Positions 1 through 39,860 of a stretch of 39,860 nt of DNA are shown here, piece by piece. Position 1 is the stretch's first letter, and each line of letters begins with the position of its first letter. A program made the position numbers and the translations under genes. The stretch spans positions 1 to 39,860 of the forward strand of contig JAPLFP010000295.1 of the NCBI GenBank assembly GCA_026390585.1, read 5' to 3'. This DNA comes from Ignavibacteriales bacterium. GTDB lineage: Bacteria > Bacteroidota > Ignavibacteria > UBA10030. The notes beneath the pieces are model-generated. The model was given only the letters and a program-made list of their open reading frames with translations. It was not told the origin of the DNA and made no database searches.

Positions 1-36
1 TCGATGAACTGACCGCCACCGTCCATTTGCTTCCAT
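1..36 (-). CDS. possible 5' end of an unidentified gene (cut by window edge)
   Basis: On the minus strand an AGGAGG Shine-Dalgarno core (complement of 41-46) lies 4 bases before an ATG whose 12 codons (MEANGRWRSVHR) run off the window without a stop. A second ATG at 26-24 in another frame (MDGGGQFI) is 14 bases from the same site, so the true frame is uncertain. The product cannot be identified. It would lie downstream of the M4 peptidase gene on the same strand. The call rests mainly on the strong ribosome-binding site. Confidence 0.35.
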   Translation of the reverse strand, partial: MEANGRWRSVHR

Positions 37-123
37 CTGTCCTCCTTTACTTTACTTCTTGCTCTGGAGTTGAAGGTAGTTCCCCTCAACTCTAGATGCA
101 AAAAAGTGGGAGGACAAATGTCC
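37..123 (-). other. intergenic spacer with inverted repeat downstream of the M4 peptidase gene
   Basis: On the minus strand, GAGTTGA and TCAACTC form a 7-bp inverted repeat around a 12-base loop (plus-strand region about 70-95). No T-run follows the stem, so it is at best a weak terminator or an mRNA-end stabilising hairpin. The rest of the spacer holds only the ribosome-binding site of the possible next gene. Confidence 0.35.
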
Positions 124-3100
124 TTATTTCAAGAGTACCATCTTCTTCGACAAAACAGTGGCACTGCTTGAACCACTTGCTTCGAGTCTATAGATATACG
201 TGCCCGAAGCAACCTGTCGCCCTGTCTCGGTTGTTCCGTCCCATGAGGTTGAGTAGTGGCCGTTCGTGAGGTCGGAGTTGACGAGTGTTCGGACGAGCTG
301 TCCCAGAATGTCGTAAACCGCGAGGCGGACATGGCTCCTCAACGGTACATCATACTCAATCTTCGTCGAGGGATTGAACGGGTTTGGATAGTTGTCATGC
401 AAACGAAACTCAGTGGGAATATCCACTGACTCCGCACTACTCGCAACTTTCCCGCCTTGTATGAACCAGCGTGGATTGTAGAGAGCGACTTGGAACGGAG
501 CATATGTCAGTTTGCTCGTTGCTCCCTCAAAAAAGAGAAGTGCTTTCTGCGCCGGGCTTGAAAAACAGAGTTTGGCGTCGTCCGGAGAGAACGATGGCCG
601 CTCAGCGTCGATGATCGGCCCGTTTAGTGTGAATGAAGGAATGTTGAGCGCCTGAATCTGGCCCGTATTGAAATTGCCGACATAGGTGTCGAATTTGCCG
701 GTTGCGTCGACGTAATTGAATGCAATGAGATCCGGGTCCGTGTTGCTATAGCTGACGTTGCCAATACTCACGTTATTCGGCTGTGAACCGACAAGATTGT
801 AGATCTTGCCAGCCGAGAAATCGATTTCGTACATGCTCCAGTAGCTGACCTTTGTGCTCGTTCCGACATCGACCTGATTGAAGGCGTCGAATCCGATCTT
901 CGGTTTGTTCATGTTCGGCGACCATGACACAACATCGGGATACTGAATCGTCTGCACCTTGACGCCGCTCTGCGAACTCTCGGGATCCAGCGGGATTTTC
1001 GAAAGCTGATACTGCGGATTGCCATCGTAGATATACAAGTTTGCGTCGTTGGCATAGGCCGAGGCGATCGCCACATACTTTTCGTCGGGTGAGACAGAGG
1101 CGTTCCAGAGGTCGCCTGCTTGTTGGATCTTCAGCTGTTGGAAGACACTCACAGCCCCACTGGTGATATCGACGTATGCAAGCTGCCTGGACTGGTTAAT
1201 GAACCAGATCCGCTGGCCGCTGAGCCCGGTTGAAAGCTGGGCGCGATCGCCACTGACAGATCGCGCAGCTGCGCTGGCGCTACTGAACGTGGCCGCCTGT
1301 CCGGTCGAAGGATCATAGAGCCCTATCTGTCCGTTGTCGATCATGAAGGCGATGTATTGCTTCCCTCCGGACACCGGCGGAATATCGTTCCCGGTTGATC
1401 CGGTGCCGCTGCCGGTGGTTGCGGTGATCCCCACAGCTTCAAAAGCGGCATTGCAGGAAGCGACATCTGCACTCGTGATGCCTGATTGGCCAACGAGATC
1501 TGTCGCGGCCTGTGCCACGGCCTTGCGGCAATCGCCAAACTGGCTGTTTCGTGTCAGGTATTTAGTCAGTGCTCTATAATAGATAAGCTCCGCTTTGTTC
1601 CGACCGATCGCCATGATGACGTTGTATGCAGCCTTGTTTGGAATTCCACTATTCGCGTGGACTCCTCCGTTGTCGTCATTTGTGCCGACGTTTTGGTATT
1701 CGCTCATCGCCGCCGGCTGCGGAGAAACAACACTAGGGTTCTTTGGATTTGAAAGGTCACGCACAGCAGTCTTTCCTGTGCCGGCCTTAGTGATGTTTTC
1801 GCCCAATAAGTAGTTGGTTCTGTCAATCATGATGCCGAACACGTCTGCAAATGACTCGTTCAATGCACCGGATTGAGTTTGGTAGATAAGACCAGCGGAA
1901 TTCTGGATAACGCCGTGCGTCATCTCATGACCGGAAACATCCAGGGCACCAGCAAGGGGTTTGAAGAACTGATCACCATCTCCGTAGGCCATCAAACGAT
2001 CAGACCAATACGCATTGTCCATCCCTTTTCCGCCCTGTGTGACGTGAGTGATGGACATGATTGACGCGTCCTTATTATCGATGGCTTTTCGATTGTGCGT
2101 CGTTGTATAGTAGTCATACGCGACTTTCATGTTGTAATGTGCCGAAACCGCTGCCGGGTCAGACCACGTGTTGTTTGGTGACGTGTTGTGCGCAAGTTGT
2201 GTGTTTTGACCGAGGTCTTGGTTGTTCGCCGAGATGGTCAGGCCGCCGCCGGATGGATTGTCCGGCAATTGTGATTGGCCAGCATTCAGGTTCGGCAGGT
2301 CCCAGATCATGTAGTAGGTGCCAGCGCCATTGTTCCATACTCGCAGGCTTTGGTTGACATTGTTCAGATCTTTTGCAGTGGCGTCGGCGAACGAACCAGC
2401 GAGGACGGCGGATGCATGTGGCGGCTGGATGTTCAGTTCGCCAGAGATGACCGGTGCCTGAGCGTTGTGATTCGGCAGGAGAGTGCAATGACGCGCAATT
2501 CTGTTCAGTATACTGCCGTCCTGAGCGTCGATGATAAAGGAATACCATTCGACAAGGTTTGGATGGATGTTCACGTCATAACCAAGCCGAAAGGTCCCTT
2601 GTGGTGTTGGATAGAGAACCAGTTCTTCCGTCGGTCCGGCGATCCCGAGGAAGGAGGATGCTTCCGGAGAAAGAGGTTGGTATCTGCCTTCGGCTTTTAG
2701 ATTATTGACGACGAGTTGCAGAGCGGCCGTGGGGCTCTTCGCTGGGATCGTCTCAACACCGACAGGGGTCGGTTCGTAGGTGCCGTTAATGAGATACGCT
2801 GTCCCCTGGGCATTGAAATGAACGTAGAGATCTCTTCCCCAAACGGGCACTCCACGATACACTTGCTGAAACCGCACATGCTCATAGGAGAGCTCATCCC
2901 GATTTGAACTCATCAGCGACAATTCTTCCGCAGGATTGTTCAGTCGTAGGAGGGCCGACTGCGCTTTCAAGATCGCGACAGCCAGTTCAGCATTCGTCCG
3001 GGCCTGCTTTCGAAGTGTCAGTCCGTTTTGCCCGGAATTCAATTCTCCTTCCAACCATCGAACCGTGCCATTTGGCGATCGTTGAATCTTCATCAGAGGA

Positions 3101-3369
3101 TTTGATTGTTGCCCTCCCTGCAGAAGCATGGCTGGCGATGCTGTACCGAGTGGAACCTTTTGCCCTGTGCCGACGACGCGGGCGGCAGAAAGGAGGTTCG
3201 AACCGTGATTGGCCTGGAGGTACTCCTGAATCGACTTGTACGTCGGTATGGATGAAGCATCAAGACCTGAGAGAGGTTGGGGGTCGCCCTGCCGCTTCTG
3301 GGACGTACTTGTCGAAGCAAGTAAAGTGATAGCGATGCAGAGGAACACAAATCGACGCGCAATGCTCAT
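124..3369 (-). CDS. secreted M4 (thermolysin-like) zinc metallopeptidase with T9SS sorting domain
   Basis: This predicted 1081-residue exported protease starts with a signal peptide (Arg-Arg, then a hydrophobic stretch ending near STSTSQ). An FTP/PepSY-type propeptide region follows (about 40-300). The M4 catalytic domain has HEMTH at about 481-485 (zinc ligands and catalytic Glu), the third ligand Glu in NESFAD at about 505, and the transition-state His in GGVHANSG at about 570. Residues about 670-980 carry repeats such as SPDEKY, SWSPN and SFSPDD, typical of a TolB/PD40-like beta-propeller. The last ~90 residues are a type IX sorting/FlgD-like domain with NYPNPFNPST and end in KKMVLLK. I chose the ATG at 3369 rather than 3414 because it has GGAGG 7 bases upstream and begins the signal peptide directly. 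Family knowledge implies export by Sec, transfer across the outer membrane by T9SS and self-cleavage of the propeptide. The substrate is unknown. Confidence 0.93.
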   Translation of the reverse strand: MSIARRFVFLCIAITLLASTSTSQKRQGDPQPLSGLDASSIPTYKSIQEYLQANHGSNLLSAARVVGTGQKVPLGTASPAMLLQGGQQSNPLMKIQRSPNGTVRWLEGELNSGQNGLTLRKQARTNAELAVAILKAQSALLRLNNPAEELSLMSSNRDELSYEHVRFQQVYRGVPVWGRDLYVHFNAQGTAYLINGTYEPTPVGVETIPAKSPTAALQLVVNNLKAEGRYQPLSPEASSFLGIAGPTEELVLYPTPQGTFRLGYDVNIHPNLVEWYSFIIDAQDGSILNRIARHCTLLPNHNAQAPVISGELNIQPPHASAVLAGSFADATAKDLNNVNQSLRVWNNGAGTYYMIWDLPNLNAGQSQLPDNPSGGGLTISANNQDLGQNTQLAHNTSPNNTWSDPAAVSAHYNMKVAYDYYTTTHNRKAIDNKDASIMSITHVTQGGKGMDNAYWSDRLMAYGDGDQFFKPLAGALDVSGHEMTHGVIQNSAGLIYQTQSGALNESFADVFGIMIDRTNYLLGENITKAGTGKTAVRDLSNPKNPSVVSPQPAAMSEYQNVGTNDDNGGVHANSGIPNKAAYNVIMAIGRNKAELIYYRALTKYLTRNSQFGDCRKAVAQAATDLVGQSGITSADVASCNAAFEAVGITATTGSGTGSTGNDIPPVSGGKQYIAFMIDNGQIGLYDPSTGQAATFSSASAAARSVSGDRAQLSTGLSGQRIWFINQSRQLAYVDITSGAVSVFQQLKIQQAGDLWNASVSPDEKYVAIASAYANDANLYIYDGNPQYQLSKIPLDPESSQSGVKVQTIQYPDVVSWSPNMNKPKIGFDAFNQVDVGTSTKVSYWSMYEIDFSAGKIYNLVGSQPNNVSIGNVSYSNTDPDLIAFNYVDATGKFDTYVGNFNTGQIQALNIPSFTLNGPIIDAERPSFSPDDAKLCFSSPAQKALLFFEGATSKLTYAPFQVALYNPRWFIQGGKVASSAESVDIPTEFRLHDNYPNPFNPSTKIEYDVPLRSHVRLAVYDILGQLVRTLVNSDLTNGHYSTSWDGTTETGRQVASGTYIYRLEASGSSSATVLSKKMVLLK

Positions 3370-3441
3370 GGAAACGCCTCCTTCGATGAAGTGGTGGTAA
3401 GGTGAAAAAATCAAAAGAGAATTCTTTGTATGAAGAAAAGA

Positions 3442-3939
3442 TTAGCGATCTCGAGTGATGATGCCGCGGCAAGTGCTATAAATCCGCTGAACAGGGGTGA
3501 GGTCGGACGCCATGGCACTCGATTTTGCCCAAGAGACTCGATGCACTTTTCCATTCGCTGACACGGTCATGAACTGTGTCATGTTCCCGGTTCCAGAAGA
3601 ATCGATTTCGAAAAAGTGTCCGTCCGCGATGCTATTCCACAGCTCGCGGAATTGAGTCGCTTTGAGTTTCGAAACCCGCTGGGAGTTCTCTTCAGCCCTG
3701 GTTCCGCGCCAGGTAAAAACTGAACCTGAACTGTCAACGGTGAATCCATTCCATTCCCCCGTAAATCCACCGCCTTCTCCTATTACCAGGCGGAGATCGC
3801 TTGGGACAGAAATGTCGCTATGGGAGTCAGATCTTGAGGAGTCGTACGAATGACAGGAGAGAATTGTTAAAACTGAGAAGACGCAGAGCAACTTCGTGGA
3901 TGAGGTGAAGAAAGCTTGCTCTCTTTCAGAAATCTGCAT
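3442..3939 (-). CDS. hypothetical protein, putative lipoprotein
   Basis: This 165-residue protein is not recognised. After a short polar N-terminus there is a hydrophobic stretch (about 16-28) ending in ILSC, a near-match to a lipobox, so Cys29 could be lipidated after signal peptidase II cleavage. The Leu at -2 is less usual. The mature part is Ser/Asp-rich at first, then a small soluble domain with no motif I can name (VIGEGGGFTGEW, VSANGKVHRVSW). The start ATG has only a weak purine-rich site upstream. A promoter-like pair lies about 45-70 bases upstream. The gene is 72 bases ahead of the M4 peptidase gene on the same strand, so co-transcription is possible, but no functional link is visible. 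Confidence 0.7.
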   Translation of the reverse strand: MQISEREQAFFTSSTKLLCVFSVLTILSCHSYDSSRSDSHSDISVPSDLRLVIGEGGGFTGEWNGFTVDSSGSVFTWRGTRAEENSQRVSKLKATQFRELWNSIADGHFFEIDSSGTGNMTQFMTVSANGKVHRVSWAKSSAMASDLTPVQRIYSTCRGIITRDR

Positions 3940-3981
3940 TTTTCTCGTTTTGTGGAATTTGTGGTGGGAAGTTCTATCATC

Positions 3982-4010
3982 ATATTACCGAAAGTGAGAA
4001 CAACAATCAA
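3982..4010 (-). promoter_or_regulatory. sigma70-like promoter for the putative lipoprotein gene
   Basis: Read on the minus strand, TTGATT (4010-4005) and TAATAT (3987-3982) are separated by exactly 17 bases. Transcription would start near 3975, giving a leader of about 36 bases. The call is by consensus only. The rest of the 192-base spacer 3940-4131 shows nothing else I can name. Confidence 0.5.
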
Positions 4011-4131
4011 GTCAAAAATGGGAATCCTTGTCAAGAGAAATTCAAATACTTGTTACTGGCAGCCAATTTGTGGTTCGCCACCGAACGACCATTCTTTGTG
4101 TTGACTGAGGGATAGGTAGGATCGCTGACCA

Positions 4132-5439
4132 TCAATACGGATAGAAGACATAGAACATCAGCGATAGCGCCGCAAGCACCCACAACCCCGGCTTTACCTC
4201 GCTAACTCTCCCGCCGAGAATCTTAAAAAGCGGGTACAGCAGAAATCCTGCCGTCATCCCGATGCCGATGTTGTACGTGAAGCTCATCATGACCACGATG
4301 CTGAAAACCGGGAGAACTTCCGAGTAGTCGTCAAACTTCAGGCGCGTAATTGGCGCGATCATCATCGCTCCGACGATGATCAACGAGGGGCCATATGCGA
4401 AGGAAGGCACAGCAGAAAGAAATGGAGCGAGGAACAATGCCATCAGAAACAGGAGAGCCACGACCACGGCCGTCAGGCCTGTCTTGCCGCCGGCTGCAAT
4501 CCCTGTTGCCGACTCAATGTATGCGCCGGTGGTCGTCGTGCCGAGTAGTGAGGCGACGACCGTGCTGACGGCATCAGTCATCATCGGTTTTTCGATGTCG
4601 GGGAGATTTCCTTTTTCATCGAGAAGATTCGCGCGCACTCCGAGTGCGATAAGCGTGCCAAGAGTATCAAGAAATGCCATTACAAAAATCGTGAGAATGA
4701 CTGAAAACAATCCCCAACTCAATGCCCCAACGATATCGAGCTTGAGGAAGATCGGGCTGAGGTCAGGTGGCATACTCACCCATCGGTCGGGAAGAGGCGT
4801 GACGCCTGAGACGAACCCGATCACCGTAACAGTGAGGATGCCGATCAGAATCGCTCCGTTAACCCGCCTGATCAAAAGAAAACCGATAAGAAGGAATCCG
4901 AGGATCGCCAGCAGCACCGTTGTTTGATGGAAGTTGCCGACGTGAACCGGAGCCCCTTCCACGCCGAGGCGTACGATGCCTGTCTCATTCAATCCGATGA
5001 AACTGAGAAACAAACCGATCCCCACGGTAAGACCTATCTTGAGCGATTCCGGAATGGCATCCGCAAGCCAGCTTCGAACCTTCAGGAGAGTCAGAATCGC
5101 GAAGACAATCCCGCTGATGAAAATCGCCCCCAGAGCCGTCTCCCAGCTGTAGCCCATGACCTTCACGACGGTGAAAGCGATAAAGGCGTTTTCTCCCATA
5201 TACGGGGCAATCGCGAAGGGACGGTTTGCATACAATCCCATCAGGAGAGTTCCAAACGACGCGCTTACAATCGTCGCCACCATCGACGCCCCAAAGGGCA
5301 TTCCGGCTGCTTCGAGTATTTTCGGGTTGACGACGATGATATACGCCATCGTAACAAACGTAGTCAGGCCGGCGAGAATTTCCTGCCTGATGGTCGAACC
5401 AAGTTGTTCGAGTTTGAAAAATGTGGAAAGGGAAATCAT
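4132..5439 (-). CDS. NCS2-family (AzgA/PbuG-like) purine permease
   Basis: This 435-residue polytopic inner-membrane protein is very likely a proton-coupled importer of adenine, guanine or hypoxanthine. It has many hydrophobic segments and family landmarks: the N-terminal block EILAGLTTFVTMAYIIVVNP, the MGENAFIAF and MGYSWETALGAIFISG region (about 85-120), and the substrate-site region AYIESATGIAAGGKTGLTA in the second half (about 310-330). Length fits the AzgA-type branch (about 430-450). The start at 5439 (MISLSTFF) is preferred to the ATG at 5511. It fits the family N-terminus, and a promoter-like pair at 5493-5521 would place transcription initiation downstream of 5511. Its ribosome-binding site is weak. 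I looked for a purine riboswitch in the short leader and saw none. Exact base specificity cannot be read from the sequence. Confidence 0.9.
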   Translation of the reverse strand: MISLSTFFKLEQLGSTIRQEILAGLTTFVTMAYIIVVNPKILEAAGMPFGASMVATIVSASFGTLLMGLYANRPFAIAPYMGENAFIAFTVVKVMGYSWETALGAIFISGIVFAILTLLKVRSWLADAIPESLKIGLTVGIGLFLSFIGLNETGIVRLGVEGAPVHVGNFHQTTVLLAILGFLLIGFLLIRRVNGAILIGILTVTVIGFVSGVTPLPDRWVSMPPDLSPIFLKLDIVGALSWGLFSVILTIFVMAFLDTLGTLIALGVRANLLDEKGNLPDIEKPMMTDAVSTVVASLLGTTTTGAYIESATGIAAGGKTGLTAVVVALLFLMALFLAPFLSAVPSFAYGPSLIIVGAMMIAPITRLKFDDYSEVLPVFSIVVMMSFTYNIGIGMTAGFLLYPLFKILGGRVSEVKPGLWVLAALSLMFYVFYPY

Positions 5440-5492
5440 GTCGTTTTTATTCCGGGGTAGATGGAGAAGGGATACGCGGCAACAGATGGAAG

Positions 5493-5521
5493 AATATAGA
5501 CCAAGACCCATTGAGAAGCAA
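5493..5521 (-). promoter_or_regulatory. sigma70-like promoter for the purine permease gene
   Basis: On the minus strand, TTGCTT (5521-5516) and TATATT (5498-5493) are 17 bases apart. Initiation near 5486 would leave a leader of about 47 bases before the chosen start at 5439 and would exclude the upstream ATG at 5511. The call is by consensus only. Confidence 0.45.
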
Positions 5522-5576
5522 GAACCCGAGGGTTGATGGGCTCAAGCGACCCTTAGAATCTGTCCCTCTTTTTTGC

Positions 5577-5582
5577 TATAAT
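5577..5582 (+). promoter_or_regulatory. perfect -10 box just ahead of glnE
   Basis: TATAAT ends 7 bases before the glnE ATG at 5590, so the expected transcription start falls at or next to the initiation codon. The best -35 candidate (TTAGAA, 5553-5558, 18-base spacer) is poor. No Shine-Dalgarno site exists between the box and the ATG, which is the arrangement of a leaderless mRNA. Confidence 0.5.
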
Positions 5583-5589
5583 CAAAGCT

Positions 5590-8460
5590 ATGGTAGGCAC
5601 CGAGCCAAGGCATAACGACACCCCCTCAACAGAAGAAGAACTCTATGTTGCGGTCGGGGCCCTCGTCGCTGATGCGGCCCTGTCGCCTCCGCTCGTCTTG
5701 AAGCAGCTCAGGGCTGATGTGCGAACGACTGCCCATTCCCGCCGTGCACTCACCAATTTCCATCGCTTTCTGATGACAGGTTTTTCATCGTCCTGGCTCC
5801 GCGATTTCAACGAGCATCACCTCCTTCAACAGATTCTCCTTGAGCTCTTTTCTCAATCCCAATTCCTGGCAGATATTCTTGTTCGGAACCCCGAGCTGTT
5901 TCGTTGGCTCACCTCCTCAAACGTCCTGCAAGTCACGAAAACTGACACACGCTATCGGGAAGAGGTTGCAGAAGCGATCGGGCTATTTCAGCGTGCGGAA
6001 AAGAAACTTGACTCACTGAAGCGTTTTCAGCGACGCGAGTTGCTGCGAATCGGAGCACGACAGATCCTGAAGGAGGCGGATGTAGCAACGACATCCTCAG
6101 AGCTGTCCGCCTTGGCAGATTCCATCATCGGGGCAGTACTGGGTTTGGCGTACGCTCATGTCGCCGAATCAACGCAAATCGCTGATCAAGGGGAACTAGC
6201 TGTCATTGGTCTCGGAAAACTCGGCGGAGGCGAGCTCAATTTCAGTTCTGACATCGATCTGATGTTTGTGTATGAAAAAGACGGACCCTTGGAGGGATCA
6301 GCGGGAAGGCTTGGTACAGTTCACGAGTACTATGTCAGGGTCGCGGAATTCGTTGTGCGCCGCCTGAGCGAGCACACTGGTGAGGGGCACCTTTATAGAG
6401 TCGACATGCGACTGCGGCCTGACGGCGGTTCGGGTCCGCTCGCAATGTCCCGCTCAGCATACTCCGCTTACTATGAAGCGCGTGGCGAAGCTTGGGAGCG
6501 TCAGATGTTGCTTAAGGCGAGGGTGGTTGCGGGAAACAAAAGGGTGGGTGAGCAATGGGTGTCGGACCTTGAACCTTTTGTCTTTCCGAAAACACTGCTG
6601 ACCAGCCCGCTTGATGAAATAGCACGTATCAAGACGAAGATCGAAGCGAAAATTGGAGATGCCACAAATGTCAAATTGGGACGCGGAGGAATCCGGGATG
6701 TCGAGTTCTCCGTTCAGGCACTCCAACTTCTCAACGGAGGTGCCAACGCCGGCATTCGCCATCGCTCGACAGTTGCAGCGATTCGCAGCCTTGTCACCTC
6801 GCGACATCTCAAAGAGCGCGAAGGGAAAGATCTTGAATCTGCGTATCACTTTCTGAGAACAGTCGAAGACCGCCTTCAATTGTTGCACGGTTTGCAGAAG
6901 CACTCACTGCCAGAATCGGTCGAAGAACGCACGATTCTTGCTCGCCAGTTGGGCTACAGATCCGCAAATAGCTTTTCGCTCGATCTAAGAAAGCATCAAT
7001 CAAGAATCCGGGCGGTGTATCTTTCAGTTTTTGGCGAAAGGAAATCCGGGAAGCGAAAGAGCCCGCTCTCTTCGATGGAATCGCTGCTCGAATCTCGGAA
7101 ACTCCGAACATTCGGCTTTGCGGAGACTGTCGATTCCAGAAAACGGATACTGGAGATCATTGCCCTACTTCCAGAACTACGTGAGCCCGATCAACTCCGC
7201 CCCCTGCTCGGGATCATCCGAAGTCATGGCGCTCCTGATTGGTGTATTGAGAACCTTCTGCTTGTCGCCGCATACGTTCCCATCAGGCGATCCCTTCAGC
7301 AAGTGCTTTCAAACGCGGGGGCTCGCGACCTCTTGATTCTACTGTGCTCCAGGACGTCCAGATTCGCCGGAGTCTTGGCGCGGGAACCGCTTCTGTTCGA
7401 ATCGATGGTCGGGCGACCGGAGGATCTTTTTTCCCCAGGAATCGGATGGGAATTCCTCAAGCACTCTGACCTTGTCCGGTTTCGAGTCTACAATGAGTTC
7501 AAGGCGATTGTCAGATTCCTGGTGGGAGAGACAGGGGTCCATGAGTTCACTGCCGAAGTGAGCAAACTTGCAGAAAGAATTGTCCAGGAGACGTTCGACA
7601 ACGTTGTGGAGGAGATCCCGAATGCGCGCGGTATTCCGCTCGCCCTGCTGGCGTTGGGGAAGCTTGGCGGGGGTGAGATCTCCGTCGGGTCCGATCTTGA
7701 TGTTGTGCTACTCTACAAGGAGGGAGTTGGAGCGAATCACGCGAGGACTGCGGTTGCTGTCGGCCGGCGACTGAGTGAAAAGTTGGAAGGCGTGTATGAA
7801 ATTGACTATAGACTTCGCCCGGAAGGGAAGAGTTCTCCCTTGGCCACAGAATATGAGTACTACAAGAAGTATCTCGTCGATCGCGCTTCATTCTGGGAAC
7901 GGCAGTCGCTTATCAAGGCAAGGGTCGTTGTGGGTGTCAAGCCCTTCGCGACAGATGTTACTCGTCATCTGAGGGAATTCGTCTTCGAAGCTCCGATGCC
8001 CAAACACTGGAACCAAGATGTCCTCGCCATGCGGCAGAAGATGATCCGTGAACATTCAAGAAAAGACAAGAATGTCGATCTGAAAGCCGGAAAAGGAGGA
8101 TTGGCAGATCTCGAATTCCTGATCCAGTCCCTGCAACTCCAAAATGGTCGTGGACATCCCCGCCTTGTTCAGGTAAATACATTCGACGCCGTGACGGAAA
8201 TCCTGCGGGAAAGGATTCTAAGAAAGAGCGATTCGACGAAAGCTGAAAAGAACCTCGTCTTTCTCCGGCGTTTGGAAGCGCACACGAGGATGAATTCAGA
8301 GACGACGGACTTCAGCTTGCCGCCGATTGGCCCACGTTTGCGAGCCATTGCTGCTGCCATGAGCGCGCCTTCGCCCGCTGCGCTTCTCAGAGTGGTCAAC
8401 AACGTGCGACGGGAAAATCATACACTATTCACGAACGTTCTCCAAACACTTCTCACATGA
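5590..8460 (+). CDS. glnE: bifunctional glutamine synthetase adenylyltransferase/deadenylyltransferase (GlnE)
   Basis: The 956-residue protein is full length for the family (E. coli about 946). GlnE adds and removes AMP on a tyrosine of glutamine synthetase, under PII control in known systems. Two nucleotidyltransferase halves are visible. The N-terminal, deadenylylating half has GLGKLGGGELNFSSDIDLMF at about 206-226 with the metal-binding DxD. The C-terminal, adenylylating half has ALGKLGGGE at about 687 followed by GSDLDVVLLY, also with DxD. Each half is followed by the RxDxRLRPxG-type block (VDMRLRPDGGSGPLA; IDYRLRPEGKSSPLA) and by a GlnD-like helical region (KLGRGGIRDVEF; KAGKGGLADLEF). 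The ATG has no ribosome-binding site but a -10 box 7 bases upstream. Its stop overlaps the next start as ATGA, so the two genes are translationally coupled. No glnA or glnB is in this window. Confidence 0.95.
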   Translation: MVGTEPRHNDTPSTEEELYVAVGALVADAALSPPLVLKQLRADVRTTAHSRRALTNFHRFLMTGFSSSWLRDFNEHHLLQQILLELFSQSQFLADILVRNPELFRWLTSSNVLQVTKTDTRYREEVAEAIGLFQRAEKKLDSLKRFQRRELLRIGARQILKEADVATTSSELSALADSIIGAVLGLAYAHVAESTQIADQGELAVIGLGKLGGGELNFSSDIDLMFVYEKDGPLEGSAGRLGTVHEYYVRVAEFVVRRLSEHTGEGHLYRVDMRLRPDGGSGPLAMSRSAYSAYYEARGEAWERQMLLKARVVAGNKRVGEQWVSDLEPFVFPKTLLTSPLDEIARIKTKIEAKIGDATNVKLGRGGIRDVEFSVQALQLLNGGANAGIRHRSTVAAIRSLVTSRHLKEREGKDLESAYHFLRTVEDRLQLLHGLQKHSLPESVEERTILARQLGYRSANSFSLDLRKHQSRIRAVYLSVFGERKSGKRKSPLSSMESLLESRKLRTFGFAETVDSRKRILEIIALLPELREPDQLRPLLGIIRSHGAPDWCIENLLLVAAYVPIRRSLQQVLSNAGARDLLILLCSRTSRFAGVLAREPLLFESMVGRPEDLFSPGIGWEFLKHSDLVRFRVYNEFKAIVRFLVGETGVHEFTAEVSKLAERIVQETFDNVVEEIPNARGIPLALLALGKLGGGEISVGSDLDVVLLYKEGVGANHARTAVAVGRRLSEKLEGVYEIDYRLRPEGKSSPLATEYEYYKKYLVDRASFWERQSLIKARVVVGVKPFATDVTRHLREFVFEAPMPKHWNQDVLAMRQKMIREHSRKDKNVDLKAGKGGLADLEFLIQSLQLQNGRGHPRLVQVNTFDAVTEILRERILRKSDSTKAEKNLVFLRRLEAHTRMNSETTDFSLPPIGPRLRAIAAAMSAPSPAALLRVVNNVRRENHTLFTNVLQTLLT

Positions 8461-10367
8461 AACGTCAGACTTTTTCCTTTTTGCACCGACATGGTCCCGT
8501 TGCATCAGCTGCCGGTCTGATCTGCTTCATCGTGTATCTCTCCACGATGTGTCGCACCGTTTCCTTCATTGATTCAGGAGAGTTGGCTTCGGTTGTTTGC
8601 ATCTTAGGGATTGCACATCCGACTGGGTATCCTCTGTTCAGCATTCTTGCGCACTGTTTCCTTTGGATTCCAATCCCGTCTGAAGAGATCCTGAGGCTCA
8701 ATGTTTTCTCTGCCATCGTTGTCGCTCTCGGCGTCGGTGTGTTCTATTATGTTCTGATCGCAGCGCAGAGACATGCTCAGTCGATGAGGCGAAAAGGGAG
8801 CGAGAAAGGCAGAGTGGAAGGCATTGAGTTGCGGACCGCCGCTTTCATCAGCGCACTGATCTTCGGCTTCAGCACGACGGTGTGGTCTCAATCCGTAACG
8901 ATCGAGGTGTATGGGCTTCACATCGTCCTCGTTCTCCTGACATTTTACGCGTTTTTGGAAGGTCTGAGAATGGATGCCAACGGAAGCGGGCACATCCCAC
9001 CGCAGATGGTTGTTGCCGCTTTCCTGTTGGGTTTGAGCTTTGCGAACCATATGACAACGATTCTCGTTGTCCCGGCACTTCTTTTTCTTTACCTCAAGAA
9101 CTACGGATTCAACCGGCCAGCTGCTCTCCGGTCAGCAAGGCTCTTTCCATTTTTTGCTCTGGGCGTGAGCCTCTATCTCTACCTCCCGTTCCGAGCCCGG
9201 CTGCAGCCCCCGATGAACTGGGGGTATGCCGCTGAAATCGACCGGCTGCTCTGGCATGTGTCGGGAAAGCAATACCGCAACTGGATGTTCTCAAGCTTCG
9301 ACAGCGCGGAAAAGCAACTCTCGTACTTCGTCAACCATTTCCATGTTGAGTTCAATTGGGTGATTATCGGTGTGCTCCTGTTCGGAGCGTGGCAATGCTT
9401 CAAGTCGAGCAGGGAAGTGTTTTGGTTCCTTGTCGTGGGTTTTGTTTCATGTCTCTTCTATTCTGTGAACTATGATATTCACGATATCGATTCGTATTTT
9501 CTTCTTGCATACATCGTGTCGGGAATATTCGTCTTCTTTGGTGTCCATGCAATTGTGGATGCTACCCGACGGAGCGCCAAAAAGTCGACTCTTCTTGTAG
9601 TCGCTCTGGCTTTGCTCATGTTGCCGGGTTTGCAGTTGTATCTCAATCGTTCAGAAGTGGACGAATCCGATAATTCTCTCGTCGCAGACTACACGCACAA
9701 CGTTTTGTCTGGTGTCCAACCGAATGCCGTCATATTGTCCTATCAATGGGATTACTTCGTTGCACCAGTCCAGTACTACCAGCTGGTGCGCAAGGAAAGG
9801 CCTGATGTAGTCGTTATCGATAAAGAGCTTCTGAGGAGGTCGTGGTATTTCATTCAACTGAAAAGTCGATTCCCATGGCTGATAGAGCGGTCACAGCAGA
9901 AAGTGGATGCTTTTCTCGCGGAACTCTACAAGTTTGAACACGACCTGCCCTATGATCCTCTCCAGATCGAGAGCCGGTATGTCGACATGGTCAACGAGCT
10001 GATAGATTGCTCGATGCAGGACAGACCGGTCTATGTTGGCCCAGAGATTGAGCCTGGATTCGGCAGACAGTATCAAAAAATCCCGACTGGGCTGATGTTC
10101 CGGCTGACAAGGAATCCTGATAGTGTTCAGATCAACCCAATTCGCGTCGAATTTCATCCGGCCACCATCGAAACCCGGCTCACTCGCGGCCTTCGCGCGT
10201 TGTACGTTCAGATGCTAACCTCCACAAGTGGCTATTTTCTCGGCAAAAATCGCCTTTCCGATGCTGATTCGTGCATTGAAAAAGCCCTTTCCGTGGATCC
10301 CACATACCGACCGGCCAGAGCCCTACGACAAGCGATATTACTCGCCGGCAGTCCAGCCAAACGCTGA
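8457..10367 (+). CDS. DUF2723 family multispanning membrane protein
   Basis: This 636-residue protein matches the DUF2723 pattern: an early SFIDSGELA block (about 40), then AHPTGYPLFSI (about 57-67) in the first loop, followed by around ten hydrophobic segments to about residue 400. This architecture resembles GT-C type glycosyltransferases, and some database names call it protein O-mannosyltransferase-like. That activity is not shown here. After the membrane part comes a soluble region (about 400-636) ending with a helical pair resembling a TPR (LGKNRLSDADSCIEKALSVDP). The start overlaps the glnE stop by four bases, indicating coupled translation. The pairing with glnE is probably positional rather than functional. 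Family-level identification is firm; function is unknown. Confidence 0.85.
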   Translation: MKRQTFSFLHRHGPVASAAGLICFIVYLSTMCRTVSFIDSGELASVVCILGIAHPTGYPLFSILAHCFLWIPIPSEEILRLNVFSAIVVALGVGVFYYVLIAAQRHAQSMRRKGSEKGRVEGIELRTAAFISALIFGFSTTVWSQSVTIEVYGLHIVLVLLTFYAFLEGLRMDANGSGHIPPQMVVAAFLLGLSFANHMTTILVVPALLFLYLKNYGFNRPAALRSARLFPFFALGVSLYLYLPFRARLQPPMNWGYAAEIDRLLWHVSGKQYRNWMFSSFDSAEKQLSYFVNHFHVEFNWVIIGVLLFGAWQCFKSSREVFWFLVVGFVSCLFYSVNYDIHDIDSYFLLAYIVSGIFVFFGVHAIVDATRRSAKKSTLLVVALALLMLPGLQLYLNRSEVDESDNSLVADYTHNVLSGVQPNAVILSYQWDYFVAPVQYYQLVRKERPDVVVIDKELLRRSWYFIQLKSRFPWLIERSQQKVDAFLAELYKFEHDLPYDPLQIESRYVDMVNELIDCSMQDRPVYVGPEIEPGFGRQYQKIPTGLMFRLTRNPDSVQINPIRVEFHPATIETRLTRGLRALYVQMLTSTSGYFLGKNRLSDADSCIEKALSVDPTYRPARALRQAILLAGSPAKR

Positions 10368-10394
10368 GCGGAAGATCCGCAAAAGCGCGCTTTT
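10368..10394 (+). terminator. weak candidate terminator after the DUF2723 gene
   Basis: A small hairpin GCGGA-AGA-TCCGC (10368-10380) is followed directly by the perfect 14-base palindrome AAAAGCGCGCTTTT (10381-10394). The palindrome ends in four T and lies just ahead of the promoter for the tRNA cluster. The stems are short, so termination efficiency is doubtful. Confidence 0.3.
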
Positions 10395-10408
10395 CGTGCT
10401 CTTTCTCG

Positions 10409-10436
10409 TTGACTCTTAAGCAATTTTTGTTAAATT
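10409..10436 (+). promoter_or_regulatory. sigma70-like promoter for the tRNA-rpmG-secE-nusG cluster
   Basis: TTGACT (10409-10414) and TAAATT (10431-10436) are spaced by 16 bases, about 100 bases ahead of the first tRNA. It is the only good consensus pair in the 173-base gap between the DUF2723 gene and the tRNAs, and the placement suits a stable-RNA/ribosomal operon. Confidence 0.55.
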
Positions 10437-10540
10437 AAGAGGCTCAAGATGCACGCGTTTCCCCTTTTTTCATTGGGCTGTGGTCGCTTTTTTCCGTATG
10501 GATCTGACGAAGCGAACCAAAGTCGGGGGAATGATTGTAT

Positions 10541-10613
10541 GCTGGCGTAGCTCAGTTGGTAGAGCAGCTGACTTGTAATCAGCAGGTCGACGGTCCGAAT
10601 CCGCCCGCCAGCT
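10541..10613 (+). tRNA. tRNA-Thr (anticodon TGT), with abnormal T-arm
   Basis: 73 bases fold as a cloverleaf: acceptor GCTGGCG/CGCCAGC, D-arm GCTC-GAGC, anticodon stem GCTGA/TCAGC with loop CTTGTAA (anticodon TGT, decoding ACA), discriminator T. No CCA is encoded. The T-arm is odd. Stem pair 50-64 is A-C, and the loop reads TCCGAAT, so position 55, normally T (pseudouridine), is C. The other four tRNAs of this cluster have the normal T54-T55-C56. Confidence 0.9.
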
Positions 10614-10676
10614 CTTTGAAGCACAGTTATTCGCTTCGGATTTTTGTTTGCTCGCTCAGCGCGAGCGCAGGAGAGC

Positions 10677-10759
10677 GGGCAGGTAGCGAAGTGGTTAAAC
10701 GCATCAGACTGTAAATCTGACGGCATACGCCTTCGGAGGTTCGAATCCTTCCCTGCCCA
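10677..10759 (+). tRNA. tRNA-Tyr (anticodon GTA)
   Basis: 83-base class II tRNA with acceptor GGGCAGG/CCTGCCC, discriminator A, anticodon loop CTGTAAA giving GTA, and a long variable arm with the stem GGC-ATAC-GCC. The T-loop is normal (TTCGAAT). The 3' CCA is not encoded. A short hairpin (GCTCGC/GCGAGC) lies in the spacer just upstream. Confidence 0.95.
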
Positions 10760-10779
10760 CAACGGAATTTTTGATTGTC

Positions 10780-10809
10780 TGCGCCGAAGGCGCATCCGCC
10801 TCAGGCGGA
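10780..10809 (+). repeat. two back-to-back perfect hairpins (REP-like)
   Basis: TGCGCC-GAA-GGCGCA (10780-10794) is followed without a gap by TCCGCC-TCA-GGCGGA (10795-10809). Each is a 6-bp perfect stem with a 3-base loop in the tRNA-Tyr/tRNA-Gly spacer. They could be a REP-type intergenic element or tRNA processing structures. A near-identical core (TGCGC-TTCG-GCGCA, opposite orientation) stands between rpoB and rpoC. Confidence 0.6.
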
Positions 10810-10881
10810 GATTTCTGATTGCCGATTTGAAAAGATTTGCCGTTACAATTCAATCACAAATCAGACGTCGGAAATATCTTT

Positions 10882-10954
10882 GCGGGAGTAACTCAGTTGG
10901 TAGAGTCACAGCCTTCCAAGCTGTTGGTCGCGGGTTCGAGTCCCGTCTCCCGCT
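10882..10954 (+). tRNA. tRNA-Gly (anticodon TCC)
   Basis: 73-base cloverleaf: acceptor GCGGGAG/CTCCCGC, D-arm ACTC-GAGT, anticodon stem ACAGC/GCTGT with loop CTTCCAA (anticodon TCC), T-loop TTCGAGT, discriminator T. No encoded CCA. Confidence 0.95.
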
Positions 10955-11060
10955 CGACTCAAAACTTCTGAGTTCGAAATTGGGAGTTCGACATTCGACG
11001 TTCACTCGGATGAATATCCAATATCGAATGACGAAGGTCAAATCATGAAGTTGGTTGTTT

Positions 11061-11133
<73 letters not shown>

Positions 11134-11178
11134 CAGTCATCAACGAATACAGTTTGTCCATAAGCGGAGTAGAACGTC

Positions 11179-11328
11179 GTGAGAGACATTATCACTTTGG
11201 AATGCTCGACCTGCAAGCGTCGCAACTACAGTGCAACAAAGAACAAGAAGAAACAAACGGGGAGGGTGGAGTACAAGAAGTACTGCCCCTGGTGCAACAA
11301 GCGTACGCCCCACAAAGAGACGAAGTGA
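11179..11328 (+). CDS. rpmG: 50S ribosomal protein L33 (zinc-binding form)
   Basis: The 49-residue reading frame starts at GTG with GGAG about 10 bases upstream and reads [20 protein letters not shown], then a Lys-rich stretch and [14 protein letters not shown]. The two CxxC pairs (CSTC and CPWC) form the zinc ribbon of the C+ form of L33, which sits near the ribosomal E site. The gene lies between tRNA-Thr(GGT) and tRNA-Trp, ahead of secE-nusG, a common bacterial arrangement. It is shorter than most gene-calling cut-offs. Confidence 0.93.
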
Positions 11329-11398
11329 AGAAGTCCGGTTGGTGAGATCCTTTTCGCGGTGCTCGAAGGATCGAACTACCTTCCTGGAAAAGATTCCT

Positions 11399-11471
<73 letters not shown>

Positions 11472-11524
11472 CAATTGTGAAACAGACCGTCTGCAAGATG
11501 TGCACTTGATGAATGTGAAGACCC

Positions 11525-11713
11525 ATGAAAGAAAAAATCATAAACTTTTTCAATGATGTAGTGAAAGAGATGGGGAAAGTCACGTGGCCCACGCGCGAAG
11601 AACTCGCGGAATCCACAAAGATCGTCATCATCGTCTCCCTACTCATTTCTGTATTCACCTGGGGTGTTGACACCCTCTTGGCCGCAGCGCTCAAGGCCAT
11701 TCTTTCAATCTGA
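11525..11713 (+). CDS. secE: preprotein translocase subunit SecE
   Basis: This 62-residue, single-span SecE is the clamp subunit of the SecYEG channel. The N-terminal amphipathic helix (KIINFFNDVVKEMGKVTWP) holds the conserved KVTWPTREEL motif at about 18-27. One membrane segment (about 33-53) follows. Short bacterial SecE proteins of 60-65 residues are normal outside the enterobacteria. It lies 8 bases ahead of nusG, and its partner gene secY lies in the spc region at 36.9 kb. Confidence 0.96.
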   Translation: MKEKIINFFNDVVKEMGKVTWPTREELAESTKIVIIVSLLISVFTWGVDTLLAAALKAILSI

Positions 11714-11721
11714 GGAGAGGC

Positions 11722-12261
11722 ATGGAGTTGAACAAGCGCTGGTACGTTGTGCGAACATATTCAGGGCACGAGGCAAAGGTCAAGGTCTATCTCGAGTCGG
11801 AAGTCGCGCGTTTGAATCTGAGCGAGCGGCTCTCAAGCGTGATGATCCCGTCCGAAAAGGTCATTGAAGTGAAGGACGGCAAGAAGAAGGCAAGGGTGAA
11901 GAACTTCTTCCCCGGCTATGTTCTCGTGGAAGCCGTTCTTGACAAGGAGACGATTCATCTGATCCTTGAGGCTCCTTCTGTGTTGGGATTCGTCCCGGAC
12001 AAAAACAACCCTGCGCCGCTGCAACCCGACGAAGTGAGGAGGCTGATTGGGAAGATGGAGCAGAAGGGAGATGTCGAAATGATCGAAATCCCATTCAGGA
12101 TGGGAGACCCGGTCAAGGTCATCGAAGGACCCTTCAATAATTTCTCAGGCTTCGTTCAGGAAGTGAATCCCGAGAAACTGAAGGTGAAGGTCATGGTGAG
12201 TATCTTCGGTCGGAAGACGCCAGTGGAGTTGGATTTTGTTCAGGTGGAATTGGAAAAGTAG
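11722..12261 (+). CDS. nusG: transcription termination/antitermination factor NusG
   Basis: The 179-residue protein has the NGN domain first (KRWYVVRTYSGHE at about 5-17; FFPGYVLVE at about 62-70), which binds the RNA polymerase clamp. The C-terminal KOW domain follows (VIEGPFNNFSGFVQEV at about 134-149, FGRKTPVELDF), which in other bacteria contacts Rho or S10. Length is typical. The start ATG follows GAGGAG after secE, making a secE-nusG unit that continues to the L11 gene. Confidence 0.97.
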   Translation: MELNKRWYVVRTYSGHEAKVKVYLESEVARLNLSERLSSVMIPSEKVIEVKDGKKKARVKNFFPGYVLVEAVLDKETIHLILEAPSVLGFVPDKNNPAPLQPDEVRRLIGKMEQKGDVEMIEIPFRMGDPVKVIEGPFNNFSGFVQEVNPEKLKVKVMVSIFGRKTPVELDFVQVELEK

Positions 12262-12310
12262 GTTCTGATTTCGTAGGTCGTTCTATAAAGAAAAGAGAGG
12301 TAGATCGTTT

Positions 12311-12736
<426 letters not shown>

Positions 12737-12766
12737 TTTAGACGCACGGAAAGTGAGATTCATTGC

Positions 12767-13465
12767 ATGAAAACCCGAAGCAAGCGCTTCACAGCGGTAG
12801 CCAAGAAAGTCGAAAAGAAAAGCTACACCATCGTTGATGCAGTAGCGAAGGTGAAAGAAACCGCCTCGGCAAAGTTCGCTGAAGGTGTCGACATCGCAGT
12901 TCGTCTTGGAGTTGATCCCAAAAAGGCCGATCAGGCACTGCGCGGCACGGTCGCGCTCCCACACGGTATCGGAAAAGCGGTCCGTGTACTCGTCGTCGCC
13001 AAGCCCCCCAAAGATGATGAGGCGAAGGCGGCAGGCGCCGATTACGTTGGATTCCAGGAATACCTTGAGAAGATCCAGCAGGGGTGGGCTGATGTCGACG
13101 TCATCATTGCGACGCCGGATGTGATGGGCGATCTTGGAAAGCTCGGCAGGATTCTTGGTCCCCGCGGACTGATGCCCAACCCGAAAAGCGGCACCGTCAC
13201 GGCGGATGTTGGCAAGGCTGTGAAAGAAATCAAGGCGGGAAAGATTGAATTCCGCGTCGATAAAGCCGGCATCGTACACGCCACAGTCGGCAAGGCAAGT
13301 TTTGAGAAGGAAAAACTGGTGGAGAACATCCAGTCATTTCTTTCGACCATCGTTCGCCTGAAGCCTTCCACGGCGAAGGGAACGTATATCAAGAGCATCG
13401 CGATTTCGACAACGATGGGACCTGGGGTCCATATCGATCGCAGTGAAGTCGCCGCTCATCAATAA
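12767..13465 (+). CDS. rplA: 50S ribosomal protein L1
   Basis: 232 residues, normal length. Characteristic blocks are the N-terminal helix, [20 protein letters not shown] (about 40-59), [19 protein letters not shown] (about 126-144) and the C-terminal [11 protein letters not shown]1 builds the mobile stalk at the E site and in many bacteria represses its own L11-L1 mRNA. A 30-base gap follows rplK. Confidence 0.98.
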
Positions 13466-13494
13466 AGAACTTACGCACTCACATCAGAGAAACT

Positions 13495-13536
13495 GAAGTC
13501 CGGTGCCCGAGTGATCGGGGCTTCTCATCGGTCTTC
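13495..13536 (+). promoter_or_regulatory. L10-leader-like RNA structure ahead of rplJ
   Basis: GAAGTCCGGTG (13495-13505) pairs with CATCGGTCTTC (13526-13536) over 11 positions with one T-T mismatch and one G-T pair. Inside it CCCGA-GTGA-TCGGG (13506-13519) makes a perfect hairpin, leaving an asymmetric internal loop GCTTCT. A stem, bulge and stem of this kind in the 133-base rplA-rplJ gap matches the known L10(L12)4 autoregulatory leader, where L10 binds a kinked internal loop. Assignment is by position and shape. Confidence 0.65.
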
Positions 13537-13598
13537 ACGGGTCAGAGCAGTTGTTGACCTGCACGATGTAATCATTGAAGTCATCAGGAAGGTATCAC

Positions 13599-14120
13599 AT
13601 GAACCGATCGGACAAAGAGGCGATCGTAGCGGAAGTCGCTGACAAGGTAGCGCGTGCGACTGCTATGTACTTTGCCGACTTTACCGGATTGACCGTTGGA
13701 GAAGCATCTGAACTCCGGCGTGAATTCCGAAAAGCTGGCATCGAGTACACAGTGGTGAAGAATACGCTCGCGAAGAAAGCCTTGGAGCAGGTGACCGGAT
13801 ACGATCGCGTATATGAAAAGCTGGTTGGGCCGACTGGTATCGCATTCAGCTATGATGACGCAGTTGCTCCGGCGAAGATCATCAAGAAGTTCAGCGAGAA
13901 ATCAGGCAAGTTGAAACTCAAAGTCGCGGTTCTCGAGAAACAGGTCTTCGACGGCTCCAAACTGGACGAGCTCTCCAAACTCCCGACACGTGCCGAATTG
14001 ATGGCCGGAGTGCTGGGAAGCATTCAAGCACCGATCTCCGGTATCGTCGGAGCCATTGGCGCTGTTGCGCGTGATCTCGTCAACGTGATCGATGCGATCG
14101 AGAAAAAGAAGGCGGCGTAA
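13599..14120 (+). CDS. rplJ: 50S ribosomal protein L10
   Basis: 173 residues. L10 anchors the L7/L12 dimers to 23S rRNA through its N-terminal domain (ADFTGLTVGEASELRREFRKA; VVKNTLAKKAL) and holds L12 with its C-terminal helix. I chose ATG 13599, which follows AGGAAGG by 6 bases, rather than the upstream TTG at 13575 that lies before the ribosome-binding site. It is preceded by the structured leader described separately and followed by rplL after 42 bases. Confidence 0.97.
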   Translation: MNRSDKEAIVAEVADKVARATAMYFADFTGLTVGEASELRREFRKAGIEYTVVKNTLAKKALEQVTGYDRVYEKLVGPTGIAFSYDDAVAPAKIIKKFSEKSGKLKLKVAVLEKQVFDGSKLDELSKLPTRAELMAGVLGSIQAPISGIVGAIGAVARDLVNVIDAIEKKKAA

Positions 14121-14162
14121 CCGCACACAAGTTTGAACATACTTTAATGAAGGAGAATCACC

Positions 14163-14537
14163 ATGTCAGCAGTAGCAGAAATCGTTGAGAAAATTGAAAA
14201 GCTCACGCTGCTTGAGGCGTCAGAGCTGAAGAAGGCGCTCGAAGAGAAGTTCGGCGTCACGGCCGCAGCCCCGATGATGATGGCTGCCGCACCGGCAGCA
14301 GCCGCTGCAGCGCCGGTGGAAGAGAAGACCGAATTCGCCGTCGAATTGAAAAGCAGTGGTGCTCAGAAGATCAACGTCATCAAAGTCGTTCGCGCAGCCA
14401 CCGGACTCGGACTGAAGGAAGCCAAGGATCTTGTTGATGGCGCTCCGAAGGTCATCAAGGAAGGTCTGAATAAGGACGAAGCAGAGAAGTTGAAAAAGGA
14501 AATCGAAGAAGCCGGTGGACAAGTCGAGCTGAAGTAA
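14163..14537 (+). CDS. rplL: 50S ribosomal protein L7/L12
   Basis: 124 residues. The N-terminal dimerisation helix (about 1-35) is followed by an Ala-rich flexible hinge ([14 protein letters not shown], about 39-52). The C-terminal factor-binding domain contains [20 protein letters not shown] and ends GGQVELK. The stalk recruits EF-G, EF-Tu and IF2. AAGGAGAA precedes the start. Confidence 0.98.
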
Positions 14538-14802
14538 CAGCTGTCTCACTCTTTTTCGAACTTTCTTTTTTCCGACGTTGTTGACAAACAGCACCAAAAA
14601 TCTGACGAACACTTTAGGACTTAAAGCCGATGGTTTCCCCGCTTTCGGGCGGGTGTGAGCCATCGGCTTGAGTTATCTTTAGGAGGGCAGCGCCCCCAAG
14701 CCCCGGGATCATTGCTCTCACAGCAGAACAATTGCCGGGTTGTAGGAACGTGAGGGCTCTTGTAGTGCGGTCCATTCATCTATCTCAGAAGGAGTGGTTG
14801 AA
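14538..14802 (+). promoter_or_regulatory. structured rplL-rpoB leader
   Basis: This 265-base gap has no gene but several strong folds. AAGCCGATGG (14624-14633) pairs perfectly with CCATCGGCTT (14660-14669) and encloses CCCGC/GCGGG (14638-14653). GGGC-AGC-GCCC lies at 14685-14695. CCCGG (14702-14706) can pair with CCGGG (14735-14739), and GCTCTCAC (14714-14721) with GTGAGGGC (14750-14757). The last two pairings interleave, so they form either a pseudoknot or two alternative states. No T-run follows the long stem. A TTGACA at 14581 lacks a good -10 box. In many bacteria this gap carries an attenuator or RNase III site that sets the rplL:rpoB ratio, and a similar role is inferred. Confidence 0.55.
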
Positions 14803-17800
14803 TTGAAAAACCAATCCAATGGCACAACCGGTCGAATCTCTTTCGGCCGCATCCCATCGGTTATTGAAACCCCGGACCTGCTCAACGTCCAGACGGATTC
14901 CTTCCACAGGTTCTTGCAGGCGGACGTGCCGCCGCATCGACGGAAGAAATTTGGTCTGCAACAGGTCTTCGAAATGAATTTCCCGATCACCGACGCGCGC
15001 GAAAACTTTCTCCTGGAGTTTGCGGAGTACTACGTCGAGAAACCGAAGTACTCTGTGGTCGAATGTCAGGAACGTGGATTGACATTCTCCGTTCCGCTGA
15101 AAGCGAAACTGCGCCTCTCGTCAAAACGTGAAGGGAGTCAAGAGTTCACTGATACCGTCGAACAGGAAGTGTATCTTGGCAATCTTCCAGCCATGACGAT
15201 GCGTGGAACCTTCATCATCAACGGCGCGGAACGCGTCGTCGTGAGCCAGCTCCATCGCTCTCCCGGCGTTTTCTTCGGTGAATCCGTTCATCCGAACGGA
15301 ACCTTGATGTATTCCGCCCGCATCATCCCCTTCCGTGGATCGTGGGTTGAATTCTCCACGGACATCAACAATGTGATGTACGCGTATATCGACCGCAAGA
15401 AGAAATTCCCCGTCACGACGCTGTTGCGCGCCCTGGGCTATTCTTCGGATGATGAGATCCTCGATCTCTTTGAGTTGGTTGAAGAAGTCGATACGAACAA
15501 AGTCAACCTGAAGGAACTCGTCGGTCGCACGGTGTGCAGCGACGTGTTCGACAAGAAGACGGGCGAAATTTTCATCAACAAGGACGCAAAGCTGACGGAA
15601 GACCACATCAAGCAGATCAAGAAGTCGGAGGTCAAGAAAATCCGCATGCTGAAGTCTGAAGCAACGGACGGCTCCGTGATCGCGAACACGATTCTTCGTG
15701 ACGTCGCCCGATCCGAGGAAGACGCTTTGGAGACCATCTACTCGCAACTTCGTTCCGGCGAGGCTCCGGATCTCGACACGGCGAAGAACCTCATCGACCG
15801 CTTGTTCTTCAACCCGAAGCGCTATGACCTCGGTGACGTTGGCCGGCATCGCATGAACGCAAAGCTCGGACTGAGCATCAAAGAGGACGTGACAACGCTG
15901 ACCCGAGAAGATATCGTTGCCATCGTAAAGTACCTGATCGCTTTGCAGCAGGGCAAAAAGAACGTGGACGATATCGATCATCTCGGCAATCGTCGCGTCC
16001 GGACCGTCGGAGAGCAGCTGGCGCAGCAATTCAACGTCGGTCTGTCACGCATGACCCGAACGATTCGTGAACGCATGAACCTGCGTGACAGCGAGACGAT
16101 CACGCCGCAAGACCTGGTGAATGCTCGAACGATTACCAGCGTCATCAACGCATTCTTCGGTACCAACCAGCTGTCGCAGTTCATGGATCAAACAAATCCG
16201 CTCGCGGAAATGACGCACAAACGTCGCGTTTCGGCCCTTGGACCCGGCGGTCTGACACGTGAGCGCGCTGGATTCGAAGTTCGCGACGTTCACTACACAC
16301 ACTATGGCCGGTTGTGCCCGATCGAAACGCCGGAAGGCCCAAACATCGGATTGATATCGTCCCTGTGCATTCATGCCCGCATCAATGATTTCGGTTTCAT
16401 TGAAACGCCGTACCGTAAGGTAAAAGGCGGAAAGGTCACCGAGGAAATCGATTTCCTCGCAGCAGAAAAAGAAGATGAGGTGACGATTGCTCAGGCGAAC
16501 GCCCCCTTGGATGACCGCGGACGCTTCAAGGAAGACAGAGTCAAGTCACGCTTCCAAAGCGATTATCCGCTTGCTGAGCCTGATAAGATCCAGTACATGG
16601 ATGTGGCACCGAACCAGATTGTCAGCGCCGCTGCTGCATTGATCCCCTTCCTGGAGCACGATGACGCAAACCGCGCTTTGATGGGCTCGAACATGCAACG
16701 CCAGGCCGTGCCGTTGTTGACGCCGGATCCGCCGATCGTTGGAACCGGTCTTGAGGAAAAACTCGCCCGGGATTCCCGCACGATCATTGTCGCCGAGCGC
16801 AACGGTATGGTTGAATCCGTCACGGCGGACAGCATCATCGTTCAATATGACATCGACGAAAACAGCACCGAAGCCATCATCAGTTTCGACGACAAGCGCC
16901 GTGTTGAATACAAGCTCACCAAGTTCTTCCGCACGAACCAGGATACCTGCATCAACCAGAAGCCGGTTGTGGAGGAAGGAGATCGCATCAAGCGCGGCGA
17001 TGTCCTTGCAGACGGTTGTGCAACGAAGGGAGGAGAACTGGCACTCGGGCGCAACGTTCTGGTGGCGTTCATGCCGTGGAGAGGGTACAACTTCGAAGAC
17101 GCTATCATCATCAGCGAGCGCATTGTCGCAGAGGACGTCTTCACCTCAATCCACATCGAGGAGTTTGAGCTTCAGGTTCGCGATACAAAACGGGGCGAAG
17201 AGGAACTCACCCGTGAGATTCCGAATGTCAGCGAGGAGGCGACGAAAGACCTCGATGAGAACGGAATTGTGCGCATCGGTGCCGAAGTGAACGAAGGTGA
17301 TATCCTCATCGGTAAGATCACGCCGAAAGGTGAGACAGACCCGACGCCTGAAGAGAAATTGCTCAAGGCGATTTTTGGAGAGAAGGCGGGCGATGTGAAG
17401 GATGCATCGCTGAAAGCACCTCCCGGAATGAAGGGGGTCGTGATCTCGACGAAGCTGTTCAGCCGCAAGAAAAAAGACACCGAAAGCAAGAAGGAAGACA
17501 AGAAAAGGCTCGAGTCTCTCGAACGGTCGAGAAAGAAAGACCTCAAAGAGCTTCTCGAAAAACTCGGAAAGAAACTCGATCAGCTTCTCGCCGGCGAGAA
17601 GTCTTCTGGTATTCGCGACAACGACGGCAATGTCATCGTCCGTAGCGGCACGTCGCTCAAGGAAGACACCTTCCGGTCGTTGGAGGGCCTTGACGCTCTC
17701 GACTACAACCAGGATTGGGTTGACGACAAGCGCAAGAACAACATGTTGGTGAAGATCTACGAGAACTACCGTCAGAAACTGAGCGAAATCGAAGAGCTCT

Positions 17801-18576
17801 ATCGTCACGAGAAGAACAAGATCCAACTCGGCGATGAACTTGCTCCCGGCATTGTCCAGCTGGCAAAGGTTTATGTCGCGAAGAAGCGTAAGCTCTCCGT
17901 TGGAGACAAGATGGCGGGCCGACACGGAAACAAGGGCGTCGTTTCCACGATTGTTCCGGTGGAAGACATGCCGTTCCTTCCGAAAGGTCGTCCTGTTGAC
18001 ATCGTCCTGAACCCGCTCGGCGTTCCTTCCCGCATGAATCTAGGACAGTTGTTCGAGGTCGCTCTTGGATGGGCGGGCCATGAACTTGGAGAGACGTATG
18101 CGTCCCCGATTTTCGATGGCGCAACATGGGAGGATGTGCAGGAACATCTGCGCAAGGCGGGCCTGAGCGAGAACTCGAAGTCTGTTCTCATCGATGGCCG
18201 AAGCGGAGAGCCCTTCGATCAGGAAGTGAGCGTGGGATATATCTATATGATGAAACTCTCGCACCTGGTCGACGACAAGATCCACGCCCGGTCCATCGGA
18301 CCATACTCTCTTATCACCCAGCAGCCGCTTGGTGGCAAGGCGCAGTTCGGCGGCCAGCGTTTCGGAGAGATGGAAGTGTGGGCGCTCGAAGGCTACGGAG
18401 CGTCACATGTTCTGCAGGAAATCCTGACCGTCAAATCCGACGACGTCGTCGGAAGGGCCAAGGTGTACGAGGCCATCGTCAAAGGAGATAACCTTCCTGA
18501 GCCGAACATTCCTGAGTCGTTCAACGTGCTCATTCGGGAGTTGCAAGGGCTGGGTCTGGAAATCAAGATTGAGTGA
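14803..18576 (+). CDS. rpoB: DNA-directed RNA polymerase subunit beta
   Basis: This 1257-residue protein is the beta subunit. The rifampicin pocket reads [19 protein letters not shown] followed by [18 protein letters not shown] (about 460-500), with the usual susceptible residues. Further landmarks are [45 protein letters not shown] and the C-terminal [19 protein letters not shown] Lys/Glu-rich insert occurs around residues 890-930. I chose TTG at 14803 because AGAAGGAG lies 8 bases upstream. The GTG at 14794 overlaps that site and cannot use it. rpoC follows after 81 bases. Confidence 0.97.
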
Positions 18577-18611
18577 TGAAGGGTGGTTGTACGGTAAGAC
18601 CCTGAACTGAT

Positions 18612-18627
18612 CTGCGCTTCGGCGCAG
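18612..18627 (+). repeat. rpoB-rpoC intergenic hairpin
   Basis: CTGCGC-TTCG-GCGCAG is a 6-bp stem capped by a stable TTCG loop, followed by a run of A rather than T, so it is not an intrinsic terminator for the plus strand. Its core differs by one base from the reverse complement of the hairpin at 10780-10794, which suggests a shared intergenic element. Confidence 0.55.
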
Positions 18628-18657
18628 CGAAAAAAAATTGTTCGATGGAGGATCACA

Positions 18658-21600
18658 ATGCCATTTACATCAAGCGAAGCGTCAGCACGGAAGGCGTTTT
18701 CGAAGATCATCATTAGTCTGGCATCGCCTGATATGATTCTGGCCCGCTCGCATGGCGAGGTTACGAAGCCAGAAACAATCAACTATCGGTCATTCCGGCC
18801 CGAAAAGGACGGTCTGTTCTGCGAAAAGATCTTTGGACCGGTCCGTGACTGGGAATGCCATTGCGGCAAGTACAAACGTATCCGTTACAAAGGGATCACC
18901 TGCGATCGATGCGGTGTCGAGGTTACGCAAAAGAGCGTGCGCCGCGAGAGAATGGGTCACATCGCCCTCGCCGTGCCCGTTGTGCACATCTGGTATTTCC
19001 GTTCACTCCCCAGCAAGATCGGCTACGTCCTCGGTCTTTCGAGCAAAGAACTCGAAAAGATCATCTACTACGAATCCTATGTCGTCATCAGCCCCGGCAC
19101 GACAGGAATACAGAAGCAGGACCTGATCACCGAAGACCAGTATCTCGAGATCATGGCCTCGCTGCCCGAGAATAATCACGATCTGGAAAACACCGATCCG
19201 AAGAAGTTCATCGCGAAAATGGGCGGTGACGCAATCAAGGATTTGCTCCGACGTGTGCACATCGAAGAACTCGCGCTCGAACTCCGCACAGAAGTGAAGA
19301 CGGAAACTTCAGTGCAGAAGAAGACCGAGGCTCTGAAACGGCTGCGTGTCATCGAGGCGTTCCGCAAGAGCGAAGAAAATGCGCCGAACAAGCCGGACTG
19401 GATGGTGCTCGATGTCATCCCTGTGATCCCGCCGGAGCTGCGTCCATTGGTGCCCCTCGAGGGCGGCCGATTTGCGACATCCGATCTAAACGATCTCTAT
19501 CGCCGCGTGATCATTCGTAACAATCGTCTCAAGAGATTGATTGAGATCAAAGCACCTGAAGTCATTCTGCGCAATGAAAAACGTATGTTGCAGGAGGCGG
19601 TGGATTCGTTGCTCGACAACTCTCGCCGCGTGAATGCTGTCCGCAGCGACAACAACCGGGCCCTCAAGTCACTCTCCGATATGCTGAAAGGCAAGCAGGG
19701 CCGTTTCCGTCAGAACCTGCTTGGCAAGCGCGTTGACTATTCCGGCCGCTCTGTCATCGTCGTTGGTCCTGAGCTGAAGCTGCATGAATGTGGTCTGCCG
19801 AAGGATATGGCGGTCGAGTTGTTCAAGCCGCACATCATTCGAAAACTGATTGAACGCGGCCTGGTAAAAACCGTGAAGAGCGCGAAGAAGATGGTCGACA
19901 AAAAAGGTCCGGAGGTGTGGGATATTCTTGACCACATCATCGACGGTCACCCAGTGCTCCTCAACCGCGCTCCAACGCTTCATCGCCTCGGCATTCAAGC
20001 ATTTCAGCCGGTGCTGGTGGAAGGAAAGGCCATTCGGATTCATCCGATGGTATGTACAGCCTTCAATGCCGACTTTGACGGCGACCAGATGGCCGTTCAC
20101 GTGCCATTGTCATACGAAGCTCAACTCGAAGCACGCATTCTGATGCTGTCAAGTCATAACATCCTGTCTCCTGCCAGCGGCGCTCCGATCGTGACACCGA
20201 CACAGGATCAGGTGCTTGGCTGCTACTATCTCACGAAGTCGAAAGTTGGCGATACTGGCGAAGGAATGACATTCTACTCCCCGCAGGAGGTCATTATCGC
20301 ATTCGATCAGAAGGTCATTGGATTGCATACTCGCGTCAAGGTTCGTATCGATGGCAAGATTGTCGAGACGACAACGGGCCGGGTGATCTTCAATCAGATT
20401 GTTCCGAAGGACGTGCCATTCATCAACGAGCTCCTCAACAAGAAGCGTCTCGTCCAGATCATCGCCAACGTCTTCCGCCGCTGCGGAAACCTGGCAACGG
20501 CGAAGTTCTTGGATAATCTCAAGACCCTCGGTTTCACGTATGCAACTCAGGGTGGACTCTCCGTCTCCATCGGTGATGTTATCATTCCTCCGGTGAAGTA
20601 CGAGATCGTGGCCAAGGCGCAAAAGGACGTTGAAGGCGTAGAAAACCAGTATTACCGGGGCTTTATCACGAACGGTGAGCGGTACAACAAGGTCATCGAC
20701 ATCTGGACCCGCGCGACAAGCAGGATCGCAGAGAAGCTCTTTGACTCTCTGCAGCATTCACGTGACGGGTTCAACTCGCTCTATATGATGGTCGATTCCG
20801 GAGCTCGCGGTTCGAAGGAACAGGTTCGCCAGCTCGCGGGCATGCGCGGTCTGATGGCAAAGCCTCAGAAGAGCATGTCGGGAGCCACAGGCGAATTGAT
20901 TGAAAACCCGATCACAGCGAATTTCCGTGAAGGGCTTTCGATCCTCGAATACTTCATTTCTACGCACGGAGCACGCAAGGGTCTTGCTGACACCGCACTG
21001 AAAACGGCTGATGCAGGATACCTCACGCGCAGGCTGATTGACGTCGCACAAGACGCGATCATCGCTGAGGAAGACTGCGGCACGATTCGCGGTGTGTTGA
21101 CCGGAGCATTGAAGGAAGGGGAGGACGTCAAAGAACCCTTGTCGGAACGTATCCTCGGCCGAGTGTCCGTTCACGACGTGATCGATCCGCTCACCGGAGA
21201 AGCTATCGTCGAGTCCGGCGAGGTCATTGACGAGGACAAGGCGCAGAAGATCTCTGAGACGTCGATCGAGCTGGTCGAGATTCGTTCGGTGCTGGCATGT
21301 AACTCGCGCCGCGGAGTATGCGCGAAGTGTTATGGCCGTGACCTGACCACCGGAAAGCTCGTAGAGCCGGGTACTGCGACGGGCGTTATCGCTGCGCAAT
21401 CCATCGGTGAGCCTGGCACGCAACTGACACTCCGAACCTTTCATACCGGCGGTACGGCAAGTTTGATTGCAGCTCAGTCACAAATCGTGTCGAAGTTCGA
21501 GGGTCGGATCAAATACGAAGGCCTGAAATCCATCGAAGTCGATTCGGAAGCCGGCAAGCATATGATCGCTTCCGGTCGAAGTGGCATCATCAATATCGTC

Positions 21601-22956
21601 GACGAGGACAACCGCATCTTGACGAAGTATGATGTTCCATACGGCGCGATGCTGATGATCCGCGACGGAGCGAAAGTTGCCAAGAGTGAGATGATCTACG
21701 AATGGGATCCCTACAACGCTGTCATCGTTTCGGAGCACAAGGGAACGTTGAAGTATGTTGATCTGAAGGAAAACGTCACATTTCGCGAGGAGCCGGATGA
21801 GCAGACGGGGCATATTCAGAAGGTTGTCATCGACAGCCGTGAGAAGAGTCTGATCCCGGCATTGGCCGTGGTCAACGCCAAGGGGCAGAAGCTCGCTTCG
21901 TATCCGATCCCGACACGGGCACACTTGATGATTGATGACGATGAAGAGATTCAGGCAGGCACTGTGCTGGTGAAGATTCCGCGTGACATTGGTAAGACGC
22001 GGGACATCACAGGCGGTTTGCCGCGGGTGACGGAGCTGTTCGAAGGTCGTCATCCGAACGAGCCGGCGATTGTCGCGGAAATCGATGGAATCGTGACGAT
22101 CGGTCAGCCGAAGCGCGGTGCACGCGAAGTGTTTGTCCAGAGCCATGACGGCAAGGACAAGCGGACATATCTGATTCCGCTGGGCAAGCACATTCTTGTT
22201 CAGGACAACGATGTTGTCCGGGCAGGGGAGCGATTATCGGCCGGCGCCATCGATCCACATGACATCCTCAAGATCAAGGGTACGACAGCAGTGCAGGAAT
22301 ACCTCGTGAACGAGATCCAGGAAGTCTATCGTATGCAGGGCGTGAAGATCAACGACAAGCATATCGAGGTTATCGTCCGCATGATGATGCAGAAGGAACG
22401 CATCGTCGATCCGGGCGACACGAAGTATCTCGAGGGCAACAACGTTGACAAGTCACGGCTGCATGACGAAAACGACAGTCTCGAAGGAAAGGTGGTTGCG
22501 GTCAACAAGGGTGATTCGAAGCTGAAGTTGGGGGCCCTGACTACGAAGAAGGTCGTCCGCGAAATCAATGCAGATTTGCGCAAGAAGAGCAAAAAAGTGG
22601 TCGAAGTGCGTGATACAGAGCCTGCGACATCGGAGCCGATTTTGCTTGGCATCACCCAGGCCTCATTGACCACCGATAGCTGGATTTCGGCCGCTTCATT
22701 CCAGGAAACGACAAAGGTCCTCACGGATGCCGCCATTGAAGGCAAAATGGACCATCTGCTTGGTTTGAAGGAAAACGTTATCATGGGACACTTGATCCCG
22801 GCGGGCACAGGTCAGAAGAAGTATCGGGAGCTCTTTGTTGAAGCACCCGAGATTACCTTCGAGGAGCCAGTGGTTCGAGAGAGTTCCGAAGAGCCTGTGG
22901 TTGAGGTCATCGAAACCAAGGAACGCAAGCGCAAGACGAAAATCGCTACCTCCTAA
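18658..22956 (+). CDS. rpoC: DNA-directed RNA polymerase subunit beta'
   Basis: 1432 residues, within the range for the undivided bacterial beta' subunit. The N-terminal zinc site is [20 protein letters not shown] (about 64-83). The catalytic loop [12 protein letters not shown] (about 470) supplies the three Asp ligands of the active-site magnesium. The second zinc site uses Cys in EEDCGTIRG and [13 protein letters not shown] (about 805-895). The trigger-loop region contains [14 protein letters not shown]. The C-terminus is a charged tail ending KRKTKIATS. The ATG follows GGAGGATCACA. Together with rpoB it forms the catalytic core. Confidence 0.98.
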
Positions 22957-22990
22957 TGGTGACTTTCCGCAGCGTTTCTGCAGAAAATGT
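22957..22990 (+). terminator. weak hairpin after rpoC
   Basis: TTTC-C-GCAG-CGTTT-CTGC-A-GAAA (about 22964-22986) makes a stem with one mismatch directly ahead of the rpsL promoter. No T-run follows, so it may only partly reduce readthrough from rpoBC into the str genes. Confidence 0.3.
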
Positions 22991-23019
22991 TTGACAAAAA
23001 CCTGAAAAAGTGGTATATT
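22991..23019 (+). promoter_or_regulatory. strong sigma70 promoter for rpsL-rpsG-fusA-tuf
   Basis: TTGACA (22991-22996) and TATATT (23014-23019) are separated by 17 bases, with a TG just before the -10 box. This is the closest match to consensus in the window and sits 49 bases ahead of the rpsL start, as expected for the str operon. Confidence 0.8.
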
Positions 23020-23067
23020 AAAAAGCTATTTTTTAACTATGTTTTTCTCGAAGAGGAGTTGATCTGA

Positions 23068-23445
23068 TTGCCGACGATTAATCAATTAGTACGCTCGAGC
23101 AGAGAACAGGTTCTCTGGAAAAGTAAGTCACCTGCGCTGCAGTCCAGCCCGCAAAAGCGGGGGGTCTGCACAAGGGTTTATACAACAACTCCCAAGAAGC
23201 CTAACTCAGCTCTCCGGAAGGTCGCCCGTGTTCGCCTGACGAACCAGATGGAAGTTACCGCGTATATCCCTGGTGAGGGTCACAACTTGCAGGAGCACTC
23301 GATCGTTCTTATTCGAGGTGGTCGTGTCAAGGATCTGCCAGGAGTTCGCTATCATATTATTCGCGGTACGTTGGATACGCAAGGTGTGCAGGATCGCAAA
23401 CAGGGTCGCTCGAAGTACGGAGCCAAAAAGCCAAAACAGCAGTAA
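23068..23445 (+). CDS. rpsL: 30S ribosomal protein S12
   Basis: 125 residues. The decoding-centre loops are intact: [15 protein letters not shown] with Lys43, and [13 protein letters not shown] with Lys88 and Asp89. These are the unmutated forms expected for streptomycin-sensitive ribosomes. Translation begins at TTG, placed 9 bases after AGAGGAG; no ATG is available in frame. It is first gene of the str operon, with the promoter just upstream. Confidence 0.98.
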
Positions 23446-23460
23446 GTCACAGAGTATCGG

Positions 23461-23928
23461 ATGAGAAAAAAACGTTCAACACGTCGCCTAGCAATTCCGG
23501 ACCCGAAGTTTCAAGATATTCTGGTCTCGCGGTTTATCAATTCGCTGTTGAAGGCTGGCAAGAAGCACACAGCCCGCGGCATCCTCTATGGTGCCTTCAA
23601 CATCATTGAAGAGAAGACCAAGAACAAGCCTCTGGATGTTTTTAAGAAAGCGGTGAATAATGCGTCGCCCATGATCGAAGTGCGCGCACGCAGAGTTGGT
23701 GGTGCTACCTATCAAGTTCCCACAGAAGTTCGTCCCGAGCGACGAACCGCTCTCGCAATCCGCTGGTTGATCAACTACGCCAAAGAACGCTCGGATACAT
23801 CGATGGCACAAAAGCTCGCTTCTGAATTGATGGCCGCCGCGACAGGTGAAGGCGGAGCAATCAAGAAGAAGGACGATGTCCATCGTATGGCAGAAGCCAA
23901 CAAGGCTTTTGCTCATTTTAAGTGGTAA
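23461..23928 (+). CDS. rpsG: 30S ribosomal protein S7
   Basis: 155 residues, family length. Marked by the start MRKKRSTRRLAIPDPKF, the FINSLLKAGKKHTA helix and GGATYQVPTEVRPERRTALA (about 81-100), and ends AFAHFKW. S7 nucleates the 30S head and binds mRNA at the E site. In E. coli it represses its own operon. Start lies 15 bases after rpsL. Confidence 0.98.
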   Translation: MRKKRSTRRLAIPDPKFQDILVSRFINSLLKAGKKHTARGILYGAFNIIEEKTKNKPLDVFKKAVNNASPMIEVRARRVGGATYQVPTEVRPERRTALAIRWLINYAKERSDTSMAQKLASELMAAATGEGGAIKKKDDVHRMAEANKAFAHFKW

Positions 23929-23931
23929 CAC

Positions 23932-23951
23932 AATACCGTTCGTTCGGTATT
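23932..23951 (+). promoter_or_regulatory. rpsG-fusA intercistronic hairpin
   Basis: AATACCG and CGGTATT form a 7-bp perfect stem around TTCGTT, three bases after the rpsG stop. There is no T-run. It may be a translational control or RNA stability element of the str operon. The 83-base gap contains no gene and no convincing ribosome-binding site next to fusA. Confidence 0.4.
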
Positions 23952-24011
23952 CAAAACTGATTTGTTCACAATCCGGTGGGGAGTTCTGCCCTTTCGGCTT
24001 AAAATACTTCT

Positions 24012-25514
24012 ATGCCCCGCGAATACTCTTTAGAAAAAACGAGGAATATCGGCATCATGGCTCACATCGATGCCGGTAAGACCACCACGACGGAGCGCAT
24101 CCTGTTCTATACGGGGGTGCTGCACCGGATGGGTGAGGTGCATGATGGCGCGGCGACGATGGATTGGATGGAGCAAGAGAAAGAGCGTGGCATTACGATT
24201 ACGAGCGCTGCAACCACATGCTTCTGGCGCGATCATCAGGTCAACATCATCGATACTCCAGGCCACGTGGATTTTACCATTGAAGTAGAGCGATCGCTCC
24301 GTGTCCTTGATGGCGCGGTTGCGCTGTTCTGCTCTGTCGGCGGTGTTGAGCCACAATCGGAAACCGTGTGGCGGCAAGCTGACAAGTATGGCGTCCCCCG
24401 CATCGCTTTTGTGAACAAGATGGACCGCGCTGGCGCGGACTTCTTGAGTGTGGTGGAAATGATGCGCCATCGACTGAGCGCCAATGCGGTTCCCGTGCAC
24501 CTCCCGGTGGGAGAAGGCGAAATGTTCGCGGGCATCATCGACCTCATCACAATGAAGGCGAGGATGTATCACGAGGGCACTCAGGGTGCAACGTGGGATG
24601 ATATTGAGATTCCCGAGAAGCTTCGACCGAAAGCGAACGAATATCGGATCAAGATGCTCGAGGCTGTTGCCGACGAAGATGACACGCTGCTCGAAAAGTA
24701 CCTCGAGAAAAAAGAGATCTCGCCGTCCGAGATTCGCGAAGTCCTTCGCCGAGCGACATTAAAAGTCAGCATCGTTCCGGTGCTGTGCGGTTCTTCCTTC
24801 AAGAATAAGGGTGTCCAGAATCTGCTTGACGCAGTGATCGATTTGCTCCCCTCGCCGCTCGACATCAATGGAGGCGAGATTCATGGCCACCATCCGCATC
24901 GGCGTGATGACGTCGTGCGCAAAGCGAGCGATTCGGATGAATTTTCGGCATTGGCATTCAAGATTATGACCGACCCGTTCGTTGGCCGGCTGACATACTT
25001 CAGAGTGTACTCCGGCACCATCAAATCCGGATCGTACGTCTATAACGTGACGAACGATCGGAAGGAACGATTGTCACGACTACTCCGGATGCACGCGAAT
25101 CACCGCGAGGAAGTCGATGAGGCATATGCTGGTGACATCGTTGCAGGCATCGGTTTGAAGTCGACCCGTACAGGCGACACGCTGACCACAGAGGAAGATC
25201 CGATTATCCTCGAGCGCATGATATTTCCGGAACCGGTTATCGATGTCGCCATCGAACCGAAGACCAAAGCAGATCAAGAAAAGCTCGGCGAAGCGCTCCA
25301 GCGCCTGGCAGAGGAAGACCCGACATTCCGTGTCTCGACCAACGAAGAAACAGGTCAGACCATTATCAGCGGCATGGGTGAATTGCACCTCGAGATCATT
25401 GTCGACCGCATGAAGCGGGAGTTTCGCGTTGAGGCGAACGTCGGCAAGCCTCAGGTTGCATACAAGGAAGAGAATACATCAAGCCAACCGAGCAAGGCAT
25501 CATGGAGGCAATGA
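24012..25514 (+). CDS. fusA: elongation factor G, N-terminal part (gene disrupted by internal deletion)
   Basis: These 500 residues contain the EF-G GTPase domain: P-loop [12 protein letters not shown] (about 17-28), switch I end [18 protein letters not shown] and NKMDRAG. Domains II and III follow, up to GKPQVAYKE at about 484-492. There the normal protein continues into domain IV (TIR..., then the GGRGQYGH loop). Here, after VAYKE, the next recognisable EF-G word in any frame is [10 protein letters not shown] in the +2 frame, and this frame stops 8 codons later. About 55 residues are missing, and the frame change fits a 3n+1 deletion (163 bases if the missing piece has E. coli length). The ATG lacks a Shine-Dalgarno site. 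As written the product could not translocate ribosomes, so this is either an assembly error or a dead copy. Confidence 0.9.
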
Positions 25515-25963
25515 AGAACGGCGTCCTCGCCGGCTATCCCGTGGAAGACATCAAGGTGAAACTGGTCGACGGTTCATTCCACGCGGTCGATTCATCGGAA
25601 ATGGCTTTCAAGATCGCCGGATCGATGGCGTTCAAAGACGGGGCGCGCAAAGCGGGTCCGGTGATCCTCGAGCCGATTATGGCGGTCGAGGTGGTGACGC
25701 CGGAAGAGTATCTCGGCGATGTGATGGGCGACTTGAGTTCGCGTCGCGGTCGCATCGAAGGCATGAACCCCCGCAAGGACGCACAGGTTGTCAAGGCGAT
25801 GGTGCCACTTTCGGATATGTTCGGATATGCAACGGTTCTACGCTCGATGAGCCAGGGCCGGGCGCTGTATACGATGCAGTTCTCGCACTACGAGCATGTT
25901 CCAAAGTCCATCTCGGATCAGATCGTGGAAAAAGTTCGAGGCAAAGAAGCAGCAACGGCATAA
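25502..25963 (+). CDS. fusA: elongation factor G, C-terminal part (downstream of the deletion)
   Basis: The 153-residue open frame begins [13 protein letters not shown] and covers the end of domain IV ([19 protein letters not shown]) and all of domain V ([52 protein letters not shown]). The same frame extends upstream to [10 protein letters not shown] at about 25472, so it is the continuation of the preceding fragment, not an independent gene. An ATG at 25511 overlaps the stop of the N-terminal part as ATGA. That could allow some coupled translation, but no fragment supplies the missing domain IV segment. tuf follows after 51 bases. Confidence 0.85.
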
Positions 25964-26014
25964 TGGGAATACGAAAGTAATTTACAGAAGACACAACGAA
26001 AGGAGATCATCCAC

Positions 26015-27226
26015 ATGGCAAAGGAAAAATTTGATCGCAGCAAGCCGCACGTCAACGTGGGTACGATCGGTCACGTTGATCATGGAAAGACGACTCTGAC
26101 CGCAGCTATCACGATGGTGCTGGCGAAACGGGGTTTGTCTCAAATTCGCACGTTCGATTCGATCGACAACGCGCCGGAAGAGAAAGCTCGTGGTATAACG
26201 ATCAACACGGCTCACGTCGAGTATTCGACAGCGAAGCGTCACTACGCGCACGTCGATTGCCCGGGTCACGCTGACTACATCAAGAACATGATCACGGGCG
26301 CTGCCCAGATGGACGGAGCAATCGTGGTTGTCGCTGCGACGGACGGTCCGATGCCCCAGACCCGTGAACACATCCTTCTCGCTCATCAGGTGAACGTGCC
26401 GAAGATTGTCGTGTTCATGAACAAGGTCGACGCGGTGGACGATCCGGAGTTGTTGGACCTCGTCGAGCTCGAGATGCGCGACCTCTTGAAGAAGAACGAC
26501 TTCCCGGGCGACGAAATTCCGATCATCCGCGGTTCCGCACTGAAGGCTATGGAAGCAGCGCTTCGGCCCGATGTGAAGCCAGATGATCCGGCGTTCACGT
26601 GCATTAATGAACTGATGGATGCCGTGGACAGTTATATCCCGTTGCCACTGCGAAACGTCGACAAGCCGTTCCTGATGCCGGTCGAAGACGTATTCTCGAT
26701 CACCGGCCGTGGTACCGTCGGTACCGGCCGTGTTGAGCGTGGAAAAGCCAAGGTTGGCGATGAAGTCGAAGTTGTCGGTTTCGGCGCTCACAAGAAGACG
26801 GTCATCACCGGCGCAGAGATGTTCCGCAAGGAGCTCGATGAGGTTACCGCGGGTGACAACGCCGGATTGCTGTTGCGCGGTGTTGAGAAGGACGAGTTGG
26901 AGCGCGGCATGGTTATCGCGAAGACGGGTTCCATCACGCCTCATAAGAAGTTCACCGCCCAGGTCTACGTTTTGAAGAAAGACGAAGGCGGACGTCACAC
27001 GCCATTCCTCAACGGCTATCGTCCACAGTTCTACTTCCGAACGACAGACGTCACTGGCGTTACCACACTCCCGAGCGGGATTGAAATGGTCATGCCGGGC
27101 GACAACGTTGACAATATGCAAATCGAGTTGATTTCCGACGTTGCTATGGAAGAAGGTCTCCGCTTCGCTATTCGTGAAGGCGGACGGACAGTCGGCGCAG
27201 GCGTCGTTTCGAAAATCATTGAGTAA
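26015..27226 (+). CDS. tuf: elongation factor Tu
   Basis: 403 residues, full length. GTPase motifs are GHVDHGKTT (about 19-27), [12 protein letters not shown] (switch I), [12 protein letters not shown] and NKVD. Domains II and III follow, with [13 protein letters not shown] and the C-terminal [18 protein letters not shown]-Tu delivers aminoacyl-tRNA to the A site. GAAAGGAGATC precedes the ATG. Last gene of the str operon; an intrinsic terminator stands 6 bases after the stop. Confidence 0.99.
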
Positions 27227-27232
27227 TCAGTG

Positions 27233-27266
27233 GGGTCCCGATGCAATCGGGACCCTTTCACTTTTT
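27233..27266 (+). terminator. intrinsic terminator/attenuator between tuf and rpsJ
   Basis: GGGTCCCGAT-GCA-ATCGGGACCC is a perfect 10-bp stem with a 3-base loop, followed by TTTCACTTTTTC. rpsJ begins only 30 bases later with no promoter visible in between, so partial readthrough must feed the S10 genes or the element acts as a regulated attenuator. Confidence 0.85.
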
Positions 27267-27295
27267 CAAACGCGTAACTGAGGGAGGAATCTTCG

Positions 27296-27604
27296 TTGGC
27301 TGGTCAGAAGATTCGCATCAAGTTAAAGTCGTACGATCACAACCTGATCGATAAATCGGCTGAGAAGATCATCAAAACGGTGAAAGCAACCGGAGCCGTT
27401 GTGTCTGGTCCCATTCCGTTGCCTACAAAACGGTCGCTTTACGTCGTGAACCGGTCTCCTCACGTCGACAAGAAATCGCGCGAGCAATTTGAAACCCGCT
27501 CGCACAAACGGTTGATCGACATTCTCAACTCAACGAGCAAGACAGTGGATTCGCTGATGAAGCTGGAATTGCCCGCCGGTGTTGATGTGGAGATCAAGGT
27601 GTAG
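27296..27604 (+). CDS. rpsJ: 30S ribosomal protein S10
   Basis: 102 residues. Typical blocks are [20 protein letters not shown], the loop [29 protein letters not shown] and [12 protein letters not shown]10 belongs to the 30S head and doubles as NusE in antitermination complexes with NusB and NusG. The start is TTG, 7 bases after AGGGAGGA. It opens the S10 operon. Confidence 0.98.
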
Positions 27605-27712
27605 GATCGGAGTGAAGGTTGTACGAAAACTGAACGTATTTCTTATTAGTGGTGAGAGCCTTGTCCGGACACAACACGTGAGTCGGCAAGGGGAAGACTC
27701 AGGAGTATAACA
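27605..27712 (+). promoter_or_regulatory. structured rpsJ-rplC spacer
   Basis: The 108-base gap contains CCTTG-T-CCG (27658-27666) opposite CGG-CAAGG (27683-27690), an 8-bp stem with one bulged base. An AGTC/GACT pairing is also possible just before the AGGAG site of rplC. No gene or promoter is visible. It may be a translational control site for the S10 operon. Confidence 0.35.
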
Positions 27713-28339
27713 GTGAGCGGCATTCTCGGCAAAAAGATTGGAATGACAAGCATCTTTGATGAGAACGGGCAGATGATCCCCTGCACGGTCATTGAAGCAG
27801 GTCCGTGTTATGTTACCCAGATCAAGACCAAGGGTACGGACGGCTACGATGCAGTGCAACTCGGCTTCGACGAAATCAAGGAGCGCCTTGTCAACAAACC
27901 AATGAAAGGACACTTCAAGAAGGGCGGCGTGAAACCACTCCGTCTGATCTCGGAGTTCCGCAACTTCAACGGGACGAAGCTGGAGCTAGGCCAGGAAGTG
28001 CGCGTTGACAACTTCCAGCAGGGCGATGTCGTCGATGTCATCGGCCGGTCAAAGGGCAGAGGCTTCCAGGGCGTCGTGAAGCGGCATCACTTCGGTGGTG
28101 TTGGCATGACCACGCACGGTCAATCGGACCGTGTCCGTGCACCAGGATCCATCGGTGCTAGCTCGTATCCCTCGCGCGTCATGAAAGGGAGACGGATGGC
28201 TGGCCGGATGGGTGGTGAGCGTGTGACGGTGAAGAACCTCATGGTTCTCAAGGTCATCGCCGAATCGAACATTCTGATCGTCAAGGGATCGGTCCCAGGC
28301 GCGATCAACAGTTATCTCGAAATTGTAAAACAGAGCTAA
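27713..28339 (+). CDS. rplC: 50S ribosomal protein L3
   Basis: 208 residues. Starts at GTG, 8 bases after AGGAG. N-terminus [29 protein letters not shown] is diagnostic, as is the central loop reaching the peptidyltransferase centre ([48 protein letters not shown]). The Gln in HGQSD is the family's methylation site. Early assembly protein of the 50S subunit. Confidence 0.98.
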
Positions 28340-28365
28340 GTCCTCGTGCTCGGGAAGAAAAATCC

Positions 28366-28995
28366 ATGGAGTTAGAAGTCTACAAGAAAGACGGTACAAA
28401 GAGCGGCGAGAAGGTGAGCCTTGCGCCCGAGATCTTTGAGATCAAACCCAATGACCACGCCATTTATCAGGCAGTCCGTTCGATCCAGGCGAACCAACGC
28501 CAGGGAACGCACAAGGTGAAGGGCCGGAGCGAAGTCAGTGGCGGTGGCAAGAAGCCGTTCAATCAGAAGAAGACAGGCCGCGCCCGTGCGGGCAGCACAA
28601 GGTCGGGTGTGTGGGTGGGTGGAGGATCGATCTTCGGACCGCAACCACATGACTATGTGGTGAAGTTGTCTGCGAAAGTACGTGCGCTTGCTCGGAAGTC
28701 AGCGTTGAGCTACAAGGCGAAGGACAACCAGATCATCGTCGTCGAGGATTTCAGTTTGGAAGCCCCGAAGACGAAGGATTTGGCGACCGTGCTGAATGCC
28801 CTGTCGCTGAAGGGAAAGAAGACGCTGTTCCTGACAGCGAAGACGGAAAGTGCAGTGTACAAATCGGGTCGCAATATCCCGACGGTGAACGTACGGGAAG
28901 CGGACAAAGCTTCAACGTACGAGATTCTTGATACACAGGTGCTCCTCATCCAGAAGAGCGCGATCGATATTCTCCAGAAATCGTTATCGAACTAG
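28366..28995 (+). CDS. rplD: 50S ribosomal protein L4
   Basis: 209 residues. It contains the extended loop lining the peptide tunnel (QGTHKVKGRSEVSGGGKKPFNQKKTGRARAG, about 45-75, then GGSIFGPQPHDY). The loop sequence is unmutated at the macrolide-relevant KKTGRAR region. The C-terminal part carries the globular fold (ILDTQVLLIQKSAIDIL). L4 represses the S10 operon in E. coli. It precedes rplW by 9 bases. Confidence 0.97.
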   Translation: MELEVYKKDGTKSGEKVSLAPEIFEIKPNDHAIYQAVRSIQANQRQGTHKVKGRSEVSGGGKKPFNQKKTGRARAGSTRSGVWVGGGSIFGPQPHDYVVKLSAKVRALARKSALSYKAKDNQIIVVEDFSLEAPKTKDLATVLNALSLKGKKTLFLTAKTESAVYKSGRNIPTVNVREADKASTYEILDTQVLLIQKSAIDILQKSLSN

Positions 28996-29004
28996 GCGAA
29001 CGTC

Positions 29005-29295
29005 ATGACCGGAATTCTCAAGCGACCGATCGTTACAGAAAAGATCACAGGGCTCCAGGAGAGGCGACAATTCTCCTTCGAAGTTTCCCTCGATGCGAAC
29101 AAGATTGAAATCGCGAAAGCGGTGGAAAAGAAGTTCAAAGTGACTGTCGTCAGTGTTCGCACGATGACCGTTAAGGGAAAGCGTAAGACGCAGCTAACTC
29201 GGCGCGGACGGTTCGAAGGACGTAAGAATACCTGGAAGAAGGCAATGGTCACCCTCAAAGAGGGGGACAAAATCGATTACTTTGAAAATGTTTGA
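29005..29295 (+). CDS. rplW: 50S ribosomal protein L23
   Basis: 96 residues. Starts ILKRPIVTEKIT, with the conserved FEVSLDANKIEIAKAVEKKFKVTVVSVRTM helix-strand block and an arginine-rich loop (KGKRKTQLTRRGRFEGRKNTWKKA). L23 lies at the tunnel exit and is the docking site of trigger factor and SRP. Short gaps on both sides place it in the S10 operon. Confidence 0.97.
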   Translation: MTGILKRPIVTEKITGLQERRQFSFEVSLDANKIEIAKAVEKKFKVTVVSVRTMTVKGKRKTQLTRRGRFEGRKNTWKKAMVTLKEGDKIDYFENV

Positions 29296-29308
29296 TTAGA
29301 GGGTTCTT

Positions 29309-30142
29309 ATGGCGATCAGAAAATTACGTCCGATGACCCCGGCAACACGGTTTTACTCGATCTCGACATTTGAAGAGGTCACGAAGACCGTTCCGGAAAA
29401 GGCTCTCCTTGCGCCAATCAAGAAGTCAGGCGGAAGGAACAACAACGGACGGATCACCTCACGTCATCGTGGTGGTGGGCACAAGCGGATGTATCGCGTG
29501 ATCGACTTCAAGCGAGATCGGCATGGCGTCGCAGCAACAGTGACGGCGATCGAGTACGATCCGAATCGTTCTTCACGTATCGCCCTTGTTCAGTACGTTG
29601 ACGGTGAGAAGCGCTATATCATCGCTGCAGAAGGAATGAAGGTAGGGCAGAAGATCGTGTCGGGTTCTGGTGCAGAAGTGCAAGTTGGCAATTCGCTTCC
29701 GCTGGGGGAGATACCTGCAGGCACATTCGTGCACAATGTCGAGCTCAAGCCCGGGAAGGGCGGCCAGATGGGACGCAGCGCCGGCAATTCTCTGCAATTG
29801 ATGGCAAAAGAAGGTGATTATGTCACGCTCAAGATGCCTTCTGGCGAAGTGCGCAAGGTTCAGGCGATCTGCTGTGCGACGGTGGGCATCGTCGGCAACG
29901 GCGATCATGAAAACATCAGTGTCGGCAAGGCCGGGCGTTCACGCTGGCTTGGTATTCGCCCGCAGTCCCGTGGTATGGCCATGAATCCTGTGGATCACCC
30001 GATGGGCGGCGGCGAAGGCCGATCGAAGAGCGGTGGCGGCTGGCAGCATCCGGAGTCACCATGGGGCAAATACGCCAAGGGTTTGAAGACGCGTAAGCGG
30101 AAGAATCAATCGAACAAATATATCGTGAAACGTCGCAAGTAA
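29309..30142 (+). CDS. rplB: 50S ribosomal protein L2
   Basis: 277 residues, full length. Landmarks are [27 protein letters not shown] (about 43-69), the [13 protein letters not shown] region and the C-terminal [18 protein letters not shown]. The histidine in [12 protein letters not shown] is the conserved one near the peptidyltransferase centre. Ends with a basic tail KYIVKRRK. Confidence 0.99.
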
Positions 30143-30174
30143 GACTGTCACACACTTAACCCAAGAAAAGCACA

Positions 30175-30462
30175 ATGAGTCGTTCACTCAAAAAGGGTCC
30201 CTACGTCGACCCGAGACTGATGGCGAAAGTCGAAGCCTTGAACAAGGCGAACCAGAAAAAAGTCATTAAGACCTGGGCTCGTTCATCCACCATAACTCCG
30301 GATTTCGTCGGGCACACATTTGCTGTGCACAACGGAAACAAATTCATTCCGGTGTATGTGCAGGAAGCCATGGTCGGCCACAAACTTGGCGAGTTCGCAT
30401 TGACACGCCAGTTCCGCGGTCACCCGGGTTTGAAGTCTGAGAAAACCACATCGCCAGCGTAA
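30175..30462 (+). CDS. rpsS: 30S ribosomal protein S19
   Basis: 95 residues. Starts [20 protein letters not shown], with [21 protein letters not shown] and [18 protein letters not shown], the standard motifs of the 30S head protein that pairs with S13. Normal length. Confidence 0.98.
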
Positions 30463-30482
30463 AGGACTAGTGAGGATTCTGA

Positions 30483-30953
30483 ATGGAAGCTCAAGCACTG
30501 AATCGGTTTATCGGTACTTCCCCAAGAAAGATGATGATTGTCATCGATCTGATCAGAGGTAAGGGAGTCGAAGAGGCTCTTTCGATACTTCATTTTTCGC
30601 CCAAGCACTCTGCGAAGGATGCCGAAAAAGTCCTGCGGTCTGCGATCTCGAACCTTCAGAGCAAGGATCAGGCGGGGCGTGTCGATACGGCCACCATGTA
30701 TGTGAAAGAAGTGTTTGTCAATGGTGGACCCATGGCCAAGCGGATTTCGCCTGCTCCCATGGGGCGTGCGTTCCGAATCCGGAAGCGCTCGCATCACCTG
30801 ACAATTGTCGTTGCCACACGCGACGCCAAGGTCAAGGCGGCTGCGAAACCTGCTGCGCCAAAGGTCGCGGCGGTAGAACCAACGCCGAAGGCAAAGAAGA
30901 AAGCCACCAAGGCAACGAAACAGGAATCAACAACGGAAACAAAAGAAAGTTAA
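30483..30953 (+). CDS. rplV: 50S ribosomal protein L22 with C-terminal Ala/Lys tail
   Basis: 156 residues, against about 110-115 for most L22 proteins. The core (about 1-115) is normal: RFIGTSPRKMMIVIDLIRGK, then the tunnel beta-hairpin GPMAKRISPAPMGRAFRIRKRSHHLTIVV. From about residue 116 to the end runs a low-complexity Ala/Lys/Pro/Thr tail (AAKPAAPKVAAVEPTPKAKK, then KATKATKQ). The tail is in frame, ends just before the rpsC ribosome-binding site and has no visible domain. Such tails occur sporadically in ribosomal proteins and may add rRNA contacts. Confidence 0.97.
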   Translation: MEAQALNRFIGTSPRKMMIVIDLIRGKGVEEALSILHFSPKHSAKDAEKVLRSAISNLQSKDQAGRVDTATMYVKEVFVNGGPMAKRISPAPMGRAFRIRKRSHHLTIVVATRDAKVKAAAKPAAPKVAAVEPTPKAKKKATKATKQESTTETKES

Positions 30954-30965
30954 GAGGAGGATCTC

Positions 30966-31613
30966 TTGGGTCAGAAAACCAATCCGATTGGATTTCGTCT
31001 CGGCGTCACAAAGACCTGGGATTCAAATTGGTATGACGAGAAAGGGTTCGCAGGAAAACTTCAGGAAGATCTGATGGTCCGGAACTATGTCCGGAATCGT
31101 CTGAAGAAAGCCGGGATTTCTCGCATCCAAATCGATCGGACGCCGAAGCGCGCCGTGATCACCATCCATACTTCCCGTCCTGGAATCGTGATCGGCAAAA
31201 GCGGCAAGGAAATCGCCCAACTCGAGGAAGAATTGAAGAAGGTCACTTCTAAAGAAGTGAAGATTCTCATTCACGAAATCAAACGTCCGGAGCTTGACGC
31301 TGCCCTTGTTGCGGAAGCGATCGCGTCCCAGATCGAAGGAAGAATCTCCTTCCGTCGGGCGATGAAGCAATCGATCACCGCAGCGATGAGGATGGGTGCT
31401 GAAGGCATCCGCGTCTTGTGCGGTGGACGGCTCGGTGGAGCGGAAATCGCACGGAGGGAGCAGTACAAAGAAGGACGCATCCCCCTGCACACGATCCGCG
31501 CGGACATCGACTATGCGACGGCGACCTCGCGCACCATTTATGGCGCGATTGGTGTGAAGGTGTGGATATGCAAAGGCGAAATTCTCGGCCCCGTGGCTGA
31601 CAAGAACCGATAG
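30966..31613 (+). CDS. rpsC: 30S ribosomal protein S3
   Basis: 215 residues. Starts at TTG after GAGGAGGATCTC. The N-terminus [22 protein letters not shown], the KH domain ([20 protein letters not shown], about 75-94) and the C-terminal [22 protein letters not shown] with [11 protein letters not shown] are all in place. S3 helps form the mRNA entry helicase with S4 and S5. Confidence 0.98.
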
Positions 31614-31641
31614 AGCGATTCAGCAAGGAGTAGAGTGACGT

Positions 31642-32064
31642 ATGTTAATGCCAAAGAGAGTAAAGTACAGAAAGACTCAGCGCGGACGGATGCGGGGAAA
31701 AGCCACGCGTGGCGCACAGGTGGCGTTCGGCGATTTCGGCCTGAAGGCTATGGAGCCCGCATGGATTACCCAACGTCAGATTGAAGCGACCCGTGTTGCC
31801 TTGACGCGCATGATGAAGCGCGAAGGCAAGGTGTGGATCCGCATCTTCCCCGATAAGCCTGTGACGAAGAAACCCGCTGAGACTCGTATGGGAAGTGGAA
31901 AGGGCGTACCGGAGTTTTGGGTGGCCGTGGTGAAGCCGGGACGCATCATGTTTGAGCTTGGCGGTGTTACGCGGGAGCTTGCGGCTGAGGCATTCACGAT
32001 CGCCTCGCACAAGCTGCCCATTAAGACAAGGCTGGTAACGCGGGTCGATTACGACGGCAAATAA
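31642..32064 (+). CDS. rplP: 50S ribosomal protein L16
   Basis: 140 residues. [21 protein letters not shown] at the start, [43 protein letters not shown] and [26 protein letters not shown] are diagnostic. It contacts tRNA elbows near the A site. The second ATG (31648) is also possible, but the family usually starts MLMP. Confidence 0.98.
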
Positions 32065-32087
32065 TTCAACAGGGCAAAGGAGTTTCA

Positions 32088-32324
32088 ATGAAAGCGTTTG
32101 AACTGCGCGAACTCTCCGATACGGAGCTGATCAGGCGAATACAAGAAGAAGAGGAGAATCTTGCGAACCTCCGCTTCCAGAAGGTGATCAGCCAATTGGA
32201 GAACCCAATGAAGCTTCGGTTGACGAAGAGAGATATCTCCCGGATGAAAAGCATTCTGCGAGAGCGTCAATTGAAGAAACCTGAGCCAAAGATGGTTCCA
32301 TCTGACAATCAGAAGAAGGCGTAA
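32088..32324 (+). CDS. rpmC: 50S ribosomal protein L29
   Basis: 78 residues, two-helix protein at the tunnel exit. ELRELSDTELIRRIQEEEENLANLRFQK, then the conserved ...NPMKLRLTKRDISRMKSILRER segment. The C-terminus has a short charged extension (LKKPEPKMVPSDNQKKA) beyond the usual 60-68 residues. The start follows AAAGGAGTTTCA. Confidence 0.95.
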   Translation: MKAFELRELSDTELIRRIQEEEENLANLRFQKVISQLENPMKLRLTKRDISRMKSILRERQLKKPEPKMVPSDNQKKA

Positions 32325-32327
32325 GGA

Positions 32328-32609
32328 ATGAGCACTGTAGCAACCACCGCCCCAGTTCGCCGGCAGCAACGGAAAGTTCGCGTCGGCAAGGTGATCAGCA
32401 ATAAGATGCAAAAGAGCATCGTTGTGTCACTTGAGCGCAAGGTTCCGCACCCGCTCTACAAAAAATATTATAAGCAAACCTCCACGTTGATGGCGCACGA
32501 CGAAAAACGCGAAGCTGGCGTCGGCGATATCGTAAAGGTGATGGAAACGCGGCCAATGAGCAAGCTGAAGCGATGGCGGCTGGTCGAAATCGTTGAAAAA
32601 GCAAAGTAA
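32328..32609 (+). CDS. rpsQ: 30S ribosomal protein S17
   Basis: 93 residues. Core OB-fold motifs: [30 protein letters not shown] and [30 protein letters not shown]. The first ~15 residues ([15 protein letters not shown]) are a little longer than in most S17 proteins. It starts only 3 bases after the rpmC stop. Confidence 0.97.
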
Positions 32610-32650
32610 GGTCCGGTCCTGTACCCGTCGACCATTGTGAGGAGTATCCC

Positions 32651-32824
32651 ATGATCCAGGAAGAAACGAATCTTGTAGTAGCTGACAATTCCGGAGCGAA
32701 GAAATGTCGGTGCATTCGCGTGCTGGGCGGTCACGACAGGCGCTATGCAAGTGTCGGCGATCTGATCGGTGGTGCGGACCAAGAAGGAAATCGGCCGCAA
32801 GGATGGAACATTCATTCGTTTTGA
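32651..32824 (+). CDS. rplN: 50S ribosomal protein L14, N-terminal part (gene disrupted by internal deletion)
   Basis: After a GGAG site, ATG begins [20 protein letters not shown], then [19 protein letters not shown], exactly the first ~39 residues of L14. The family then continues with about 22 residues (VxVxxAxPxGxVKKGxVxxAV). They are absent in every frame, and the reading continues out of frame (GGADQEGN...) to a TGA at 32822. The rest of L14 resumes at about 32769 in another frame. With the usual 122-residue length the missing DNA is 65 bases, which fits the frame change (3n+2). Too short for many gene callers. Confidence 0.88.
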
Positions 32825-32954
32825 TGAAAACGCCGTGGTGTTGCTGAATGACCAGGGCGAACCACGGGGCACCCGCATCTTTGGGCCTGTTGCCCGTGAG
32901 CTGCGCGAGCGCCAATACATGAAAATCGTTTCATTGGCCCCTGAAGTACTCTAA
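32769..32954 (+). CDS. rplN: 50S ribosomal protein L14, C-terminal part (downstream of the deletion)
   Basis: This frame reads [40 protein letters not shown] and [21 protein letters not shown], the intact last 61 residues of L14. The GTG at its 5' end is part of the VVR codons, not a real start, and no ribosome-binding site belongs to it. Together with the upstream part it gives about 100 of the expected 122 residues. L14 is essential and contacts 16S rRNA at an intersubunit bridge. The next gene, rplX, is normal. Confidence 0.86.
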
Positions 32955-32972
32955 CGTTCGAAGGATTATTGC

Positions 32973-33296
32973 ATGCACGTACATAAGAATGATACAGTGT
33001 TAGTCATCTCCGGCAACTCACTCGGAAAGCGGGGGAAGGTCCTGAAGGTGTTCCCCGTTAAGTCAAGGGTGATCATCGAGAGTGTGAACATCGTCAAGCG
33101 GCACTCCCGCCCTACGCAGAAGAATCCTCACGGAGGTATTGTTCAGAAAGAGGGTCCCATCAGTGCGGCCAACGTGATGGTTATTTGTCCGAAGTGCAAC
33201 CAGGCGACGCGGATCGGCCATGCACATGTTACCGATCCCACGAGCGGAAAACGGAAGACGATGAGACTCTGCAGAAAATGCAAAGAGATGTTTTAA
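32973..33296 (+). CDS. rplX: 50S ribosomal protein L24
   Basis: 107 residues. The KOW motif is at the start (HKNDTVLVISGNSLGKRGKVLKVFP), then VNIVKRHSRPTQKNPHGGIVQKEGPI. The second half has two CxxC pairs (CPKC at about 71-74 and CRKC near the end), a zinc-ribbon feature found in many L24 proteins. L24 initiates 50S assembly. Confidence 0.97.
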   Translation: MHVHKNDTVLVISGNSLGKRGKVLKVFPVKSRVIIESVNIVKRHSRPTQKNPHGGIVQKEGPISAANVMVICPKCNQATRIGHAHVTDPTSGKRKTMRLCRKCKEMF

Positions 33297-33324
33297 GTTG
33301 ACGATGAATTCGGAGAATTGAGTT

Positions 33325-34029
33325 ATGGGAAAAGAAAAAGAAAAAGACAAAGAGCAACAGAAAAAGCCTGAAGGCGGCAAAGGGAAGGAACAGAAGCAGG
33401 CGAAAGGTTCTGGCGACGGCGGCGGAAAAAAGCCTGCAGCGGCCGGTCGTGAGGCTGGTGTGCCGGCTCGGCTGTTCGTTCTGTACAAGAAGGAAATTAT
33501 TCCCCAGCTGATGAAGAAGTTCCAGTACAAGAGCGTCATGCAGGTTCCGAAGCTGGTGAAGATCTCGGTCAACAGCGGCGTCGGAATGGCGACACAGGAC
33601 CCCAAGGTTCTGGATGTGACCGTGAAAGAGCTGGAATTCATCACCGGTCAGAAAGTTGCCGTCACCAAGTCCAAAAAGGCGATTTCGAATTTCAAATTGC
33701 GTGAGGGACTGGCGATTGGCTGCCGCGTCACCCTGCGTCGCGCGCAGATGTACGAATTTATCGACCGTTTGATCAACATCGCTCTTCCCCGTGTGCGCGA
33801 CTTCCGCGGTGTCTCCGACAAATCGTTTGATGGTCACGGCAATTACACGCTCGGCATCAAAGAGCAGATTATTTTCCCGGAAATCGACACTGACAAGGTC
33901 ACGCGTATCAGCGGTATGGATGTTACGTTCGTCACGACAGCAAAGACCGATGCAGAGGCATACGAACTCCTGAAGGCGCTCGGCATGCCATTCGTAAAAC
34001 GACAAGAAGTGCTTCAAACCGCAGCATAA
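33325..34029 (+). CDS. rplE: 50S ribosomal protein L5 with Lys/Gly-rich N-terminal extension
   Basis: 234 residues, against about 180 for the family. The L5 core starts near residue 47 ([20 protein letters not shown]) and continues with the conserved [55 protein letters not shown] and [16 protein letters not shown]. The first ~45 residues are low-complexity Lys/Glu/Gln, then Gly/Ala ([20 protein letters not shown]). ATG 33325 has GGAG about 9 bases upstream. An internal GTG at 33460, behind a GAGG, would give a standard-length L5. Which start is used cannot be settled here, but the extension is fully open. L5 binds 5S rRNA. Confidence 0.93.
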
Positions 34030-34050
34030 CGACTACTGGAAGGAGTTGCT

Positions 34051-34236
34051 TTGGCACGCTTAGCAATGCGAGTGAAGGCGAAAAGGACGCCCAAGTTCAA
34101 AGTTCGTCAACACAACCGATGCGGCATCTGTGGACGGTCGCGAGCCTTTTACCGCAAGTTCGGCGTCTGCCGGATTTGCTTGCGAAATCTCGCGCTTGAT
34201 GGAAAAATCCCGGGCGTACGCAAAGCCAGTTGGTAA
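34051..34236 (+). CDS. rpsN: 30S ribosomal protein S14, type Z (zinc-binding)
   Basis: 61 residues. TTG start 5 bases after AAGGAG. Contains [20 protein letters not shown], the two CxxC pairs of the short zinc-containing S14, and ends [17 protein letters not shown]. The 61-residue form is the C+ type; the longer zinc-free paralogue is not in this window. Confidence 0.97.
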
Positions 34237-34272
34237 TGTTTGTACCAAGAATATTCGAGGAGACTTGATTCG

Positions 34273-34668
34273 ATGTCGATAACGGATCCGATTTCAGATT
34301 TTTTGACGCGCATTCGCAATGCCGCGAAGTCAAAACACAAAAGGGTCGATATCCCCGCGTCGAACCTGAAAAAAGCAGTTGCGCAGATCCTGCTAGATGA
34401 GAAGTTCATTGCAGGCTACACAATGCTCGAGGACGGCAAGCAGGGGATGTTGCGCATTCAGCTAAAATACAACGGCGGCAAGGCGGTCATCACGGGTTTG
34501 CGTCGCGTGAGCCGTCCAGGTCTTCGCCTGTACCGATCCTCTGACGAGCTCCCGCGTGTGCTCGGTGGCATGGGTATCGCCATCCTGACAACTTCCAAGG
34601 GACTGATGACGGATCACCGGGCGCGCAAAGAGCACGTCGGTGGCGAAGTTCTCGCCTATATCTGGTAA
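34273..34668 (+). CDS. rpsH: 30S ribosomal protein S8
   Basis: 131 residues from ATG 34273 ([19 protein letters not shown]). The open frame extends upstream to 34240, but the family start and the GAGGAG about 10 bases before 34273 favour the shorter form. The C-terminal [41 protein letters not shown] is diagnostic. S8 binds 16S rRNA helix 21 and in E. coli represses the spc operon at the L5 start. Confidence 0.97.
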
Positions 34669-34685
34669 ATTGAGGAGAATGTACC

Positions 34686-35234
34686 GTGTCACGAGTTGGT
34701 CGTAAACCGATATCGATCGTCAAAGGCGTTACCGTCTCACAGAAAGACGGGAAGGTCGTGGTGAAGGGACCCAAGGGGGAATTGTCAGCGACCGTTCATC
34801 CTGAAATCACTGTCGAGATCAAGCCGACAGAAATCCATGTCAGCCGTCACGCTGACGATGGTGCGCATCGCGCGCTTCATGGTCTGTGGCGTGCGCTGAT
34901 CCAGAACATGATCAATGGGGTCACACAGGGCTACAGCCAGAAGCTCGAGATCGTGGGTGTGGGGTATCGTGCAGAAATGAAGGGGAAGAAACTCCAGATG
35001 ATGCTTGGGTACTCGCATCCGATTCTGTTCGGTCCGCCCGAGGGGGTCAACATCGAGGCTCCGACGCAGACCAGTGTTCTGGTTACAGGAATTGATAAAC
35101 AGCTTGTCGGCCTCGTGGCGGCGAAGATTCGTTCGTTCCGTCCGCCGGAACCGTACAAGGGCAAGGGTGTCAAGTACGAAGGTGAGTATATCCGTCGCAA
35201 GGCGGGCAAGGCTGCTGCAACAGCTGCCAAGTAA
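34686..35234 (+). CDS. rplF: 50S ribosomal protein L6
   Basis: 182 residues, GTG start after TTGAGGAGAATGTACC. It begins SRVGRKPISIVKGVTV and has GVTQGYSQKLEIVGVGYRA and the C-terminal RPPEPYKGKGVKYEGEYIRRKAGKA. L6 sits near the factor-binding site by the sarcin-ricin loop. Normal length with a short Ala/Lys end. Confidence 0.98.
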   Translation: MSRVGRKPISIVKGVTVSQKDGKVVVKGPKGELSATVHPEITVEIKPTEIHVSRHADDGAHRALHGLWRALIQNMINGVTQGYSQKLEIVGVGYRAEMKGKKLQMMLGYSHPILFGPPEGVNIEAPTQTSVLVTGIDKQLVGLVAAKIRSFRPPEPYKGKGVKYEGEYIRRKAGKAAATAAK

Positions 35235-35285
35235 TGACGCCAGCTTCAGCATTGTTGAATGTCCATTTGCTAAAAGGTTCTCCGT

Positions 35286-35654
35286 ATGATTCAAGATAAG
35301 AAACACGACCGCTGGCAGAAAAAGAAAGCCAGCATCCGCCAAAAGGTGATCGGTACGCCAGAGCGTCCCCGGTTCACAATTTACCGAAGCGCGAAGCACA
35401 TCTATGCACAGATCATCGACGATACAAACGGGAAGACCCTTGTCTCTGTTTCGACGATCTCGAAGGATCTCCGCGAACAGCTGAAGGAAGTCAAGAAGCC
35501 GATGGACGTGTGCAAGATCATCGGGAAGGTTGCCGCGAAGCAGGCGCTCGAGAAGAAGATCCAGAGCGTAGTGTACGATCGGAACGGATATCTGTACCAC
35601 GGCCGCGTCAAAGCGGTTGCAGATGGCGCGCGCGAAGGCGGCCTCAAATTCTAA
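35286..35654 (+). CDS. rplR: 50S ribosomal protein L18
   Basis: 122 residues. Basic N-terminus ([38 protein letters not shown]) and C-terminal [26 protein letters not shown] identify this 5S rRNA-binding protein. The start ATG is 51 bases after rplF. Confidence 0.98.
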
Positions 35655-35681
35655 CTCATCACGAGGAAAACGAGAGACGCG

Positions 35682-36188
35682 ATGTCAAAATTCAAAGCAG
35701 GCGAACTGGAACTCAAGGAAAAGCTGGTCCACATCAACCGTGTTGCAAAGGTTGTCAAAGGTGGACGGCGTTTCAGCTTTAACGCCATCGTCGTCGTCGG
35801 TGACGGCAACGGCCATGTCGGTGTCGGCCTTGGCAAGGCGAACGAAGTAGCAGATGCGATCGCCAAAGGGGTGGACGATGCGAAGAAGAGTGTCGTAAAA
35901 GTAACCATCGTGAAGGGAACGATCCCGCATGAGGTCATTGGCAAGTTTGGCGCCGGCCTTGTGCTTCTGAAACCCGCTTCTCCCGGCACAGGACTCATTG
36001 CCGGTGGTGGCGTACGCGCCGTGTTGGAATCGGCCGGAATTCGGGACATCCTTACGAAGCAAATGGGATCATCCAATCCTCACAATGTTGTGAAGGCGAC
36101 GATGAAGGCTCTTCTCAGTCTTTCCGATGCTCGGATGGCTGCAGATCGCCGCGGCATCTCGCTTCCGGAATTGTTTCACCAAAACTAA
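35682..36188 (+). CDS. rpsE: 30S ribosomal protein S5
   Basis: 168 residues. Double-stranded RNA-binding-like N-terminal domain ([42 protein letters not shown]), then [37 protein letters not shown] and [15 protein letters not shown]. Residues linked to spectinomycin binding (VVKGGRRF loop) look unmutated. Part of the mRNA entry site. Confidence 0.98.
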
Positions 36189-36200
36189 TCAGGTGTGCTG

Positions 36201-36392
36201 ATGTCGACAGCGAAGAGAATCAAGATTACCCAGACGGGCAGTATCATCGATCAAAAGGAACGGGCCAAGCGGACCATCAAGGCGCTGGGGCTGGGCAGGC
36301 CGAATTATTCGGTCGTCAAAAATGATACCCCGCAGGTGCGCGGTATGATCACGGTCGTTCGTCATATCGTGCGCGTCGAAGAAGTCCAATAA
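36201..36392 (+). CDS. rpmD: 50S ribosomal protein L30
   Basis: 63 residues (AKRIKITQTGSIIDQKERAK, then TIKALGLGRPNYSVVKNDTPQVRGMITVV). I start at ATG 36201, with AGGTG 5 bases upstream, rather than at GTG 36195 inside that site. L30 is a small, sometimes absent 50S protein; its place between rpsE and rplO is standard. Confidence 0.96.
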   Translation: MSTAKRIKITQTGSIIDQKERAKRTIKALGLGRPNYSVVKNDTPQVRGMITVVRHIVRVEEVQ

Positions 36393-36430
36393 GAGTGTTC
36401 CACATGTTTTAGGTTGAAGGAAGCAGATCG

Positions 36431-36910
36431 ATGGCAAAAGATATTCTCAGTAATCTCACTCCGGCCGACGGATCCAGGAAGAAGACCAAACGTATCGGTC
36501 GCGGGCAAGGGTCAGGACACGGCAAGACGTCCACCAAGGGTCACAAGGGTGCCAAGTCCCGGTCCGGACACAAATTCAAACTCTGGTTTGAAGGCGGTCA
36601 GATGCCGTTGTCGCGGCGCGTACCGAAGTTCGGATTCAGAAGCCGCAATCGCGAAGAGGTTCAGGCGGTCAACGTTGAGAACCTGGAGCGGGTGGTGGCC
36701 GAGAAGAAACTCAGCGGCGCCGTGGTGAATCCGGAAGTGCTCTACTCACTCGGACTCATCTCGAAGAAGCACGTGCCCGTGAAGATCCTCGGGAACGGTA
36801 ATCTGAAGTCAAAGTTGGAAGTATCAGCCCATGCATTCAGCAAGTCGGCCATTGCGAAGATTGAAGCTGCTGGTGGGAAGGCTACAGTGCTCGGCCAGAC
36901 GAAGTCGTAG
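36431..36910 (+). CDS. rplO: 50S ribosomal protein L15
   Basis: 159 residues. Gly/Lys/Arg-rich N-terminus (RKKTKRIGRGQGSGHGKTSTKGHKGAKSRSG), FEGGQMPLSRRVPKFGF and the C-terminal domain with KVKILGNG-type sequence (VPVKILGNGNLKSKLEVSAHAFSKSAIAKIEAAGG). It precedes secY, as in most bacteria. Confidence 0.98.
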   Translation: MAKDILSNLTPADGSRKKTKRIGRGQGSGHGKTSTKGHKGAKSRSGHKFKLWFEGGQMPLSRRVPKFGFRSRNREEVQAVNVENLERVVAEKKLSGAVVNPEVLYSLGLISKKHVPVKILGNGNLKSKLEVSAHAFSKSAIAKIEAAGGKATVLGQTKS

Positions 36911-36936
36911 ACTTGTCCTCAACGGAATAGACCAGA

Positions 36937-38277
36937 ATGAGCAAACTCACAGAAACGTTTACGAATATTTTCAAGATCCAGGAATTGCGCGAGCGCATTC
37001 TCTTTACGGCTGCGCTCCTGATCATTGTCCGGCTCGGTTCCCACATTACGCTGCCGGGTGTTGATGCGCGTGTTCTCTCTGACTATCTCCAGAAATCCAC
37101 TGAAGGTTCGTTGTTCGGACTGTATGACCTGTTTGTTGGAGGTGCATTCAGCAATGCGGCAGTGTTCGCCCTGGGGATCATGCCGTATATCAGTTCCTCC
37201 ATCGTCATCCAGCTCCTGGGCGCGGTAGTCCCGTACTTCCAGAAGCTTCAGAAGGAAGGCGAAGACGGGCGCAAGAAGATTACGCAGTATACCCGCTACG
37301 GCACTGTATTGATTTCGTTGTTGCAGGCGAGCGGTGTTGTGATCAAGCTGGAAGGTACTTCGGCCAATGGAATCTCGATCGTTCCGGCAGCGGTCTCAGG
37401 ATTTGGCTTTGCCTTCAGCACGATCGTCATCCTGACCGCGGGCACCATGTTTATGATGTGGCTCGGCGAACAGATCACGGAGCGGGGCATCGGCAATGGG
37501 ATTTCGCTGATTATCTTTATCGGTATTATCGCGCGGTTCCCGAACTCGCTCCTGGATGAATACCAGCTCGTCGTCGGAGGCCGGAATATTATCATTGAAA
37601 TGGTCATCCTGGCAATGATGGGAGCGATCGTCGCAGCCGTCGTCCTGATCACTCAGGGAACACGCCGAATCCCGGTGCAATATGCCAAGCGTGTCATCGG
37701 ACGCAAGGTGTACGGTGGTGTGACGCAGTACATTCCACTGCGTGTCAATACTGCCGGCGTTATGCCGATTATCTTTGCCCAAGCCATCATGTTCGTGCCG
37801 CAGATTGTTTTCCAGTTCTTCCCGGACAGCGAGTTTATCGACTCCCTCTCCCGAGATTGGTTTGGTTACGGCTCATGGACGTATTCGTTTATCTACGCCC
37901 TGATGATCGTGTTTTTTACGTATTTCTATACTGCGATCGCGTTCAATCCGAAAGATGTTGCGGACAACATGAAGAAGCAGGGCGGGTTTATACCCGGTAT
38001 TCGTCCCGGGACCCACACTGCAGATTTCGTCGACAACATCCTGACCAAGATCACGCTTCCTGGTTCCGTCTTCCTGGCGATCGTCGCTATCCTGCCGACA
38101 TTGATGACCAAGTTCGGTGGTGTGACGCCGGGCTTCGCGCAGTTCTTCGGAGGCACGAGCCTGTTGATCATAGTTGGTGTTGCGCTGGACACTCTCCAGC
38201 AGGTAGAGTCCCACTTGCTCATGCGCCACTATGATGGCTTCATGAAGAGCGGGAAGCTCCGCGGCCGGAGGGGCTAG
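36937..38277 (+). CDS. secY: preprotein translocase subunit SecY
   Basis: 446 residues with ten membrane segments, the pore subunit of SecYEG. It begins with a cytosolic helix (ETFTNIFKIQELRERILFTAALLIIVRLGSHI). Signature segments are GALFSNAAVFALGIMPYIS-like sequence (here GGAFSNAAVFALGIMPYIS), GEQITERGIGNGISLIIF, RRIPVQYAKR and PLRVNTAGVMPIIFAQ, and the C-terminal loop has GFIPGIRPG. All expected elements are in place. secE is in the nusG cluster at 11.5 kb. The adk gene often found after secY is absent; map follows at once. Confidence 0.98.
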   Translation: MSKLTETFTNIFKIQELRERILFTAALLIIVRLGSHITLPGVDARVLSDYLQKSTEGSLFGLYDLFVGGAFSNAAVFALGIMPYISSSIVIQLLGAVVPYFQKLQKEGEDGRKKITQYTRYGTVLISLLQASGVVIKLEGTSANGISIVPAAVSGFGFAFSTIVILTAGTMFMMWLGEQITERGIGNGISLIIFIGIIARFPNSLLDEYQLVVGGRNIIIEMVILAMMGAIVAAVVLITQGTRRIPVQYAKRVIGRKVYGGVTQYIPLRVNTAGVMPIIFAQAIMFVPQIVFQFFPDSEFIDSLSRDWFGYGSWTYSFIYALMIVFFTYFYTAIAFNPKDVADNMKKQGGFIPGIRPGTHTADFVDNILTKITLPGSVFLAIVAILPTLMTKFGGVTPGFAQFFGGTSLLIIVGVALDTLQQVESHLLMRHYDGFMKSGKLRGRRG

Positions 38278-38289
38278 GACTCGAATCAA

Positions 38290-39048
38290 ATGGTTCGGAT
38301 CAAGACCCGGTGCGAGATAGAATTGATTCGAGAAAGCTGCAGGATCGTAGCCGATGTTCTCCGGATTGTGGCGACAAAGATCAAGCCCGGAGTGACGACA
38401 CTGGAGTTGGATCGACTGGCAGAAGAGTATATCCGATCCCTCGGAGCAACTCCAGCATTCAAAGGATACGGGAGGAACAAGTCGAATCTGTTTCCCGCGA
38501 CGATCTGTGCGTCGGTTGATGAGGTGGTGGTTCATGGAATTCCCTCGAAGAGGACGCTGCGAGAGGGGGAGATGCTCTCAGTCGACGTGGGAGTCAAGAA
38601 GGACGGATACTTCGGAGATGGGGCAGCGACGTTTGCTGTCGGCAGGATCTCTGAAGAGAAGCAACGGCTGATGGACGCGACGAGAGAGTCACTCGCGAAA
38701 GGCATCGAGGCCGCCGTTGTTGGCAACAAGGTGCACGATATCTCGTACGCCGTCCAGCAGTATGTGGAAGAACGTGGATATTCAGTGGTGCGGGATTTGG
38801 TTGGTCATGGAGTAGGGCTTGAGTTGCACGAGGAGCCGGCAGTCCCAAATTTTGGCAAGCCAGGGACGGGCATGAAACTCCAAGAGGGAATGACCCTCGC
38901 GATCGAACCGATGGTGAATGCAGGAGCGTGGCAGGTTCGCTTTGCGGCGGATGGCTGGACGGTCCTGACGCAGGATGGAAGACCGTCAGCGCATTTTGAG
39001 CACACGATAGCGATCATCGACGGCAATCCTGAAATCCTGACGACGTAG
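38290..39048 (+). CDS. map: methionine aminopeptidase, type I
   Basis: 252 residues. It removes the initiator Met from new proteins. The five metal ligands are visible: Asp in SVDVGV, Asp in GDGAATF, His in [12 protein letters not shown], Glu in AIEPM and Glu in HFEHTIAI. The catalytic His lies in VVVHGIPS (about 80). It has no N-terminal zinc-finger extension. It starts 12 bases after secY. Confidence 0.97.
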
Positions 39049-39058
39049 ATCACAACCT

Positions 39059-39277
39059 ATGGCAAAACAAGGCCCGATAAAAGTTGATGGAGTGATTACC
39101 GACACGTTGCCGAACGCGACGTTTAGGGTGAAACTCGACAACGGGCACGAGATTCTGGCGCACATTTCCGGCAAGATGCGCATGCACTTCATCAAGATCC
39201 TCGTGGGGGATCGGGTGACGGTGGAGATGTCGCCCTATGATTTATCCAAGGGTAGAATCACATACCGGTATAAGTAA
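39059..39277 (+). CDS. infA: translation initiation factor IF-1
   Basis: 72 residues, exact family length. The S1-like OB fold reads [65 protein letters not shown]-1 binds the 30S A site during initiation. It begins 10 bases after map. Confidence 0.99.
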
Positions 39278-39296
39278 CTCGGATCGGAGCAGAGCA

Positions 39297-39410
39297 ATGA
39301 AAGTACGGTCATCGGTCAAGAAGATTTGTGAGAACTGCAAGATTATCCGCCGCAAGGGCGTGGTGCACGTGATCTGCAAAAACCCCAAGCACAAGCAGCG
39401 GCAAGGTTGA
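39297..39410 (+). CDS. rpmJ: 50S ribosomal protein L36 (zinc-binding form)
   Basis: 37 residues, below usual gene-calling cut-offs: [20 protein letters not shown], then [17 protein letters not shown]. The Cys-x2-Cys-x12-Cys-x4-His ligands of the C+ form are all present. GATCGGAG precedes the ATG. Canonical neighbour of infA and rpsM. Confidence 0.96.
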
Positions 39411-39505
39411 GAGGGGAAATACGAAATCCAAGATTCGAAACACGAAATGGATGCACTCGGTTTGAGATTTCGAATTTCGATTTTAGAATTTGATAACTGG
39501 CTTTA
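39411..39505 (+). repeat. AT-rich spacer with imperfect CGAAAT/TTCGAA repeats
   Basis: The 110-base rpmJ-rpsM gap contains repeated words: ACGAAATCC, AGATTCGAA, ACACGAAAT, AGATTTCGAATTTCGATTTT. Composition differs sharply from the flanking genes. Words of the same kind (GTTCGAAATT, ATTCGACG, ATATCGAATG) fill the tRNA-Gly/tRNA-Thr spacer at about 10968-11045, and CACTCGG occurs in both. No gene or clear promoter is seen. Confidence 0.45.
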
Positions 39506-39520
39506 TCGAGGAGAACTCAT

Positions 39521-39860
39521 TTGGCACGTATAGCGGGAGTTGACTTACCAAGAAATAAGCGGGCAGAAATTGGCCTGACGTACATCTTCGGCATTGGCAA
39601 AACGAGTTCCAGAAAGATTCTCACCAAGGCCGGTATCGATGTCAATAAGAAGGTGGGCGAACTCAACGACGAAGAAGTCGCATCGATTCGCGCCATCATC
39701 CAGTCCGACTACAAGGTCGAGGGGGCCATGCGCAGTGAAGTCCAGATGAACATCAAACGATTGATGGACATCGGATGCTACCGCGGATTGCGCCATCGGA
39801 AAGGGCTGCCAACGCGGGGCCAGAGGACGAGGACCAATGCCCGTACCCGTAAGGGGAAGA
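39521..39860 (+). CDS. rpsM: 30S ribosomal protein S13 (partial, cut by window end)
   Basis: TTG start 7 bases after GAGGAG, then [39 protein letters not shown] and the C-terminal [26 protein letters not shown]. About 113 residues are present, so only the last few are missing. S13 contacts the P-site tRNA and forms intersubunit bridges. It opens the alpha-operon genes (rpsK, rpsD, rpoA expected next, outside the window). Confidence 0.97.

What the first reader, a model, noticed from the sequence alone, without database searches (positions are those of the whole stretch)
14620..14760. rpoB leader with a long nested stem and a possible pseudoknot or switch
Besides a perfect 10-bp outer stem enclosing an inner CCCGC/GCGGG hairpin, the leader has CCCGG/CCGGG (14702-14739) and GCTCTCAC/GTGAGGGC (14714-14757). 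These pairings interleave, so they can make a pseudoknot or exclude one another. None of the stems is a simple terminator. Such an element could set RNA polymerase output relative to L7/L12 by a route different from the known E. coli attenuator.
Basis: partly seen in the sequence, partly recalled or inferred. Interest (0 to 1): 0.5.

Follow-up and report, generated by a model that had tools for sequence, protein, structure and literature searches.

The report
rpoB leader: stress promoter plus attenuator hairpin
The stretch before the RNA polymerase gene rpoB in this Ignavibacteria-like bacterium holds a conserved RNA hairpin where E. coli has a transcription attenuator, and just upstream of it a stress-sigma-type promoter, so the supply of RNA polymerase may be tied to a stress response.

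Summary
The main hairpin (14618-14676) is real and conserved. It lies between rplL and rpoB in 26 of 27 loci of the window's family and 45 of 57 further loci of its order, with compensatory changes in the upper stem. The same gap carries a terminator-like hairpin in 53 of 56 named Bacteroidota (shuffles 4-9). Best reading: the local version of the rpoBC leader attenuator known from E. coli. In the window's own family the U-tract has decayed (T-run of 4 or more in 0 of 16), so its strength there is uncertain. The interleaved downstream pairings (pseudoknot or switch) are not conserved within the genus and pair no better than shuffles. It matches the published SigH/SigR/SigE-type ECF consensus. 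The same motif precedes the genome's SigH/SigR-like sigma gene (17 of 30 loci) and the primary sigma gene (16 of 29 family loci). Function is inferred; no transcript was measured.

The parts
14163..14537 (+). rplL (ribosomal protein L7/L12), gene upstream of the gap
   Evidence: ORF of 124 aa; the name is by recall of the sequence and operon order; its relatives were located with it as a tblastn query
14558..14582 (+). SigH/SigR-type ECF promoter-like site: -35 GAAC(TT) 14558-14561, 17-nt spacer, -10 TGTT 14579-14582
   Evidence: Spacing histogram over 83 gaps: 22 at N17, 4 at N18, shuffle mean 0.39 per spacing; single exact match to GAACTT-N14-16-TGTT in the window, 0.27 expected by chance; same motif upstream of sigH-like and sigA genes
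14618..14676 (+). Conserved attenuator-like hairpin: basal extension GACTTAA/TTGAGTT (14618-14624 with 14670-14676 region), outer stem AAGCCGATGG/CCATCGGCTT 14624-14669, inner stem CCCGC/GCGGG 14638-14653
   Evidence: Fold, coordinates, alignment and pair counts, covariance-model hits
14670..14690 (+). Tail after the 3' arm, GAGTTATCTTTAGGAGGGCAG: conserved in the family (TTnnGCYRTCTWTAG) but without a T-run; position of the U-tract in sister families
   Evidence: Alignments A1 and A2, tail consensus and T-run counts
14702..14757 (+).
   Evidence: Pair counts no better than shuffles over six genus members; pair probabilities 0.07-0.26
14790..14794 (+). Shine-Dalgarno AGGAG of rpoB
   Evidence: Sequence; conserved in the genus alignment A3
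14803..18576 (+). rpoB (RNA polymerase beta subunit), probable TTG start at 14803, in frame with the GTG at 14794 listed by the ORF finder
   Evidence: ORF; relatives in 28 of 32 family genomes and 86 of 98 order genomes

Best explanation
The rplL-rpoB gap is a compound control region for rpoBC. (1) An ECF-type promoter of the SigH/SigR class (GAAC-N17-TGTT, 14558-14582) can start an rpoB-specific transcript a few bases downstream. (2) About 40 nt further on, both that transcript and read-through from rplKAJL form a conserved hairpin (14618-14676) at the site of the E. coli rpoBC leader attenuator. The hairpin acts as a partial terminator or pause element that keeps rpoBC transcription below rplJL; it is strong-looking in sister families and other Bacteroidota and weakened in this family by loss of the U-tract. 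(3) Release of a SigH/SigR-like sigma from its ZAS-type anti-sigma under oxidative or thiol stress would add rpoBC, and in this family sigA, transcription to rebuild RNA polymerase. Shown here by comparison: the hairpin, its compensatory changes, its place, the promoter motif, its spacing, and its sharing with the sigH-like and sigA genes. Inferred: which sigma uses it, the start site, partial termination, and the stress logic.
For: Hairpin: found by covariance model R1 in 26 of 27 family loci (16 of these trained the model, 10 of the 11 others were found), in 45 of 57 other loci of the order at E<=0.01 (37 of these 57 trained it), and next to rplL and rpoB in 5 genomes of another family of the class, f20, none of them in training; a sixth (L198) is cut off before rplL. 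93.4% of cells paired over 53 sequences; 6 of 10 pairs have double-sided changes, 43 such cells against 16.4 in shuffles and at most 17 in slid versions. Terminator-like element in the same gap in 53 of 56 named Bacteroidota, shuffles 9, 7, 6, 4. Promoter: GAAC-TGTT at N17 in 22 of 83 gaps, shuffles 0.39 (one of the 22, L166, lies across the hairpin and is not this site). End of TGTT to hairpin 36.7 +/- 6.9 nt over 33 gaps against hairpin to rpoB 113 +/- 35. Same motif upstream of sigH-like genes: 17 of 30 loci with -10 TGTT or CGTT, spacing 17. Upstream of sigA: 14 of 29 family loci with GAAC-N17/18-TGTT, 16 with two GGAC variants. In the own genome only 1 of 19 PF08281 hits has it upstream, the gene nearest to Mtb SigH (E 1.4e-43) with an RsrA-like ORF next to it. 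Published consensus GGAAYR-N17-18-GTT (Mtb SigH; PMC4803200 passages), GGAAT-N18-19-GTT (SigR; PMC9205884 passages).
Against: No transcript, start site or termination data. In the window's family the tail has no T-run of 4 or more (0 of 16) and only 12 of 26 gaps score terminator-like against 2-5 in shuffles. The base before GAAC is C in the window, not G. Within the genus G004 and G005 lack the promoter match and G003 has N16; of 83 gaps most lack an exact N17 match. sigA spacing is 18, not 17, and outside the family 39 sigA loci show only two weak hits far upstream. Genome-wide the motif is not enriched: 37 against 67 for the reversed pattern in the own genome, 47 against 52 over 32 family genomes for GGAACTT-N15-TGTT; the strict form in six genus genomes is 21 against 12. 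The sigma and anti-sigma score below NCBIfam cut-offs. Shuffles keep composition, not relatedness, so the 83 gaps are not independent.
Confidence: 0.6

Rival explanations
1. The hairpin is an RNA-processing or mRNA-stabilising element: an RNase III type double-stranded site that separates the rplKAJL and rpoBC messages, or a 5' stem-loop protecting the rpoB transcript, rather than a terminator.
For: The window-family hairpin is long and has no U-run. RNase III cuts the E. coli rplL-rpoB region (PMC2777011 passage). If the promoter is used, the hairpin starts about 30-40 nt into the message.
Against: Sister families and other Bacteroidota have terminator-like forms in the same gap.
Confidence: 0.2
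2. The conserved stem sequence (GCCGAT/ATCGGC) is bound by a protein that adjusts read-through or translation of rpoB, an autoregulatory site.
For: Three of ten stem pairs vary little or not at all (CG, CG, GC) over 53 sequences and the 3' TCGG is invariant, more sequence conservation than a bare terminator needs.
Against: Loop, internal loop and apical helix vary freely in length and sequence; f20 and f3 versions are simple hairpins; AAGCC..GGCTT type stems also occur at unrelated terminators in the class (12 of 12 non-f20 class hits fetched are not next to rplL or rpoB).
Confidence: 0.12
3. GAAC-N17-TGTT is not a SigH/SigR promoter but a site for another DNA-binding protein or another sigma, or a boxA-like RNA signal.
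For: No genome-wide enrichment; spacing 18 at sigA; I first considered boxA because several gaps read CTCTTTTTGAAC.
Against: Fixed spacing with variable spacer, presence upstream of genes with no gene in front (sigH-like, sigA), placement upstream of the one SigH/SigR-like gene, and match to the published consensus.
Confidence: 0.2
4. First reader's pseudoknot or mutually exclusive switch built from CCCGG/CCGGG and GCTCTCAC/GTGAGGGC.
For: The strings are there and interleave.
Against: CCCGG/CCGGG is broken in all five other genus members and the other helix is intact in none of them; pair counts equal shuffles; low pair probability.
Confidence: 0.03

Closest known systems
E. coli rpoBC leader attenuator in the rplL-rpoB gap (Barry 1980; Steward and Linn 1992; both seen only as references)
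   Same: Same place between rplL and rpoB; hairpin; sister lineages here have a U-rich tail; E. coli attenuator decouples ribosomal protein and RNA polymerase expression (PMC4670729 passage). Similar elements were predicted in cyanobacteria (PMC1242208 passages) and Shewanella (PMC2659441 passages).
   Different: No T-run in the window's family; conserved stem sequence across the order; an ECF-type promoter a fixed distance upstream; no measured termination.
SigH/SigR/SigE-type ECF promoters of actinobacteria (GGAAC/T-N17-19-GTT)
   Same: GAAC, 17-nt spacer, (T)GTT; autoregulated sigma gene; also controls a primary or primary-like sigma gene (hrdB under ShbA and SigR, PMC9205884 passages; sigB under SigH, PMC4803200 passages).
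   Different: Found here in Ignavibacteriales and in front of rpoBC; rpoB does not occur in the main text of PMC4803200 or PMC4921905.
Own rpoB-rpoC promoters of mycobacteria (two promoters; PMC6181997 passages) and internal rpoBC promoter of E. coli (PMC12083536 passages)
   Same: rpoBC can have its own promoter downstream of, or apart from, the ribosomal protein genes.
   Different: Those passages do not describe an ECF SigH/SigR promoter or a hairpin at fixed distance.

Membership tests
rpoBC leader attenuator (E. coli type) | Located between rplL and rpoB on the coding strand | tested here: met
rpoBC leader attenuator (E. coli type) | Stable hairpin conserved with compensatory change | tested here: met
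rpoBC leader attenuator (E. coli type) | U-tract right after the hairpin | tested here: not met
   Window and family: T-run of 4 or more in 0 of 16; met in f2, f3 and partly f5, f6. I therefore say it works like an attenuator, not that the window copy is a proven member
rpoBC leader attenuator (E. coli type) | Partial termination measured in vivo | not testable with these tools
   No RNA data held
SigH/SigR-type ECF promoter | -35 GGAAC/T | tested here: inconclusive
   GAACT met; the first G is C in the window
SigH/SigR-type ECF promoter | -10 (c/T)GTT at 17-18 nt | tested here: met
   TGTT at N17; consensus from passages
SigH/SigR-type ECF promoter | A SigH/SigR-like sigma in the genome, itself preceded by the motif | tested here: met
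   L339
SigH/SigR-type ECF promoter | Transcription by that sigma | not testable with these tools
   Needs in vitro transcription or a mutant
SigH_actino (NCBIfam TIGR02947) | Score above curated cut-off | tested here: not met
   184.9 bits against 251.55; best of 91 families
RsrA anti-sigma (NCBIfam TIGR03988) | Score above curated cut-off, ZAS motif HxxxCxxC | tested here: inconclusive
   34.1 bits against 62.5; HLERCRPC present
Any Rfam family | Match at gathering score in the leader | tested here: not met
   (only tRNAs in the window); two weak chance-level matches outside the hairpin

The most novel reading that the evidence does not exclude
In Ignavibacteriales a single redox-stress ECF sigma of the SigH/SigR class drives the genes for the RNA polymerase core (rpoBC) and, in the window's family, the primary sigma factor (sigA), together with its own gene, and the rpoBC message passes an attenuator hairpin placed a fixed distance after that promoter, so that stress rebuilds the whole holoenzyme while unstressed read-through from rplKAJL is held down.
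Probability: 0.45. Interest if true: 0.65.

Novelty: new variant of a known kind. Interest (0 to 1): 0.45.

Why it matters
rpoBC output sets how much RNA polymerase a cell has, and the E. coli attenuator in front of it is still incompletely understood. A terminator-like hairpin in the same gap in 53 of 56 named Bacteroidota and an order-wide conserved hairpin here make that control testable by comparison in lineages far from E. coli. A SigH/SigR-type promoter in front of both rpoBC and sigA would link stress sensing directly to the supply of the transcription machine, extending what is known for hrdB in Streptomyces to the polymerase core itself.

Tried and rejected
Pseudoknot or switch from the downstream pairings: rejected on conservation. 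Known RNA family: no Rfam match. Housekeeping promoter: the sigma-70 scan over 11400-15000 found 3 sites on the minus strand, none in the gap on the plus strand. Leader peptide: an ATG in GCCGATGG opens a short frame in the window and some close relatives, but hairpin length varies out of frame in other genera and no Shine-Dalgarno precedes it (read by eye; no test run). boxA: considered from CTCTTTTTGAAC, dropped for the promoter reading. DNA operator palindrome: unlikely because the space between the arms varies widely. Kink-turn or ribosomal-protein mimic: considered by eye only; sister-family hairpins have no internal loop. K for the ECF upstream scan: the first script failed to find most ORFs and was replaced. 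The first T-tract script picked some wrong tails (values of 0.00) and was replaced. Literature on ECF control of rpoBC: searches; on the attenuator. I saw listings and found passages only, no whole paper. I did not find a report of a SigH/SigR promoter at rpoBC or of this hairpin, but the library lacks most subscription papers and the key SigR regulon paper (PMC4546429) was not held. Rows dropped: L060, L061, L063, L064 as duplicates of unnamed-genome contigs, L056 because its rplL match was partial, L062 and L065 as outsiders; L057, L058, L196 lacked one gene.

Full report
Where it is. The window comes from a genome of 4.7 Mb in 379 contigs with no name; its nearest named relatives by RpoB are Ignavibacteriae or Ignavibacteriales MAGs (best 90% identity, L060). 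The gap runs from the rplL stop at 14537 to rpoB, whose likely start is a TTG at 14803 behind AGGAG at 14790-14794.

The observation. The stretch 14618-14765 folds more stably than all 200 shuffles (z -3.23), mostly because of the hairpin at 14618-14676. The wider 14538-14810 is not exceptional (z -1.33). In the fold of 14590-14830 the hairpin dominates and the two downstream pairings have probabilities of 0.07-0.26.

Conservation of the hairpin. The gap was collected from relatives by finding rplL and rpoB. The core AGCCGATRR...YYATCGGCTTG recurs with variable loops. On 53 sequences 93.4% of cells in ten pairs are standard pairs, six pairs have changes on both sides, and 43 cells carry such changes against 16.4 in shuffles and at most 17 when the partner is slid. 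A covariance model built on these finds 26 of 27 family loci (10 of 11 not used in training), 45 of 57 other order loci, and, among 245 class genomes, six of another family (f20) that were not in training; five of these six are next to both rplL and rpoB and the sixth next to rpoB at a contig end. Twelve other class hits that I fetched, of 16 outside f20, are not near rplL or rpoB and look like ordinary terminators. Loci without a hit at E<=0.01 are L052 in the family and 12 in the order, many of them in f6, where a shorter GGC..GCTTGC hairpin can be seen by eye.

Attenuator or not. Named Bacteroidota with a measurable gap have a terminator-like stem plus T-rich tail in 53 of 56 cases, against 4-9 in four shuffles; family f3 has it in 14 of 14, f5 in 17 of 18, the window's family in only 12 of 26 against 2-5. 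Runs of four or more T after the stem: f1 0 of 16, f2 3 of 3, f3 13 of 13, f5 7 of 13, f6 4 of 8. So the position is attenuated across the group, and the window's family keeps the stem and a conserved tail (TTnnGCYRTCTWTAG) but not the U-run. What that tail does is unexplained. E. coli has an attenuator in this gap that decouples ribosomal protein and polymerase expression (PMC4670729 passage), RNase III also acts there (PMC2777011 passage), and similar leaders were predicted in cyanobacteria and Shewanella.

The switch. In the five other members of the genus CCCGG/CCGGG is broken in all and GCTCTCAC/GTGAGGGC is intact in none. Pairing equals shuffles (53.3% against 51.6%; 62.5% against 61.8%), whereas outer and inner stems pair in 98.9%. 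The inner stem shows a compensatory C-G to T-A change.

The promoter. Aligning the 5' part of the gap showed GAACTTTT followed by TGTT. Over 83 gaps the two boxes are 17 apart in 22 and 18 apart in 4, while shuffles give 0.39 per spacing and the reverse strand shows no peak. One of the 22 (L166) lies across the hairpin and is not this site. By family the upstream N17 sites are 13 in f1, 6 in f5 and 2 in f3 (counted). In 33 gaps with a looser site before the hairpin, the distance from the -10 box to the stem is 36.7 +/- 6.9 nt, while the hairpin to rpoB distance is 113 +/- 35. In the genus, the own genome, G001 and G002 have N17, G003 has N16, and G004 and G005 have no match.

Which sigma. The boxes equal the published SigH/SigR/SigE consensus: GGAAYR-N17-18-GTT, GGAAT-N18-19-GTT, GGAAC-N17-18-cGTT; Mtb SigH works best at 17 bp. 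Of 19 PF08281 hits in the own genome (ECF sigmas and several response regulators), one, L339, has GAAC-N17-TGTT upstream. Its closest NCBIfam model is SigH_actino and its closest solved relative Mtb SigH (1.4e-43), both as best hits though the model score is below its cut-off; the next ORF resembles RsrA, also below cut-off, with a ZAS motif. Relatives of it occur in 86 of 98 order genomes at E<=1e-45, and 17 of 30 upstream regions carry the motif at spacing 17. The primary sigma gene sigA carries it at spacing 18 (one at 17) in 14 of 29 family loci, 16 with two GGAC variants, 72-109 nt before the start; the own genome's two sigA paralogues and 39 loci outside the family do not have it in that place. 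In six genus genomes the strict pattern gives 21 hits against 12 for the reversed pattern, 14 of them in front of rpoB (2), sigA (4), a multiheme cytochrome gene (5), a DoxX-like gene (2) and a response regulator (1) (the last three names partly by recall). Against this, looser patterns show no genome-wide excess: 37 against 67 and 47 against 52.

Reading. I take the gap as a stress-sigma promoter followed by an attenuator-type hairpin. In Streptomyces hrdB is under SigR among others and SigR maintains the housekeeping sigma under thiol stress (review passage), so sigA control has a precedent; control of rpoBC by this class I did not find in the searches. The evidence is comparative only.

Noticed in passing
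L354, L357, L359-L370 upstream regions: In front of the sigH-like gene a long-range stem GGTCGCC...GGCGAC/GGCGATC ends right at the start codon in many loci, as if translation of the sigma gene were controlled by its own leader.
   Followed up: no
L271-L276: The sigA leader in genus g9 has its own conserved hairpin CCCG.AG.....CT.CGGG between the promoter-like site and the start codon.
   Followed up: no
G000:C92, C33, C34: The window's genome has three primary-type sigma genes 93-100% identical in protein; only the C92 copy has the GAAC-N18-TGTT site.
   Followed up: partly
L321, L325, L328, L332, L333: A multiheme cytochrome c gene (by recall the first gene of an alternative complex III operon) has the same promoter-like site about 110 nt upstream in five of six genus genomes.
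   Followed up: partly
L384, L385, L395, L410, L412, L391, L396: GGAACTT-N15-TGTT also lies in front of genes that read like superoxide dismutase, dienelactone hydrolase, DoxX and the sigH-like gene (names by eye), in keeping with an oxidative-stress regulon.
   Followed up: partly
L147, L150, L151, L154, L157, L164, L166, L174: Several loci, mainly family f6, have a second strong stem directly after the rplL stop, before the rpoB hairpin.
   Followed up: no
window 14803 and family loci: rpoB starts with TTG, a weak start codon, in the family loci read, and TTG or GTG in other order loci read by eye.
   Followed up: no
window 14670-14690 and family tails: The family tail TTnnGCYRTCTWTAG is conserved although it is not a U-tract; its role is unexplained.
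   Followed up: partly
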